DNA of 64,000 nucleotides from Agrobacterium tumefaciens. GTDB lineage: Bacteria > Pseudomonadota > Alphaproteobacteria > Rhizobiales > Rhizobiaceae. Under the pieces are notes generated by a model, which ran no database searches, had not been told where the DNA came from, and saw nothing but the letters and a program-made list of their open reading frames with translations. The stretch lies in contig NZ_CP072309.1 of the NCBI RefSeq assembly GCF_017726655.1, positions 489,501-553,500 of the forward strand, written 5' to 3'. A program made the translations under genes and the position numbers. Below are positions 1 to 64,000 of this stretch, piece after piece (positions within the stretch are counted from its first letter, which is position 1; the number at the start of each line of letters is the position of its first letter).

Positions 1-598
1 TGCGGATGGATGAGCCGACGCGTTTGCGCACGGCAGCAAGCCGGGCGATGTCGATATTCGGATCGTCATGCCCGACCTTGATCTTCAATCGGGTAAAGCC
101 GTCTTCCTCCACGGCCCTTGTGCTGCCTGCGAGCAAATCGTCCAACGAGAAGGAAAGCCAGCCGATATCGGTATTGTAAGCTTCCACCGCCGGCGTGCGT
201 GCACCGCCGAGATAGTGCCACAGCGGCACACCCGCCTTTTTCGCCTTCAGGTCCCAGAGAGCCACATCGATCGCGGCTAACGCCAGATGCGTGATGCCGG
301 CCCTGCCGACCCATTGGAGCGAGGGATAACGGGCGAGTTTCATCCAGAGCCGTGAATGCTCCGACGCATCCTCGCCGACGAGCAATGGTGCATAACAATC
401 GCTAATACAGGATGTAATCAACCTGTCCGACGCCAGATGCGCATGAGTGCCGGTGAAACCATAGCCCTCAAGGCCATCGCTGGTGGTGATCTTCGCGCCG
501 ACGACGCCCCAATGCGTGATGCTGTGGGTGGAATCCGAAATGGAGTCCGAGGTCAGCGGCAGGTGCAGGATGAAGGGTTCGACGGTGGTGATTTTCAT
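1..598 (-). CDS. Mandelate racemase/muconate lactonizing enzyme family protein, partial (C-terminus off left edge)
   Basis: Enolase-superfamily enzyme, probably a sugar-acid dehydratase or related lyase; the substrate cannot be read from the sequence. About 199 residues are present. The N-terminal capping domain begins MKITTVEPF and runs to about residue 125. The start of the barrel carries a KIK motif at residues 172-174, the KxK that holds the catalytic base in mandelate racemase and sugar-acid dehydratases. The start at 598 is preceded by GAGGA about 10 bases upstream. The gene is divergent from a GntR regulator and close to a mannitol/fructuronate-type dehydrogenase, which suggests uronate or aldonate catabolism (inference). 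The metal-ligand half of the barrel lies outside the window. Confidence 0.88.
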
Positions 599-758
599 GA
601 TCGGTCATTCCTCGATTGCTGATTGCTTGCAGGGAGGAATAGACGCCGCGTCCCCGCGACCATGGCCGCGAAGATGGCTTTCGGGAAATGGCCTGACCGC
701 CCTCCTCCAGCAGCCGGCTTCCGACGATGGATAGAGCTAAAGGAAAAACGGCATTTGT

Positions 759-780
759 AAAATAAAAAATTTTTTATTTT
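759..780. promoter_or_regulatory. Perfect 22-bp AT palindrome between divergent genes
   Basis: The run A4-T-A6-T6-A-T4 is a perfect inverted repeat. It lies in the 230-bp divergent region, 49 bp before the GntR start and about 160 bp before the racemase-family start. Position and symmetry fit an operator or a bent-DNA promoter element. FCD-type GntR regulators usually bind short palindromes near their own gene, so autoregulation is a reasonable inference. It contains no G or C, unlike textbook GntR boxes. Confidence 0.45.
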
Positions 781-828
781 TAATATTCAGCCATTGCCAG
801 TCCTTCGAAGCTGGGCAATGATGCCGCC

Positions 829-1503
829 ATGAACTCGCTGGTCAAAGTCACGCTCGCCGAACAGGCGCATCAGGAACTGCGCGCGCGCATCGTCAGCGGC
901 AGATTGCGCGGCGGCGAACGGCTGCTGCCCAATGAGCTTGCCGCCGATCTCGGCATCAGCCCCACGCCGGTCAAGGAAGCTTGCCTGAAACTCGAGGCCG
1001 ATGGCCTGGTGGTCAATTCCTCCCGTCGCGGCATGGTGGTGCGCGATTTCACCGTGGAGGACGTTGAGGAACTTTACGCCGCCAGAATGCTGCTCGAAAA
1101 AGGTGCGGTAGACGTGGCCTTCGATGCCGGCCAACTGGACGGAGCGCTGCACGCGACACTGCTGGAAAGCCTTGCGAAACATCGCGAGTTCGCCAAGGGC
1201 TGGACGCTGGACGAATTGTCGAAAGCGCTTTTTTATGACCGCAGCTTCCATACGACCCTTGTGTCGGCGGCGCGCATTCCCGTCATTTCCGGCTCGCATG
1301 AGCGCATTCTCGACCAGACCCACACGGTCTTCGTCTCGATCCTCGGTGATTACGCCCGCTCGGTCGAGGAGCACCAGAATATTGCCGATGCCATTGCCGC
1401 CGGCAGTAAGGCCCAGATCATCGATGCGCTATGGCGGCATCTGGAGCGCAGCCGCCAGAACACGCTGCGTCAGGTTCGGCTCCTCAAAGAGGCCAGCGCC
1501 TGA
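829..1503 (+). CDS. GntR family transcriptional regulator, FCD subfamily
   Basis: DNA-binding repressor or activator that responds to an organic or sugar acid. Residues 1-75 form the winged helix-turn-helix, with GERLLPNELAADLGIS and PVKEAC typical of GntR. Residues about 80-215 are the all-helical FCD ligand domain. Length (224 aa) is normal. The gene is divergent from the enolase-superfamily gene and 105 bp upstream of the dehydrogenase at 1609, so it probably controls that pathway. The Shine-Dalgarno sequence is weak; ATGs at 818 and 821 are out of frame, so 829 is the best start. Confidence 0.88.
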   Translation: MNSLVKVTLAEQAHQELRARIVSGRLRGGERLLPNELAADLGISPTPVKEACLKLEADGLVVNSSRRGMVVRDFTVEDVEELYAARMLLEKGAVDVAFDAGQLDGALHATLLESLAKHREFAKGWTLDELSKALFYDRSFHTTLVSAARIPVISGSHERILDQTHTVFVSILGDYARSVEEHQNIADAIAAGSKAQIIDALWRHLERSRQNTLRQVRLLKEASA

Positions 1504-1608
1504 AAGAGCGAGCGCCAGATGGGATGGACGAGGACACCGAAACGGCGTCAATCATGAGGCCCACGCTGCCAACCGAATCCCTATCCTTCCAGACGGAGAT
1601 TTCCCTCC

Positions 1609-3078
1609 ATGCCAGACCGGCTTTGCGTCGCAACCCTCGCCCACCTGCCACCGACGGTCGCAACGCCTACCTATGACCGGGAGACGATCACGCCCGGCAT
1701 CGTGCACCTCGGCGTCGGCGCTTTTCACCGGGCGCATCAGGCGGTTTTCATCGACGATTGCCTCAATCGCGGCGAAACAGGATGGGGCATCATCGCCGCA
1801 TCGCTGCGCAGCCCGGACACCCGCGACGCCATCGAACCGCAGGATAATCTCTACACCTTCTGCCTTCGCGACGGCAAAAGCGAGCGCCTGCGCATCATCG
1901 GCTCGATTGTTGAAACCGTCGTCGTCCCGGAAAACCCGCAGCGCTTGGTAGAGCGGATGGTCGACCCGAGCGTCCTCATCGTTACCCTGACCGTTACGGA
2001 GAAGGGATACCTGACGAACCTCGCCTCCCGCAGCCTGCTGAGCGACCATCCAGATATCGTCCACGATCTCGAAAATCCGCAGCGGCCGCGCTCGATCTTC
2101 GGTTTCATCCTTACAGCGACCCGACGCAGACGTGCAGAGGGTTCCCTGCCCCTGACGCTGCTGTCCTGCGACAACCTGCCCGCTAATGGACACATGCTGC
2201 GCAAGCTGCTGCTCGACTTCGCGCGCCTTGCGGATGAGGAACTGGCATCCTTCATCGAAGACAATATTGCCTGCCCCTGCTCGATGGTCGACCGTATCGT
2301 TCCCGCCACCACTGATGCGGACCGGCATGCGATTTCTGCCGCACTCGGCTTGCGTGATACGTGGCCGGTCGTTGCCGAACCCTATTTCCGTTTCGTCATC
2401 GAAGACCACTTTCCGCATGGCAGGCCGGAGCTTGAGAAATCAGGCGTGGAATTCGTCGATGATGTCGAACCTTACGAGCATATGAAGCTGAGGATGCTGA
2501 ACGGCTCCCACAGCGCCATCGCCGCCATCGGCCAGATTACCGGCCTCGCGACCGTGGCCGACGCCTGGGCTGAAAAGACCGTGCGCGATTTCATCGATGC
2601 CTACTGGCGAGAAGTCGGCCGGACGCTCGCACCTGCCGTCAATGGTGTGGAATTCGCGGCCGGGCTGCGGGAGCGTTTCGCCAATCCGTCGCTAGAACAC
2701 AAGACGATGCAGATCGCCTCCGATGCCTCGCAGAAAGTGCCGCTACGCATTCTTGCACCCTTGCGCGAATTGCTCGAGAAGAACGCCGAAAGCCGCGCCA
2801 TCATTCTCGCCGTCGCCCTGTGGATCAGGTCCTGTGCGGGGAGAAACGAAAAGGGAGAGCCGGTCACGATTCTCGATCCCGCCTTCATCGAGTGGGATGC
2901 ACCGGATCAGTTGAAAATGGCGCCGGATGAGGTTGTCGACCGATTTCTGGCCTTCAAACGCGTCTTCGCTGATGATCTGCCTGACAACGAGGCCTTCGTT
3001 TCGAGCCTGAAGGCGGCTTACGGTGACATCAGAGAGCTCGGCGCACTTGCCGCCATCGGAAAGTTTTTAAAGTCCTGA
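1609..3078 (+). CDS. Mannitol dehydrogenase family protein (fructuronate/tagaturonate reductase-like)
   Basis: NAD(P)-dependent long-chain polyol or uronate dehydrogenase acting in the cytoplasm. The N-terminal Rossmann part contains IVHLGVGAFHRAHQA (about residues 27-41). The helical C-terminal domain carries the family active-site stretch KLRMLNGSHSA around residue 293, whose lysine, asparagine and histidine are catalytic in Pseudomonas mannitol dehydrogenase. Length (489 aa) matches UxuB and MtlK. Beside a sugar-acid dehydratase-type gene and a GntR regulator, a role like UxuB (fructuronate to mannonate) is plausible, but mannitol or another polyol cannot be excluded. A GGAG lies about 12 bases before the ATG. 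Confidence 0.87.
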   Translation: MPDRLCVATLAHLPPTVATPTYDRETITPGIVHLGVGAFHRAHQAVFIDDCLNRGETGWGIIAASLRSPDTRDAIEPQDNLYTFCLRDGKSERLRIIGSIVETVVVPENPQRLVERMVDPSVLIVTLTVTEKGYLTNLASRSLLSDHPDIVHDLENPQRPRSIFGFILTATRRRRAEGSLPLTLLSCDNLPANGHMLRKLLLDFARLADEELASFIEDNIACPCSMVDRIVPATTDADRHAISAALGLRDTWPVVAEPYFRFVIEDHFPHGRPELEKSGVEFVDDVEPYEHMKLRMLNGSHSAIAAIGQITGLATVADAWAEKTVRDFIDAYWREVGRTLAPAVNGVEFAAGLRERFANPSLEHKTMQIASDASQKVPLRILAPLRELLEKNAESRAIILAVALWIRSCAGRNEKGEPVTILDPAFIEWDAPDQLKMAPDEVVDRFLAFKRVFADDLPDNEAFVSSLKAAYGDIRELGALAAIGKFLKS

Positions 3079-3085
3079 AAATGAA

Positions 3086-3108
3086 ACAGGCCGGAAAACC
3101 CGGCCTGT
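3086..3108. terminator. Convergent intrinsic terminator hairpin
   Basis: ACAGGCCGG and CCGGCCTGT pair around a five-base loop, between two convergent genes. On the minus strand the stem is followed by a T-rich stretch, on the plus strand only weakly so. It probably serves mainly the leftward ABC operon. Confidence 0.7.
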
Positions 3109-3127
3109 CATCAGTGCTTTCGTCTGC

Positions 3128-3973
3128 TTAAGCTGCTGCGCCCTGTCGCGCCGCCTTGCGGCGTTCAACGCGGGCGCGGATTGCCTCCACATCCGTGACG
3201 GGCGTGGCGGCAAAAAGCTGCCGCGTATAGGGATGCTTCGGACCGGCGAAAAGCTCCTCACGCGTGCCTTGCTCCACAGCTTCGCCTTTGGAAATGACCA
3301 GCACGTCGTCAGCAATATAGCGGACCACGGAAAGATCGTGGCTGACGAAGACATAGGTCAGCTCGAACTCTTCCTGCAGATCGCGCAGCAGATTCAAGAC
3401 CTGTGCCTGCACCGAAAGATCGAGTGCCGAGACCGGCTCGTCCAACACCAGCAGCGCCGGGTTCAGCATCAGCGCGCGCGCAATGGCGATGCGCTGGCGC
3501 TGGCCACCCGAGAACATGTGCGGATACCGATTGAAATGCTCAGGACCAAGGCCGACCTTTACCAGCATGGCTTCGGCCCGCTCGCGACGCTCGGAAGCCG
3601 GCATCTTGGTGTTGATGATGAGCGGCTCCATCAGCACGTCGCCCACCTTCTGGCGCGGGTTAAGGCTGCCATAGGGGTTCTGGAACACCATCTGCACCTT
3701 GGAGCGCATCTGCGTGTCCGGACGGCGCTTGGCGATATCGACCGGTTTGCCCTCGATCTTCAGCTCACCGCCGGATGCCGGGTCGATCAGCGCGATGATG
3801 CGGGCGAGCGTCGACTTGCCCGATCCGGATTCGCCGACGATGGCGAGCGTCTTGCCGCGCTCGACGGCAAAATCGATGCCCTTCAGCGCCTGAACGGTCT
3901 TTGCGCCGCCGAAAATGCCGCCGGGAACGTGGTAATGGCGGGTGATCCCCTTGCCTTCGACAACGATACTCAT
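3128..3973 (-). CDS. Dipeptide/oligopeptide ABC transporter ATP-binding protein (DppF/OppF type)
   Basis: Second ATPase of a peptide-type ABC importer, on the inner face of the membrane. Visible are Walker [10 protein letters not shown] (near residue 50), the signature FSGGQRQRIAIARAL with Walker B LLVLDEP behind it, and the C-terminal oligopeptide-transporter extension with KHPYTRQLF. Length (281 aa) is slightly short of E. coli DppF. It overlaps the preceding ATPase gene by four bases (ATGA), is the last gene of a leftward operon, and is followed by a hairpin terminator. Confidence 0.93.
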   Translation of the reverse strand: MSIVVEGKGITRHYHVPGGIFGGAKTVQALKGIDFAVERGKTLAIVGESGSGKSTLARIIALIDPASGGELKIEGKPVDIAKRRPDTQMRSKVQMVFQNPYGSLNPRQKVGDVLMEPLIINTKMPASERRERAEAMLVKVGLGPEHFNRYPHMFSGGQRQRIAIARALMLNPALLVLDEPVSALDLSVQAQVLNLLRDLQEEFELTYVFVSHDLSVVRYIADDVLVISKGEAVEQGTREELFAGPKHPYTRQLFAATPVTDVEAIRARVERRKAARQGAAA

Positions 3974-4809
3974 CGAACGCCCTCCTTGCCAAAGAAATCG
4001 GAGACAGTGGGCAGACGGTCGCCGGTGGCATTTTCCGGCAGGGCCGAAAGCAATGCCTTGGTATAGGGATGCTGCGGGGCTTCGAAGAGGCTCAAGACAT
4101 CTGCCTCCTCCATCTTGCGACCCTTATATTGCACCACGACGCGATCGGCGGTTTCCGCCACGACACCCATGTCATGGGTGATGAGGATCAGCGCCATTCC
4201 GTATTCTTCCTGCAGCTTCATCAAGAGGTCGAGGATCTGCTTCTGGATGGTCACGTCGAGCGCAGTCGTCGGCTCGTCGGCGATCAGAAGGCGCGGCTTG
4301 GAGGCGATCGCAATCGCAATCATCACGCGCTGGCACTGGCCGCCCGACATCTGATGCGGATAGGCCTTCAGCTTCGTCTCGGGATCGGGAATACCGACGG
4401 CGCGGAACAGTTCCAGCGCCCGGGCGCGCGCGGCAGCGCCGCCCATGCCGAGATTGAGGCGCAGAACTTCCTCGATCTGGAAACCGACCGTGAAAGACGG
4501 ATTGAGCGAGGCGACCGGCTCCTGAAAGATCATGGTAATCTCGCGGCCGATCAACTTGCGGCGCTCCTGCGGCGACATGGCCAGCAGGTTGATGCCGTCA
4601 AACACCATTTCATCGGCCGTAATCGTCGCCGTATCGGGCAGAAGCCCCATGACGGCGAGCATCGAGACCGATTTGCCCGAACCGGATTCACCGACGATCG
4701 CCAGCACTTCGTGCTTGTCGACGGAGACATCGATGCCATCGACGGCGGTGAACGCGCCTGTCGCGGTGGCGAATTTAACCGTCAGGTTCTTGATTTTCAG
4801 CAGGCTCAT
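3970..4809 (-). CDS. Dipeptide/oligopeptide ABC transporter ATP-binding protein (DppD/OppD type)
   Basis: First ATPase of the importer. Walker [13 protein letters not shown] (about residues 37-48), signature [12 protein letters not shown], Walker [14 protein letters not shown] and the C-terminal QHPYTKALL extension are all present. The signature has C where R is usual (GGQCQR), a tolerated change. It lies 3 bp after the permease gene and overlaps the next ATPase by 4 bp, so the pair is surely co-translated. Confidence 0.93.
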
Positions 4810-4812
4810 CTC

Positions 4813-5727
4813 TCAGCTCCGCTTCAGTTTGGGATCGAGCGCATCGCGCAGCCCGTCACCCATCAGGTTGATGGCAAGCACCGAGATCAGGATCGTCAGG
4901 CCCGGAAGGGTGACAACCCACCAGGCGCGCAGAATGAACTCACGCGCTTCGGCAAGCATCGTACCCCATTCGGAGGCAGGCGGCTGAGCGCCCATGCCGA
5001 GGAAGCCGAGTGCGGCCGCGTCGAGAACGGCGGACGAGAACGAAAGCGTTGCCTGCACGATCAGCGGCGCAAGGCAGTTCGGCAGGATGGTCTTGAACAT
5101 CAGCCGCAGATTGCCGGCACCGGCCACGCGCGCGGCCGTGACATATTCACGCCGAAGCTCGCTCATGACGGCAGCGCGCGTCAAACGGGCAAAATGCGGC
5201 TGATAAACGATGGCAATCGCAATCATCGCGTTGGTGAGGCCCGGCCCAAGGATCGCGACAAGCACCAGCGCCAGAAGCAGCGATGGAAACGCCAGGATGA
5301 CGTCCATGACGCGCATGATGACGGAATCGACCCAGCCACCAAAAAAGCCGGCAATGAGACCGATGACGATGCCGCCGACGAGCGCGATGGAAACGACAAC
5401 GATACCGATGAACAGCGAATATTGCGCGCCGTAGATCAGGCGGGACAACATGTCACGCCCGACGGCGTCCGTGCCGAAGAAGAAGCCGGCACGGCCGCCT
5501 TCCTGCCAGACCGGCGGCACGAGCAGGGCGTCGCGATATTGCTGTGTTGGATCATGCGGCGCGATGAGCGGCGCAAACACCGCGACAAGCACCAACAGGA
5601 TGAAGACAGCAAGGCCGATGACGGCACCGCGGTTCTGGCGGAAATAAAACCAGAAATCGGCGATCATCCGGCGGCGGATGGCGGCGTCAGAAAGTCTGAC
5701 GACCGGAGCTGTGGTCACATCGCTCAT
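4813..5727 (-). CDS. Dipeptide ABC transporter permease (DppC type)
   Basis: Inner-membrane permease subunit of 304 aa with about six membrane segments. The N-terminal OppC-type segment (FRQNRGAVIGLAVFILLVLVAVF, described by position about 30-55) and the GTDAVGRDMLSRLIYG stretch are typical of DppC/OppC. The transport-permease EAA loop is near residues 200-220. The start MSDVTTAP at 5727 overlaps the upstream permease by four bases; an in-frame extension to 5865 exists but runs into the upstream gene and looks non-coding. Confidence 0.92.
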   Translation of the reverse strand: MSDVTTAPVVRLSDAAIRRRMIADFWFYFRQNRGAVIGLAVFILLVLVAVFAPLIAPHDPTQQYRDALLVPPVWQEGGRAGFFFGTDAVGRDMLSRLIYGAQYSLFIGIVVVSIALVGGIVIGLIAGFFGGWVDSVIMRVMDVILAFPSLLLALVLVAILGPGLTNAMIAIAIVYQPHFARLTRAAVMSELRREYVTAARVAGAGNLRLMFKTILPNCLAPLIVQATLSFSSAVLDAAALGFLGMGAQPPASEWGTMLAEAREFILRAWWVVTLPGLTILISVLAINLMGDGLRDALDPKLKRS

Positions 5728-6731
5728 TTGTGACGGATCCTTGGATTGATGAGGCCGTAGGTCAAATCGACGAGCAGGTTGACGATCATCACCAGGCCCG
5801 CAATCAACAGCAGGCCGCTCTGCACGACCGGATAGTCGCGGCGCGAGATAGAATCGATCATCCACTTGCCGATACCCGGCCAGGAAAAGATGGTTTCTGT
5901 CAGAATGGCACCCGCCATCAGCACGCCGATCTGGAGACCGATAGTGGTGATGACAGGGATCATGGCGTTGCGCAGCGCATGAATGCCAACGACGCGCGAA
6001 GGCGACATGCCCTTTGCGCGAGCCGTGCGCACATAATCCTCACCCAGAACTTCAAGCATGGCCGAGCGCGTCTGGCGCGCAATGACGGCAAGCGGAATGG
6101 TGGCAAGCACTACCGAGGGCAGGATAAGATGCGAAAACGCCGAGGCGAAGGCGCCCTTCTGCCCCGAAATCAGGCTGTCGATCAGCATGAAACCGGTGAC
6201 GGAGGGGAAGAAATACATCAGCGAGATACGGCCCGAAACCGGCGTCCATTGCAGGATACCGGAGAACATGATGATGAGCAGCAGGCCCCACCAGAAGATC
6301 GGCATGGAAAAGCCAACCAGAGCCGTCGTCATGGAAATCTGGTCGAACCAGGAACCACGTCTGATGGCGGCGATGACGCCAACGGGCACGCCGATGAGCG
6401 TTGCGATGATGATGGCGACGAGACCGAGCTCGACCGTCGCGGGAAAGAGCGACAGGAACTCGGTGAGAACCGGCTTCTTGGTGACCAGCGAATTGCCGAG
6501 ATCGCCCTGAAGCAGCCGTCCGAGAAAATGGAGATATTGTTGCCACACGGGCTGTGCAAAGCCGAGCTGTTCGGCAAGCTGCGCATGCCGTTCGGGCGAA
6601 ATACCACGCTCGCCCGCCATCAACAGCACGGGATCGCCCGGCAGGACGCGCACGAAGGCGAAGGCGACGATGGTAATCCCGAGGAAGGTCGGAACGAGAT
6701 AGAGAAGTTTGCCGAGAATGAACCGGATCAT
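5724..6731 (-). CDS. Dipeptide ABC transporter permease (DppB type)
   Basis: Inner-membrane permease subunit of 335 aa. It starts with the MIRFILGKLLYLVPTFLGI membrane segment characteristic of DppB/OppB. RVLPGDPVLLMAGERG follows in the first periplasmic loop, and the EAA coupling loop EDYVRTARAKGMS is near residue 230. It pairs with the DppC-type gene, which it overlaps by four bases, and lies downstream of its binding-protein gene across a strong hairpin. Confidence 0.93.
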   Translation of the reverse strand: MIRFILGKLLYLVPTFLGITIVAFAFVRVLPGDPVLLMAGERGISPERHAQLAEQLGFAQPVWQQYLHFLGRLLQGDLGNSLVTKKPVLTEFLSLFPATVELGLVAIIIATLIGVPVGVIAAIRRGSWFDQISMTTALVGFSMPIFWWGLLLIIMFSGILQWTPVSGRISLMYFFPSVTGFMLIDSLISGQKGAFASAFSHLILPSVVLATIPLAVIARQTRSAMLEVLGEDYVRTARAKGMSPSRVVGIHALRNAMIPVITTIGLQIGVLMAGAILTETIFSWPGIGKWMIDSISRRDYPVVQSGLLLIAGLVMIVNLLVDLTYGLINPRIRHK

Positions 6732-6747
6732 GGTTTTTTCCTGAATA

Positions 6748-6780
6748 GACGCGCGGAAGAACAGGGTTCTTCCGCGCGTC
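6748..6780 (-). repeat. Strong intercistronic hairpin between binding-protein and permease genes
   Basis: GACGCGCGGAAGAAC and GTTCTTCCGCGCGTC form a perfect 15-bp stem with a 3-base loop. It sits in the 63-bp gap after the binding-protein gene. No proper U-tract follows on the minus strand, so it is better read as an mRNA-stabilising or partly terminating element that lets the binding protein be made in excess over the membrane subunits, a known arrangement in ABC operons (inference here). Confidence 0.75.
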
Positions 6781-6794
6781 CGGTTGTTCGGGGA

Positions 6795-8399
6795 TTACTC
6801 CGCGATGTCGACGTTTTCGAAGGTGAAGTCGCCAAGCGGGCTCATGGTGAAGCCGGAAACCTTGGCGGACATGGGAACGAACTGCGTGGAGTGCGCAAGC
6901 GTCGCCCACGGAGCCTGTTCCTTGAAGATCACCTGGGCCTGCTCATAAAGCTTGGTGCGCTCCGCAACGTCGGTGGTCTGCTTTGCCTTGGCGAGCAGGT
7001 CCGAGAACTCCTTGTTGCACCACTGTGCACGGTTCGCACCGCCTTCACCTGTTGCGGCGCAGGACAGGAGAACGCTGAGGAAGTTGTCCGGGTCACCGTT
7101 GTCGCCGGTCCAGCCGAGGATGACGGCGCCGTCGCGCTTCGTTTCGGTGGACTTCTTGAGATATTCACCCCATTCGAAGGAGACGATCTCAGCCTTGACG
7201 CCGACCTTCGCAAAATCCGACTGGATCAGCTCGGCGGTGCGACGGGCATTAGGCATGTACGGACGCTGAACCGGCATTGCCCAGATCTTCATAGACAGAT
7301 CCTTGACGCCAGCGGCTTCGAGAGCCTTCTTGGCTGCTTCCGGATCGTAAGCATCGTCCTTGATGCTGTCGTTATAGGACCACATGGTCGGCGGGATCGG
7401 GTTTTTGGCAACCTGGCCTGCACCCTGGAACACGGCGTCGATGATCGCCTGCTTGTTCATCGCCATGTTCAGCGCCTTGCGCACTTCCGGCTTGTCGAAA
7501 GGTGCAACGGTCGTGTTGTAGGCGAAGTAAGCGACGTTCAGGCCCGGCTGTTCATCGAGCTTGAGGTTCTTGTCGGCGCGGATGGTGGCGAGGTCAGCCG
7601 GAGCCGGATAAGGCATCAGGTGGCATTCGCCGGCCTTCAGCTTCTGCAGGCGAACGGCGGCGTCAGGCGTGATCGCGAAGATCAGGTCGTCGATCTTCGG
7701 GGCTTCACCCCAGTAGTCGGCGTTCTTCTGATAGCGGATGACCGCGTCCTTCTGGTAGGCGACGAACTTGAACGGACCCGTGCCGATCGGCAGGTTGTTG
7801 AAGTCTTCCTTGGTGCCGGCCTTCTCAAGCGTATCGGCATATTCCTTCGACACGATCGAAGCGAAAGGCATGGCGATATTGGCGAGGAACGGCGCTTCCG
7901 GGCGGGTCAGCACGAACTTGACCGTGTAATCGTCGACCTTGACGATTTCCTTGATCAGGGACGGCATTTCCATGGAGTTGTAATATTCGTAGGTGATGCC
8001 TGCGATATACTGGTTCCACGGATTCTTCGCGTCGCCCTGGCGGTTGTAGCTGAAGATCACGTCGTCAGCGTTGAATTCGCGGCTCGGCGTGAACTTGTCG
8101 TTGGAGTGCCACTTGACGCCCTTGCGCAGGTGGAAAGTGTATTCGAGACCATCCTTGGAAACGTCCCATTTTTCCGCAAGGCCGGGCTCTACTTCGGTCG
8201 TGCCCTTCTTGAACTCCGTCAGACGGTTGTAGACCGGATGCGCGGAAGCGTCGAAGGTGCCGCCTGCGGTATAAGGCGACGGATCGAAGCCTTCCGGCGA
8301 TGCCTCGGAGCAATAAACGAAGGTCTTCGCCATGGCTGGCATGGCGGAAGTCATCGCAAGTGCAGAAGCGATAAGCAAACTGCGGGTCAGCATTTTCAT
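6795..8399 (-). CDS. Periplasmic dipeptide-type substrate-binding protein (SBP family 5)
   Basis: Exported solute-binding protein of a peptide-type ABC importer, 534 aa. A Sec signal peptide ([16 protein letters not shown], cleavage likely after AMA near residue 24) is followed by the family-5 fold, including [22 protein letters not shown] and [13 protein letters not shown]. The overall resemblance is to DppA, so dipeptides are the likely ligand, but heme precursors or other small ligands are also known for this family. AGGGAAAGGACC before the ATG is a good ribosome-binding site. Confidence 0.93.
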
Positions 8400-8516
8400 C
8401 TGATGGTCCTTTCCCTCTTTTTCTGAGTTCCTGCGGCCCCCTCCAGGGGCCTACCTCTTCTGGTCAGCAGCGACATGGGTTCCGTGTCGCCGTTCGGTCT
8501 TTTGCCTCCCGACCAA

Positions 8517-9704
8517 TTACCCGGCAACCGGCTGAAACAGCCGGTCGAGGTTCGTTTCCGGCGGGCAGAACCAGCGCGGCCCTGCCTCCGTCATATAAGC
8601 TATATCCTCGAGACGGACGCCGCATTCACCATAGACGCACAGCATCGGTTCAATGGAAAAACACATGCCCGGCTCCAGCACCGTCGCATTTCCAGCAACG
8701 ATATAGGGTTCTTCATGAATATCCAGCCCCAGCCCATGGCCGGTGCGGTGCGGCAGGCCGGGAACCTGATAAGCGGGACCGAAACCGGCCGCCTTCAGGC
8801 TGTCGCGCGCGGCCTTGTCGACGTCCTGACAGGCGACGCCGGGGCGCGCAGCGGCAAAGGCTGCGGCATGAGCATCGCGCTCTGCGTTCCAGAGGAAGCG
8901 CTGGCGATCGGTCGGCGTGCCGAAAACGTAAGTGCGGGTGATGTCTGAGCGATATCCATGGAGAATACCCCCGAGATCGACGAGCACCATGTCGCCGGCC
9001 TTCAGCGTCTGTGCATGGGCAACGCCGTGCGGATAGGCCGTCGCCTCACCGAATTGCACCGCCACAAAAAGGGGCTTGAGGCCAAGCGCAATATGGGCGG
9101 CATTGACAAAATCGGCGACTTCGGTCGTCGATATTCCGGGTCGAAGACCTTCGAACACTGCCTTCTGCACGCTGTAGCTCGCGTCCATTGCCGTCTGGAT
9201 GATGGCGATTTCGGCTGCGGACTTGACCTGCCGTTGCGCAACGATCATTGGCTGGGCGGAGATGATCCGCCCTTCCAGCCGCTGCATGAGCGCCGATGCA
9301 AACACAAAGGGCGTAGCAGGATCGATCGCAACGCGATGACCAGGACAGCTCAAAGCGTCGATGCGATCAGACATCAGATCGAAGGGATTTTCATCTTCTT
9401 CCCAAACGGCGACGTCACCGGGAATGCGGATGAGCGTCTGCAGCTTCGGTTCTTCGAAGGTCGGGCTGATATAAAGCGGCGCGCCCTCGGAAGGAATGAG
9501 AGCACCATGAATACGCTCGGACAGACCAAGCGACAAACCGGTATAATAGGTCAGCGACGACGAAGCATCGAGCCAGACCGCCTTCACATTTTCACGGATC
9601 ATCCGCGCCTGAAGGCCGCGCAGCCGCAGCCTGAACTCATCTTCAGCGATCGATGAAACCGCGACCGGCTGAAAACGTTTCAGCGCCTCTTGTAAGTCTG
9701 CCAT
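8517..9704 (-). CDS. M24 family metallopeptidase (Xaa-Pro aminopeptidase/dipeptidase-like)
   Basis: Cytoplasmic pita-bread-fold metallopeptidase of 395 aa. The N-terminal creatinase-like domain (residues 1-150) is followed by the catalytic domain with all five metal ligands visible: D in VLVDLGG, D in SDITRTYVF, H in GHGLGLDIHEEP, E in SIEPM and E in VRLEDIA. The M24 family cleaves X-Pro bonds or related substrates such as creatine or betaine-type compounds. As first gene of a leftward operon with a dipeptide importer, hydrolysis of imported X-Pro dipeptides is the natural inference. Confidence 0.88.
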   Translation of the reverse strand: MADLQEALKRFQPVAVSSIAEDEFRLRLRGLQARMIRENVKAVWLDASSSLTYYTGLSLGLSERIHGALIPSEGAPLYISPTFEEPKLQTLIRIPGDVAVWEEDENPFDLMSDRIDALSCPGHRVAIDPATPFVFASALMQRLEGRIISAQPMIVAQRQVKSAAEIAIIQTAMDASYSVQKAVFEGLRPGISTTEVADFVNAAHIALGLKPLFVAVQFGEATAYPHGVAHAQTLKAGDMVLVDLGGILHGYRSDITRTYVFGTPTDRQRFLWNAERDAHAAAFAAARPGVACQDVDKAARDSLKAAGFGPAYQVPGLPHRTGHGLGLDIHEEPYIVAGNATVLEPGMCFSIEPMLCVYGECGVRLEDIAYMTEAGPRWFCPPETNLDRLFQPVAG

Positions 9705-9994
9705 TCTTTCCCCGTCGCTTTGGGGCCGCAGACATCAAAGTGCCAGCCACCTCCCAAGCGTTCTTTTGCTCATGCTTAAACAGAGCCATGGAGCGAAGCA
9801 ATGGGCCGCTGGAGAGTGGCAAGCGAAAACTGTGCAAATTTATCTAGACATAACGAAAATGTGATCGACACCGTCCCGATTTCGGTTGCCGTCGCCTTGA
9901 CGACTTGAATTGGCGCGCCCCCGGAAATCCAAGGGTATTGTCAGCCGGCAACGGGGAGCGGCCACCAAAATATTTCTGCGAAGAGAAGTCCAGA
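9705..9994. other. Intergenic region, promoter side of the peptidase-transporter operon
   Basis: No convincing gene. It should hold the leftward promoter for the M24 peptidase operon at its left side and the 3' end of the small RNA at its right side. No clear operator palindrome was seen. Confidence 0.5.
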
Positions 9995-10118
9995 AAAGGA
10001 AAAAGCCTGCCGCGGGAGGAGGTGCGGCAGGCTTCAAACTTGATCGGTGATTGGGAGGAGGAGTACCACCGATCCACATCGAGCGACGCTGGGAGGAGGA
10101 GTGCGTCGCTTCGATGAT
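9995..10118 (-). ncRNA. Three-hairpin small RNA with anti-Shine-Dalgarno loops (alpha-r14/NfeR1-like, 'cuckoo'-type)
   Basis: On the minus strand three consecutive hairpins occur: 10115-10078, 10074-10042 and 10034-10003. Their stems are about 12, 8 and 11 bp. Each loop displays CUCCUCCC (CCUCCUCCC in the third), which is complementary to the ribosome-binding site. The third stem is followed by TTTTTCCTTTT and acts as an intrinsic terminator. A TATATT -10 box at 10127-10122 places the 5' end near 10115, giving a transcript of about 120 nt. This matches the known rhizobial alpha-r14 family (S. meliloti NfeR1) and related alphaproteobacterial CUCCUCCC RNAs, which block translation by pairing with GGGAGGA-type sites. 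The targets here are inferred. Confidence 0.87.
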
Positions 10119-10121
10119 TGG

Positions 10122-10208
10122 AATATAGCGGTTCCTGCGATTTTTAACAGAGCAAGTCTCGCAATGCAGCATTGCAAATCTGCATAGCTCCCCGAATCTT
10201 GCTCTGTT
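10122..10208 (-). promoter_or_regulatory. Promoter and nested inverted repeats upstream of the small RNA
   Basis: The -10 box TATATT (10127-10122) has only a poor -35 match, which suggests activation. A 15-bp palindrome GCAATGC-A-GCATTGC lies at 10161-10175, about -46 to -60 from the predicted start, a classic activator position. It is enclosed by an 11-bp inverted repeat, AACAGAGCAAG (10146-10156) and CTTGCTCTGTT (10198-10208). A LysR-type activator would fit this geometry, but none is encoded nearby. The outer repeat could also act as a transcript hairpin after the serine dehydrogenase gene. Confidence 0.55.
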
Positions 10209-10235
10209 TTTCAGCACACATCGTTCAGCGGGACA

Positions 10236-10985
10236 TCAGCTTTCGCGGTAGACCTGGAAACCGGCAAAGGACTGGTTGACTGGCATCAGCTCCAGGCTGT
10301 TGATATTGATGTGTTTTGGCTGTGAAGCCACCCAGTAGATCGTGTTGGCGATATCCTCGGACGTAATCGGGTTAACGCCCTTGTAGAGATTGTCCGACGC
10401 TTCCTGGTTTCCACCGGTGCGCACCAGCGTGAATTCGGTTTCACACATGCCGGGCTCAATCGACGTTACGCGCACGCCCTTTCCATGCAGGTCAGAACGC
10501 AGGCCCAGCGAAAACTGGCGCAGGAAAGCCTTCGTCCCGCCGTAAACATTGCCGCCCGTATACGGATAATGCGCGGCGACCGAGGCAAGATTGACGACAA
10601 TGCCCTTGCGCTCAATCAGCGTTGGCAAAAGATGATGGGTGATGTTGAGCAGACCGGTGATGTTGGTGTCGACCATCGTCTGCCAGTCTTTCAGCGGCAC
10701 CTGCGGCGCGGGCGCGGTGCCGAGAGCAAGACCCGCATTGTTGACGAGAATGTCGATGCCCTTGAATTCCTCCGGCAAAGCCGCCAACGCCTCTTCGGTC
10801 GCCGGTTGATCGGTAATGTCAAAGGCTGCCCCATGGAATGCGGACCCGAGTTCTGCCGATAGGGCCTCCAGCCTTTCCGCCCGCCGGCCGGTGCCAATGA
10901 CCTTCCAGCCTTCCTTGACGAAACGCCGGGCCGTCGCCTGGCCAAAACCGGATGTCGCGCCGGTTATAAGGATGGTGCCGCTCAT
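10236..10985 (-). CDS. sdh: Serine 3-dehydrogenase (NADP-dependent short-chain dehydrogenase)
   Basis: SDR enzyme of 249 aa that oxidises L-serine and related 3-hydroxy acids at C3 with NADP+, giving 2-aminomalonate semialdehyde. The cofactor motif TGATSGFG (residues 8-15), NNAG near residue 85 and the catalytic S...YGGTK set are visible. The sequence agrees with the characterised Agrobacterium serine dehydrogenase as I recall it; the E. coli counterpart is YdfG. It overlaps the upstream deoxyribosyltransferase gene by four bases, so the two are co-transcribed. Confidence 0.88.
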   Translation of the reverse strand: MSGTILITGATSGFGQATARRFVKEGWKVIGTGRRAERLEALSAELGSAFHGAAFDITDQPATEEALAALPEEFKGIDILVNNAGLALGTAPAPQVPLKDWQTMVDTNITGLLNITHHLLPTLIERKGIVVNLASVAAHYPYTGGNVYGGTKAFLRQFSLGLRSDLHGKGVRVTSIEPGMCETEFTLVRTGGNQEASDNLYKGVNPITSEDIANTIYWVASQPKHININSLELMPVNQSFAGFQVYRES

Positions 10986-11593
10986 GATGATGCCTCCACA
11001 TTCGTTTTTTCAGGATAGGTTTCAGTCAGCAATCTTTGGGCTGCCACTGCAAGGCAGCGTCTATACGCTTCGAGATCCGTATACAGCGCCTCTTCTGCGG
11101 CATCGCCAACAATAACAACCCCGCCCCGGCGCAGGATGCCGCCGTGCAGCATGAGATTGTCGACCATGTCGAAATTTTCGATGGATAGCCCGTCCGGTCC
11201 GCGATACCGCCCCATTTCATCCATCGTGGCAACATCGTTGTAATGCGCCTTGATACGCGAGAAATGGTTAGCGGCGACATTGGTGTAAGCGAAAACCGGC
11301 TTACCCAGCGCGCACATGAAACCAAGCTCGTAGCTTGTGCCGGTATCGGCGGCGATCCCGCGAAAGGGCGTGAGATTGGCAATCACCGCATCGGCCTCGA
11401 GCATCATCCGCTCGTCCACTTCGTTGATATTGCAGCCGTGGCCGATCCTGGTATCCGCCGGCGGTATTTGCAAATCACCTGGAGAGAGCGGCGTAAACCC
11501 GGCTTCCCGGGCGAGCGCTGCCTTGAGGTCAAGCATCTCACGCGCATTCGGGAGGAAAACTTCCGGGCCAGCGAGATAGATTTTCTTTGTCAT
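10982..11593 (-). CDS. Nucleoside 2-deoxyribosyltransferase family protein
   Basis: Transfers or hydrolyses the deoxyribose bond of nucleosides or nucleotides in the cytoplasm. The family start MTKKIYLAGPEVFLPNA and the active-site region with TGTSYELGFMCALGKPVFAY around residues 92-111 are present. The catalytic glutamate is in YELG. Length (203 aa) is typical or a little long. I chose ATG 11593 because the family begins there; an ATG 15 bp upstream is possible, and neither has a clear Shine-Dalgarno sequence. It overlaps sdh by ATGA. DNPH1-like nucleotide hydrolase activity is an alternative. Confidence 0.82.
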   Translation of the reverse strand: MTKKIYLAGPEVFLPNAREMLDLKAALAREAGFTPLSPGDLQIPPADTRIGHGCNINEVDERMMLEADAVIANLTPFRGIAADTGTSYELGFMCALGKPVFAYTNVAANHFSRIKAHYNDVATMDEMGRYRGPDGLSIENFDMVDNLMLHGGILRRGGVVIVGDAAEEALYTDLEAYRRCLAVAAQRLLTETYPEKTNVEASS

Positions 11594-11753
11594 GGGGAAT
11601 TCATGCAATCTGAAGGAAGGAATGTGTTGAACCTAACCCGGGCTCTTTCGCAAAGGCAAGCCGATGAAGGGCGGAAACCGCCCATAAACAGTATCGCCCC
11701 GATGCCCTTTGCGTTATAGCCGGTTCGACAGACAGGAAAATTCGGAGCAAGAC

Positions 11754-12380
11754 ATGGCAGCCACCATCCGCTACCACGAGGGCGATATTTCCGCCGAAGA
11801 TGCCGCCCGTTACACCGGTGCCATCGCCATCGATACGGAAACGCTGGGGCTGGTGCCGCGCCGCGACCGTCTCTGCGTCGTCCAGCTTTCACCGGGCGAT
11901 GGCACGGCTGACGTCATCCGCATTGCTGCCGGCCAGACGGAGGCCCCGAACCTCGTCCGAATGCTGGCCGACCCCGCCCATCAGAAGATTTTTCACTATG
12001 GCCGTTTCGATATCGCCGTTCTGTTCCATACGTTCGGGGTCACGACCACGCCGGTCTTCTGCACCAAGATCGCGTCGCGTCTCTGCCGCACCTATACGGA
12101 TCGGCACGGGCTGAAGGACAACCTCAAGGAAATGCTGGAAGTCGATATCTCCAAGGCCCAGCAATCCTCCGACTGGGCGGCGGAGACCCTGTCGCCAGCA
12201 CAGCTCGAATATGCCGCCTCCGACGTGCTTTATCTGCACGCACTACGTGACAAGCTGACCGCGCGCCTCATCCGTGACGGCCGCATCGATCATGCCGACG
12301 CCTGTTTTGCCTTCCTGCCGACCCGCTCCAAGCTTGATCTTCTCGGTTGGGACGAAACGGATATTTTCGCCCATAGTTGA
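11754..12380 (+). CDS. rnd: Short ribonuclease D-type 3'-5' exonuclease
   Basis: DEDDy exonuclease of 208 aa. Visible catalytic residues are D and E in IAIDTETLGL (about residues 21-30), D in YGRFDIAVL, and Y and D in the third motif (YAASDVLYLHALRD). It lacks the HRDC domains of full-length RNase D, as is usual for the second, short RNase D copy of Rhizobiales. It probably trims structured RNA 3' ends. A GGAG precedes ATG 11754; an in-frame start at 11709 lacks one. Confidence 0.87.
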   Translation: MAATIRYHEGDISAEDAARYTGAIAIDTETLGLVPRRDRLCVVQLSPGDGTADVIRIAAGQTEAPNLVRMLADPAHQKIFHYGRFDIAVLFHTFGVTTTPVFCTKIASRLCRTYTDRHGLKDNLKEMLEVDISKAQQSSDWAAETLSPAQLEYAASDVLYLHALRDKLTARLIRDGRIDHADACFAFLPTRSKLDLLGWDETDIFAHS

Positions 12381-12464
12381 GCGTCCCCAGCCTGTGTTTA
12401 AGGTCTGATTTACCAGAACTGCCTATTCTCGGCTGCAACTTTGGGCAGCCGGGAACCGTGAAGG

Positions 12465-13697
12465 ATGATCACTCCGCTACAGCAGACAGCGGGTATTGCT
12501 GTCAGCGACCTCATGCGGTCGATGGTGGAAGCCATAGAGGACCGCCGGCGCGAAGAGCAGGAAAAGGCGAACGGCACCAAAAGGGATGATGCGGTCAAGA
12601 CCCAGCCGCAGCCGGACAAAAGCCATCGTATCGCCAACGAAAAGATCAGTGCCTATCTGTTCGGTTTCATGAAACAGGACCCGAACGCATTCGCATCCCT
12701 TGTCTCCCGCTTTTCCTCCGCCCTTGGCGTCACACAGGAAGCCGATGAATCAAGCTTCTCCTTCGCGCGGCGGCTTCAGGACGCCCTCACCCTGACCACG
12801 AGTTTCAGCAAAACCGACGCGCAGGGAAAAGCCGCGACGATTTCTCTGAAATCCTTCGGCGTTTCGGAGGCGCAGGTTGTGGACGTGCTGAACAACGGTA
12901 TCACTGCCAAGACCGATGCCATGGCTGCTCTCGCCGCCCGCATCGCAAAGCGCGCGGGATTGACGGGTCAGGAGGAGAATTTCGGCGCGCAGATGTCGAC
13001 GGTCATCATGGCCATGCGTGCAACCTTGCCGAAAAACGACACCGAGCTCGAAGAGGTCACGGGGCTCAAGGAACTCGGCATTTCGGCAAAACAGATGATC
13101 GCTGCTATCGCGAACCCCTATGGGGACGAGGCGCGCGCGGTGAAAAATGCCCTGAACGAGCAGGTGCAGGGCACGCAATTCATGACGCGGGAGACGTTGA
13201 AGATTATCCAGCGCCTTGAAGATGTCGCCGATCCGAAGACCAAAGAGGAGCTGCAAGCCGAACGCGGCAAGGAAGAGATTGGCGAAATCAACGATGCCGA
13301 AGTCAAGGCCGAGCGCGAGGAGGAAATCAAGGCGCTCAATGCGCAGGGCAAGCTTGAGGACGTGCAGGAGCTTCAGGATGTCGTGAAGGAGCACATCGAT
13401 GCTTCCATGGACAAAAAGGCAGACGGCACCAACAAGCAGAAGCCGAGCGATCCCTTGCCTGAAACGACGCTCATCTCCGTATTAGCAGCGACATCGAAGG
13501 AAGACACCGCTCCAACTGAAAACCAAGATGAGCCGGCAAAGGCAAAAGCGGCGGCCGAAAGTCCAGCTGACGTGGAAAATGATGCTGAAGAACTGCTTAA
13601 AGCGCAGGCGGTTGTTAATGACGCCCGCGCCGCCATTCTGCCGATCTCGATCGATGACAATGGGCTTTACGAACTGCTGAAGAAAAAGGCGGCATGA
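12465..13697 (+). CDS. Protein of unknown function with acidic coiled-coil region and DDNGLY tail
   Basis: Not recognised. 410 aa, soluble, no signal peptide or membrane segment. Residues 1-45 are a charged helix. Residues about 60-250 look like a helical folded domain with alternating hydrophobic residues. Residues 265-310 are rich in E, K and A (coiled-coil-like). Residues 315-385 are low complexity. The end reads ISIDDNGLYELLKKKAA. The next gene ends with the same SDDNGLY-type motif, also exactly eight residues before its stop. Same strand as the next two unknown genes, 48 bp apart. The Shine-Dalgarno sequence AAGGATG lies directly ahead of the ATG. Confidence 0.7.
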   Translation: MITPLQQTAGIAVSDLMRSMVEAIEDRRREEQEKANGTKRDDAVKTQPQPDKSHRIANEKISAYLFGFMKQDPNAFASLVSRFSSALGVTQEADESSFSFARRLQDALTLTTSFSKTDAQGKAATISLKSFGVSEAQVVDVLNNGITAKTDAMAALAARIAKRAGLTGQEENFGAQMSTVIMAMRATLPKNDTELEEVTGLKELGISAKQMIAAIANPYGDEARAVKNALNEQVQGTQFMTRETLKIIQRLEDVADPKTKEELQAERGKEEIGEINDAEVKAEREEEIKALNAQGKLEDVQELQDVVKEHIDASMDKKADGTNKQKPSDPLPETTLISVLAATSKEDTAPTENQDEPAKAKAAAESPADVENDAEELLKAQAVVNDARAAILPISIDDNGLYELLKKKAA

Positions 13698-13745
13698 CTG
13701 CCGTTCGGACCATTCCCTTGAGCGAAACATGATGTGAGTTCAGAC

Positions 13746-14054
13746 ATGACCGATATTCCCGGCTTGCCCGGCGAGGTCCTTTACGACGATGAGCACAATG
13801 TGGCGCAAGCCCTGCTATCCATGGCCACCCCGCCGCTTGTTCCCGACGACGCGACCATTGCTGCAGCCGCCGACGAGGAGCAACCCATATCCACGGTGGA
13901 GAGGCGGCCGGAGCGCAGCCTGCCCATGGCGAGTTGGCTTGATGCCATGCCACCGGTTTCGTACAAAGCTCCTTCAAGCGACGCGGACCATATTTCCTCG
14001 GTGAATTCCGACGATAACGGCCTCTATCGCATGTTCATCGGCGTCTCTCCCTGA
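13746..14054 (+). CDS. Small protein of unknown function with DDNGLY tail
   Basis: Not recognised. 102 aa, acidic and probably mostly disordered, with a conserved-looking core GEVLYDDEHNVAQALLSMA and SWLDAMPPVSY. The C-terminus NSDDNGLYRMFIGVSP repeats the tail of the preceding protein, with DDNGLY again followed by eight residues. A GTG at 13734 is an alternative start; neither start has a strong ribosome-binding site. Tail sharing suggests that the neighbouring proteins meet the same partner or export route (inference). Confidence 0.6.
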   Translation: MTDIPGLPGEVLYDDEHNVAQALLSMATPPLVPDDATIAAAADEEQPISTVERRPERSLPMASWLDAMPPVSYKAPSSDADHISSVNSDDNGLYRMFIGVSP

Positions 14055-14108
14055 CGGCGCGGGGCCGGTTAGCCAAATCTTAACAGTTGCAAGCCAGGAT
14101 TGAACCAG

Positions 14109-14183
14109 ATGATTCTGTATGCGCTGGAACCGATGACGCGGGCAGAGACGCATACGGCGCTCCCGCATGAGCGGGCGAGATGA
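14109..14183 (+). CDS. Possible small ORF (24 aa) of unknown function
   Basis: ATG 14109 is preceded by AGGA at nine bases and reads MILYALEPMTRAETHTALPH to the stop at 14181-14183. The stop overlaps the next small ORF as ATGA, the pattern of translationally coupled genes. It could be a leader peptide, part of a frameshifted gene, or chance. Confidence 0.25.
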   Translation: MILYALEPMTRAETHTALPHERAR

Positions 14184-14287
14184 CACCTGTACATCACCGG
14201 CGCGGCGATTTCTCACCATTCGAGCCAGATGCGGATCACGAAGCCAATGGGGATTGGCTTCTCGCAGCCAGCGGCGGCCACCGATAG
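14180..14287 (+). CDS. Possible small ORF (35 aa) of unknown function
   Basis: Starts in the ATGA overlap with the preceding small ORF and ends 14 bases before the gene at 14302. The acidic, protein-like stretch DFSPFEPDADHEANGDW is unlike a random frame. It may be a coupled micro-protein or a decayed 5' part of a neighbouring gene. Confidence 0.28.
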   Translation: MTPVHHRRGDFSPFEPDADHEANGDWLLAASGGHR

Positions 14288-14301
14288 GAACGGAGCGCAG
14301 C

Positions 14302-15858
14302 ATGTTACCGCCTGTACCGAAAATCGCCGCAGCCGACGCCGCCAATGGTACCACCGTTTTGGTGACCACGCGCACGCCGGTGAAAGAAATCGTGCCGACA
14401 CGGATGGGCGATCCTGCCCCTGAAACCAGTGGCAGCCTCTTCGCCCGGGCCGCCGTCGCCTCGCTCACCGGCGAATTTCAGCTATCCCGCAGCACTGCTG
14501 TTCTGGCAGAAGCGCTGGGCAAGCTTATGAACCTGCCACGCCGGGACGGCGAGGCTATCCAGACCTACGTGACGCGACTGACGGAGGCGCTCCGCGCCCT
14601 GCCAGCATCGCAGCGGCTGGCATTGGAACAACAGGTCGGCAAGGCGCTGCAGGGTTTGACCCTGACAATGCTCGCCGAAATTCTCAAACAGCCGACGGGG
14701 CCGGATGCTGCCCGTTTGGCGCTGCTGATAGAGCTTTCCCGATCCAAGGGTGCGGATTTGGCGGCCAGGGCCGCGGTTTCATTCTATCAGCAGAACAACG
14801 CGGCTCATTCCGAGACGACCGCTGCACCGCCCAACCAGCCGAGACAACAGACAGCACCAAATCAGACTATCGAACCCCGCCCATCCTTCGCCCCCACAGC
14901 GCCGGCGGCGAACGCCGCAGGCGCCACCAAACTTCTTCCCATGCTCATCGGCCCGCTCGTCCTCAGTGGCGCAGCGGTGAAAGCAACGGTCGCGGCTCTG
15001 ACTACACCGCCCGAATTTCGCACCACAAAGCAAGTCGTACTGGCCCACACGGATGAGGTGCCGAGCAGTATCGCCAAACCGGATGGACGGGCGAACGACG
15101 CCGCACGTCCGCTTCCGCCGCAAGCCGGCGGCGGGGCGAAGGAGATGTCAGGTGACAACCGTCTGCCAAACTTGCCCCGCATCGACAATGGTGAAACGCG
15201 CCCTGCCGTTGCGCATCGGGAATTGGCCAAGACCGATTCGAAGGAAACCCGCACGGGTGTCATCCCACCATCCGGTCCGCTGACGAAAGATGCCGAGACC
15301 ATAAACACCCTGTTGCTTGCGGCCGCAACAGGCAGGCTTCCGCTCAAGGCAGCCGTTCCGCAGCAGGCGCTGCCCGCGCCGCAAAGCGCTGCGCAACAGC
15401 AGTCTGACGATCAGGCCACGGAAAAAGCCGCCCTCGCAACGCCTACATCTCATCCCGTTGGCGACGAGACGGACGCTGCGGCCAATCGCCCGGAACCCCA
15501 GATGTCGCCGCGCGCGACACTCGACCCGGAAGCGAGAATGGCGATGCTGGAGCAATCGGCCTCGCAATCCCTGCTCGCCGCGGCTCTTGCGAAAGACGGC
15601 ACGCCACTACCAATCGTCGCCTACCCGCCAGCGGATGAGGACTACGAATCGGAAACGCCACCGCGGGGTGGTGGACCGTTTTCAGAGGAAGAGGCGGGAG
15701 AGGAAGCCGAGGCCGGGGCTGAGGATCCCGATAATCAGGAAGACAAGGAAGAACGCATCGCCGCCAATGACACGAGCGGGGAGCAGGTGAGCGGGTCCCC
15801 AGCAACGTCCGACGACAGTGCAGAAAACTATTACCTGAAGATGAGCGGCATGCTCTGA
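14302..15858 (+). CDS. Large Ala/Pro-rich protein of unknown function
   Basis: Not recognised. 518 aa, no signal peptide or membrane segment. Residues about 45-170 form a helical folded domain (LTGEFQLSRSTAVLAEALGK, then helices to residue 150). The middle, about 175-400, is Ala/Pro/Thr-rich and likely disordered. Residues 440-510 are strongly acidic. The end SAENYYLKMSGML loosely resembles the DDNGLY tails of the two preceding proteins. A long low-complexity middle recalls flagellar hook-length or secreted adaptor proteins, but I see no diagnostic motif. GGAG stands eight bases before ATG 14302; an extension to 14167 lacks a site and overlaps the small ORFs. Confidence 0.65.
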   Translation: MLPPVPKIAAADAANGTTVLVTTRTPVKEIVPTRMGDPAPETSGSLFARAAVASLTGEFQLSRSTAVLAEALGKLMNLPRRDGEAIQTYVTRLTEALRALPASQRLALEQQVGKALQGLTLTMLAEILKQPTGPDAARLALLIELSRSKGADLAARAAVSFYQQNNAAHSETTAAPPNQPRQQTAPNQTIEPRPSFAPTAPAANAAGATKLLPMLIGPLVLSGAAVKATVAALTTPPEFRTTKQVVLAHTDEVPSSIAKPDGRANDAARPLPPQAGGGAKEMSGDNRLPNLPRIDNGETRPAVAHRELAKTDSKETRTGVIPPSGPLTKDAETINTLLLAAATGRLPLKAAVPQQALPAPQSAAQQQSDDQATEKAALATPTSHPVGDETDAAANRPEPQMSPRATLDPEARMAMLEQSASQSLLAAALAKDGTPLPIVAYPPADEDYESETPPRGGGPFSEEEAGEEAEAGAEDPDNQEDKEERIAANDTSGEQVSGSPATSDDSAENYYLKMSGML

Positions 15859-15894
15859 AAAGCGGCTCGTTACCCCCTAAGGATGAGTTGCAAG

Positions 15895-15927
15895 CAATAA
15901 AAAACCCGCCGGAAATTCCGGCGGGTT
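15895..15927 (-). terminator. Intrinsic terminator of rpsA
   Basis: On the minus strand AACCCGCCGGAA pairs with TTCCGGCGGGTT (12 bp, one-base loop, opening in practice to a tetraloop or larger) and is followed by TTTTTATT. It lies 24 bp after the rpsA stop. Confidence 0.9.
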
Positions 15928-15950
15928 CTTCAGTTCAACGATCTTGACGA

Positions 15951-17651
15951 TTATTCGCCGCGGTTCTTCAGAGCCGCGCCGAGGATGTCGCCGAGCGAAG
16001 CGCCCGAGTCGGAGGAACCGAACTGTGCGACTGCTTCCTTCTCTTCAGCAATTTCCAGAGCCTTGATCGAAAGCATGACCTTGCGGTCCTTCTTCGAGAA
16101 GTTGACGACGCGGGCGTCGACAACCTGGCCAACGGAGAAACGCTCAGGGCGCTGCTCGTCACGGTCACGGGAGAGATCAGCGCGACGGATGAACGAGGTG
16201 AGGTCTTCGTGGTTGACGAGCTTCACTTCGATGCCGCCATCGTTGACCGCGGTGACTTCAGCGGAAACGACTGCGTTCTTGCGCAGGTCGCCGGAAGAAG
16301 CGGCTTCGCCGACAGCGTCCTTGCCGAGCTGCTTGATGCCGAGCGAGATGCGTTCCTTCTCAACGTCAACGTCGAGAACGACAGCCTTAACGACGTCACC
16401 CTTGTTGTACTCTTCGATGACCTGCTCGCCCGGACGGTTCCAGTCGAGGTCCGACAGGTGAACCATGCCGTCGACATCGCCTTCGAGGCCAATGAACAGG
16501 CCGAATTCGGTCTTGTTCTTGACTTCGCCTTCGACTTCCGTGCCAGCCGGATGGCTGTAAGCGAACGCCTGCCACGGGTTTTCAAGCGTCTGCTTGAGAC
16601 CGAGCGAGATGCGGCGCTTGGACGGATCGACTTCGAGAACGACAACGTCAACTTCCTGGCTCGTGGACAGGATCTTGCCGGGGTGTACGTTCTTCTTGGT
16701 CCAGGACATTTCGGAGATGTGGATCAGGCCTTCGATGCCCGGCTCCAGCTCAACGAATGCACCGTAGTCGGTGATGTTCGTGACCGTACCGGAGATCTTC
16801 TTGCCAACCGGGTACTTGGCGGAGATGCCATCCCAAGGATCCGACTCGAGCTGCTTCATGCCGAGCGAGATACGGTGGGTTTCCTGGTTGATGCGGATGA
16901 TCTGAACCTTGACCTGCTGGCCAATGTTGAGGATTTCCGAAGGATGGTTGACGCGGCGCCATGCCATGTCGGTGACGTGCAGCAGGCCGTCGATGCCGCC
17001 GAGGTCGACGAACGCGCCGTAATCGGTGATGTTCTTGACGACGCCGTCAACAACCTGGCCTTCTTCGAGGTTCTGAACGATTTCAGAACGCTGCTCGGCA
17101 CGCGACTCTTCGAGAACCGTACGACGCGAAACGACGATGTTGCCGCGACGCTTGTCCATCTTGAGGATTTCGAAGGGCTGCGGGTTGTGCATCAGCGGGG
17201 TCACGTCGCGGATCGGACGGATGTCGACCTGCGAACGCGGAAGGAAGGCAACAGCGCCGTCCAGATCGACGGTGAAACCACCCTTGACCTGGTTGAAGAT
17301 AACGCCTTCGACGCGCTCGCCAGCTTCGAACTTGGCTTCGAGCTTGACCCAGCTTTCTTCACGACGAGCCTTTTCGCGCGAGAGAACAGCTTCGCCGAGA
17401 GCGTTTTCGATGCGCTCGACATACACTTCAACTTCGTCGCCGACCTTCAGCGTGCCGTCCTTGGACTTCGCGCCGAATTCCTTGAGCGGAACGCGACCTT
17501 CGACCTTGAGGCCGACGTCAACGATGGCGACGTCCTTCTCGATTGCCGTGACGATACCCTTGGCAACATAGCCTTCGGCAAGATCGTTAGAGGCAAAGGA
17601 TTCTTCGAGAAGCGCTGCGAAATCGTCGCGCGTGGGGGTAGATACTGACAT
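15951..17651 (-). CDS. rpsA: 30S ribosomal protein S1
   Basis: Binds mRNA on the small subunit and helps initiation. 566 aa, the standard length for alphaproteobacteria, with six S1 (OB-fold) repeats. Repeat signatures such as GVVKNITDYGAFVDLGGIDG and GTVTNITDYGAFVELEPG are clear. The start MSVSTPTRDDFAALLEE at 17651 has AGGAGA at optimal distance; longer in-frame starts run into the leader. cmk lies upstream on the same strand, the usual alphaproteobacterial order. A small hairpin (GCCTCTT/AAGAGGC, 17732-17746) stands in the leader. Confidence 0.97.
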   Translation of the reverse strand: MSVSTPTRDDFAALLEESFASNDLAEGYVAKGIVTAIEKDVAIVDVGLKVEGRVPLKEFGAKSKDGTLKVGDEVEVYVERIENALGEAVLSREKARREESWVKLEAKFEAGERVEGVIFNQVKGGFTVDLDGAVAFLPRSQVDIRPIRDVTPLMHNPQPFEILKMDKRRGNIVVSRRTVLEESRAEQRSEIVQNLEEGQVVDGVVKNITDYGAFVDLGGIDGLLHVTDMAWRRVNHPSEILNIGQQVKVQIIRINQETHRISLGMKQLESDPWDGISAKYPVGKKISGTVTNITDYGAFVELEPGIEGLIHISEMSWTKKNVHPGKILSTSQEVDVVVLEVDPSKRRISLGLKQTLENPWQAFAYSHPAGTEVEGEVKNKTEFGLFIGLEGDVDGMVHLSDLDWNRPGEQVIEEYNKGDVVKAVVLDVDVEKERISLGIKQLGKDAVGEAASSGDLRKNAVVSAEVTAVNDGGIEVKLVNHEDLTSFIRRADLSRDRDEQRPERFSVGQVVDARVVNFSKKDRKVMLSIKALEIAEEKEAVAQFGSSDSGASLGDILGAALKNRGE

Positions 17652-17820
17652 GAAATCTCCTGAATGCATCCGCACGGGGGCGAATACAAAGCGCCGGTGG
17701 GCTAGTGTTGTTGATACCCGAACCCATGCCCGCCTCTTCAAGAGGCTTTCCGGCGCAAGGACATGTCTTCAGGCAATTCCGGACTAAACGCAGATGGCGA
17801 CAAGCCGTTCCGCGAAAAAC

Positions 17821-18453
17821 CTATCTCTTCAGAGCGGCGTCGATAATCGTGCGCGCGGCCTGAAACGCCGCCTCTATACTCATTTCCGACGTATCTAGCA
17901 AGTGCGCGTCTTCAGCCGGTTTCAACGGGCTGTCGGCACGTCCCATGTCCCGCTCGTCACGTTTTTTCACCTCGGCGAAAATGGAATCATAATCCGCGGC
18001 GCCGCCACTCTCCAGAATTTCATCGTAGCGCCGGCGCGCCCGCACGTCTGGAGAAGCCGTCACATAGAGCTTCACCGGCGCGTCCGGGCAGACGACGGTC
18101 CCGATGTCGCGACCGTCGAGCACCGTACCGGGCTCCTTTGCGGCAAAGCGCTGCTGCGCCTCGACCAGCGCGCGCCTCACGGGCGTCATCACCGCAATCT
18201 TTGACGCAGCCTCGCCGATATCGTGCCGGGAAAGCACGGCGCGATCCAGGCCGGCAAGATCGACCTCCAGCGCTATTCTCTCCGCGACCGTCTCATCATC
18301 GAGCGGCAACCCGGCATCCAGAAGAGCTTTGGCGGTCGCGCGGTAGGTGAGGCCTGTATCAAGGTGATGAAAGCCATAGGTCTCGGCTATCCTGCGGGAA
18401 AGGGTTCCTTTGCCGGCCGCGGCTGGCCCATCTATGGCAATGGTGAAGGTCAT
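17821..18453 (-). CDS. cmk: Cytidylate kinase
   Basis: Phosphorylates CMP and dCMP with ATP in pyrimidine nucleotide metabolism. The P-loop [17 protein letters not shown] (residues 4-20), LDTGLTYRA in the CMP-binding region, [13 protein letters not shown] and the lid RRYDE are visible. 210 aa is normal. The start MTFTIAIDG at 18453 is preceded by GGAACG; a ten-codon extension exists. It is followed by rpsA, 169 bp downstream. Confidence 0.95.
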
Positions 18454-18679
18454 GAAGCGTTCCGTCCGTGCATCCGTCGTCACTTTAATAATGTGTGCGA
18501 AGCCTCTCCTATTACATCAGCATAGACGCATAGGGCTTGCGCCAGCGGAGGTAGCACGCGAAGTTTGTCTTTGACACGAAAGAGCGCAACGATTAAGGGG
18601 ACCGGCTATAAATTTTACCGTCTATGCCGGTTTCACGGCGTACACACCGAAACTCATTCGACAATTTGAGGCTTAGACA

Positions 18680-19066
18680 GTGGCAAAAGCGGAACTTGGT
18701 ACCAAGCGCACAGACCCCGATACCGGCAAGAAGTTCTACGATCTGAACCGCGACCCGGTCGTTTCTCCCTACACCGGCAAGTCCTGGCCGCTCTCCTTCT
18801 TCGAGGAAAGCACCGCCCAGGCCAAGATGGAGCAGGCTGAAGAAGAGGAAGTGGCGGAAGTCGATACCGAAAACACGGAAGTCGAACTCGTCTCGCTGGA
18901 AGATGCCGATGGCGACAACAGCGGCGACGACATCCCTGATCTGGGTGACGACGATGACGTCGAAATCGACGACGATGACGACACCTTCCTCGAAACCGAC
19001 GACGAAGATGACGACGACGACATGTCCGGCATCATCGGCGTACCGGGTGACGACGAAGAAGCTTGA
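18680..19066 (+). CDS. FYDLN-acid (TIGR02300) family protein
   Basis: Small protein of 128 aa found across Rhizobiales, function unknown. Residues 1-45 hold the conserved core with KRTDPDTGKKFYDLNRDPVVSPYTG, from which the family takes its name. From about residue 55 on it is almost all Asp, Glu and Val, giving an extremely acidic tail. GTG is the start codon. An intrinsic terminator follows within 20 bp. The acidic tail suggests binding to a basic partner or metal ions, but this is not established. Confidence 0.88.
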   Translation: MAKAELGTKRTDPDTGKKFYDLNRDPVVSPYTGKSWPLSFFEESTAQAKMEQAEEEEVAEVDTENTEVELVSLEDADGDNSGDDIPDLGDDDDVEIDDDDDTFLETDDEDDDDDMSGIIGVPGDDEEA

Positions 19067-19081
19067 TTTTCCATGATAATC

Positions 19082-19119
19082 CGGCCCGGCGACAAAAAAA
19101 TGACGCCGGGCCGTTTTTT
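19082..19119 (+). terminator. Intrinsic terminator
   Basis: CGGCCCGGCG and CGCCGGGCCG form a 10-bp stem with a 12-base loop, followed by TTTTTT. It ends the FYDLN protein transcript. Confidence 0.92.
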
Positions 19120-19219
19120 ATGCTTGCACTCACCGGAAAGCCGAAGTAGTAAGCCGCCACCGAACGGAAACAACAACCGCTTCGGTTCCCGGAACCGGAA
19201 GAAATGCCGGAACCCTTAT

Positions 19220-19295
<76 letters not shown>

Positions 19296-19333
19296 AATCC
19301 TTCTCAGCAGTAAAATCTCTTTGCGCAAAAACG

Positions 19334-19360
19334 TAAAACGATGCACGAGCATCGCGTTTT
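19334..19360 (+). terminator. Weak hairpin downstream of tRNA-Ala
   Basis: CGATGC and GCATCG pair around a four-base loop and are followed, after one C, by GTTTT. Probably the tRNA transcript terminator. The rest of the 19296-19564 gap shows no gene. Confidence 0.4.
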
Positions 19361-19564
19361 GTCGCCACGCCGTACATCCTCGTGCCTGAGGCGAGCATCC
19401 AGATATTTGTCACACAGACGACGCTTCAGCACCGGTGAGCCCGCGTGCAGCAGGCGGAGGCCGATGATGTGTTGACCGGTAGCACGCACTCCGGCCCAGA
19501 ACCTCACTGCACCATCAGGCAATGCAGGAATTGATCAGCCGGCTTCATGGCGACCAGCCATCTG

Positions 19565-19939
19565 CTACATCAGCAGAACCTTGCCGGCCGTCACATCCCT
19601 CACCGTGCCCATCGCCATGATCGGAAGACGGTCGCTGTCCAGAATTACTCGTCCCGTCGTGCGCAACCAGCGAAAACCGCCCGCCTTCAGCTGGATGCGG
19701 TATTCCTGATCATAAAACACGCCATTGGTGAGGGAATTATAGACGGCCTGAGCAACGCGTGCGCGCGAACCGTTTTCGATTTGGGCAATGAAATCCTCGA
19801 CCGGAATGCCTCTTGCGCCCTGTTCCGGGGAAAATTCGCGCAGATGGGCGGCTACGGCATCCAGATAAACCAGATTCGGCCCGACGTTCCAGGTGTAATA
19901 ACCCACAAGTGTCTCTTCGAAAGATATGTTGTCCAACAC
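19565..19939 (-). CDS. Single-domain PAS protein
   Basis: 124 aa made up of one PAS_3-type fold: an N-terminal WNVGPNLVYLDAVAAHL segment, the central helix with VEDFIAQIENGSRARV, and the C-terminal strands FRWLRTTGRVILDSDRLPIMAMGTVRDVTAG. No kinase, cyclase or DNA-binding domain is attached, so it would act as a sensor module on a partner protein. It starts with GTG, with AAAGG just ahead. Ligand and partner are unknown. Confidence 0.8.
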   Translation of the reverse strand: MLDNISFEETLVGYYTWNVGPNLVYLDAVAAHLREFSPEQGARGIPVEDFIAQIENGSRARVAQAVYNSLTNGVFYDQEYRIQLKAGGFRWLRTTGRVILDSDRLPIMAMGTVRDVTAGKVLLM

Positions 19940-20147
19940 TAGCCTTTATGGTCTGAAATGCTTGCGGCGGCTCTGTAACATAGCTGATGCCGGACGGCTA
20001 ATGCCAAGAGTTCATCCTTTTGTCTGACGGGCCGCGATTGTGCGAACAGGCGTTTTATCGACAGCGCATTTTAGCGGCCATGTTGGCGAACCAGGCATCC
20101 TGTGCCAAAGAAGATTGATCCTGGGGACAACGATAAAAGGACCAGCC

Positions 20148-21050
20148 GTGACAATCGGGCTTGCCCACGCCGAACTCATTGCCGTCGTTACCGCGATGAC
20201 GACGGATGAACCGCGTGTGATGACCGTTCGGGAAGGTATCGCCCTACCCTCCGGGCCTTTCGAATTCGGACACAGGACACTCCAGAGCGGGTTGCGTGAA
20301 TGGATCCACGAGCAGACGCACCACCCGGTTGGTTACCTGGAGCAGCTCTACACCTTCGCCGATCGCGACCGTAACAACGACATTCCAGGCGGGAGAACGA
20401 TCTCGATCGGTTATCTCGGCCTGGTGCGCGAGCAGGAAGCGTCGGGCAGGAGACGCGCGCTGTGGCACGGCTGGTACGATTATTTCCCCTGGGAGGATCA
20501 TCGCAAGGGCCGTCCCGAAATTCTGGGCAGTATCATCGACCGGCTCCGCGACTGGGCCGATTCCGACCCTGCCTGCAAGGACCAGCGTCATCTGCGGGCC
20601 GACTTCACCTTCGGCCTCGATGGCGGCGGATGGAACGAAGAACTTACCCTGCAACGGTACGAGCTGCTCTATGAAGCCGGGCTGGTCGAGGAAGCGCAGG
20701 GCGAACCACGGATCAATTTCGGCAAGCCGATGTTTGCCGATCACCGCCGCATCCTTGCCACCGGCATCGCGCGCCTGCGAGCGAAGATCAAATATCGTCC
20801 GGTGGTTTTCGAACTCATGCCGGATGCCTTCACGCTCCTCCAGCTTCAACGCGCGGTCGAGGCGCTGGCGGGCCTCACGCTGCACAAACAGAATTTCCGC
20901 CGACTGATCGAGTTGCAGCAGCTGGTCGAAGAAACCGGCGACGTGACTACCGAGACCGGCGGACGGCCAGCCAAACTCTTCCGCTTTCGTCAAACCGTTC
21001 TTGATGAACGCGCGCTTTCCGGATCAAAGCTTCCCCTCTCTCGCAATTGA
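20148..21050 (+). CDS. nrtR: NrtR-type Nudix-related transcriptional regulator of NAD biosynthesis
   Basis: Repressor that senses ADP-ribose-type NAD breakdown products and controls NAD synthesis genes. 300 aa. The N-terminal part is a degenerate Nudix fold, with a conserved substrate-side stretch GYLEQLYTFADRDR. The C-terminal third is a winged helix, with FTLLQLQRAVEALAG and KQNFRRLIE followed by TGGRPAKLFRFR. It starts with GTG behind AAAAGGA. It directly precedes nadABC, and two operator-like palindromes lie between nrtR and nadA. The stop codon overlaps the nadA -35 box. Confidence 0.9.
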   Translation: MTIGLAHAELIAVVTAMTTDEPRVMTVREGIALPSGPFEFGHRTLQSGLREWIHEQTHHPVGYLEQLYTFADRDRNNDIPGGRTISIGYLGLVREQEASGRRRALWHGWYDYFPWEDHRKGRPEILGSIIDRLRDWADSDPACKDQRHLRADFTFGLDGGGWNEELTLQRYELLYEAGLVEEAQGEPRINFGKPMFADHRRILATGIARLRAKIKYRPVVFELMPDAFTLLQLQRAVEALAGLTLHKQNFRRLIELQQLVEETGDVTTETGGRPAKLFRFRQTVLDERALSGSKLPLSRN

Positions 21051-21075
21051 CATATGCTCATGATGAGAATATGTA
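21047..21075 (+). promoter_or_regulatory. nadABC promoter
   Basis: TTGACA (21047-21052), a 17-bp spacer and TATGTA (21070-21075) form a near-consensus promoter. The -35 box contains the last bases of nrtR, including its TGA stop. Confidence 0.75.
21051..21073. promoter_or_regulatory. Predicted NrtR operator 1
   Basis: A 23-bp near-perfect palindrome has halves CATATGCTCAT and ATGAGAATATG around a central G. It fills the spacer of the nadA promoter and overlaps both promoter boxes. A bound repressor would exclude RNA polymerase. Confidence 0.72.
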
Positions 21076-21084
21076 TTTGAAGGA

Positions 21085-21108
21085 CATATGCTCAATTAGA
21101 GCATTAAT
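21085..21108. promoter_or_regulatory. Predicted NrtR operator 2
   Basis: CATATGCTCA recurs here exactly 34 bp after its first copy, followed by ATT and AGAGCATTAATG. The inner palindrome is ATGCTC-AATTA-GAGCAT. The 34-bp spacing (about three helical turns) would put two dimers on nearly the same face. Confidence 0.62.
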
Positions 21109-21119
21109 GGGAGGCGTCC

Positions 21120-22091
21120 GTGAACGAACCGATTTCCGCTGCAAGCCTTTACGACCGCGTTTCCCGCGTCATTCCCAAAGCGGAATGGATGAGCTTTCAG
21201 GACGATGTAAACGCCATCCTCGCGCTGAAGCGCGACCGCAACGCCGTCATCCTCGCCCACAATTACCAGACACCGGAAATCTTCCATGGCGTGGCGGACA
21301 TCGTCGGCGATAGCCTGGCGCTCGCCCGCAAGGCAATGGAGGTGGAAGCGGATGTGATCGTCCTCGCAGGCGTGCATTTCATGGCGGAGACGGCGAAGCT
21401 TCTCAACCCGGAAAAAACCGTGCTCATTCCGGATATGGGTGCTGGCTGTTCGCTCGCCGATTCCATCACGCCCGAGGATATCGCCCTTCTGCGCAAAGCC
21501 TATCCCGGCGTGCCTGTAGTGACCTATGTGAATACGTCTGCGGCCGTGAAGGCCGCCTCCGATATCTGCTGCACCTCAGGCAATGCGCGTCAGGTGGTGG
21601 AATCGCTCGGCGTGCCCCGTGTGCTGATGTTGCCGGACGAATATCTGGCGAAAAACGTCGCGCGCGAAACCCATGTGGAGCTGATAGCATGGCGCGGCCA
21701 TTGTGAGGTGCATGAGCTTTTCACCGCTGATGACATCAGGGAACTCAGGGAAAGCCATCCCGGCGTCACCGTGCTGGCGCATCCGGAATGCCCACCCGAT
21801 GTCGTGGATGCCGCAGATTTTTCCGGCTCAACCGCCGTCATGTCCGACTATGTCACCCGCGAGCGCCCCGCCCGCGTGGTGTTGCTAACCGAGTGCTCGA
21901 TGAGCGACAACGTCGCCGTGCATCACCCGGATGTCGAATTCATCCGTCCCTGCAATCTCTGCCCGCATATGAAACGCATCACGCTTGGCAACATCCGCAC
22001 GGCGCTGGAGGAAAACCGCCACGAAGTGACGGTTGATCCGGCCATCGCCGTTGCCGCGCGCCGCGCTGTGGAGAGGATGCTGAACATATGA
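21120..22091 (+). CDS. nadA: Quinolinate synthase A
   Basis: Condenses iminoaspartate with dihydroxyacetone phosphate to quinolinate. Needs a [4Fe-4S] cluster. 323 aa. Cluster cysteines are seen in [17 protein letters not shown] and [17 protein letters not shown] marks the first of the three homologous domains. GTG start with GGGAGG five bases ahead. nadB overlaps by ATGA. Likely repressed by NrtR. Confidence 0.96.
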
Positions 22092-23656
22092 GGAAGGGCC
22101 ATCCGCAAGCGGGCTGGACCGTCATCGTCGGAAGCGGCATTGCCGGTCTTATGACGGCGCTGACGCTTGCCCCGCGGCCCGTGCTGCTTCTCACGCGTGC
22201 CGCCTTGGGCGGCGAAACCTCCAGTGCCTGGGCGCAGGGAGGCATCGCAGCAAGCCTTGGGCCTGATGACCGCCCCGCGCTTCACCTGGCCGATACACTT
22301 GCTGCAGGCGATGGCCTTTGCGATGAGGATCTCGCAGTCGAAATTGTTTCATCGGCACCCGCCGTCATCGACGCACTGGAGCGGGCGGGCGTTCGCTTTG
22401 ACCGCGACGCCCAGGGCAACTACGTGTTCGGGCTCGAAGCCGCTCATAGTCGGCGTCGCATTCTCCACGCGGAAGGCGACGGGTCGGGCGCTGCGATCGT
22501 CAGCGCGCTTGCAGCGGCCGTTCTTCGCACGCCATCGATCTCGGTTCTTGATGGCACGGACGTGCGTCGGCTGCTGACGCAGGACGGCGCGGTCGCCGGC
22601 GTTGCATGCCTCGGTCCGAAAGGCTGTTTTACCCTTCCGGCTGCGGAAGTTGTCCTGGCGACTGGCGGCCTCGGCGGGCTTTACGACGCGACGACCAACC
22701 CACCGGCCAATTTCGGGCAGGCCATCATGCTTGCCGCGCGCGCCGGCGCCATTCTTGCCGACATGGAGTTCGTGCAGTTTCACCCCACCGCACTTTCTTC
22801 GACCCGGCGGCCGCTGGCGCTGGTCAGCGAGGCCGTGCGAGGAGAAGGCGCGGTGCTCGTCAACGAAAGTGGCGACCGTTTCATGGCTGCCACGCCGGGT
22901 GGGGAACTCGCGCCGCGGGACATCGTCGCCCGTGCCATCAACCGTGAAATCGAGCGCGGCGGCAAGGTCTTTCTCGATGCGCGCAAGTCGCCCGGCTCAA
23001 AGTTCTCTACCCGTTTCCCCGCAATCGACCTGCTCTGCAGGGAAGCGGGGATAGACGCGGCCCGTGACCTCATTCCCGTCCGCCCGGCCGTGCATTACCA
23101 CATGGGCGGCGTCGCAACCGATGGCAATGGGCGCAGCTCCGTGCCGGGCCTCTGGGTTGCCGGCGAAGCCGCCTGCACCGGCCTGCACGGGGCAAACAGG
23201 CTCGCCAGCAATTCCCTGCTCGAAGCGGCCGCCATGGGCATGCGGGCGGCGGAGGACATTGCCGGCAGACCCGCCTCCGCCGGAAGAGCGGCGGCAACTA
23301 TACCGACGCTGCCCCTACCGGATTTTCCTGCGCCCGATCTCTCTCTCATCAGGCCCATCGTTTCACGCCACCTCGGTATTGCAAGACATGCAGAGGGACT
23401 GACCAATGCGATCCGCGATCTTCTGCCCTTGGCAGAGAGAAATGGCGCCGCATCGGATCCAGCGCTTGTTGCACTAGCCGTCGCGGTCTTCGCGGCGCTG
23501 CGCGCAGAATCGCGCGGCGCGCATTTCCGCGACGATTTTCCCGGGCGGCACGCCGTCGCCACGAGGCGCAGGCTGAACCTCAGCAACATCACCACCATCG
23601 CCCATGAATTTGTGTCGTCCGACCGCCCGGCGGCCAGCTTTGCGCGGAGCGCCTGA
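22088..23656 (+). CDS. nadB: L-aspartate oxidase
   Basis: FAD enzyme that oxidises L-aspartate to iminoaspartate, the first step of NAD synthesis. 522 aa. The FAD motif [14 protein letters not shown] (about residues 12-25), the QGGIAASLG loop, HPTALSS and the [18 protein letters not shown] stretch of the flavoprotein family are visible, with [13 protein letters not shown] near residue 377. The C-terminal helical domain is somewhat short. Co-translated with nadA and followed by nadC after one base. Confidence 0.96.
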
Positions 23657-23657
23657 T

Positions 23658-24524
23658 ATGACCGTTTCCACCCTTCCACCCCTGCCCCGGCTCCTCCTCG
23701 AACCAATCGTTCGTAACGCCCTTCTGGAAGATCTGGGCCCGGCGGGCGACATCACCTCCAACGCCGTCGTTCCTGCCGATCATCGCTCCGTGGTCGTTAT
23801 GGCCGCGCGCGAACCGGGCGTTATTGCCGGTCTCGATGCCGCGGAGCTCGCCTTTCAGCTGGTGGACCCCGCCATTGTCATGAACCGGAATGTGATGGAC
23901 GGTGCAACGGTCGAACCGGGCGACATCATCGCAACGATAGAGGGCCCGTCCCGTGGCCTTTTGACGGCAGAGCGGACGGCGCTCAATTTCCTCGGCCATC
24001 TCTCAGGCATCGCTTCCGTGACGGCAAGAATCGTCGCGGCCATTGCCGGTTCCAAGGCTTCGGTCGCCTGCACCCGCAAGACGACACCGGGGCTTAGAGC
24101 GATGGAAAAATATGCGGTGCGCTCCGGTGGCGGGATGAACCACCGCTTTGCCCTTTATGATGCGGTTCTGATCAAGGACAACCATATCGCCGTCTCAGGG
24201 AGCGTGCGCCACGCCATCCGCCGCGCAAAGACGGGTGTCGGGCATCTCGTCAAGATCGAGGTGGAGGTCGATACGCTGGCGCAGTTGCAAGAGGCGATGG
24301 AAGAAGGCGTGGACGCCGTCCTCCTTGACAACATGACGCCAGAACAATTGCGCGAGGCGGTCCACTTCGTCGCCGGTCGCGCCATTACCGAAGCCTCCGG
24401 CCGCATCAATCCTCAGACCGCGCCGGCCATTGCCGCGTCCGGCGTCGACCTCATTTCGATTGGCTGGCTGACGCACAGCGCACCGGTGCTCGACATCGGG
24501 CTGGATTTTAAGGCTCAGGGTTGA
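23658..24524 (+). CDS. nadC: Nicotinate-nucleotide pyrophosphorylase (carboxylating)
   Basis: Converts quinolinate and PRPP to nicotinate mononucleotide. 288 aa. EDLGPAGDITSNAV near the N-terminus and the active-site segments TARIVAAI, CTRKTTPGLRAMEKYAV and LIKDNHI are typical. The ATG at 23658 starts one base after the nadB stop, so translation is coupled. A longer in-frame start at 23604 lies inside nadB and is unlikely. Confidence 0.96.
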   Translation: MTVSTLPPLPRLLLEPIVRNALLEDLGPAGDITSNAVVPADHRSVVVMAAREPGVIAGLDAAELAFQLVDPAIVMNRNVMDGATVEPGDIIATIEGPSRGLLTAERTALNFLGHLSGIASVTARIVAAIAGSKASVACTRKTTPGLRAMEKYAVRSGGGMNHRFALYDAVLIKDNHIAVSGSVRHAIRRAKTGVGHLVKIEVEVDTLAQLQEAMEEGVDAVLLDNMTPEQLREAVHFVAGRAITEASGRINPQTAPAIAASGVDLISIGWLTHSAPVLDIGLDFKAQG

Positions 24525-24549
24525 AACGGTCGAAGCTTACACGCCGCGC

Positions 24550-24574
24550 GGAACAAAATTTCCGCACCGTCGTT
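24550..24574 (+). promoter_or_regulatory. Predicted EcfG (general stress response) promoter
   Basis: GGAAC (24550-24554) and CGTT (24571-24574) are separated by 16 bases, matching the alphaproteobacterial EcfG/RpoE2 consensus GGAAC-N16/17-CGTT. It lies about 95 bp before a stress-type membrane protein gene. TATAAT at 24574-24579 could add a sigma-70 start, but no -35 box goes with it. Confidence 0.7.
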
Positions 24575-24670
24575 ATAATCCCGCCTGGGGTCATTTCAAG
24601 GCGGGGGGACGTGCGTAAACATGCGGGTCCATAAGCCTCCTGACCTCTCATAAGAAAGGAAAGGCCTGTT

Positions 24671-24922
24671 ATGGAAGACGCACAAGTTGGCTGGATTGCA
24701 GCAATCATCATCGGCGGCGTAGCCGGTTGGCTCGCCGAACAGTTCATGAAAAGCAATATGGGTGTTTTCATGAACATCATTCTCGGTATCATTGGCGCGA
24801 TTGTCGCGAATTTCCTTCTCGGACTTGTGGGCATTTCGCTCGGCGGCTGGATCGGTTACCTCATCGCCGGCTTCATCGGTGCCTGCATACTCATCGCGAT
24901 CGGGCGGGCATTCCGCAGGTAA
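24671..24922 (+). CDS. GlsB/YeaQ/YmgE family stress-response membrane protein
   Basis: Small inner-membrane protein of 83 aa with three hydrophobic, glycine-rich segments (about residues 5-20, 30-50 and 55-78). The family pattern IIGGVAGWLAE, NIILGIIGAIVANFLLG and GGWIGYLIAGFIGAC is clear. Members (transglycosylase-associated proteins) are general stress genes of unknown biochemical role. Good AAGGAAAGG site. Likely first gene of a three-gene stress unit. Confidence 0.9.
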   Translation: MEDAQVGWIAAIIIGGVAGWLAEQFMKSNMGVFMNIILGIIGAIVANFLLGLVGISLGGWIGYLIAGFIGACILIAIGRAFRR

Positions 24923-24934
24923 GGGGAGGACACC

Positions 24935-25366
24935 ATGAGCTTTTTCGACAAGATCAAGAACGCGATTTTCGGCAAGGCCGAAGCGGCACCAGAGACCTCC
25001 GCGCCTGCCGCAACGCCGACATCCACCGCGAGCCCGACGGCGACAAGCCCGGCAGCACCTGCCGCGCCTGCGCCAACAACCGCGGCGCCGGCCCCCGCAG
25101 CAACAGGCAATGTTGACGTCGCCTCCATTCTTGATGCCGCTGTCAAAAAGAACGGCCAGAAACTCGACTGGAAACACTCCATCGTTGATCTTCTGAAAGC
25201 CCTCGACCTCGACAGCAGCCTCACGGCCCGCAAGGAGCTGGCGAGCGAACTGGGTTACACCGGCGACACTTCGGACTCGGCGACCATGAACATCTGGCTG
25301 CACAAGGCCGTTATCAAGAAGCTTTCCGAAAATGGTGGCAAGGTTCCGGCCGAGCTTCTCGACTGA
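24935..25366 (+). CDS. DUF3597 domain protein
   Basis: 143 aa. A short amphipathic N-terminus (MSFFDKIKNAIFGKAEA) may associate with membrane. A 40-residue Ala/Pro/Thr linker follows. The C-terminal DUF3597 domain (from about residue 60) has VDVASILDAAVKKNGQKLDW, IVDLLKALDLDSSL and ELGYTGD; it looks like a small helical LysM- or peptidoglycan-adjacent fold, but function is unknown. GGGGAGGA precedes the ATG. Twelve bp after the membrane protein gene. Confidence 0.85.
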   Translation: MSFFDKIKNAIFGKAEAAPETSAPAATPTSTASPTATSPAAPAAPAPTTAAPAPAATGNVDVASILDAAVKKNGQKLDWKHSIVDLLKALDLDSSLTARKELASELGYTGDTSDSATMNIWLHKAVIKKLSENGGKVPAELLD

Positions 25367-25388
25367 ACGATAATTTTGGAGCGCCGCA

Positions 25389-25577
25389 ATGGACGATTAT
25401 TCCAGCCTTCGAGAGCAGATCGGTCAGGACCTCGACACCTTGCACAGGACCGAGAATCCCAAGTCGATCTTCGAAATCGCCGACGATTACCTTCTCGGAA
25501 ATCCTGATCTGAAAAGGACCGTCGTCGAAGACATCATCAAAGAAGAAGCGGACAAGCGCGGCATCTCCATTCACTGA
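25389..25577 (+). CDS. Small acidic protein of unknown function
   Basis: 62 aa, helical and acidic, with ENPKSIFEIADDYLLGNPDL in the middle; not recognised. GGAG stands seven bases before the ATG. It lies 22 bp after the DUF3597 gene and before an intrinsic terminator, so it is the last gene of the predicted EcfG unit. Confidence 0.72.
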   Translation: MDDYSSLREQIGQDLDTLHRTENPKSIFEIADDYLLGNPDLKRTVVEDIIKEEADKRGISIH

Positions 25578-25610
25578 CGGCCGGTCCTTCAGACGCGACT
25601 GATTAAAATG

Positions 25611-25640
25611 GGGCAGCATCCCGACTGGATGCTGCCCTTC
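25611..25640 (+). terminator. Intrinsic terminator of the stress unit
   Basis: GGGCAGCATCC and GGATGCTGCCC form an 11-bp stem with a five-base loop, followed by TTCTTC. Confidence 0.85.
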
Positions 25641-25700
25641 TTCAATGTCCACGTGACCACTGCCATCCCATCTTAGCTCGCCAGACCGATCAGTCTTGTA

Positions 25701-25716
25701 ATGATATCGGTAACAC
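25701..25716. promoter_or_regulatory. Possible second LacI-type operator
   Basis: This 16-bp site matches the perfect palindrome at 26961-26976 in 13 positions. It lies just beyond the 3' end of the idonate dehydrogenase gene. It could be an auxiliary site for repression loops, or chance. Confidence 0.35.
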
Positions 25717-25780
25717 ACAGCGAATGCCAGCCCTCGTCAGTGCCATTGGTGCGGATATGGCCGACGCTCACACGGTCGCA

Positions 25781-26812
25781 TTACGAAAACGCGATCTGCA
25801 CCTTCATGGCACGACCGCGGTCCGAGGCAAATTCGAAAGCCGAGATAGCATCGTCTAGATCGACAGTCTGCGTGATAAACGGTCTGACGTCGATCAGGCC
25901 TTTGCGCATCAATTCGACGCCGGTAGCGAATTCTTCGTGGAAGCGGAACGATCCGCGCAGATCGAGTTCTTTCGCGGTAATCGCCATCATCGGCAGATTC
26001 ATATCGCCGCCGAGACCAAGCTGAACGATAATCCCCCGCGGACGCAGCGCCGGAATCGCGCCCGCGAGCGCCACCGCAGCCCCAGAGCATTCATAGAGAA
26101 CATCGAAGGTCCCCTTGTCGGCACCATAGGCCGCCAGCGCATCAGGTTCGTCCTTGCTGTTAATGACACGGTCCGCCCCCGCTTCACGCGCCTTGGCGAG
26201 CGTGAAATCGGAAAGGTCGGTCGCGATGATCTCAGCAGCACCCGCACGGCGGGCGGCGAGAATGGAAAGAATGCCGATGGGGCCGCAGCCAGTCACAAGC
26301 ACCCGTTTTCCCAACAGATCGCCAGCGCGGCGCGTCGCATGCAGCGTCACCGCCAGGGGTTCCGCCATGGCTGCTTCTCCACCGCTCAAGCCATCGGCCG
26401 GTACGCACTGCAATGCATCTGCCACCAGAACTTCGCGGAAAGCGCCCTGAATATGGGGGAAAGGCATCGCGCTGCCGTAAAAGCGCATGTTGAGACACTG
26501 ATTGTGCAGGCCTTCCTGGCAATAGCGGCATGTCCTGCATGGGCGGGAGGGCGAAACCGCAACAAGCCCACCGACCTTCAACCCCTCCACACCATCGCCC
26601 AGCTCTTCGATAATGGCCGAGACCTCATGCCCGAGCACCATGGGTTCCCGAAGGCGCACCGCGCCGAAGCCGCCATGGTTGTAATAATGCAGATCGCTGC
26701 CGCAGATTCCGCCCCGGACCAGACGAAGCCGCACTTCACCCGGCCCCGGCATCTCCTCAGGCCGCTCTTCGATGCGGACATCCTTCGCCCCGTGGGCAAC
26801 AATCGCTCTCAT
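25781..26812 (-). CDS. idnD: L-idonate 5-dehydrogenase-like zinc alcohol dehydrogenase
   Basis: Medium-chain dehydrogenase of 343 aa that would oxidise L-idonate to 5-ketogluconate with NAD(P). Catalytic zinc ligands are in GGICGSDLHYY and GHE. The structural zinc site has four cysteines in CRTCRYCQEGLHNQC. The Rossmann motif GCGPIG is near residue 175. Start MRAIVAHGA at 26812 has GGAGAT ahead; a longer frame to 26941 crosses the operator region. Divergent from a gluconate 5-dehydrogenase gene, which supports the idonate assignment. Sorbitol- or threonine-type activity is the alternative. Confidence 0.83.
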   Translation of the reverse strand: MRAIVAHGAKDVRIEERPEEMPGPGEVRLRLVRGGICGSDLHYYNHGGFGAVRLREPMVLGHEVSAIIEELGDGVEGLKVGGLVAVSPSRPCRTCRYCQEGLHNQCLNMRFYGSAMPFPHIQGAFREVLVADALQCVPADGLSGGEAAMAEPLAVTLHATRRAGDLLGKRVLVTGCGPIGILSILAARRAGAAEIIATDLSDFTLAKAREAGADRVINSKDEPDALAAYGADKGTFDVLYECSGAAVALAGAIPALRPRGIIVQLGLGGDMNLPMMAITAKELDLRGSFRFHEEFATGVELMRKGLIDVRPFITQTVDLDDAISAFEFASDRGRAMKVQIAFS

Positions 26813-26960
26813 TGATATCTCCGTTTGACGTCGCCCCTCCGCGACGTGACAAATATAGCTTACATCCGTCGCCTCCACGAATGTATCGCGTGCGGACATC
26901 CACTCGCCGCTTACAGGAGGCGAGCGTTTCAGCCTTGACATTCAGAGCTGAAACGGATGA

Positions 26961-26976
26961 ATGTTATCGATAACAT
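26961..26976. promoter_or_regulatory. Predicted LacI-family operator (GntR/IdnR type)
   Basis: ATGTTATCGATAACAT is a perfect 16-bp palindrome with central CG, very close to the E. coli gluconate operator ATGTTACCGGTAACAT. It sits between the divergent idonate and gluconate dehydrogenase genes, 43 bp before the latter. No LacI-family gene is in this window, so the regulator must be elsewhere. Confidence 0.78.
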
Positions 26977-27018
26977 AAATCGGCATGAGGTCAATGCCGG
27001 GAGAGACTGGAGGAAATA

Positions 27019-27774
27019 GTGAGCCTGAAATTGTTTGATCTTTCCGGGCGCAGAGCCCTGATCACCGGCTCGTCCCAGGGCATCGGCTTTGCGCTGGCGC
27101 AAGGCCTGTCGGAGGCGGGAGCCGACGTGGTGCTGAACGGCCGTGATGAAGTGAAATTGGATGATGCCGCCACGCGGATCAAAGGCGCTAAAACACTGCC
27201 CTTCGACGCCACGGACCATGCCGCTGTGCGCAGCGCTATCGATCAATTTGAAGCAGAGGTTGGTCCGATCGATATCCTCGTCAACAATGCCGGCATGCAG
27301 CACCGCTCTCCTCTCGAGGATTTCCCGGCCGATGCCTTCGAGCGCCTGCTGCAAACCAATATCGCCTCGGTATTCCATGCCGGTCAGGCAGCCGCGCGCC
27401 ATATGATCACCCGAGGCCGCGGCAAGATCATCAACATCGCCAGCGTCCAGACCGCCCTCGCTCGGCCGGGCATTGCGCCCTACACCGCCACCAAGGGCGC
27501 TGTCGGCAACCTGACCAAGGGCATGGCGACGGATTGGGCGAAATATGGCCTGCAATGCAACGCTATAGCGCCTGGCTATTTCGACACGCCGCTCAATGCT
27601 GCACTGGTGGCTGATCCCACCTTTTCTGCGTGGCTTGAAAAGCGCACACCCGCCGGTCGTTGGGGCAAGGTGGACGAACTCGTCGGCGCCTGCATTTTCC
27701 TGTCGTCAGACGCTTCGTCCTTCGTGAACGGACATATTCTCTATGTCGATGGCGGCATTACCGCTTCGCTGTAA
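27019..27774 (+). CDS. Gluconate 5-dehydrogenase-like short-chain dehydrogenase
   Basis: SDR of 251 aa that would reduce 5-ketogluconate to D-gluconate. TGSSQGIGFAL (about residues 16-26), NNAGMQHRSPLEDF (typical of IdnO/Gno), the catalytic serine in IASVQ, and YTATKGAVGNLTKGMA are visible. GTG start with GGAGGAAAT. Opposite idnD across a LacI-type operator, so the two form the idonate-to-gluconate route. Gene name idnO would fit but was not verified. Confidence 0.86.
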   Translation: MSLKLFDLSGRRALITGSSQGIGFALAQGLSEAGADVVLNGRDEVKLDDAATRIKGAKTLPFDATDHAAVRSAIDQFEAEVGPIDILVNNAGMQHRSPLEDFPADAFERLLQTNIASVFHAGQAAARHMITRGRGKIINIASVQTALARPGIAPYTATKGAVGNLTKGMATDWAKYGLQCNAIAPGYFDTPLNAALVADPTFSAWLEKRTPAGRWGKVDELVGACIFLSSDASSFVNGHILYVDGGITASL

Positions 27775-27826
27775 AAAACGGCAGTCGGACGACACCACGA
27801 CACTTTGGGAGGAGGCCGTGAGCAAC

Positions 27827-28720
27827 ATGAGCGAGAAGAACAAAGTCGCCCTGATCGGTGCTGGCGCTATGGGCGGCGCTATCGGCACGCGGCTCATCGA
27901 GACGGGCAATCATCTGACGGTTTTCGATCTCGACGCGGAAAAGGTGTCGGCGCTGACGAACCTTGGCGCACAGAGCGCCGGCACGGCTGCGGAGGCGGCT
28001 TCGGCTTCCGATGTGGTTATCCTCAGCCTCAACTCGCCGAAAATCGTTCGCATCGCTGTGTTCGGCAAGGATGGCGTGGCGGCCGGCGCAAAACCCGGCA
28101 CGCTCATCATCGACACGTCCTCGATTGACCCGGAAGCGACTAAGGAACTGGCGGCTGACGCCGCAGATAAAGGCCTGCGCTGGGTGGACAGCCCGCTTTC
28201 CGGCGGCGCGCCCAAGGCGCTCATCGGGCAACTGACATTGATGGCCGGAGGTAGTGAAAAGGATGTGACCGATGCTCACCGGGTGCTCCAACATGTCGCA
28301 AGCAACTATACCCATATGGGGCCCTGCGGGGCGGGCCAGACCACCAAGCTTATCAATCAGGTTCTTTGCGGGCTGAACTTTCTCGCCGTGGCGGAAGCAA
28401 CGCAGCTCGCACTCGATGCTGGCGTCGATGCCGCAAAGATACCGCAGGCGCTAAAGGGCGGGCGCGCCGACAGCGCCATCCTTCAGGAGTATATGCCCCG
28501 CTATGTAGCAAAGGATTACCGCCGGACCGGCCGCATCGATAACATGGTGAAAGATCTGAATGGCGCGCAGGACCTTGCCCGGCGAACCAACACTGCCATG
28601 CCACTGACGGCCGTCTGCGCCGAGGTGCACCGGATGTTGACGGCAGCCGGACTTGGCGGAGAAGACCAAGCTGCACTGATGGAGTTTTTCGGCGGCGCAA
28701 AACGCAACCTTTCGGGCTGA
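27827..28720 (+). CDS. 3-hydroxyisobutyrate/tartronate semialdehyde dehydrogenase family protein
   Basis: Beta-hydroxyacid dehydrogenase of about 297 aa. The N-terminal Rossmann motif is VALIGAGAMGGAIGTRL, the substrate stretch DSPLSGGAPKA, and the catalytic lysine lies in GAGQTTKLINQ. The exact substrate is unknown; sugar-acid catabolism is suggested by the neighbours. The site GGGAGGAGG (27807-27815) stands two bases before an in-frame GTG at 27818, so that GTG is an equally good start. This site is fully complementary to the loops of the small RNA at 10 kb. Confidence 0.85.
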   Translation: MSEKNKVALIGAGAMGGAIGTRLIETGNHLTVFDLDAEKVSALTNLGAQSAGTAAEAASASDVVILSLNSPKIVRIAVFGKDGVAAGAKPGTLIIDTSSIDPEATKELAADAADKGLRWVDSPLSGGAPKALIGQLTLMAGGSEKDVTDAHRVLQHVASNYTHMGPCGAGQTTKLINQVLCGLNFLAVAEATQLALDAGVDAAKIPQALKGGRADSAILQEYMPRYVAKDYRRTGRIDNMVKDLNGAQDLARRTNTAMPLTAVCAEVHRMLTAAGLGGEDQAALMEFFGGAKRNLSG

Positions 28721-28862
28721 TGCCCGGAAATAGCGGATGGCGGGAGGCTGTTGAAACTCCCGCGCCGTCCCATTGCGAAATGGTCCCGCACCGACGATGA
28801 TCGGCGAATCGGCAGGGCATTTGCCGTATGACCGCAGATATACATGCAGAGGACATTTCCCG

Positions 28863-29855
28863 ATGACTATTTCGACCACAGGCGCGGGAATTGCCGGTGT
28901 CACCGTTTCCGGGAATGGGTTTTCTGCCGAAATTGCCTACGAGGGCGCGACGCTCCTGAGCTGGCGACCCCTCTCTGCAGACGGTGCTGGGAACGAGAAC
29001 CTCATCGACGGATATTTGAACCCTTCCGACATTGGCTCGCAGAATGGAGTGAGAAACGGCATTCTCGCACCCTTCACCAACCGCATTGCGGATGGTCGCT
29101 TTAGCTTTGGCGGGCAGGACCATCGCATTGAACCGGTACTTGCCCATGAAGCCCTGGTTTTTCACGGATTTGCCAGAGCCCTGCCCTTCATTCTTGTCCA
29201 TTCCGACAAGGCGGATGACGCCCACATTCTGCTGTTTCGCGCCGATATACGGCCTGCCGATTTTGCGGGCTATCCATACCGGCTCACCATCGAGGTGGAA
29301 TATCGTTTCTCCGGCCATGAGGTTGCCATCGACATCCGCGGCATCAACCGCGGTGAGCAGACCATGCCCTTCGCGGCCGGCTGGCATCCCTATTTCCGCC
29401 TGCCCGGCACGACGTCTATCGATAACCTTCTTCTTACGCTGCCCTCGAAGACCGTTATCGAAACAGACGCAAATCTGATCCCCCTTCGTGACCCAAAAGG
29501 CGCTGTCGTCAAACGGGACGACATTGGTTTTGTCCAAACGCCGCTATCAGGCCATGTGCTCGATTTATGCTTCACCGATCTGAATGCATCCGAAAACGGG
29601 CTTTACGAAACGAGGCTGGAAGACCGTAATAGCGGCGCGAGCCTGACGGTATGGCAGGAGCGGGGTCATATGCATGTCTTTACCGGCGATACCCTCGCGC
29701 GCGGCAGGCGCCACTCTATAGCCCTGGAACCCGTGGAAACGCCCACCAATGCGTTCAACCAGCCCGAATTCGCGGACGCGATAACATTGAACCCGGGAGA
29801 AACGCGCAGCTTCCGCTTTGGTTTTCGTTTCGACGGCCAATCGACGACGCGTTGA
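28863..29855 (+). CDS. Aldose 1-epimerase family protein
   Basis: 330 aa, beta-sandwich galactose-mutarotase-like fold. Visible are RNGILAPFTNRIADGRF near the N-terminus, HGFARALPF with the acid histidine, and AGWHPYFRLPG with the second histidine. The base glutamate is in ALEPVETPTNAFN. It interconverts sugar anomers or a related sugar. It lies about 140 bp after the dehydrogenase on the same strand, so it may belong to the same sugar locus. Confidence 0.84.
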   Translation: MTISTTGAGIAGVTVSGNGFSAEIAYEGATLLSWRPLSADGAGNENLIDGYLNPSDIGSQNGVRNGILAPFTNRIADGRFSFGGQDHRIEPVLAHEALVFHGFARALPFILVHSDKADDAHILLFRADIRPADFAGYPYRLTIEVEYRFSGHEVAIDIRGINRGEQTMPFAAGWHPYFRLPGTTSIDNLLLTLPSKTVIETDANLIPLRDPKGAVVKRDDIGFVQTPLSGHVLDLCFTDLNASENGLYETRLEDRNSGASLTVWQERGHMHVFTGDTLARGRRHSIALEPVETPTNAFNQPEFADAITLNPGETRSFRFGFRFDGQSTTR

Positions 29856-29862
29856 TGGGCGC

Positions 29863-30324
29863 TCAGATGTGCGTCGTCGGCAGCGATGACGACAGCTTCA
29901 CCGTCTCCATCGAGATAAAGGCCGACATATCGTAAAGCTGAACGCGACGCAGGATTTGCTTGTAGACGGTGTCGTAATATTCGACATTAGGCAGCACGAG
30001 TTTGAGAATATAGTCGAAATTACCCGTCAGGCGGTGAACCTCGACAATCTCCGGTATGGTGCTGACGGCGGCATGGAACTTGTCCAACCAATCCTCGGCA
30101 TGCAGGCCCGTTCTCACCAGCAGGAAAACCGTGGTCGGCAGATTGATTTTTCGCCGGTCCAACAGCGCCATCGTGCCCGTCACATATCCCTCCGTGCGCA
30201 ACCGGGTAATGCGCCGCGAACAGGCCGATAGCGACAGCGAAACCTCCTCGGCGATATCGGCGAGCGGCGTTTCCGCATTTTCCTGGAGAATCGCAAGGAT
30301 TCGGCGGTCTCGATCATCAATCAT
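29863..30324 (-). CDS. Lrp/AsnC family transcriptional regulator
   Basis: 153 aa. The N-terminal helix-turn-helix reads [27 protein letters not shown]. The C-terminal RAM ligand domain includes [23 protein letters not shown]. Ligand would be an amino acid. A GTG 15 bases upstream (30339) is an alternative start. Divergent from an amino-acid racemase gene, its probable target. Confidence 0.88.
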
Positions 30325-30490
30325 CCGAAAAGAATGCACCTGTTAACATATTTTCGCAAGAAATTTGCGCATTTACCGGCCATCCCGCTCCAGACTTGCA
30401 CTTCCGCCTAAAAATCGCAGGAAAAACGCACGCCGTTTTCGTGACGGCGATGGCATCCTTGTCGCAATCAATTTTGATAAGGGGAAACAG

Positions 30491-31204
30491 ATGAAACGCA
30501 TCGGCCTGATTGGCGGCATGAGCTGGGAATCCACCGCAACCTATTATCGCATGATCAACGAGGCAGTGCGCGACAGCCGCGGCGGGCTGGTTTCGGCCGA
30601 TATCGTCATGCATTCGCTCGATTTTTCCGAAGTTGTCGCCCTTCAGAAGGCTGACCGCTGGGATGAAGCAGGCGCGCTTCTGGGCGCTGCCGGCGCACGC
30701 CTCGCCAATGCCGGTGCCGATTGCGTGCTCATCTGCACCAACACCATGCATCTTGTCGCAGACACGGTCGAAAAAATGTCAGGCGTCGCCCTGATCGACA
30801 TTATCGACGAAACCGCCGCCGCCCTGAAGGCGGATGGACGCCGCAAGCCATTGCTGCTCGCCACCCGTTACACGATGGAACACGGCTTCTACACCGATCG
30901 GATGCGTCGCCAGGGCATCGACGTCGTTGTGCCCGAAGCGGATGACCGGGCTGCAATTCATGACATTATTTTCGGCGAGCTCTGCCAGGGGGAAATCAAG
31001 TCCTGTTCGCGCGAGCGCTACCTTGCAGTAATCGAAAAAGCCCGTGCGCTGGGTGTTGATTCCGTCATTCTCGGCTGCACCGAAATTTCCCTGCTGATCG
31101 ACCCCAACGCGCTGCCGTTGCCGGGTTACGATTCGACAGCCATTCATGCGGAGGCCGCGGTCGCCTTCGCGCTTGGGAACAAGGCGTTCGACAGAGCCGC
31201 GTGA
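30491..31204 (+). CDS. Aspartate/glutamate racemase family protein
   Basis: PLP-independent racemase of 237 aa. The N-terminus MKRIGLIGGMSWESTATYY and the two catalytic cysteines in CTNTMH (about residue 80) and GCTEI (about residue 195) are typical of the YgeA/aspartate racemase group. It interconverts L- and D-amino acids; the specificity is open. GGGG(A) stands before the ATG. Divergent Lrp regulator upstream, amidotransferase directly downstream. Confidence 0.88.
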   Translation: MKRIGLIGGMSWESTATYYRMINEAVRDSRGGLVSADIVMHSLDFSEVVALQKADRWDEAGALLGAAGARLANAGADCVLICTNTMHLVADTVEKMSGVALIDIIDETAAALKADGRRKPLLLATRYTMEHGFYTDRMRRQGIDVVVPEADDRAAIHDIIFGELCQGEIKSCSRERYLAVIEKARALGVDSVILGCTEISLLIDPNALPLPGYDSTAIHAEAAVAFALGNKAFDRAA

Positions 31205-31975
31205 ATGTGCCGCCTCTTTGCTTATTCCGGTAAACCGGTCTGGCTCGACAGCCTTCTGATCGAGCCCGAAGCATCGCTGGTCAGCCAGTCCATGGCCGCG
31301 AGAGAGGCCAAAACCGTTGTGAACGGCGATGGCTGCGGCCTCGGCTGGTATGGCGAGCGCGGAACGCCCGGCGTCTTTCGCGACACGCGACCTGCCTGGT
31401 CGGATGCCAATCTGGCGGCGCTTTGCCACCAGCTTCGCTCGGGCATGTTCATGGCGCATGTGCGCTCCGCCACATCTGGCGAAGTTTCCCGCGCCAATTG
31501 CCACCCGTTCTCCCATGGCCAATATCTGTTCATGCATAACGGCCAAATCGGCGGCTATGAGCAGATCAGGCGCGACATCGATTCCCTCATTCCAGACGAC
31601 CTCTATGCAAACAGGCGCGGCACCGGCGACAGCGAAGCCATTTTTCTGATTGCCGCGGGGCTCGGCCTTGAAGCCGATCCCGTCCGCGCGATCGCGACGG
31701 CGCTGCGGCTCTGCCATAAAAAGATGGTCGCGGCAGGCGTATCCTCTGCGCTTCGCTTCAGCGCCGTGCTCATGGATGGCGACTGCGTGCATGCCTTTCG
31801 CTGGTCGAGCGACGACAAGCCGCCGACGCTCTATTGGCGCATGCTCGATGACGGCATCGCGCTCAGTTCGGAGCCTTTCTCCTTCGATTGCACGCCCTGG
31901 TGCGCCGTTCCGCCGAACACCAGCCTGACGATCCGCGCGGGAGAAATGACGGCGGCACCTTTTTTCCTGCAATAG
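31205..31975 (+). CDS. Class II glutamine amidotransferase
   Basis: 256 aa, Ntn-hydrolase fold of the YafJ/EgtC group. The nucleophile is Cys2 in MCRLFAYSG. NGDGCGLGWYG, AHVRSATSG and the HNGQIGGY loop form the glutaminase site. It releases ammonia from glutamine or hydrolyses gamma-glutamyl compounds. Its ATG directly follows the racemase stop, so the genes are coupled. No synthetase domain is attached, so a stand-alone gamma-glutamyl hydrolase role is possible. Confidence 0.87.
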   Translation: MCRLFAYSGKPVWLDSLLIEPEASLVSQSMAAREAKTVVNGDGCGLGWYGERGTPGVFRDTRPAWSDANLAALCHQLRSGMFMAHVRSATSGEVSRANCHPFSHGQYLFMHNGQIGGYEQIRRDIDSLIPDDLYANRRGTGDSEAIFLIAAGLGLEADPVRAIATALRLCHKKMVAAGVSSALRFSAVLMDGDCVHAFRWSSDDKPPTLYWRMLDDGIALSSEPFSFDCTPWCAVPPNTSLTIRAGEMTAAPFFLQ

Positions 31976-32010
31976 AGATTCTTATCCGAGACGATTTTGC
32001 CAAGAGCATA

Positions 32011-32050
32011 AAGCCGCCATCCAATTTGCGCCGTGGCGGCTTATTTATTT
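32011..32050 (+). terminator. Intrinsic terminator after amidotransferase gene
   Basis: AAGCCGCCA and TGGCGGCTT pair around a 14-base loop and are followed by ATTTATTTT. Confidence 0.75.
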
Positions 32051-32448
32051 TCATTGAATTTTTGCGGCTGCGAAGGCTAGTGTGTACGTTGAGGCATTCG
32101 GCTAAACCACGGACGGTTTCCAGTCTGGTGCATGGATATAATAAAATGAACAGATTTCAGGACCGGTGAACCATTTCAAACTTTTGCAGCCTCATTCTCT
32201 TTTGAACGATGCCAGACATCGCACCGCCGACGCAAACAGCCTCACAAACTGCGGATATGAGGCTTAGAACATTCTTTGTGTCCTTCAGGGCGTGAAAAAA
32301 CTCTTATTTTTCAAAATTCTAGCCCACATCACTTTCCGCGAAAATTGCTGTTGCCACGCCTCCATATCGATGCATAAACTGACATCAGCAATGGCAATAC
32401 GGATCAACCTCTCAGACCCTCTCCTCCCACCAAGGTGCTGACCGACCA
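32051..32448 (+). other. Leader and promoter region of the glycogen operon
   Basis: No gene seen in about 400 bp. It must hold the glg promoter; AT-rich patches lie at about 32280-32320, but no clear -35/-10 pair was found. Just before glgP there is a pyrimidine run containing CTCCTCCC at 32421-32428, the same anti-SD core as in the small RNA, and no strong Shine-Dalgarno sequence close to the ATG. Confidence 0.55.
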
Positions 32449-34911
32449 ATGATCAATAATCTCAACGCCGCCGATCTTCCCCGCCCCGCGCCGCGCAGTT
32501 CCAACCCGGAAATCATGGCCGCGGAAATCATCGAGCGACTGACCTACCGCATCGGCAAAGACGTTAAGGTTGCAAAACCGCATGACTGGCTGACCGCAAC
32601 CATCCTCGTCGTGCGTGACCGCATCATCGACAAGTGGATGGAATCCACCCGCAAGGCCTATGCCAACAATTCCAAGCGCGTTTATTATCTGTCGCTGGAA
32701 TTTCTGATCGGCCGCCTGATGCGCGACGCCATCTCCAACATCGGCCTGATGCACGAGATTCGTGACGCGCTGTCCTCCCTCGGCGTCGATCTTGACGTTA
32801 TCGCCGGGCTGGAGCCGGATGCGGCACTGGGTAATGGCGGTCTTGGGCGTCTTGCTGCCTGCTTCATGGAATCCATGGCGACCGTTGATATTCCCGCCTA
32901 TGGCTACGGCATCCGTTACGTGCATGGCCTCTTCCGCCAGCAGATGGCTGACGGATGGCAGGTGGAACTGCCGGAAACCTGGCTTGCCCACGGTAACCCA
33001 TGGGAATTCGAGCGCCGCGAAAGCTCTTATGAAATCGGCTTCGGCGGCTCGGTGGAGACGATCGGCGGATATGAAGACCCGCAGCGCTTCGTCTGGAAAC
33101 CGGCCGAGCGGGTCATCGCCATGGCTTACGACACGCCGGTCGTCGGCTGGCGCGGCACCCGCGTCAACACGCTGCGCCTCTGGTCGGCACAGCCGATAGA
33201 CCCCATTCTCCTCGCCGCCTTCAATGCCGGCGACCATATCGGGGCTCTTCGCGAGAGCAACAAGGCGGAAAGCCTGACGCGCGTTCTTTACCCAGCGGAC
33301 GCAACGCCGGCCGGCCAGGAACTGCGCCTGCGACAGGAATTCTTCTTCTCTTCCGCCTCGCTGCAGGACATCCTGCGCCGCCACTTGCAGCAGTATCCGG
33401 ATTTCACCTCTCTACCGGACAAGGTCTCTATACAGCTCAACGACACCCATCCGGCCATTTCCATCGCGGAAATGATGCGCCTTCTGTGCGATGTGCACGG
33501 TCTGGAGTTCGAGGAAGCCTGGAAGATCACGCAGGGCACCTTCTCCTATACCAACCACACGCTGCTTCCCGAGGCGCTGGAGAGTTGGCCGGTGCCGCTG
33601 CTTGAGCGTCTGCTGCCAAGACACATGCAGATCGTTTATGCGATCAACGCCAATACTCTGCTCTTTGCCCGCAAGGAAAAGAAGATGGCGGACCAGCAGA
33701 TCCGCTCCATTTCTCTCATCGACGAAGGTGGCGAGAGACGTGTGCGCATGGGCAACCTCGCCTTCATCGGCTCGCATTCCATCAACGGCGTCTCCGCCCT
33801 TCACACCGATCTGATGAAAGAAACGGTGTTTGCCGATCTGCACAGCCTGTATCCGGAGCGGATTAACAACAAGACCAATGGCATCACACCACGCCGCTGG
33901 CTGATGCAGTGCAATCCCGGCCTGACCAGCCTGCTGCGCGAGACGATCGGCGACGATTTCCTCGATGATGCGGAAAAACTGACCGCTCTCGACCGCTTTG
34001 CCGAGGACGCCGGTTTCCGCGAAAAATTCGCCGAGGTGAAGCGCCTGAACAAGGTCCGCCTTGCCAATACGGTGGCGCAGCGCATGGGCATCCGCGTCGA
34101 CCCCTCTGCGATGTTCGATATCCAGATCAAGCGCATTCACGAATACAAGCGGCAGCTTTTGAACCTTGTCGAAACCGTCGCACTCTATGATCAAATCCGT
34201 TCGCATCCGGAACTGGATTGGGTGCCGCGCGTTAAGTTCTTTGCAGGCAAGGCAGCGCCGAGTTACCACAACGCGAAGCTGATCATTAAGCTTGCCAACG
34301 ATATTGCCCGGGTGATCAATAACGACCCGGCCGTGCGCGGACTTCTGAAGGTGGTTTTTGTTCCGAATTACAACGTCTCGCTCGCGGAAATCATGGTTCC
34401 CGCTGCCGATCTCTCCGAGCAGATATCGACGGCCGGCATGGAAGCGTCCGGCACCGGCAACATGAAATTCGCACTCAATGGCGCACTCACCATCGGCACG
34501 CTCGATGGCGCGAATGTGGAAATGCTGGAACATGTCGGCGCCGACAACATGGTCATCTTCGGCATGACCGCGGAAGATGTCGCCAAGGCCCGTGCCGATG
34601 GTCATAATCCCCGTGGCATTATCGAAGGGTCTGCGGAATTGTCGCAGGCGCTGTCATCCATCGCGTCGGGTGTGTTCTCACCCGACGACCGTTCCCGGTT
34701 TTCCGCCCTTATCGACGGCATTTACAACAGCGACTGGTTCATGGTCGCCGCCGATTTCGACGCCTATGCCGAGGCTCAGCGCAAAGTAGATGCGATCTGG
34801 AGCGATCAGGATAGCTGGAACACCAAAGCAGTGCGCAACACGGCGCGTATGGGCTGGTTCTCGTCCGACAGGACGATCCGTCAATATGCCACCGAGATCT
34901 GGAGAGCCTGA
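32449..34911 (+). CDS. glgP: Glycogen phosphorylase
   Basis: Releases glucose-1-phosphate from glycogen ends. 820 aa, the full family length. N-terminal KRVYYLSLEFLIGRLM and ALGNGGLGRLAACF, then the PLP-lysine site in EASGTGNMKFALNGALTIGTLDG (positions about 663-685). First gene of the glycogen operon, overlapping glgB by one base (TGATG). The ribosome-binding site is poor (AAGGTG at about -17). It links storage breakdown to pgm downstream. Confidence 0.96.
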   Translation: MINNLNAADLPRPAPRSSNPEIMAAEIIERLTYRIGKDVKVAKPHDWLTATILVVRDRIIDKWMESTRKAYANNSKRVYYLSLEFLIGRLMRDAISNIGLMHEIRDALSSLGVDLDVIAGLEPDAALGNGGLGRLAACFMESMATVDIPAYGYGIRYVHGLFRQQMADGWQVELPETWLAHGNPWEFERRESSYEIGFGGSVETIGGYEDPQRFVWKPAERVIAMAYDTPVVGWRGTRVNTLRLWSAQPIDPILLAAFNAGDHIGALRESNKAESLTRVLYPADATPAGQELRLRQEFFFSSASLQDILRRHLQQYPDFTSLPDKVSIQLNDTHPAISIAEMMRLLCDVHGLEFEEAWKITQGTFSYTNHTLLPEALESWPVPLLERLLPRHMQIVYAINANTLLFARKEKKMADQQIRSISLIDEGGERRVRMGNLAFIGSHSINGVSALHTDLMKETVFADLHSLYPERINNKTNGITPRRWLMQCNPGLTSLLRETIGDDFLDDAEKLTALDRFAEDAGFREKFAEVKRLNKVRLANTVAQRMGIRVDPSAMFDIQIKRIHEYKRQLLNLVETVALYDQIRSHPELDWVPRVKFFAGKAAPSYHNAKLIIKLANDIARVINNDPAVRGLLKVVFVPNYNVSLAEIMVPAADLSEQISTAGMEASGTGNMKFALNGALTIGTLDGANVEMLEHVGADNMVIFGMTAEDVAKARADGHNPRGIIEGSAELSQALSSIASGVFSPDDRSRFSALIDGIYNSDWFMVAADFDAYAEAQRKVDAIWSDQDSWNTKAVRNTARMGWFSSDRTIRQYATEIWRA

Positions 34912-37118
34912 TGAAAAAACCGCTCAATTCGGCCGAAGAGAAAAAGACTGTCGACATCACGAAGGCTGAAATCGAGGCGATTAAGAGCGGTTTGCATTCC
35001 AACCCCTTCGCCCTTCTCGGTGTTCACGAAACGCCGGAAGGGTTTCTTGCCCGCTGTTTCATTCCCGGTGCGGAGGAAGTCTCTGTCCTGACACTGGACG
35101 GGACTTTCGTCGGCGAATTGAAGCGGTTGGATCCCGATGGTTTTTTTGAAGGCCCGATCGACCTCCAGAAACGCCAGCCGATCCGATACCGCGCTGCCCG
35201 CGATGATGCCGAGTGGGCAGTGACCGATCCTTACAGTTTTGGCCCGGTTCTCGGACCGATGGATGATTATCTCGTCCGCGAGGGATCGCATTTGCGGCTC
35301 TTCGACCGGATGGGTGCACATCCTCTGAAACTTGAAGGTGTCGAAGGCTTCCATTTTGCCGTCTGGGCGCCCAATGCGCGGCGCGTTTCGGTGGTTGGCG
35401 ATTTCAATAATTGGGATGGCCGCCGCCACGTCATGCGCTTCCGCAAAGATACGGGCATCTGGGAAATCTTCGCGCCTGACGTCTATGCCGGTTGCGCCTA
35501 CAAGTTCGAAATCCTCGGCGCGAATGGCGAGTTGCTGCCGCTGAAAGCGGACCCCTACGCGCGCCGTGCCGAGTTGCGACCGAAAAATGCATCCGTCACC
35601 GCCACCGAACTGTCGCAGAAATGGGAAGATCAGGCCCACCGGGAACATTGGGCGCAGGTGGACCAGCGTCGCCAGCCGATCAGCATCTACGAAGTGCATG
35701 CGGGTTCATGGCAGCGGCGCGAAGACGGCACCTTCCTGAGTTGGGATGAACTCGCCGCGCAGCTTATTCCCTATTGCACCGATATGGGCTTTACCCACAT
35801 CGAGTTCCTGCCGATTACCGAACATCCCTATGATCCCTCCTGGGGTTACCAGACGACGGGTCTCTACGCACCGAGCGCACGGTTTGGCGATCCGGAAGGC
35901 TTTGCCCGTTTCGTCAACGGTGCGCACAAGGTTGGCATCGGCGTCTTGCTGGACTGGGTTCCCGCGCATTTTCCGACCGACGAACATGGGCTTCGCTGGT
36001 TCGACGGCACGGCACTCTATGAGCACGCCGATCCGCGCCAGGGTTTTCATCCAGACTGGAACACGGCGATCTATAATTTCGGTCGCGTCGAGGTGATGTC
36101 TTACCTCATCAACAACGCGCTCTATTGGGCCGAGAAATTCCATCTCGATGGCCTGCGCGTCGATGCGGTCGCCTCGATGCTCTATCTCGATTATTCACGC
36201 AAGGAAGGCGAGTGGATCCCGAACGAATATGGCGGACGGGAAAATCTCGAATCCGTGCGTTTCCTGCAGAACATGAATTCCCTCGTTTATGGCACCCATC
36301 CGGGCGTCATGACGATTGCCGAGGAATCCACCTCGTGGCCGAAAGTGTCGCAGCCCGTTCATGAGGGCGGTCTCGGTTTCGGTTTCAAATGGAACATGGG
36401 CTTCATGCACGACACGCTCAGCTATTTCGCGCGTGAGCCGGTGCATCGCAAGTTCCACCATCAGGAACTGACCTTCGGTCTGCTTTACGCCTTCACCGAA
36501 AATTTCGTGCTGCCGCTGTCCCACGACGAGGTGGTGCACGGCAAGGGCTCGCTGATCGCCAAAATGTCCGGCGACGACTGGCAGAAATTCGCCAATCTGC
36601 GCTCCTATTACGGCTTCATGTGGGGTTATCCCGGCAAGAAGCTGCTGTTTATGGGACAGGAATTCGCGCAATGGAGCGAGTGGAGCGAAAAGGGGTCACT
36701 CGACTGGAACCTGCGCCAATATCCGATGCATGAGGGCATGCGCCGGCTGGTGCGCGACCTCAACCTCACCTATCGGTCCAAAGCCGCCCTGCACGCCCGC
36801 GATTGCGAACCCGAAGGGTTCCGCTGGCTTGTGGTCGATGATCACGAGAATTCCGTCTTCGCCTGGCTGCGCACGGCGCCTGGTGAAAAGCCGGTGGCGG
36901 TCATCTGCAACCTCACGCCGGTCTACAGGGAAAATTATTACGTGCCGCTGCCCCAGGCAGGGCGGTGGCGGGAAATTCTCAATACCGATGCCGAAATCTA
37001 TGGCGGCAGCGGCAAGGGAAATGGCGGACGCGTTCAGGCGGTCGATGCCGGCGGCAATATCGGGGCGATGCTCGTCCTGCCGCCGCTCGCCACGATCATG
37101 CTCGAACCGGAAAACTGA
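34911..37118 (+). CDS. glgB: 1,4-alpha-glucan branching enzyme
   Basis: GH13 enzyme of 735 aa that makes alpha-1,6 branches. Two N-terminal carbohydrate modules (about residues 20-110 and 125-215, the second with WAPNARRVSVVGDFNNWDG), then the barrel with DGLRVDAVASMLYLDY (nucleophile Asp), MTIAEESTSWP (acid Glu) and PLSHDEVVHGKGS. C-terminal beta-sandwich from about 630. Coupled to glgP and followed by glgC after 21 bp. Confidence 0.96.
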   Translation: MKKPLNSAEEKKTVDITKAEIEAIKSGLHSNPFALLGVHETPEGFLARCFIPGAEEVSVLTLDGTFVGELKRLDPDGFFEGPIDLQKRQPIRYRAARDDAEWAVTDPYSFGPVLGPMDDYLVREGSHLRLFDRMGAHPLKLEGVEGFHFAVWAPNARRVSVVGDFNNWDGRRHVMRFRKDTGIWEIFAPDVYAGCAYKFEILGANGELLPLKADPYARRAELRPKNASVTATELSQKWEDQAHREHWAQVDQRRQPISIYEVHAGSWQRREDGTFLSWDELAAQLIPYCTDMGFTHIEFLPITEHPYDPSWGYQTTGLYAPSARFGDPEGFARFVNGAHKVGIGVLLDWVPAHFPTDEHGLRWFDGTALYEHADPRQGFHPDWNTAIYNFGRVEVMSYLINNALYWAEKFHLDGLRVDAVASMLYLDYSRKEGEWIPNEYGGRENLESVRFLQNMNSLVYGTHPGVMTIAEESTSWPKVSQPVHEGGLGFGFKWNMGFMHDTLSYFAREPVHRKFHHQELTFGLLYAFTENFVLPLSHDEVVHGKGSLIAKMSGDDWQKFANLRSYYGFMWGYPGKKLLFMGQEFAQWSEWSEKGSLDWNLRQYPMHEGMRRLVRDLNLTYRSKAALHARDCEPEGFRWLVVDDHENSVFAWLRTAPGEKPVAVICNLTPVYRENYYVPLPQAGRWREILNTDAEIYGGSGKGNGGRVQAVDAGGNIGAMLVLPPLATIMLEPEN

Positions 37119-37139
37119 TACATACAGAGGGAGGACACC

Positions 37140-38402
37140 ATGTCGGAAAAAAGAGTTCAGCCTTTGGCGCGTGATGCAATGGCCTATGTCCTCGCGGGCG
37201 GCAGAGGCAGCCGCCTCAAGGAGTTGACAGACCGCCGGGCAAAACCCGCCGTTTATTTCGGTGGCAAGGCGCGCATCATCGATTTTGCGCTCTCCAACGC
37301 GCTCAATTCCGGCATTCGCCGTATCGGCGTCGCCACCCAATACAAGGCGCACTCGCTTATTCGACACCTGCAGCGGGGCTGGGACTTCTTCCGTCCTGAA
37401 CGCAACGAAAGCTTCGACATCCTGCCCGCCTCCCAGCGCGTTTCAGAAACGCAATGGTATGAAGGCACCGCAGACGCAGTTTACCAGAACATCGACATCA
37501 TCGAGCCCTATGGGCCGGAATACATGGTCATCCTCGCCGGCGACCATATCTATAAAATGGACTACGAATACATGCTGCAGCAGCATGTGGATTCCGGTGC
37601 CGACGTGACGATCGGCTGCCTTGAAGTCCCGCGCATGGAAGCGACCGGCTTCGGCGTGATGCATGTGAATGAAAAAGACGAGATCATCGATTTCATCGAG
37701 AAGCCGGCCGATCCGCCCGGTATTCCCGGCAATGAAGGCTTCGCGCTCGCTTCCATGGGCATCTATGTCTTCCACACGAAATTCCTGATGGAAGCGCTGC
37801 GCCGTGATGCCGCCGACCCGACCTCCAGCCGCGACTTCGGCAAGGACATCATTCCCTATATCGTTGAGCATGGCAAAGCCGTCGCCCATCGCTTCGCGGA
37901 TTCCTGTGTGCGCTCGGATTTCGAGCATGGCCCTTACTGGCGAGACGTCGGCACGATCGACGCCTATTGGCAGGCCAATATCGACCTCACGGACATCGTG
38001 CCCGACCTCGATATCTACGATAAATCCTGGCCGATCTGGACCTATGCGGAAATCACCCCGCCGGCTAAATTCGTGCACGATGACGAGAACCGCCGCGGTT
38101 CGGCCGTTTCTTCGGTCGTTTCCGGTGATTGCATCATTTCGGGCGCATCGCTGAACCGCAGCCTGTTGTTCACAGGCGTCAGAGCCAATTCATACTCACG
38201 CCTTGAGAATGCCGTAGTACTGCCGAGTGTGAAGATCGGGCGTCACGCCCAGCTCAGCAATGTCGTGATCGACCATGGCGTGGTCATTCCGGAAGGATTG
38301 ATTGTAGGAGAAGACCCTGAACTGGATGCCAAACGTTTCCGCCGCACTGAAAACGGCATCTGCCTTATCACCCAATCGATGATCGACAAGCTGGACCTGT
38401 AG
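37140..38402 (+). CDS. glgC: Glucose-1-phosphate adenylyltransferase
   Basis: Makes ADP-glucose from glucose-1-phosphate and ATP, the committed step of glycogen synthesis. 420 aa. The pyrophosphorylase signature [21 protein letters not shown] (positions 17-37), [13 protein letters not shown] and EKPADPP are visible, then a left-handed beta-helix C-terminus. The A. tumefaciens enzyme is allosterically activated by fructose-6-phosphate and pyruvate. A GGGAGGA site precedes the ATG. Confidence 0.97.
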
Positions 38403-38407
38403 CGCCG

Positions 38408-41483
<3,076 letters not shown>

Positions 41484-41572
41484 GGCCACCGCGACGCTGA
41501 CCCCAGCGGAGCCGGCGCCGCGCGCATGACGATGGGTTTGCGAGAGTGAAGCAACCCTCGTCACACTCGGCT

Positions 41573-41644
41573 TCATCCTCGGGCTTGACCCGAGGATCTA
41601 CTGGGTGTCCGGGGTTTGGATCATCGGGTCAAGCCCGTGGATGA
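41573..41644. repeat. REP-like inverted repeat pair
   Basis: Two 26-bp units, 41573-41598 and 41619-41644, are inverted copies of one another with two differences. Each is itself a palindrome around CGGGCTTGACCCG. Such units are common in Agrobacterium and Rhizobium intergenic DNA. It may cap the pgm transcript and separate glgX from the operon. Confidence 0.8.
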
Positions 41645-41714
41645 CAGAGGGAAGGTTTCGTTCCTAAGACTGTCGGCGCCTTTTATGAGGCAAATACCCT
41701 ATTAGAGAGAGAGC

Positions 41715-43673
41715 ATGCAGACACCTTCCGTTTTTCCCAAAGGCGCGCAGCGGACGGAAAACGGAACGGAGTTCGCGGTCTATTCGCGGCATGCTTCCCA
41801 GATCGATCTCTGCCTTTTTTTTGATAAAACCGGTGACAAAGAATCGGCGCGCCTGCCGATGGTGCGCGGCGAGGATGATGTTCACCGGCTGACTGTCTCC
41901 GACGCCAGCACCGGCACACGCTATGGCTTTCGCGCCCACGGCATTTATTCACCCGACCATGGTCTGTGGTTCGATCCGGCAAAGCTGCTACTCGACCCCT
42001 ATGCAACGGAAATTGACCGCCCGTTTCGCCACGATCCCGCGCTACATGCCTTTGGTCAGGACACGGGCCACATCGTGCCCAAGGCAATTCTTTCCCATCA
42101 TCACCCGCTTCAACGCCAGCCGCCACTTTTTGCCGAAGGCGGGCTGATTTACGAACTCGCCGTCAAATCCTTCACCCAGCTGCATCCTGAGGTACCCGAC
42201 GATATCAGGGGCACCGTCGCGACGCTTGCGCATCCCGCCATTCTCGCCCATCTGAAAAAGATCGGCGTTGATGCGGTCGAACTGATGCCAATCACGGCGT
42301 GGATAGACGAACGACATTTGCCGCCTCTCGGTCTTTCCAACGCCTGGGGGTACAATCCGATTGGCTTCATGGCGCTCGATCCGCGCCTTTGCCCGGGCGG
42401 CGTGCCGGAACTGCGCGACACGGTTGCGGCATTGCATGCGCAGGGCATCGGCGTTATTCTTGACCTGGTCTTCAACCACACCGGTGAAAGCGATATCGAG
42501 GGTTCGACCATGTCGCTGCGCGGCCTCGACAATCTCACCGCCTTCCGTCACATGCCGGGAAAGCCGGGCGAGCTCGTCAACGATACCGGCACCGGCAATA
42601 CAGTCGCCTGCGACCACCCCTATATTCGCCAGCTCATCATCGATTCGCTGCGACACTTCGTTCTTCATGCGGGGGTGGACGGCTTCCGTTTCGATCTGGC
42701 ACCCGTGCTCGGGAGAACCGCGGCGGGTTTCGACATGGCCAGCGAAACATTGGCCGCCATGCATTCCGATCCTGTTTTGTACGACCGGGTGCTGATCGCT
42801 GAACCCTGGGATATCGGGCCCGGCGGGTATCAGCTTGGCAATTTCCCGGAAAGCTTTCTCGAATGGAACGACCGCGCCCGCGACGACATGCGCCGTTTCT
42901 GGCGTGGGGATGCCGGCATGACAGGCGCACTCGCTGATGCCTTATCCGGCTCGTCGCCGATTTTCTCCAGACACGGGCGGACTAAAAGCCGGAGCGTCAA
43001 TTTTCTTGCCGCCCATGACGGCTTCACCCTGTTCGACCTCGTCAGCCATGAGCGCAAGCACAATGATCAAAATGGTGAGAACAATCGCGACGGCCATAAC
43101 GACAACCATTCCTGGAACAATGGTTTCGAAGGTCTGACGGACGATCCTGCCATCATGGCAGCGCGGCTTGCGGATGTGAAAGCGTTACTATCCACGCTTT
43201 TTGTCAGTCGCGGCACATTGATGCTGACGGCAGGCGACGAGGGAGGGCGCAGCCAGCAGGGCAATAACAATGCCTATTGTCAGGACAACGCCATCAGCTG
43301 GGTCGACTGGTCGTCGCTTGTCCCCGAATTGATCGACCATACGGCGTTTCTTGCCACATTGCGCAGGCGCTTCGATGTGTTTGCCAAGGCCGATTTCTTC
43401 ACCGGGCGCGGTGATGTCGTTTGGCTCGCACCGGGCGGTCAGGAGATGACGGTGGCAGATTGGGAAAGCCAGGAGGTGCAGGCCTTCGCCATGGTGCTTT
43501 TCTCTCTGGACCGTGAAACTGGTGAAGACGCAGAGCTAGCCGTGCTGATCAACCGCAGCCGGAACATCGTGCCGTTCGCCCTGCCGGGCGATGGCTGGTC
43601 CGCGATCGGTACGGATTTCGGCAATCCCGCCTTCCTTCCAGCCCGTTCGGTTGTCTTTTATCTGCGCGGTTGA
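41715..43673 (+). CDS. glgX: Glycogen debranching enzyme
   Basis: GH13 isoamylase-type enzyme of 652 aa that hydrolyses alpha-1,6 branches left by phosphorylase. N-terminal CBM48-like module (residues 5-110), then the barrel with DLVFNHTGESD, DGFRFDLAPVLGR (nucleophile Asp), LIAEPWDIGPGGY (acid Glu) and NFLAAHDGFTLFDLVS. Separated from pgm by about 230 bp holding a REP pair, so it probably has its own promoter. Confidence 0.95.
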   Translation: MQTPSVFPKGAQRTENGTEFAVYSRHASQIDLCLFFDKTGDKESARLPMVRGEDDVHRLTVSDASTGTRYGFRAHGIYSPDHGLWFDPAKLLLDPYATEIDRPFRHDPALHAFGQDTGHIVPKAILSHHHPLQRQPPLFAEGGLIYELAVKSFTQLHPEVPDDIRGTVATLAHPAILAHLKKIGVDAVELMPITAWIDERHLPPLGLSNAWGYNPIGFMALDPRLCPGGVPELRDTVAALHAQGIGVILDLVFNHTGESDIEGSTMSLRGLDNLTAFRHMPGKPGELVNDTGTGNTVACDHPYIRQLIIDSLRHFVLHAGVDGFRFDLAPVLGRTAAGFDMASETLAAMHSDPVLYDRVLIAEPWDIGPGGYQLGNFPESFLEWNDRARDDMRRFWRGDAGMTGALADALSGSSPIFSRHGRTKSRSVNFLAAHDGFTLFDLVSHERKHNDQNGENNRDGHNDNHSWNNGFEGLTDDPAIMAARLADVKALLSTLFVSRGTLMLTAGDEGGRSQQGNNNAYCQDNAISWVDWSSLVPELIDHTAFLATLRRRFDVFAKADFFTGRGDVVWLAPGGQEMTVADWESQEVQAFAMVLFSLDRETGEDAELAVLINRSRNIVPFALPGDGWSAIGTDFGNPAFLPARSVVFYLRG

Positions 43674-43728
43674 TCACGTCGCGTCACCAGCCGTATAAGT
43701 CGCGGTAAACCAATGCGGACGAGGTAAT

Positions 43729-44217
43729 ATGACAAAAGAAATTGCGCTGGCGGATATGAAAAACCACGTTGGCAGCGAAATGGGCGTTTCCGACTGGATT
43801 ACGGTTGACCAGTCGATGATCGATGCCTTCGCCAAAGCGACGCTCGATGACCAGTTCATTCACACCGACCCAGAGAGAGCGAAAACAGAAAGCCCGTTCG
43901 GCGGCACCATCGCCCATGGATTTCTGACGCTCTCTCTTCTTTCAGCCCTCAACTATGAGGCCCTGGCCCGTATTCGTGAGCAAACCATGGGCATCAATTA
44001 CGGCTTTGACGCCGTCCGCTTCGTCGCTCCTGTCAAAAGCGGTGCGCGGGTGCGCGGTCGTTTCACGCTGGCAGAAACCCGCTTTCGCGGCGCCACCATG
44101 TTGATGACGACTTACGATGTGACGGTGGAAATCGAAAACGAAAAGAAACCTGCCCTCACCGCCCGCTGGACGACGATCAGCCAGTTTAACGCACAAGATC
44201 GGCCACAGGACGCCTGA
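43729..44217 (+). CDS. MaoC-like dehydratase (NodN-related)
   Basis: Hot-dog-fold protein of 162 aa. The R-hydratase motif is partly seen: DDQFIHTDPERA with D and H of the catalytic pair (about residues 41-52), and GGTIAHGFLTLSLLS. NYGFDAVRFVAPVKSGARVRG follows. Acts on an enoyl-CoA or similar thioester. Rhizobial NodN belongs to the same group, but there is no nodulation context. Confidence 0.86.
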   Translation: MTKEIALADMKNHVGSEMGVSDWITVDQSMIDAFAKATLDDQFIHTDPERAKTESPFGGTIAHGFLTLSLLSALNYEALARIREQTMGINYGFDAVRFVAPVKSGARVRGRFTLAETRFRGATMLMTTYDVTVEIENEKKPALTARWTTISQFNAQDRPQDA

Positions 44218-44239
44218 GGCGCAGGCAGGGAGGACCCGC

Positions 44240-45280
44240 ATGCATGACGAAGCCGTAAGGAATGCGTTTCTGGTTCAGGCAAAAGCCTGTGACAGCCTCG
44301 GATCTCCCTTTACCGCGCAGCTTTGTCGCGTTGTCGCCACACGGCTCGACCGGCAGACCGAGGTGGGCGAGACTATCTTGTCCTGGCCCGGCGATGTTGG
44401 ACCTTCCGGCGATTCCGTTCCCCTGCGGTTGGCCGGGGCGTTGCATGCCCTTGCGATTGAGGAAAAGATCGCCCCTCTTGTCGATATCGGCCCTGACGAT
44501 GAGGACGCGCTTTGGCGTGCCTGTGCCAGTGCCCTGCGTTTCCACGCTGCCTTCATTCTCGAACGATTGAAATCGGCTCCGCAGACCAACGAGGTTCGCC
44601 GATCAGCCGTTCTCTTACCCGGTTTCCTTACGCTCGCGACATTGACCGGCAGGAGGCTTGTGCTTTCGGAAATTGGTGCCAGCGCTGGGCTCAATCTGCA
44701 ATTCGACCGCTACCAGTATCGTTTGGGTGACCTCGATTGGGGTCCGCAATCGGAGGTACTCCTGTCACCGGAGTGGCACGGCGGGAACCCGCCCCGTGAA
44801 GAGATTGAGGTTATCTCGCGCGCCGGCTGCGATCTCAATCCGCTTGACCCGTCATCTGAGGAGGATCGGCTGAGATTGATCTCTTACGTCTGGGCCGACC
44901 AGACGGACAGGCTGGAAAGAACAGTGGCAGCACTGCGCCTTGCGCAGGAACACGGCCTGCATGTCGAAAAGGCTGACGCGGTTGATTGGCTAAAATCGCG
45001 CCTGGCGCAGCGGTATGAAGGCGCGACGCACGTGATCTACCACTCGATCGCCTGGCAATATCTGCCGGACCACCTCAAAGAGGCGGGAGAGGCGCTAATG
45101 GCAGAGGCCGGAGCGCGGGCAACGGCAGAGGCTCCGCTTGCTCGCCTCCAGATGGAGGCAGATGCGGCTCCCAATGGTGCCGCGATCACCCTGCAACTAT
45201 GGCCTACGGGCGAGAAGCAGGAAATCGGCCGAGCCGATTTCCATGGGCGATGGGTCGAGTGGCGAGGTTGGCAGACCTAG
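44240..45280 (+). CDS. DUF2332 domain protein
   Basis: 346 aa matching the DUF2332 family, function unknown. Family stretches include FTAQLCRVVATRLD, SEIGASAGLNLQFDRYQY and the C-terminal HVIYHSIAWQYLP. SEIGASAGLNL resembles a nucleotide- or SAM-binding loop, so a methyltransferase-like fold is possible. No signal peptide. GGGAGGA precedes the ATG. It lies 22 bp after the MaoC-like gene. Confidence 0.83.
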   Translation: MHDEAVRNAFLVQAKACDSLGSPFTAQLCRVVATRLDRQTEVGETILSWPGDVGPSGDSVPLRLAGALHALAIEEKIAPLVDIGPDDEDALWRACASALRFHAAFILERLKSAPQTNEVRRSAVLLPGFLTLATLTGRRLVLSEIGASAGLNLQFDRYQYRLGDLDWGPQSEVLLSPEWHGGNPPREEIEVISRAGCDLNPLDPSSEEDRLRLISYVWADQTDRLERTVAALRLAQEHGLHVEKADAVDWLKSRLAQRYEGATHVIYHSIAWQYLPDHLKEAGEALMAEAGARATAEAPLARLQMEADAAPNGAAITLQLWPTGEKQEIGRADFHGRWVEWRGWQT

Positions 45281-45311
45281 AGTATTTACGGTGATTACGG
45301 GATCACAATTA

Positions 45312-45398
45312 ATGCTCTATCCCTTTCGCTTTGCCCCATTGTCCGACGCCGAAGCGAACACGCTTCGTCTGAAAATGCTCCAGGACGTTTTTGGGTAG
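45312..45398 (+). CDS. Possible small ORF (28 aa)
   Basis: MLYPFRFAPLSDAEANTLRL and eight more residues, then a stop. The composition looks protein-like, but there is no Shine-Dalgarno sequence. It lies between the DUF2332 gene and the convergent sarcosine oxidase operon. Confidence 0.2.
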   Translation: MLYPFRFAPLSDAEANTLRLKMLQDVFG

Positions 45399-45425
45399 AT
45401 CCTTGGCACCCTTTTCTTCAACATC

Positions 45426-45980
45426 TTATATCATCACGTCCTGCGCCGCTTCCTGCAACAAACCGCCGACATAGGTCGCGAAAGAACGCCAGCACTCCAC
45501 CCGGAACGTGTCATCTGCCGTGCGCAGCAGCACAACTTCCGCCTTACCAAACACGGCGCGTGAGCAGGCGCCGACCGGGAAACGCGCAAGCGACAGATCC
45601 TGCGGGCAGCCGGCATTTAGCGCAGCTTCAGCGCCCGCACCCGACACGATGATGGCGTTGTTGCGATGGGAAACGTCTGTTGCCGAGAACAGACCGGACA
45701 CATTGGCAAGCGCCGCCAACAGGTCGCTTTCGCCCTGATCAATCACCAGCCATTCATCCGGCCCCAGCCACAGGGCGGAGCGCAGGCCCGAGGTGACAGA
45801 TGTTTTCGGCCTCATCGGCAGGGCAAGACCAAGCGCTTCTGACAAGGCAGGGATGGCGCTTTCCCGTGCGCGCAATGCCAGCCGCGAGGCCGAAGCCGCT
45901 GGCTTCAGAGACACGAAGGGCGAGCCGCCGTGAAAATCCTCAAGTACGGATTTGCGTTTCGCGTGCAGCATATCAGCCAT
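45426..45980 (-). CDS. soxG: Sarcosine oxidase gamma subunit
   Basis: 184 aa, the small gamma subunit of heterotetrameric sarcosine oxidase, a fold related to the folate-binding YgfZ/GcvT proteins. Family segments LGLALPMRPKTS, ALWLGPDEWLVI and RNNAIIVSGAGAEAALNAGCPQDL are visible. It stabilises the alpha-beta core. Overlaps the soxA end by eight bases; last gene of the operon. Confidence 0.92.
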   Translation of the reverse strand: MADMLHAKRKSVLEDFHGGSPFVSLKPAASASRLALRARESAIPALSEALGLALPMRPKTSVTSGLRSALWLGPDEWLVIDQGESDLLAALANVSGLFSATDVSHRNNAIIVSGAGAEAALNAGCPQDLSLARFPVGACSRAVFGKAEVVLLRTADDTFRVECWRSFATYVGGLLQEAAQDVMI

Positions 45981-48933
45981 TGAGACGGGCTCCTTCCTTG
46001 TCGAGGAAGACCATGTCGGTCACTTCGACGGCAATGGTTTTATCGGCAAGCGGGATGTAGAGCGTTTCGCCCATGCGCGCCCTGCCATCCGCCACCAGGG
46101 CGAAAGCAATGGAATGGCCAAGATTTTCCGACCAGTAGGCCGAGGTCACATGGCCGAGCATGGTCATCGGCTTTGGCTGGTTCGGATCGGCAACGATCTG
46201 ACCGCCCTCGTCCGGTACGGTCAGCCGGTCCTTCGTCTTCAGACCGACGAGCTGCTTGCGGCCGCTCCGCGTGAGATCGATGCGTTTCAGCCCGCGAATG
46301 CCGACGAAATCCGTCTTCTTCTTGGAGACGGCCCAGGCAAGCCCGGCATCGTCAGGCGTCACCGTGCCATCCGTGTCCTGACCGACGATGATATAGCCCT
46401 TTTCGGCACGCAGGATGTGCATCGTCTCGGTGCCATAGAGGCAGCCGCCCACGGCTTCCGCCCGGTCGCGGATCGCGGACCAGACAGCTGCGCCATAATC
46501 GGCAGGCACATTGATTTCGAAACCGAGTTCACCGGTGAAGGAGACGCGGAAAAGCCGCGTCGGCACGCCGCAGAACTTGCCCTCGGCCACCGCCATATGG
46601 GGAAATGCGTCAGGCGAGATATCGATACCCTCGACGAAAGGTGCGATCACCTCCCGCGCCTTCGGTCCCTGCACGGCAATCACCGCCCACTGTTCGGTGG
46701 CCGACGTGAGCCAGACATCGAGATCCGGAAATTCGGTCTGAAGATAGTCTTCCATGTGCTGGAGAACACGCGGCGCACCGCCCGTCGTCGTCGTCACATG
46801 GAAGCGGTCCTCGGCCAGACGCCCGACGACACCGTCATCGTAAACGAAGCCGTCTTCACGGGTCATGATGCCATAGCGGCAGCGGCCGGGCTTCAGCGTG
46901 TCCCAGGCATTGGTGTAGATGAGGTTCAGGAACTTTGCCGCATCCGGGCCAACCACCTCGATCTTGCCCAGCGTGGAGGCATCGAACACGCCGACACTGT
47001 CACGCACCGTCTTGCACTCGCGGTTGATCGCCTCATGCATGTCCTCGCCTGCACGCGGGAAGAACCAGGCACGCTTCCAGTTGCCGACATCTTCGAACAC
47101 CGCACCGGCCGCGAGTTCTTCGTCGTGCATCGGTGTCTTGCGCGCCGGATCAAACAGCGCGCCACGCGAATGATTGATGAGCGTGCCGAAGGTAACCGGC
47201 GTATAGGGCTGGCGGAAGGTAGTGAGACCGACCTTGGGCAAGTCCCGGCCCAGCGCTTCCGATGCGATGGCGAGGCCATGCATGTTCGACATCTTGCCCT
47301 GATCGGACGCCATGCCATTTGTGGTGAAGCGCTTGATATGCTCGACCGAATGCATGCCCTCGCGAACCGCAAGGCGGATATCTTTGGCGCAGACATCGTG
47401 CTGGAAATCGATGAACGCCTTGACTCCGGTTCCCTCGCCAGCACCTTCCGCCGCACCGATCATGCCGCCAGTCCACGCCCTGGCATTCTCGCCCGAAAAC
47501 GCGACCGATCCGCCGCCAGCCGCTGCGGCTTCGGCAATGATTGCGGCAAGATCATCCGTGCCGTTGCAGGCGCCGATGGAGACGCAGTTCTGGACATGGA
47601 CGTCAGGCAGGAAGCGCTGGTTCGCCGCGTCGAATTTCAGTTTGCCGCGCGACTGGGAGAAAAGATGCACCGACGGTGTCCAGCCGGCGGAAACGACAAG
47701 CGCATCGATGGCAATCTTGCGTTTGTTGGAGCCGCCATTGCGTCCGACGGTCATCGAGGATACGCGCAGGCGGCCGGCGGTGTTGTATACGCTGTGGCCC
47801 GCCAGCACTTCGATGCCGAGCGCCCGGGCCTCATCCAGCAGACGCTGATCCGGGTTCTCACGGCAATCAACGATGGCGGCGATCTTCACCCCGGCCTTCT
47901 TCAGATCGAAAGCCGTCTCATAGGCTGAGTCATGCGCCGTGTAGACACCGACATTGTGGCCGACGGACACACCATAATGGTTGAGATAAATGCGGGCCGC
48001 TGAAGCCAGCATGATGCCGGGCCGGTCATTATTGGCGAAAACCATATGGCGCTCGATCGCGCCCGCCGCCAATACGACCTTTTTGGCACGGACCTGCCAG
48101 AGGCGCTCGCGCGGCTGGTGTTTGGCCGGTGTCGCGAGATGATCGGTGACGCGTTCGGCGAGCGCGACGAAATTGTGATTGTAATATCCAAAGGCGGTCG
48201 TGCGGGTCAGAACCCGGACGTTGGGCATGGATTGCAGTTCGGCAAGAACCTTCTGCGCCCATTCATAACCGGGCAGACCGTCGATCACCGCGCCAGTGTC
48301 GAAGCGCAACGCACCGCCGACCTCGGCATTCTCATCAACCAGAATGACGCTGGCACCGGTTTTTGCCGCCGACAGCGCCGCCGTCAGGCCGGCCAGGCCT
48401 GCACCGGCGACGAGCACGTCACAATGGGCATAGCGGCCGGAATAATGATCGGCATCAGGTTCGCTCGGCGCCTTGCCAAGACCGGCGGCTCGGCGGATCA
48501 GCGGTTCGTAAATCTTGTGCCAGGCGGCCTTCGGCCACATGAACGTCTTGTAGTAGAAACCGGCGGCAAACATCGGCGACAGGAGGTCATTGACGGCGCT
48601 GAGATCGAAGGAAAGCGTCGGGAAACGGTTCTGCGAGGCGATGATCGCGCCGTCGAACACTTCCTGCACCGTGGCGCGCACGTTGGGCTGCTTACGCAGG
48701 CTGTCGCGCGACACGTCGATCAGCGCATTCGGCTCCTCCGGCCCGGCGGAGAGGAAACCGCGCGGGCGGTGATATTTGAATGAGCGGCCGACCAGATGCA
48801 CGCCATTGGCCAGCAGCGCGGAGGCGACGGTATCACCCTCCAGTGCCGGATAAATCTTGCCGTCGAATGTAAAGCGCGCGGTTCTCGCTGGAGTAAGACG
48901 GCCCGCACCCTTGATACGATAATCGCCGCTCAT
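45973..48933 (-). CDS. soxA: Sarcosine oxidase alpha subunit
   Basis: 986 aa. N-terminal 2Fe-2S-like domain that normally lacks the cluster (residues 20-105), then an NAD-binding flavoprotein domain with VLVAGAGLAGLTAAL near residue 174, then a C-terminal GcvT-like tetrahydrofolate domain (from about 600). Oxidises sarcosine to glycine with transfer of the one-carbon unit to tetrahydrofolate. Overlaps soxD by four and soxG by eight bases. Confidence 0.95.
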   Translation of the reverse strand: MSGDYRIKGAGRLTPARTARFTFDGKIYPALEGDTVASALLANGVHLVGRSFKYHRPRGFLSAGPEEPNALIDVSRDSLRKQPNVRATVQEVFDGAIIASQNRFPTLSFDLSAVNDLLSPMFAAGFYYKTFMWPKAAWHKIYEPLIRRAAGLGKAPSEPDADHYSGRYAHCDVLVAGAGLAGLTAALSAAKTGASVILVDENAEVGGALRFDTGAVIDGLPGYEWAQKVLAELQSMPNVRVLTRTTAFGYYNHNFVALAERVTDHLATPAKHQPRERLWQVRAKKVVLAAGAIERHMVFANNDRPGIMLASAARIYLNHYGVSVGHNVGVYTAHDSAYETAFDLKKAGVKIAAIVDCRENPDQRLLDEARALGIEVLAGHSVYNTAGRLRVSSMTVGRNGGSNKRKIAIDALVVSAGWTPSVHLFSQSRGKLKFDAANQRFLPDVHVQNCVSIGACNGTDDLAAIIAEAAAAGGGSVAFSGENARAWTGGMIGAAEGAGEGTGVKAFIDFQHDVCAKDIRLAVREGMHSVEHIKRFTTNGMASDQGKMSNMHGLAIASEALGRDLPKVGLTTFRQPYTPVTFGTLINHSRGALFDPARKTPMHDEELAAGAVFEDVGNWKRAWFFPRAGEDMHEAINRECKTVRDSVGVFDASTLGKIEVVGPDAAKFLNLIYTNAWDTLKPGRCRYGIMTREDGFVYDDGVVGRLAEDRFHVTTTTGGAPRVLQHMEDYLQTEFPDLDVWLTSATEQWAVIAVQGPKAREVIAPFVEGIDISPDAFPHMAVAEGKFCGVPTRLFRVSFTGELGFEINVPADYGAAVWSAIRDRAEAVGGCLYGTETMHILRAEKGYIIVGQDTDGTVTPDDAGLAWAVSKKKTDFVGIRGLKRIDLTRSGRKQLVGLKTKDRLTVPDEGGQIVADPNQPKPMTMLGHVTSAYWSENLGHSIAFALVADGRARMGETLYIPLADKTIAVEVTDMVFLDKEGARLNG

Positions 48934-49244
48934 TGCCCGGCTCCCTTTTCTGCGGAAAGGACCGTTTCGGCATCGGGTTTCGGTTCACCCGCCTTATAGG
49001 TCATCAGGAATTTGTCGCTCACCGAATCGCGGGCGGCGTTGAAGAAGCGGCCGCAACCGTGAATGTGCCGCCAGCGTTCGAAAACGACGCCCTTGTCATT
49101 GTCGCGAATGAAGAAATACTCCGCGAAGGCCTCGTCGGAGATATCGGCGATGTTTTCCGGCCGCGCTATATGGGCTTCGCCCGCCCAGCGGAATTCCAGT
49201 TCGGAACGGTCTTCCCCGCAATAGGGGCAATGGATCAGAAGCAT
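48930..49244 (-). CDS. soxD: Sarcosine oxidase delta subunit
   Basis: 104 aa zinc-binding subunit. The CPYCGEDRSELEF motif at residues 6-18, the histidine-cysteine pair HIHGCGRFFNAARD and the family stretch YFFIRDNDKGVVFERW are present. It overlaps soxA by four bases, and lies downstream of the inserted exported-protein gene. Confidence 0.95.
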   Translation of the reverse strand: MLLIHCPYCGEDRSELEFRWAGEAHIARPENIADISDEAFAEYFFIRDNDKGVVFERWRHIHGCGRFFNAARDSVSDKFLMTYKAGEPKPDAETVLSAEKGAGQ

Positions 49245-49255
49245 CGTCGCTCCAC

Positions 49256-49666
49256 CTAGAGAGAATTTTCCGGAAGGATCGTTCCGGCGGGTTGGTCACA
49301 CAGCCGCTTCCCCATGGCTACGAAGGGGGAAAGCCGCTTTAAAAGCTGCTCGAAATTATCGAAGGGGCGCAGCGCCGAGGCCCGGCCCAGATTGACGATG
49401 GCAACCGCCATCATGTCGGTATCGATCGCGAAGGGATAGTCCTGCTCGCCATCCTCCTTCTCGCCGACAAAATAGACCATCTTGTTCGCGAGGCTTGGAG
49501 CACACAAAAGCAGGCCTTTTTCCGCCATGAAGGGCCAGTCTTTCTCGCCCTGCATCTTCTGGATTTTCTGGCTGCGGAAATCCTTTGCATCGGGAATGAC
49601 GCTGACGGCAGGCACGACGTCGGCCGCACCGGAGACGTTGATCGCAAGCATGGCCGCCGCCAGCAT
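49256..49666 (-). CDS. Exported small protein of unknown function inserted in the sox operon
   Basis: 136 aa. A hydrophobic N-terminus (MLAAAMLAINVSGAAD) looks like a Sec signal peptide with cleavage near residue 14-16. The mature part has DWPFMAEKGLLLCAPS and DYPFAIDTDMMAVAI, loosely like DUF2511/YebY periplasmic proteins (tentative). Two cysteines could pair. The ATG overlaps the soxB stop by one base, so it is translated with soxB. Its presence between soxB and soxD is unusual, since the other four genes encode cytoplasmic subunits. Confidence 0.72.
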   Translation of the reverse strand: MLAAAMLAINVSGAADVVPAVSVIPDAKDFRSQKIQKMQGEKDWPFMAEKGLLLCAPSLANKMVYFVGEKEDGEQDYPFAIDTDMMAVAIVNLGRASALRPFDNFEQLLKRLSPFVAMGKRLCDQPAGTILPENSL

Positions 49667-50919
49667 CAATGCGCCACCGCCGCAGCAGCAGCCTCATCGA
49701 TCAGCCGGCCTGTGCGGAACCGGTCGAGCGTCAGGCCAGCCGCCAGACGATGCGGTTCCCCGCGGGCGATGAGATGCGCGAAGAGATTGGCCGAACCCGG
49801 CGTCGCCTTGAAGCCGCCCGTGCCCCAGCCGCAATTGACGAAGAGATTCGGCACCGGTGTCACGCTCTGGATGGCGGACCGATCGGGTGTGTTATCGGTA
49901 ATGCCGCCCCATTGGCGCATCATTTTCACGCGCCGGAAGATCGGGAACAGCTCGCAGATGGCGTCCAGCGTATGGGTGATGATCTGGAGACCACCGGTCT
50001 GCGAATAGGAATTATACTGGTCGGTACCGGCACCGATGACCAACTCGCCCTTGTCGGATTGCGAAATATAGGCATGCACCGTGTTGGACATGACGACACA
50101 GGGGAAGATCGGTTTTAGCGGCTCCGACACCAGCGCCTGCAGCGGGTTTGAGTGCAGCGGAACACGAACGTCAGCCATCTTCATGATCACGGACGAATGG
50201 CCGGCGGCGGAAACGCCGATTTTCTTGGCGCCGATGAAACCGCGATTGGTCTCCACACCCGTCACCGCTCCGTCCGGCCCGCGGCGAATGCCCGTGACCT
50301 CGCAATTCTGGATGATGTGCACGCCACGATCGGAAGCAGCACGCGCATAGCCCCAGGCGACAGCGTCATGGCGAGCCGTGCCGCCGCGACGCTGAAGGGC
50401 AGCGCCATTGATCGGGTAACGCGCATTGCCTGATATATCGAGCGGCGGACAATACGCCTTTGCCTGCTCTGGCGTCAGCCACTCGTTGTCGATGCCATAG
50501 AGTCTGTTGGCATTGATATGACGGCTGAAGGACTGCCGATCATGGATATTGTGCGACAGCATCATCACGCCGCGCGCCGAATACATGACGTTGTAATTGA
50601 GATCCTGGCTCAAGCCTTCCCAAAGCTTCAGGGAGTGCTCGTAAATATCCATGCTCTCTTCATAGAGATAGTTGGAGCGGATAATGGTGGTGTTGCGCCC
50701 GGTATTGCCGCCGCCGAGCCAGCCTTTTTCGAGAACTGCGACATTGGTAATACCGTGTTCCTTGGCAAGATAATAGGCAGCACCCAGACCGTGACCGCCG
50801 CCGCCAATGATGATGACATCATACTCCTTGCGCGGCTCAGGTGAGGCCCATTGCGCATCCCACCCTTTATGACCCCTGAGCGCCTCACGCGCCACGGCAA
50901 AAACGGAATATTTGCGCAT
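49666..50919 (-). CDS. soxB: Sarcosine oxidase beta subunit
   Basis: 417 aa DAO-family flavoprotein, the catalytic subunit. FAD motif VIIIGGGGHGLGAAYYLA (about residues 34-51), GWLGGGNTGRNTTIIRSNYL and the covalent-FMN histidine region typical of SoxB are seen. Start MRKYSVFAVA is the classical SoxB N-terminus, with GGAG-like bases upstream; a longer frame to 51030 is not family-like. First gene of the leftward sox operon. Confidence 0.95.
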   Translation of the reverse strand: MRKYSVFAVAREALRGHKGWDAQWASPEPRKEYDVIIIGGGGHGLGAAYYLAKEHGITNVAVLEKGWLGGGNTGRNTTIIRSNYLYEESMDIYEHSLKLWEGLSQDLNYNVMYSARGVMMLSHNIHDRQSFSRHINANRLYGIDNEWLTPEQAKAYCPPLDISGNARYPINGAALQRRGGTARHDAVAWGYARAASDRGVHIIQNCEVTGIRRGPDGAVTGVETNRGFIGAKKIGVSAAGHSSVIMKMADVRVPLHSNPLQALVSEPLKPIFPCVVMSNTVHAYISQSDKGELVIGAGTDQYNSYSQTGGLQIITHTLDAICELFPIFRRVKMMRQWGGITDNTPDRSAIQSVTPVPNLFVNCGWGTGGFKATPGSANLFAHLIARGEPHRLAAGLTLDRFRTGRLIDEAAAAAVAH

Positions 50920-51236
50920 TCTCGGTCTGCTCCTTAAGAACCGGCAAGAGACCGGCAACATCGTTCCGGTCCATATCATTACACATGGCAAATCAGGATG
51001 GGAGGCAATATCCATTTTGCGACGCCGCAATGATTTTGTTTCGACATCGCGACAGGAATCGTCTGCTGGAGGCGTTTTACAGGCGGATTATGCGTCTGCG
51101 GCTGGACTTGTTGCCAATGATCTGATATTCCACGCGATCAATCGCCCCGCCTTACGGCCGGATGAACGAATTTTATTTGCGTGCGAATACCTTTATTCGC
51201 CCAGCAAGACAGCAAAATTAAAGGAACAGGATACAC
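50920..51236. other. Divergent promoter region between soxB and rpsU
   Basis: 317 bp without a gene. It should hold promoters for both directions. No clear palindrome, riboswitch or -35/-10 pair was seen. The rpsU site AAAGGAACAGGA is at the right end. Confidence 0.45.
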
Positions 51237-51464
51237 GTGCAGGTACTAGTCCGCGACAATAACGTCGATCAGGCGCTCCGCGCCCTGAAGAAAAAGATGC
51301 AGCGCGAAGGCATTTTCCGTGAAATGAAGATGCGCGATTTCTTCGAAAAGCCCTCCGAGAAGCGCGTCCGCGAAAAGGCCGAAGCCGTTCGCCGCGTCCG
51401 TAAGCTTGCGCGCAAGCGTGCACAGCGCGAAGGTTTGGTCGCTGGCGCCCGCTCAGGTCGTTAA
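51237..51464 (+). CDS. rpsU: 30S ribosomal protein S21
   Basis: 75 aa, highly basic. [27 protein letters not shown] is the family N-terminus, with a basic C-terminal tail [15 protein letters not shown] start with AAAGGAACAGGA ahead. Helps mRNA binding at the platform of the 30S subunit. Rhizobia often carry two S21 genes. A weak CGTC/GACG hairpin with TTTTT follows the stop. Confidence 0.96.
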
Positions 51465-51648
51465 CAGGCCGTCTTTTGGACGTTTTTGAATGCTTGTTGG
51501 GCGGGGGCGATCAGTTCGTCACCGCTCTTTGTGTTTGTGGTCGGAGAATGTTCATGAGACCGGCCTGCGAGGGAACCCACATCGAATGATCGCTGTCGAC
51601 GCCTGTGTTGTGAAAATGTCCGATGCCTCCAAGCGCCGGATACCGTTA

Positions 51649-52485
51649 ATGAGCAACAGAGGGTTTCGCGCTTCTCTTGTGGTCTGCACCGTGCTTGCGG
51701 GTCTTTCCGGCTGCGCGACATCCAACCAGACTGACGATGTGTTCCGGATCGACCGCGCGCAGGGCTCGCAGGAAAATATCGCATCTCTCACGTCGGTCAT
51801 CAACGCCAATCCGCAGGATCCGGAGGGCTACAATGTGCGTGGTTCGGCTTATGGCCGGGCTGGCGATTCGCGCCGCGCCATTGAAGATTTCAACAGGGCG
51901 CTGCAGCTGAACCCTCGCTTTTACCAGGCCTATGCCAACCGCGCACTGGTGTATCGCAACAGCGGCCAGCAACAGCAGGCCCTGCAGGATTACAATGCCG
52001 CGCTGCAGATCAACCCGAGCTATGATGTGGCGCTGATCGGCCGCGGTAATCTCTATCGTCAGTCGGGCCGTGTGAACGAAGCTTTCAATGACTTTTCCCG
52101 CGCCATCGAGCTGGAAACCACTGACGGCCGCGCTTGGCACAATCGGGGCCTGATCTACCAGCTGCGCAACCAGCATGCGCAGGCCATTGAAGATTTCTCC
52201 AAGGCCATCTCGCTGTCATCGACGTCGCCTGAGCCCTATAACGGCCGCGGACTTTCCTACGTCGCGCTTAACGACGACGAAAACGCGTTTGCCGACTTCA
52301 ACCACGCGATCTCGCTTGATGGCAATGTTGCGGAATCCTGGGCAAACCAGGCGCTAGTCTACGAGCGACGTGGTGAAATGGCCAAGGCTGCCAAGTCCTA
52401 CGCGCATGCGGCAAGGCTTGATCCGAAGTACAAACCCGCACTTGATGGCGTTGCCCGCACACGCGGCGCTGCCGGCGCTTCCTGA
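51649..52485 (+). CDS. TPR repeat lipoprotein
   Basis: 278 aa. Lipoprotein signal MSNRGFRASLVVCTVLAG with lipobox LSGC (cysteine at residue 22), then about six to seven TPR units from residue 40 to the end (for example GYNVRGSAYGRAGDSRRAIEDFNRALQLN, counted by position 57-85). NlpI-like outer-membrane scaffold, probably for protein interactions at the envelope. I start at the signal peptide; in-frame ATGs at 51616 and further upstream would mask it. Confidence 0.85.
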   Translation: MSNRGFRASLVVCTVLAGLSGCATSNQTDDVFRIDRAQGSQENIASLTSVINANPQDPEGYNVRGSAYGRAGDSRRAIEDFNRALQLNPRFYQAYANRALVYRNSGQQQQALQDYNAALQINPSYDVALIGRGNLYRQSGRVNEAFNDFSRAIELETTDGRAWHNRGLIYQLRNQHAQAIEDFSKAISLSSTSPEPYNGRGLSYVALNDDENAFADFNHAISLDGNVAESWANQALVYERRGEMAKAAKSYAHAARLDPKYKPALDGVARTRGAAGAS

Positions 52486-52504
52486 GTTTTTAAGAGACCA
52501 GCAA

Positions 52505-52535
52505 AAAGCCGGCAGGTGCATTACCCGTCGGCTTT
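52505..52535. terminator. Hairpin between convergent genes
   Basis: AAAGCCGGCAGGT and ACCCGTCGGCTTT pair with two G-U or mismatched positions around a five-base loop. No strong U-tract follows on the plus strand. Confidence 0.4.
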
Positions 52536-52557
52536 ATGCATCACGGATTGAAAGCCT

Positions 52558-52824
52558 TTAGTGGCTGTCGCGGCGCGCCTCCGGCGCAGCATCGCTCGAC
52601 CACAATTCTGCCTGAACGGCATTTTGAAACTCCATGACCTCCCGCCGCATAGCAGCATCGTCATAGCCAAGGGCAGTCAGGCGGGCGGCCAGGCTGCGGC
52701 ACTCCGTGCGCCAGAAGTCGTTTGCCTCCGCGCCATGCAGCCGATCGAGCATCGTCGCGCAGCGTTTGACGTCGGCAATACGGTTTTTTGCCGGGAAAGC
52801 GATTACTTCTGAACTCGTTGTCAC
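52558..52824 (-). CDS. Small protein of unknown function (DUF6074-like)
   Basis: 88 aa. Conserved-looking core VIAFPAKNRIADVKRCATML and FWRTECRSLAARLTALGY, as in small Rhizobiales proteins of the DUF6074 type (assignment from memory). No signal or membrane segment. Probably helical. Convergent with the TPR lipoprotein gene. Confidence 0.68.
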   Translation of the reverse strand: MTTSSEVIAFPAKNRIADVKRCATMLDRLHGAEANDFWRTECRSLAARLTALGYDDAAMRREVMEFQNAVQAELWSSDAAPEARRDSH

Positions 52825-53063
52825 GCGGTCACCCTGGTCTTCGAGGAATCAATACCGACTTTTTAAAGGCGAGATGGTTAACGAAGTCTGCAGAACGCGA
52901 AGGCCCCCTGCAATTGGCCGCTTAAGACGTATTTTAGCTGTCTCAGACGCAAGGACGGCCGGTGGAAACGGGCTTGATCGAAAAATTCCACGATTACCAA
53001 GGAATTTACCAATCAAGATTACCGAAATTTCATGCTGCAACCCCTAGAAGAAGTATATGTGTG

Positions 53064-53092
53064 TTGAAACAGCACCGGTCTCATCGTATATT
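53064..53092 (+). promoter_or_regulatory. Promoter of the SyrA/ExoX-like gene
   Basis: TTGAAA (53064-53069), a 17-bp spacer and TATATT (53087-53092) form a good promoter. The start near 53099 gives a leader of about 62 bases. The rest of the 336-bp gap 52825-53160 holds no gene that I can see. Confidence 0.7.
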
Positions 53093-53160
53093 TCCTTCAA
53101 AGAAGAAAAATGCAGCAGAGCAGTCAAGAGCGGAGAAATCGTTCTCGGGAGGAGAGCAAC

Positions 53161-53439
53161 ATGTATGCACCTCGTGTCTTTTTCAGCATGATTGGTGCCT
53201 TGCTTGCCTTTGCCATCGCGACATATTTCATCCACGGGTCGTTCTACACGGCTCTCATTCAGACCCTCGTCTGCGCCGTTATCCTCCAGATTGGCTATTT
53301 TATCGGGATTCTGGTTCTCGTTGCCCGCGAAAAGCGCAGAATGCGTGAGACCTTTTTGCGCGACCGCAATGCCGATATCATTGCGGTTGACACGGCCAAG
53401 AGCGCGCCGCCGCATGGAGCCAAACTCTCCGATATGTGA
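53161..53439 (+). CDS. SyrA/ExoX-type exopolysaccharide regulator (small membrane protein)
   Basis: 92 aa. Two adjacent membrane helices (about residues 5-25 and 30-52: APRVFFSMIGALLAFAIA; ALIQTLVCAVILQIGYFIG), then a basic cytoplasmic tail EKRRMRETFLRDR. This matches the exopolysaccharide production repressor family of rhizobia, which tunes succinoglycan synthesis post-transcriptionally. The site GGGAGGAG (53147-53154) stands six bases before the ATG and is fully complementary to the loops of the small RNA at 10 kb. A glycosyltransferase gene follows. Confidence 0.83.
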   Translation: MYAPRVFFSMIGALLAFAIATYFIHGSFYTALIQTLVCAVILQIGYFIGILVLVAREKRRMRETFLRDRNADIIAVDTAKSAPPHGAKLSDM

Positions 53440-53547
53440 CCCTATGCGGCGCTTATTTTGTTGCGCCGCAAAAAATCGCTTGCATCCATACGCCTGACAC
53501 TTTCTGCTGGCCATATCCTGACGGTGTTCAAGGCAGAAGGACAACAC

Positions 53548-54537
53548 ATGGTGAGCGGTTCACAGCCCATTTGCGTCATCATCGCTGCGAAAAATGCGTC
53601 TGACACGATCGATATCGCCATCCGCTCCGCGCTTGCGGAACCGGAGGTCGGAGAAGTCGTGGTGATCGACGATGGCTCCACGGATAAGACAAGCGATGTG
53701 GCTCACAGAGCGGACGACGCTACGGGCCGTCTTCGGGTCGTACGTTTCGACGTCAATCGTGGCCCTTCGGCCGCGCGCAATCACGCGATTTCAATTTCAT
53801 CTGCACCGCTGATCAGCATTCTCGACGCGGATGACTTCTTTTTCCGAGGTCGCTTCGCCGCCATGCTGGCCGATGACGACTGGGATCTGGTGGCCGATAA
53901 CATCGCCTTTATCCAACAATCCTTTCCAGGCGCATCTTCCATGCAACCGGCCCGGTTCGAGCCGCAGGCCGGATTTCTGTCGCTCGTTGAATTCGTCGAA
54001 GGCAATATCTCAAGACCCGGTGTGGAGCGCGGGGAGACCGGCTTTCTGAAACCCGTGATCCGCCGCGCCTTTCTCGACAAACATGCGCTGCGTTATGACG
54101 AGGCCCTTCGGCTTGGCGAGGATTACGAACTTTATGTCCGCGCGCTTGCGGCCGGTGCGCGATACAAGGTCATCCGCCATTGTGGTTACGGCGCAATCGT
54201 GCGGGGCAACTCGCTAAGCGGCAAACACCGCACCGAAGATCTTCGCCTTCTCTATGAAGCCGACAGGGCCATTCTCGGCAGCTGCCGCTTGTCTCCAGAG
54301 GAAACGGCGATCCTGCGCGAGCATGAAAAACATATCCGCGCCAAATTCGAGCTTCGTCATTTTCTGGATGCAAAGAAAGAAAGCGGCATGGGCGGCGCGC
54401 TGAGCCACGCCCTTTCACGACTACCAGCCCTGCCCGCCATTGCGCGCGGCATCTGGAGCGACAAAACCGCCCGCTTCCGCAAATCGCCGCCGGTTCGCGA
54501 CGTGCGTTACCTGCTGCAAGGCACGCCGGTTTCCTAA
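53548..54537 (+). CDS. Family 2 glycosyltransferase (exopolysaccharide type, ExoU/ExoW-like)
   Basis: 329 aa GT2 enzyme. N-terminal ICVIIAAKNASDTIDIAI, the nucleotide-binding VVVIDDGSTDKTSD, and the metal-binding SILDADDFFFRGRF (DxD-type) are visible; the acceptor part follows RLGEDYELYVRA. It adds a sugar, probably to a lipid-linked exopolysaccharide repeat; ExoU of succinoglycan synthesis is the closest match I can recall, not verified. 108 bp after the SyrA/ExoX-like gene. AGAAGGAC precedes the ATG. Confidence 0.82.
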   Translation: MVSGSQPICVIIAAKNASDTIDIAIRSALAEPEVGEVVVIDDGSTDKTSDVAHRADDATGRLRVVRFDVNRGPSAARNHAISISSAPLISILDADDFFFRGRFAAMLADDDWDLVADNIAFIQQSFPGASSMQPARFEPQAGFLSLVEFVEGNISRPGVERGETGFLKPVIRRAFLDKHALRYDEALRLGEDYELYVRALAAGARYKVIRHCGYGAIVRGNSLSGKHRTEDLRLLYEADRAILGSCRLSPEETAILREHEKHIRAKFELRHFLDAKKESGMGGALSHALSRLPALPAIARGIWSDKTARFRKSPPVRDVRYLLQGTPVS

Positions 54538-54637
54538 AGAACGATTTAGGTACTGCCGCCGGCCCGACCTGCTCCGCTCAAACTCTCCGCCAAATTCAGC
54601 GCGGGCCCGATGGGGCTCAGGTCCCAATTGCCGGGTT

Positions 54638-55912
54638 TTACTGAAACTTGTCCAGCATCTTGTAATAAAAGCCCACCAGCGGCAAAAACCACGGTTTTCC
54701 GAAGTGCCCGGGCACCGCTGGCCAGTCCAGACCCTTCAGCGGATTGTTGTCCGGACGTCCGAGAATGGCGTCGGCCATGATCATGCCGAGATGCGTCGAG
54801 AGTTGCGCGCCATGGCCGGAATAGCCCATGGCGTACCAGACGCCGTCATGGAAACCGGCGCGCGGGTAACGGTCCTTGGTCATGTCCACCAGTCCGCCCC
54901 AGCAATAATCGATTGGTACATGGGCGAGTTGCGGGAAGATGCGGTGCAGGCTGTCCTGCAGGATTGCGCCGCTCTTGGCATCGGAACGCTGATCGGATGT
55001 CGCGGAAAAACGGGCGCGGCCGCCGAAAATCAAACGATTGTCCGGCGCAAGACGGAAATAATTGCCGATATTCATAGTGTTGACATAGGTGCGGTTGCCG
55101 GGAACCGAGGCTTTGATTTCGGCATCCGTCAGCGGCCGCGTGGCGATGATGAAGCTGCCAACGGCGATGATGCGCCGGCGGAAGTAACCGAAGCCGGAGG
55201 GCGTATAGGCGCCGGTGGCGACCAAAACATTGTCTGCCGTCAGCTTGCCACGCGCGGTCTCCAGTTCATGCATCCCGCCGTTCTGGACATGTTTCGTCAC
55301 GGCTGCGTTTTCAAAAATTACCGCGCCATGACGGCTGGCGGCTTGCGCAAGGCCAGCGACATAACGGCCCATATGCATCATGGCGCTCTTTTTCGAAAGC
55401 ATGGCGCCATAAAAAGGCGAGCCGATTTCCGCCTTCAGTTCCGCCTCTGACAACAGCGCCGTATCGGGATCCACCTCGGCGTGAACCGCTTCGAAATTCC
55501 GGGCAAGGCCTTCGAAATGCTGGGGCTTCGATGCCATCTTGAGCTTGCCGGCCCGGCGGAAATTGCAGTCGATATTTTCCTCGGCGATGAGGCTTTCCAG
55601 CGTATCGATGGAGGCATCGAGCGCCTGATAGAGCGCGATGGCGCGCTCCTTGCCGAGTTCTGCCTTGGCAGAGAGGTAGGAATGGGCAAGGCCATTGTTC
55701 AGATGGCCACCGTTGCGACCCGAAGCACCCCAGCCGACGCGCTGCCCTTCCAGAACGACGACGCGCGCACCGGCTTTTGCAAGCTGGCGCGCAGCACCGA
55801 GACCCGTGAAGCCGCCGCCAATGACGGCCACATCATAATGGCCTTCGACAGGACCTTGCGCCGCTCCAGCAAACAGCGGCGCCGTGTCGTGCCAATAGGA
55901 GACGAGCTTCAT
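54638..55912 (-). CDS. FAD-dependent amine oxidase (gamma-glutamylputrescine oxidase-like)
   Basis: 424 aa DAO-family flavoenzyme. FAD motif VAVIGGGFTGLGAARQLA (about residues 28-45), GRNGGHLNNG and the C-terminal GYSGHGAQLSTHLG are typical of the PuuB/OrdL group. It oxidises a secondary or primary amine, with gamma-glutamylputrescine the best-known substrate; taurine or amino-acid derivatives are alternatives. The TTG upstream is an alternative start; GAGAGGAC precedes the ATG. Followed upstream by a dehalogenase-like gene on the same strand. Confidence 0.85.
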   Translation of the reverse strand: MKLVSYWHDTAPLFAGAAQGPVEGHYDVAVIGGGFTGLGAARQLAKAGARVVVLEGQRVGWGASGRNGGHLNNGLAHSYLSAKAELGKERAIALYQALDASIDTLESLIAEENIDCNFRRAGKLKMASKPQHFEGLARNFEAVHAEVDPDTALLSEAELKAEIGSPFYGAMLSKKSAMMHMGRYVAGLAQAASRHGAVIFENAAVTKHVQNGGMHELETARGKLTADNVLVATGAYTPSGFGYFRRRIIAVGSFIIATRPLTDAEIKASVPGNRTYVNTMNIGNYFRLAPDNRLIFGGRARFSATSDQRSDAKSGAILQDSLHRIFPQLAHVPIDYCWGGLVDMTKDRYPRAGFHDGVWYAMGYSGHGAQLSTHLGMIMADAILGRPDNNPLKGLDWPAVPGHFGKPWFLPLVGFYYKMLDKFQ

Positions 55913-55927
55913 GATCAATGTCCTCTC

Positions 55928-56596
55928 TTACAGTCCGACAACGGCCGCAAGACCGGAAATGTCTGAAATTTCCGTATAACCGTAATAGGGATTTGCAGGT
56001 TCATGGCCACGGTTGACCCAGACCTTGTTCTTAATGCCGAGATCATGCGCGGACATCAGATCGTAACGGAACGAGGACGAAACGTGCAGGATTTCCTCCG
56101 GACCGCAACCGAGCATGTCGAACATATATTCGAAAGCCTTGAAATGCGGCTTATAGGCCTGCGCCTGCTCGGCCGTATAGACCGCATGAAACGGTGCTCC
56201 GAGTTTGGCGACATTCGACATGATCTGCGAGTTCATGGCGTTGGACAGAATGACGAGTGGGATTTCCTTGGCGACCTTGGAAAGACCCGCCGGAACGTCC
56301 GCATGCGGCCCCCACGTCGGAACCCGCTCATAGACCATTGCTGCATCTTCATCCTTGAAGGCTACACCATTGCGCTTGCAGGTGCGCCACAGGGCGTTGT
56401 GAACGACGTCTGCATAGGGTTTCCAGTCATGCATGACCTCGTCCAGTCGATAGGCGGAAAAATTCCTGATGAACTCTTCCATCTCCGCCTCTCCCAGACG
56501 ATCACCATAGAGATCGCGGGCAGCCTCTGCCATCTGGAAATGAATGAGCGTGCCGTGGCAATCGAATGTGATGTATTTCGGGCGGAAGGTGGTCAT
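55928..56596 (-). CDS. Haloacid dehalogenase type II-like hydrolase
   Basis: 222 aa HAD-superfamily enzyme. The nucleophile Asp is in ITFDCHGTLI (about residues 9-18); LSNAMNSQ and the late acid motif YKPHFKAFEYM follow, then SSSFRYDLMSAHDLG. Type II haloacid dehalogenases convert 2-haloacids to hydroxyacids, but many members are phosphatases. It precedes the FAD oxidase by 15 bp, so the two are co-transcribed. Confidence 0.83.
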   Translation of the reverse strand: MTTFRPKYITFDCHGTLIHFQMAEAARDLYGDRLGEAEMEEFIRNFSAYRLDEVMHDWKPYADVVHNALWRTCKRNGVAFKDEDAAMVYERVPTWGPHADVPAGLSKVAKEIPLVILSNAMNSQIMSNVAKLGAPFHAVYTAEQAQAYKPHFKAFEYMFDMLGCGPEEILHVSSSFRYDLMSAHDLGIKNKVWVNRGHEPANPYYGYTEISDISGLAAVVGL

Positions 56597-56918
56597 CTCG
56601 TCGTCATCCTTGCTTGGGGATTGGTGGTGGCTGCAATAACCAGATCATAGAGGCCTTTGGCTGATCGGCGCACCGCAATTGACGCTCATGGAAGCAGATT
56701 GTTGCGTATGCGGCCGCCGGTTTGGCAGAGAGTTGCGCGGGGGCGGGCCAGCTGCTTTCTCCACTTTCTACCTTCCCGGCCGGCGCGACGTGGACGCGGC
56801 ATAAGATGCGGCGGCGGATAAAAGCAACAGCGAAACATATCGAACCTTCCCATTTGTCAGGACAATCTTCTTCCGGCACCAGTCTATCAATGAATGAGCA
56901 GAAAAACGGAGTTCCGAC
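56597..56918. other. Divergent intergenic region
   Basis: 322 bp between the leftward dehalogenase-oxidase pair and the rightward aminotransferase operon. It should contain both promoters. I see a GGAG site before the GNAT gene but no convincing operator palindrome or promoter pair. Confidence 0.45.
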
Positions 56919-57755
56919 ATGCAGGCGAGCCTGATCGATATCCAACCTTTTCAAGCGGACCATCTTGATGCGGCCGTTGAACTTTCCCGCCAGGCCGGAT
57001 GGCCGCACCGGAAAGAGGACTGGGCGATGGTCCTTTCCATCAGCAAAGGTTTCGTTGCCGTTGACGACGGGCGCGTCGTCGGAACGGCGATGGCAACGCT
57101 GCTCGGAGAACGCTGCGCCACCGTCAACATGGTGATCGTGGATGAAAGCATGCGCGGCCGGGGCCTTGGACGCAAATTGATGGATGCGGCGCTCGACGCC
57201 GCCGACGATCGTGAATGCCGTCTGGTCGCCACTGCCGATGGGCTGCCGCTTTATGAAAAACTGGGATTCGTCGCCTGGGGTCAGGTGGTTCAGCATCAGG
57301 GAATTCCGAAGACCCCCACCAAACCGGAAAATGTAGCCTGGGCGCCAAACATCGACGCGGCCGAACTTGCGACACTTGATGCAGAGGCTTTCGGCGCAGA
57401 TCGGACACCGCTTTTTGCGGCACTTGCGCAAAGGGCACGTTTCGCGACGGTGAGGAGCGAAGGCGTCATTCAGGGATTTGCGGCAATGCGTACCTTCGGT
57501 CGCGGCGAAGTCATCGGTCCGGTCGTGGCCGAAGACATTGAAATTGCAAAAGATTTGATTGCATTCGCGATGTCGGAACGCCCTGGCGCATTCCTGCGTG
57601 TGGATACAACCGTCAAGGCTGGGCTCGGTTCGTGGCTTGCGGAACAGGGCCTTGCCCATGTCGGCGGCGGCATTGCCATGCGCCGGTCAACGACCGAACT
57701 ACCTTCTGAAAAGAGATTGAAAACATTCGCATTGACCAGCCAGGCGCTGGGCTGA
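56919..57755 (+). CDS. GNAT family acetyltransferase with second C-terminal acetyltransferase-like domain
   Basis: 278 aa. The N-terminal GNAT domain (residues 1-135) has VNMVIVDESMRGRGLGRKLMDAAL as acetyl-CoA loop and LPLYEKLGFVAWG near its end. Residues 150-265 form a second, degenerate domain of the kind found in two-domain GNAT proteins (LRVDTTVKAGLGSWLAEQGL). It probably N-acetylates an amine or amino acid. First gene of a rightward operon with an aminotransferase and an ABC importer. Confidence 0.84.
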   Translation: MQASLIDIQPFQADHLDAAVELSRQAGWPHRKEDWAMVLSISKGFVAVDDGRVVGTAMATLLGERCATVNMVIVDESMRGRGLGRKLMDAALDAADDRECRLVATADGLPLYEKLGFVAWGQVVQHQGIPKTPTKPENVAWAPNIDAAELATLDAEAFGADRTPLFAALAQRARFATVRSEGVIQGFAAMRTFGRGEVIGPVVAEDIEIAKDLIAFAMSERPGAFLRVDTTVKAGLGSWLAEQGLAHVGGGIAMRRSTTELPSEKRLKTFALTSQALG

Positions 57756-57769
57756 ACCGGGAGAAACAC

Positions 57770-59143
57770 ATGCTAAGCAATTCACTGATCGAACTGGACC
57801 GCGCCCATCTGGTGCATCCGGTCTCGTCCTTCCGCGGCCATGAAAAGCTTGGCGTGCGGGTGCTCCAATCGGCGAAAGGCGCCACCGTCACCGACATGAC
57901 AGGTCATCAGCTGATCGATGGCTTTGCAGGGCTATGGTGTGTCAATGCCGGTTACGGACACGACAGCATCGTTGAGGCGGCGGCAAGGCAGATGCGGGAA
58001 TTGCCCTATGCGACGGCCTATTTCGATATCGGAAGCGAACCCGCAATCCGGCTGGCCTCTGAGCTTGCCGACCGCGCACCCGGTGATCTCAACCACATCT
58101 ACTTCACGCTTGGCGGGTCCGACGCGGTGGACAGCACCATCAGATTCATCCGTTATTACTGGCACGCGAAAGGGGAGCCGCAGCGCGACCAGTTCATTTC
58201 CATCGAACAGGGGTATCACGGCTCCGCCACGGCCGGCTCAGGCTTGACGGCCCTGCCCGCGTTCCACGCCGGCTTCGGCGTGCCATACGACTGGCAGCAC
58301 AAAATTCCGTCGCACTATGCCTACCGCAACCCTGTTGGCAGCGATCCGGCGGCCATCATCGCCTCCTCCCTGCAAATCCTGAAAGAAAAGATCGAGTCCA
58401 TCGGCCCGGATCGTGTCGCCGCCTTTTACGCAGAACCCATTCAGGGCTCGGGCGGCGTTCTGGTGCCACCGCCGGGATGGATCAAGGCTATGCGCGAACT
58501 CTGCCGCTCCTATGGCATTCTTTTCGTCGCCGATGAAGTCATCACCGGCTTCGGTCGTACAGGACCGCTTTTTGCGTGTGCCGACGAGGACATCGTGCCT
58601 GATTTCATCACGACAGCCAAAGGCCTCACGTCAGGCTATGTGCCTATGGGCGCCGTCTTCATGGCCGACCACGTTTATGATACAATAGCCGACTTTGCTG
58701 GCGAGGCTGCCATCGGGCACGGATATACTTATTCCGCCCACCCCGTCAGCGCGGCTGTCGGTCTGGAAGTGCTGAAACTTTACGAAGGCGGACTGCTGGA
58801 GAATGGCCGTCGCGCCGGTGCGCGATTGATGGCCGGACTTGAGGGCTTGAGAAGCCACCCGCTGGTGGGCGACGTGCGCGGCCGTGGCATGCTTGCCGCC
58901 ATCGAACTCGTGACCGACAAGGACAGGAAGACTCCTTTGCCGGCCGCGGCTGCCCCCGCGCGAAAAGTTTTCGACCGCGCGTGGGAAAACGGCCTCATCG
59001 TGCGGGCCTTCGCGAATGGCATCCTCGGCTATGCGCCGCCGCTTTGCTGCACCGATAGCGATATTGACGCCATCATTGAGCGGACGCGCAAGACACTGGA
59101 CCAGACGCTTGGAGACCCGGCCGTACGCGCAGCCATGGCCTGA
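57770..59143 (+). CDS. Class III aminotransferase (omega-amino acid/diamine type)
   Basis: 457 aa PLP enzyme. AGLWCVNAGYGH near residue 52, GYHGSATAGSGLTAL, FVADEVITGFGRTG with the PLP-binding Asp, and the lysine in TTAKGLTSGYVPMGA are all visible. It resembles omega-aminotransferases acting on putrescine, beta-alanine or similar amines with pyruvate as acceptor. 14 bp after the GNAT gene. With the FAD oxidase next door it suggests diamine or polyamine use (inference). Confidence 0.88.
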   Translation: MLSNSLIELDRAHLVHPVSSFRGHEKLGVRVLQSAKGATVTDMTGHQLIDGFAGLWCVNAGYGHDSIVEAAARQMRELPYATAYFDIGSEPAIRLASELADRAPGDLNHIYFTLGGSDAVDSTIRFIRYYWHAKGEPQRDQFISIEQGYHGSATAGSGLTALPAFHAGFGVPYDWQHKIPSHYAYRNPVGSDPAAIIASSLQILKEKIESIGPDRVAAFYAEPIQGSGGVLVPPPGWIKAMRELCRSYGILFVADEVITGFGRTGPLFACADEDIVPDFITTAKGLTSGYVPMGAVFMADHVYDTIADFAGEAAIGHGYTYSAHPVSAAVGLEVLKLYEGGLLENGRRAGARLMAGLEGLRSHPLVGDVRGRGMLAAIELVTDKDRKTPLPAAAAPARKVFDRAWENGLIVRAFANGILGYAPPLCCTDSDIDAIIERTRKTLDQTLGDPAVRAAMA

Positions 59144-59399
59144 GGCGAAAGTAAACTGCGTTGCGGCGCCCTCTGGAAATGTCGCAACGCCCCACTTATT
59201 CGCAATATTCTGCCGAACAGCTGATCCAATTCGGCGTATCCCGCGCGCCGAAGGTGCCAAACTAGCACTGTAGACCGCAACAAACGCCATAAAAAAGGGC
59301 GTAACGACAAAATGGGAACGGGACAAGGATCTCGTCCGGGAACAGAATAATCTGCCGCAGCCGTCCCAAGAGGCCGAGGCAGCAAAGTGGAGACCCACA
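59144..59399 (+). other. Intergenic region with no recognised gene
   Basis: 256 bp between the aminotransferase and the second dehalogenase-like gene. No hairpin terminator or promoter is obvious. The end holds the GGAG for the TTG start at 59400. Confidence 0.4.
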
Positions 59400-60113
59400 T
59401 TGCCCAAGAAACTGAGCGACTTCAAATATATGAGCTTCGACGTGGTGGGCACCCTCATCGATTTCGAAGGTGGCCTGAAATCGACCCTGGCAGCGATCGG
59501 TACGGAAAACGGCGTGGAGGTCGGTGGCGAAAAAGCGCTCGCGCTCTACCGCGCTGCCCGGTATTCCGATGCGACCGATCTGTTTCCGGACGATCTCGTC
59601 CGTGTCTACCTGATCATTGCCCCCGAACTTGGCCTGCCGGCAGAGCGGGCGTTCGGCGAGCGCCTGCGTGATGCGGCAAAAGACTGGAAAGGCTTTGAAG
59701 ACAGCCGCGCCGCAATGGCAGAACTGGCAAAGACACATCGCCTCATCGCCATGACCAATGCCCAGCGCTGGGCCTTCGACTATTTTTCGAAGGAGCTTGG
59801 CAATCCCTTTCATGCCGCCTTCACGGCGGATGACACGGGCACGGAAAAACCCGATCCGGCCTTCTTCGAAAAGGTATTTGCTTTCGTCGAAAGCGAGGGC
59901 GCATCGAAGGACGACATTCTGCACGTCGCGCAAAGCCAGTACCACGATATCGGCATTTCCCGGAAACTGGGCATGACGAATTGTTGGATCGAGCGTCGCC
60001 ACGCCCAGAAGGGCTATGGCGGCACGATAGAGCCGGAGAATTTTACGGAGCCGGACTATCACTTCACGTCGATGGCTGGCCTTGCCGAAGCGACGAGACA
60101 AGCAGCCGGTTAA
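59400..60113 (+). CDS. Haloacid dehalogenase type II-like hydrolase (second copy)
   Basis: 237 aa HAD enzyme with the nucleophile in MSFDVVGTLIDFEGG (about residues 11-25), AMTNAQRWAFDYFS, TEKPDPAFFEKV and VAQSQYHDIGISRKLGMTN. It begins with TTG, with GGAG nine bases ahead; the next ATG is ten codons in. It resembles the leftward HAD gene at 55928 in family but not closely in sequence. The role in this locus is unknown; a phosphatase or dehalogenase acting on an intermediate is possible. Confidence 0.82.
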   Translation: MPKKLSDFKYMSFDVVGTLIDFEGGLKSTLAAIGTENGVEVGGEKALALYRAARYSDATDLFPDDLVRVYLIIAPELGLPAERAFGERLRDAAKDWKGFEDSRAAMAELAKTHRLIAMTNAQRWAFDYFSKELGNPFHAAFTADDTGTEKPDPAFFEKVFAFVESEGASKDDILHVAQSQYHDIGISRKLGMTNCWIERRHAQKGYGGTIEPENFTEPDYHFTSMAGLAEATRQAAG

Positions 60114-60200
60114 GCCATACTCCAGAAGACGCAGCGCGAACCGCCCTGCGGTGTCGAGTATTTTTCAATCGGATTTCAACAAATACAAAAGGGGAATACC

Positions 60201-61811
60201 ATGAGTGACAGGATTACAAACTGGACCCGCTCTGACGATGCCGCCGTTGAACAGGCGATCCGCCGCGGCGCGACGCGGCGTGAGCTGCTTCACATGATGC
60301 TGGCGGGTGGCGTGGCCCTTTCGGCCGGTTCGGCCATCCTCGGCCGCGCCTCGAAGGCCGTGGCGGCAACACCGGTTTCCGGTGGCTCGTTAAAGGCGGC
60401 CGGATGGTCCTCCTCCACCGCCGATACGCTCGACCCCGCAAAGGCCTCGCTTTCGACGGATTATGTCCGTTGCTGCGCCCTTTATAGCCGGCTTACCTTT
60501 CTCGACGTTTCCGGCACACCGCAGATGGAGCTGGCCGAATCCATCGAAACGAAAGATGCCAAAACGTGGACGGTCAAATTGCGTTCCGGCGTCACCTTCC
60601 ATGACGGCAAGTCTTTGACGGCCGATGACGTGGTCTATTCGCTTAAGCGTCACCTCGATCCCGCTGTCGGCTCCAAGGTCGCCAAGATCGCGGCTCAAAT
60701 GACCGGTTTCAAGGCGGTCGACAAAAACACCGTCGAAATTACGCTGGCAAACCCGAACGCCGACCTGCCATCCATCCTTGCGCTGCATCACTTCATGATC
60801 GTTGCCGATGGCGCTACGGACTTCTCCAAAGGCAATGGCACCGGTGCGTTCAAGCTCGAGAAATTCGAGCCCGGCGTTCGCTCCGTCATGGCAAAGAATG
60901 CGAATTACTGGAAGTCCGGCGGTCCGCATCTCGACAGTTTTGAGTTCATGGCGATTTCCGACGACAATGCACGCGTCAACGCCCTTCTTTCCGGCGACAT
61001 CCAGCTTGCTGCCGCCATCAATCCACGTGCGCTTCGCCTGCTCGACAAACAGGACGGCGTCGTCATGTCCAAGACGACGTCCGGAAATTATACCAACCTC
61101 AACATTCGGCTTGATCAGGCACCCGGCAACAAAATCGACTTCGTTGCGGGCATGAAATCGCTGATCAATCGCGAGCAGATCGTCAAGGCGGCGCTGCGCG
61201 GCCTCGGTGAAGTTGGCAACGACCAGCCCGTTCCGCCCATGAGCCCCTATCACAACCCGGACCTCAAACCGAAGGCCTTCGATCTGGACAAGGCAAAGTT
61301 TCATTTCGAAAAAGCCGGCGTCATCGGTCAGTCCATTCCGGTCATCGCATCGGATGCGGCAGGATCATCCATCGACATGGCAATGATCATGCAGGCTTCG
61401 GCCGCACAAATCGGCGTCAAGCTCGACGTACAACGGGTGCCATCGGATGGCTACTGGAGCAATTACTGGCTGAAGGCACCGATACACTTCGGCAACATCA
61501 ACCCGCGCCCGACACCGGACATCCTCTTCTCCCTGCTCTACGCCTCCGATGCACCCTGGAACGAAAGCCAGTACAAGTCGGAAAAGTTCGACAAGATGAT
61601 GCTAGAGGCCCGCGGCCTGCTCGACATGGAAAAGCGCAAGCAAATCTATTTCGAAATGCAGGCGATGATTGCCGATGAAGCCGGCACCATCATTCCGGCC
61701 TATATTTCGAATGTCGACGCGATCTCCTCCAAGCTGAAGGGTTTGGAAGCAAATCCGCTTGGCGGCATGATGGGGTACGCGTTTGCGGAATACGTCTGGC
61801 TCGAAGCCTGA
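60201..61811 (+). CDS. Peptide-type ABC transporter substrate-binding protein (SBP family 5), Tat-exported
   Basis: 536 aa. The N-terminus has a twin-arginine signal, TRRELLHMMLAGGVALSAG at about residues 26-44, with cleavage near AVAA (residue 56). The mature part has family-5 features such as TWTVKLRSGVTFHDGKSLTADDVVYSLKRH (by position about 114-143). Tat rather than Sec export is unlike the first importer's binding protein. It serves the permeases and ATPase that follow. Ligand may be a peptide or an amine-containing compound. Confidence 0.88.
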   Translation: MSDRITNWTRSDDAAVEQAIRRGATRRELLHMMLAGGVALSAGSAILGRASKAVAATPVSGGSLKAAGWSSSTADTLDPAKASLSTDYVRCCALYSRLTFLDVSGTPQMELAESIETKDAKTWTVKLRSGVTFHDGKSLTADDVVYSLKRHLDPAVGSKVAKIAAQMTGFKAVDKNTVEITLANPNADLPSILALHHFMIVADGATDFSKGNGTGAFKLEKFEPGVRSVMAKNANYWKSGGPHLDSFEFMAISDDNARVNALLSGDIQLAAAINPRALRLLDKQDGVVMSKTTSGNYTNLNIRLDQAPGNKIDFVAGMKSLINREQIVKAALRGLGEVGNDQPVPPMSPYHNPDLKPKAFDLDKAKFHFEKAGVIGQSIPVIASDAAGSSIDMAMIMQASAAQIGVKLDVQRVPSDGYWSNYWLKAPIHFGNINPRPTPDILFSLLYASDAPWNESQYKSEKFDKMMLEARGLLDMEKRKQIYFEMQAMIADEAGTIIPAYISNVDAISSKLKGLEANPLGGMMGYAFAEYVWLEA

Positions 61812-61903
61812 TAGACCATGGAGCCGGGCATTCAAGTGCCCGGCGACCTTTCCGCCGATGCGGGAAGCCTCCACAATAAGGGCCGGTCGCAGGAGCATCT
61901 TGA

Positions 61904-62854
61904 ATGAACAGCCGAATATTGTCTCTTATCGCCAGGCGGCTGGTCGTCATGCTGACGACGCTGCTGATTGTGTCGTTTATCGTCTTTTCCGCCACCAGCC
62001 TGCTGCCCGGCGATACCGCGACGATCCTCCTCGGCCAGGCTGCCACGCCGGAGGCGGTGGCGGGTCTGCGGACCGCGATGCATCTTGATGATCCGGCCCT
62101 TCTACGTTTCGTGCGCTGGCTTGTCGGCCTGCTGCACGGCGAACTTGGCACGTCCTACGCCAACAACATGGCGATCGCCGATCTCATCGGCCCCCGTTTC
62201 GTCAATTCCATGAAACTTGCCGGCATCACCACCATCATTGCCGTGCCGCTGGCGCTCACGCTCGGCATCAGCTCCGCCATGCTGCGCGGAACGCTTTATG
62301 ATCGGGTTGTCACAATTCTCACAATTGGCGTCATCTCCGTGCCGGAATTCATGATCGCCACGCTCGCCGTCCTCCTGTTTGCCGTTTATCTGAAATGGCT
62401 ACCGGCATTGTCACTGGTTAGCGAGGTTCATACGCTATTCGATGTGCTGCGCGTTTATGCCATGCCGGTCATCGCGCTTACCTTCGTCGTTTCGGCGCAG
62501 ATGATCCGGATGAGCCGTGCCGCGGTGATCGAGACCCTGGATACTCCTTATGTGGAAATGGCACTTCTGAAGGGCGCTCCACGCATGCGCATCGTGCTGC
62601 GTCATGCGCTGCCCAACGCGCTGGGCCCCATCGTCAATGCGGTCGCGCTGTCGCTCTCCTATCTCGTGGGCGGCGTTATCATCGTCGAGACGATCTTCAA
62701 CTATCCCGGCATCGCCAAACTGATGGTCGATGGTGTGGCAACCCGTGACCTGCCGCTGATCCAGACCTGCGCGATGATCTTCTGCGTCGGTTATCTCCTC
62801 CTCATCACGACAGCTGACATCATCGCCATCATGTCCAATCCAAGGCTGCGCTGA
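61904..62854 (+). CDS. ABC transporter permease (DppB/GsiC type)
   Basis: 316 aa inner-membrane protein. MNSRILSLIARRLVVMLTT and FSATSLLPGDTATILLGQAATPE are typical of DppB-like proteins. About six helices; the EAA loop with YVEMALLKGAPRMRI near residue 215. Overlaps the next permease by one base (TGATG). Confidence 0.92.
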   Translation: MNSRILSLIARRLVVMLTTLLIVSFIVFSATSLLPGDTATILLGQAATPEAVAGLRTAMHLDDPALLRFVRWLVGLLHGELGTSYANNMAIADLIGPRFVNSMKLAGITTIIAVPLALTLGISSAMLRGTLYDRVVTILTIGVISVPEFMIATLAVLLFAVYLKWLPALSLVSEVHTLFDVLRVYAMPVIALTFVVSAQMIRMSRAAVIETLDTPYVEMALLKGAPRMRIVLRHALPNALGPIVNAVALSLSYLVGGVIIVETIFNYPGIAKLMVDGVATRDLPLIQTCAMIFCVGYLLLITTADIIAIMSNPRLR

Positions 62855-63708
62855 TGACCGATCATATCAAGACATATCAGGGAACTTCGCGTTTGGGTTA
62901 CAAGATCAACGCAGTCGGCGTTTTCGGCTTTCTCGTCATTTTCCTCTGGGCGATGGTTGCGATTTTCGCCCCCTATCTCATTCCGCATCCGGTCGGTGAA
63001 ATCGTCGATTTCGATTACTTCGGGCCGATGACGTCAGATCTCTGGCTCGGTTCCGATTATCTCGGCCGTGACGTCTTCTCCCGCATCTTGATGGGTGCGC
63101 GCTTCACAGTCGGCATTTCGCTCGCGGCTGTCACCATCGCCTGCACCTGCGGCGTCGTACTCGGCATGTGCGCCGCCGTCATCGGCGGCTGGTTCGATGC
63201 GGCGCTGAGCCGATTTCTGGATGCGGTGAACTCCATTCCGAGCAAGCTTTTCGGCCTCGTCGTCGTCGCCGCGGTGGGGTCGTCCATTCCGGTGCTGATC
63301 ATCACGCTGTCCGTCATATACACGCCGGGCGCCTATCGTTTCGCCCGGGCACTCGCTGTCAACGTCAACACCATGGACTTTGTCACCGTTGCTCGCGTTC
63401 GCGGCGAAAACCTTCTCTACCTTATCGGCGCAGAAATACTGCCGAACATCATCCGTCCCGTACTTGCCGATCTCGGCGTGCGGTTCGTTTTCATCGTTCT
63501 GCTCTTGTCCGGGCTTTCCTTCCTCGGCCTCGGCCTGCAGCCGCCAAATGCGGATTGGGGCGCGCTGGTGCGCGAAAACATCGGTGGTCTGCCCTTTGCG
63601 GCACCAGCCGTCATATTCCCCTCGATCGCCATTGCCAGCCTGACGATCAGCGTCAACCTTCTGATCGACAACTTGCCGCAGAAAATCCGCGACAGGAGGG
63701 AAGCATGA
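62854..63708 (+). CDS. ABC transporter permease (DppC/GsiD type)
   Basis: 284 aa inner-membrane protein with six segments. WLGSDYLGRDVFSRILMGARFT near residue 67, the EAA loop FVTVARVRGENLLYLIGAEILPN and FLGLGLQPPNADWGALVREN are characteristic of DppC. Overlaps the ATPase gene by four bases (ATGA). Confidence 0.92.
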   Translation: MTDHIKTYQGTSRLGYKINAVGVFGFLVIFLWAMVAIFAPYLIPHPVGEIVDFDYFGPMTSDLWLGSDYLGRDVFSRILMGARFTVGISLAAVTIACTCGVVLGMCAAVIGGWFDAALSRFLDAVNSIPSKLFGLVVVAAVGSSIPVLIITLSVIYTPGAYRFARALAVNVNTMDFVTVARVRGENLLYLIGAEILPNIIRPVLADLGVRFVFIVLLLSGLSFLGLGLQPPNADWGALVRENIGGLPFAAPAVIFPSIAIASLTISVNLLIDNLPQKIRDRREA

Positions 63709-64000
63709 GCAATCTGGTTGAAATTCGCGGACTGAAGGTCGAAGCGACCACCGATTCCGGTCGCCGGATCGAGATCATCAAGGGCGTCGACATCGACATC
63801 GCCGATGGCGAGATCGTCGCGCTGATCGGCGAAAGCGGTTCTGGTAAGACGACCATCGCCCTGACCCTGATGGGTTATGCCCGACCCGGCTGCCGCATTT
63901 CAGGCGGCAGTGTCACCGTTGCCGGGCGGGACATGGTGCAGCTCTCCGAAGCAGAGCGCGCCAAGGTGCGTGGCACAAATGTGACCTACGTACCGCAAAG
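63705..64000 (+). CDS. ABC transporter ATP-binding protein, partial (runs off right edge)
   Basis: The first 98 residues of a peptide-type ATPase. VEIRGLKVEA at the N-terminus and Walker A LIGESGSGKTTIAL near residue 41. The Q-loop VTYVPQ appears at the very end. The signature, Walker B and a possible second ATPase gene lie beyond the window. Confidence 0.9.
   Translation, partial: MSNLVEIRGLKVEATTDSGRRIEIIKGVDIDIADGEIVALIGESGSGKTTIALTLMGYARPGCRISGGSVTVAGRDMVQLSEAERAKVRGTNVTYVPQ

Follow-up and report, generated by a model that had tools for sequence, protein, structure and literature searches.

Three consecutive hairpins that share one loop motif lie on the minus strand of the stretch of DNA analyzed here (64,000 nucleotides of Agrobacterium tumefaciens, hereafter the window), which raises the question of what kind of RNA they form and what this RNA would control. 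The hairpins extend from 10119 to 9998 and each loop contains CUCCUCCC, with a T-run located 3′ of the third hairpin. The original prediction described three such minus-strand hairpins, with coordinates that were correct to within a few bases, and both the sequence and its fold bear it out: the folded RNA reaches -57.9 kcal/mol relative to a mean of -31.28 for shuffled sequences (z = -7.25), and 0 of the 200 shuffled sequences were equally stable.

Identity and Structure of the RNA

The RNA had been attributed to the alpha-r14/NfeR1 family and a covariance-model search had been proposed. Using cmscan, we obtained a full-length match to the Rfam family ar14 (RF02344), with a score of 120.2 bits relative to a cut-off of 58.8 and positions 1-123 of the 123 positions of the model aligned at 9998-10119. 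We place the ends of this αr14/NfeR1-type small RNA at 9998..10119 (minus strand), following the Rfam model. In addition to its full-model score, the RNA presents CCUCCUCCC unpaired in three hairpins and variable stems with invariant loops, and we are all but certain that it belongs to the αr14 family; both the family and the three-loop architecture initially proposed agree with the covariance model as well as with the covariation described below. The RNA is of a known kind, since the ar14 family is already in Rfam. That it might not yet have been annotated was also suggested, which does not hold for the family: besides the Rfam entry, Agrobacterium homologues appear in an earlier promoter alignment (PMC10746234).

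Hairpin 1 (10077..10116, minus strand; 13 pairs) and hairpin 2 (10042..10074, minus strand; 10 pairs) both present the loop CUCCUCCUCCC, and hairpin 3 (10035-10002; 12 pairs) presents the loop CCUCCUCCC. Hairpin 3 is followed by a run of five T that is partly able to pair, and the two together (9998..10035, minus strand) probably constitute an intrinsic terminator. This double role of the last hairpin had been anticipated and is consistent with both the covariance model and the stem covariation, termination itself being predicted from the sequence. A simple terminator scan of the window, which takes loops of 3-8 bases, did not list hairpin 3, whose loop has 10. Across the genome, CCTCCTCCC is found in 53 copies and 10 of these fall within three ar14 loci (3+3+4).

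Several other families resemble the window RNA. Cuckoo RNAs are reported to contain 2-4 hairpins (PMC4504443) with one conserved loop motif (e.g., SmelA075 and SmelA099); the window RNA, with its hairpins and loop motif, is of the three-hairpin type and we found no feature setting it apart from this family. It also has its motif in common with CcsR1 (RF02791), which is named for the CCUCCUCCC motif, but its score against this model is 37.1 bits, under the cut-off of 65.3, so that it does not qualify as a member. Finally, AbcR1/2 (ar15, RF02345) present some likeness to the window RNA: partial anti-Shine-Dalgarno loops are reported in AbcR (PMC3927594), uptake genes are AbcR targets and AbcR1 is under VtlR control (PMC7486931). 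AbcR1/2 nevertheless constitute a family separate from ar14, with two copies of their own at the LsrB candidate described below.

Copies and Genomic Context

Matches to ar14 were found in all 37 genomes of the genus (the source genome and 36 relatives), with 2-7 matches apiece, a few of them below the cut-off. Among genomes of other families of the same order, 9 of 24 had a match and 1 of 24 had a match above the cut-off. The source genome carries three copies: C1:1997552-1997673, the window copy, and C2:1898595-1898719. We sorted the fetched loci into class A (similar to the C1 copy), class B (similar to the window copy), and class C (similar to the third copy). One locus, L032, belongs to class A by score and to the window type by synteny; it is included in class A for the box counts given below (30 loci, leaving 28 in class B) and in class B (29 loci) for the counts of the NtrC-like element. 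Three of the 29 class C loci (L102, L121, and L125) have fewer than four motifs and were excluded from the box counts, and five loci without a motif cluster (L124, L126, L127, L128, and L137) were left unclassed.

The syntenic marker of the window copy is a short-chain dehydrogenase (Pfam PF00106; 10236..10985, minus strand) located upstream of the RNA. The same gene is found upstream in all 27 other class B loci and in L032, and an M24 peptidase neighbor was found in 18 of these 27 loci; L032 has both neighbors. The RNA had been described as lying between a transporter operon and a serine dehydrogenase. The upstream gene is a short-chain dehydrogenase by Pfam, which does not establish serine as its substrate, and downstream we found an M24 peptidase (Pfam) and an open reading frame whose translation resembles an oligopeptide-type solute-binding protein. 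Synteny did not support orthology of the window copy to nfeR1 of S. meliloti: matches to the dehydrogenase or M24 peptidase were found in 2 of 120 collection loci (at most 8 kb each and many trimmed close to the match) and near an ar14 cluster in L237 alone. Six copies of the NfeR1 locus are reported in S. meliloti, one of them detected by Northern blot (PMC7143759), which implies that not every ar14 copy found here need be active.

Four hairpins were found in 26 of the 29 class C loci, including the third copy of the source genome, which corresponds to the four-hairpin type of cuckoo RNA. In this class, a -10-like sequence and the 5′ end precede the first hairpin and the Rfam match covers hairpins 2-4 alone, so that annotation by Rfam match omits the first hairpin. 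A stretch of 170 nt of the class C copy of the source genome yielded a fold z of -7.28. For one locus (L034 3553-3722, plus strand), the conserved promoter and 5′ end indicate that the four-hairpin RNA should start about 40 bases before the Rfam match. These copies do not represent a new variant: four-hairpin αr14 members are already published as SmelA099 (PMC3927594). In a class A locus (L033 3323-3674, minus strand), the RNA thermometer RF02762 matches directly after ar14 in the same orientation, the two matches having 8 bases in common; RF02762 is of the C1_109596F type, published as lying upstream of cspA.

Conservation of Stems and Loops

The original prediction was to be abandoned if the stems and loops were not conserved among Agrobacterium and Rhizobium sequences. 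For Agrobacterium, we aligned 39 of the 58 loci at hand from classes A and B (32 distinct) and found both to be conserved: the loop columns present no variation in 39 of 39 rows and standard pairs occupy 97.9% of the cells. Changes on both sides were found in 13 of the 35 stem pairs: 3 in hairpin 1 (94.3% of cells paired), 7 in hairpin 2 (100%), and 3 in hairpin 3 (100%). In total, 100 cells were changed on both sides relative to 31.0 in shuffled alignments, and 0 of 500 shuffles reached as high a number. The count of further pair types points in the opposite direction from the other measures (22 vs. 24.5 in shuffles). When partners were slid as a control, 25.5-47.7% of the cells paired.

A cruder check was conducted on a collection of loci including Rhizobium, for which the counts are those of the matches listed and represent lower bounds. 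Among at least 492 CCTCCTCCC motifs in at least 134 clusters, 65% are flanked by stems of at least seven pairs vs. 5% with shuffled flanks. A few clusters lack stems, such as the Streptomyces cluster L144. Three loci (L213, L217, and L229) contain tandem runs of 9 to 12 CCTCCTCCC motifs, mostly with stems; L213 and L217 are Rhodobacterales/Rhodobacteraceae by record name.

A Candidate VtlR/LsrB Promoter

The -10 box CTATAT (10123..10128, minus strand) is identical to the hexamer published for the RpoD signature (PMC10746234). The promoter scan of the window listed no promoter-like site on the minus strand, which would suit an activator-dependent promoter. At 10163..10175 (minus strand), we found a VtlR/LsrB-type box, GCAATGCTGCATT, with one mismatch to the VtlR consensus reported as GCAT-N3-TG-N3-T (PMC7486931). 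The box was searched as GCAW-N3-TG-N3-T, the fourth base having been relaxed after the alignment had been seen. This pattern is present upstream of ar14 in 30/30 loci of class A (with L032), 28/28 of class B and 22/26 of class C, relative to rates of 0.005-0.008 in shuffled sequences (0.008 for class B), in loci that are related and whose counts are not independent. All 58 of the three-hairpin loci thus present the box, and its strict GCAT form was found in 1 locus of class A, 9/28 of class B, and 22 of class C. The box starts at -56 in class A and at -56 or -57 in class C; in class B it is located 75-77 bases ahead of the first loop motif (29/29 loci), and a second, overlapping match lies 8 bases further upstream in 13 of these 29 loci.

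Among 80 listed loci of the collection, the box was found in 30 of 68 Rhizobiales clusters (0.3 expected) vs. 0 of 18 Rhodobacterales clusters, with orders taken from record names, four loci omitted (one Streptomyces and three named by class or phylum), and clusters at locus ends dropped. LsrB is described as restricted to Rhizobiales (PMC11975290). The source genome contains a candidate VtlR/LsrB gene of the LysR type, which has a thioredoxin-reductase motif on its upstream side and two ar15 (AbcR) RNAs on its downstream side; the published vtlR locus is arranged in the same way (PMC7486931). NfeR1 is reported to be activated by LsrB in S. meliloti (PMC10746234), and the window promoter likewise contains a predicted LsrB site. 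Overall, the window RNA shares with αr14/NfeR1 (RF02344; Smr14C2 and SmelC397 of S. meliloti) its three hairpins, invariant loops, length, probable terminator, LsrB-type box, and -10 box.

Our literature search, over the accessible portions of the publications, returned no account of ar14 being regulated by VtlR in Agrobacterium. In this genus, the VtlR regulon is reported to comprise more than 250 dysregulated genes, with three promoters directly bound (PMC7486931). If the shared VtlR/LsrB-type box works, αr14 RNAs would join this regulon as intermediates between VtlR and nutrient uptake. The conserved regulator boxes, common to the sister copies, are the part of this system worth testing.

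Putative Target Sites

We consider it highly probable that the window RNA is a trans-acting small RNA of the αr14 family, activated by VtlR/LsrB, whose loops silence solute-binding-protein and other mRNAs at their ribosome-binding sites. The LysR regulator VtlR/LsrB would bind the box at 10163-10175 and transcription would start from the -10 at 10123-10128. Each loop would pair with GGGAGGA(G) where ribosomes bind the target mRNAs, in particular mRNAs for solute-binding proteins, and would thereby block ribosome access. The three loops may act redundantly and hairpin 3 would additionally terminate transcription. In S. meliloti, NfeR1 is reported to silence many mRNAs at ribosome-binding sites in a loop-dependent manner, and earlier work in this species indicates that its three loops are redundant (PMC10746234). 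By homology, silencing at ribosome-binding sites by the window RNA is very likely, and the published activity fits the putative sites that we found.

The pattern GGGAGGA-N4-12-ATG was found 152 times in the genome vs. 17 times for the reversed pattern, and AAGGAGG-N4-12-ATG was found 118 times vs. 31. We rejected a specific enrichment on the second chromosome, as the distribution of GGGAGGA (C1 71, C2 81 by subtraction) presents a ratio similar to that of the control AAGGAGG (58/60). We then compared 43 solute-binding-protein genes (13/13 Peripla_BP_6 and the best 30 of 45 SBP_bac_1 matches) with 60 control genes (the best 30 of 150 ABC_tran matches and the best 30 of 65 LysR matches, whose expression is not matched to that of the solute-binding genes). 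GGGAGGA precedes a possible start in 16/43 solute-binding-protein genes vs. 1/60 ABC-ATPase and LysR genes (P = 1.4e-6). The shorter motifs GGAGGA (26/43 vs. 1/60) and GAGGA (27/43 vs. 4/60) follow the same trend, and the more 16S-like AAGGAGG was found in 3/43 vs. 1/60. This general enrichment of G-rich Shine-Dalgarno sites in solute-binding genes suggests that strong translation may explain part of the signal.

An analysis starting from the sites, which has genes in common with the gene-based one, was conducted on 50 distinct GGGAGGA sites from 100 listed (GGGAGGAG and GGGAGGAGG preferred, then by order) and on 40 of 100 listed AAGGAGG sites. Solute-binding proteins were found at 10/50 GGGAGGA sites vs. 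1/40 AAGGAGG sites (P = 0.011). When limited to the 38 and 18 sites with open reading frames of at least 80 aa on which Pfam was run, the proportions were 10/38 and 1/18 (one-sided P = 0.065), and many control sites are perhaps not true starts.

An alternative that has an appreciable chance of being correct is that the GGGAGGA bias of uptake genes serves strong translation or AbcR1/2 (ar15) and that ar14 uses few such sites. Besides the broad enrichment of G-rich sites, two ar15 copies adjoin the LsrB candidate and AbcR RNAs are reported to act on ABC-transporter mRNAs (PMC7486931). Furthermore, in five genomes of the same order without detected ar14 (under stricter filters), GGGAGGA precedes 7/29 SBP_bac_1 matches vs. 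10/30 here (P = 0.31), where the 29 rows include two genes counted twice as split matches and one below the cut-off, L474 being left out as too short. This indicates that ar14 is not the sole cause of the preference. The same comparison yielded 8/30 here vs. 0/29 for AGGAGG and 18/30 vs. 8/29 for GGAGGA. Against this alternative, AAGGAGG is uncommon in solute-binding genes (the 3/43 above) and each ar14 RNA presents three or four loops that are exact matches to GGGAGGAG.

It is improbable that the ar14 loops chiefly bind a protein or sponge RNA rather than mRNAs. CcaF1 is a protein linked to CCUCCUCCC RNAs. It is described as a small RNA-binding protein in Rhodobacter (PMC10253847), and the weak CcsR1 match of the window RNA would be in line with such a role, but NfeR1 of S. 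meliloti is reported to silence its target via these very loops (PMC10746234). It is very improbable that the hairpins act at the DNA level or as a terminator without a separate transcript, given that the -10, the box and the 5′ end are conserved and that the three stems covary around invariant loops. NfeR1 itself is reported as an expressed, Hfq-independent, target-repressing transcript.

Regarding individual targets of mRNA silencing by the window RNA, no GGGAGGA was found before the listed starts of its direct neighbors (the dehydrogenase, the M24 peptidase, and the solute-binding-protein-like open reading frame). ntrB is a target shown in S. meliloti (PMC10746234). Unlike in the NfeR1 system, the sequence upstream of ntrB here, AAGGAAGG, does not contain GGGAGG, the exact seed. 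Among five other genomes, S. meliloti not being one of them, GGGAGG precedes ntrB in R. laguerreae and R. bangladeshense and is absent in Sinorhizobium sp. 6-70, Ensifer oleiphilus, and A. pusense. With the seed lacking here and in three of the five, ntrB is unsupported as a conserved ar14 target. Elsewhere in the window, the Rfam small RNA Atu_L1 (53117-53290, minus strand; 172.3 bits) overlaps the start of a SyrA-like gene (53161-53436, plus strand) in antisense orientation. The ribosome-binding site of this gene is GGGAGGAG, and Atu_L1 hence contains CTCTCCTCCC; the SyrA-like gene is a possible ar14 target, judging from this site.

An NtrC-Like Element in Class B Promoters

A putative NtrC-like element, TGCTGAAAAACAGAGCA (TGC-N11-GCA), is located at 10200..10216 (minus strand). 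TGC-N11-GCA was found at -97 in 20 of the 29 class B promoters (0.31 expected), and the nine misses differ by one base (6) or two bases (3). The two other classes present it in 1/29 and 1/26 loci, at other positions. The NtrC signature is called not evident in Agrobacterium in an earlier study (PMC10746234), a limit set on the NfeR1 circuit that the element predicted here would revise. In the window copy, the VtlR/LsrB-type box lies between the arms of an 11-base inverted repeat (AACAGAGCAAG at 10208-10198 and CTTGCTCTGTT at 10156-10146), and this repeat overlaps the putative NtrC-like motif, which may therefore have another role.

A broader view, which we regard as less likely than not, assigns the αr14 set of Rhizobiales, with three and four hairpins, largely to the VtlR/LsrB regulon as one of its arms and adds repression by NtrC via the -97 element for the window-type copy of Agrobacterium. 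If such NtrC repression is true, nitrogen-gated anti-Shine-Dalgarno silencing would not be confined to plant symbionts, contrary to what has been suggested. In all 20 window-type promoters that contain the element, its start lies 41 bp ahead of the box, unlike in two Sinorhizobium loci, where this distance is 53-54 bp.
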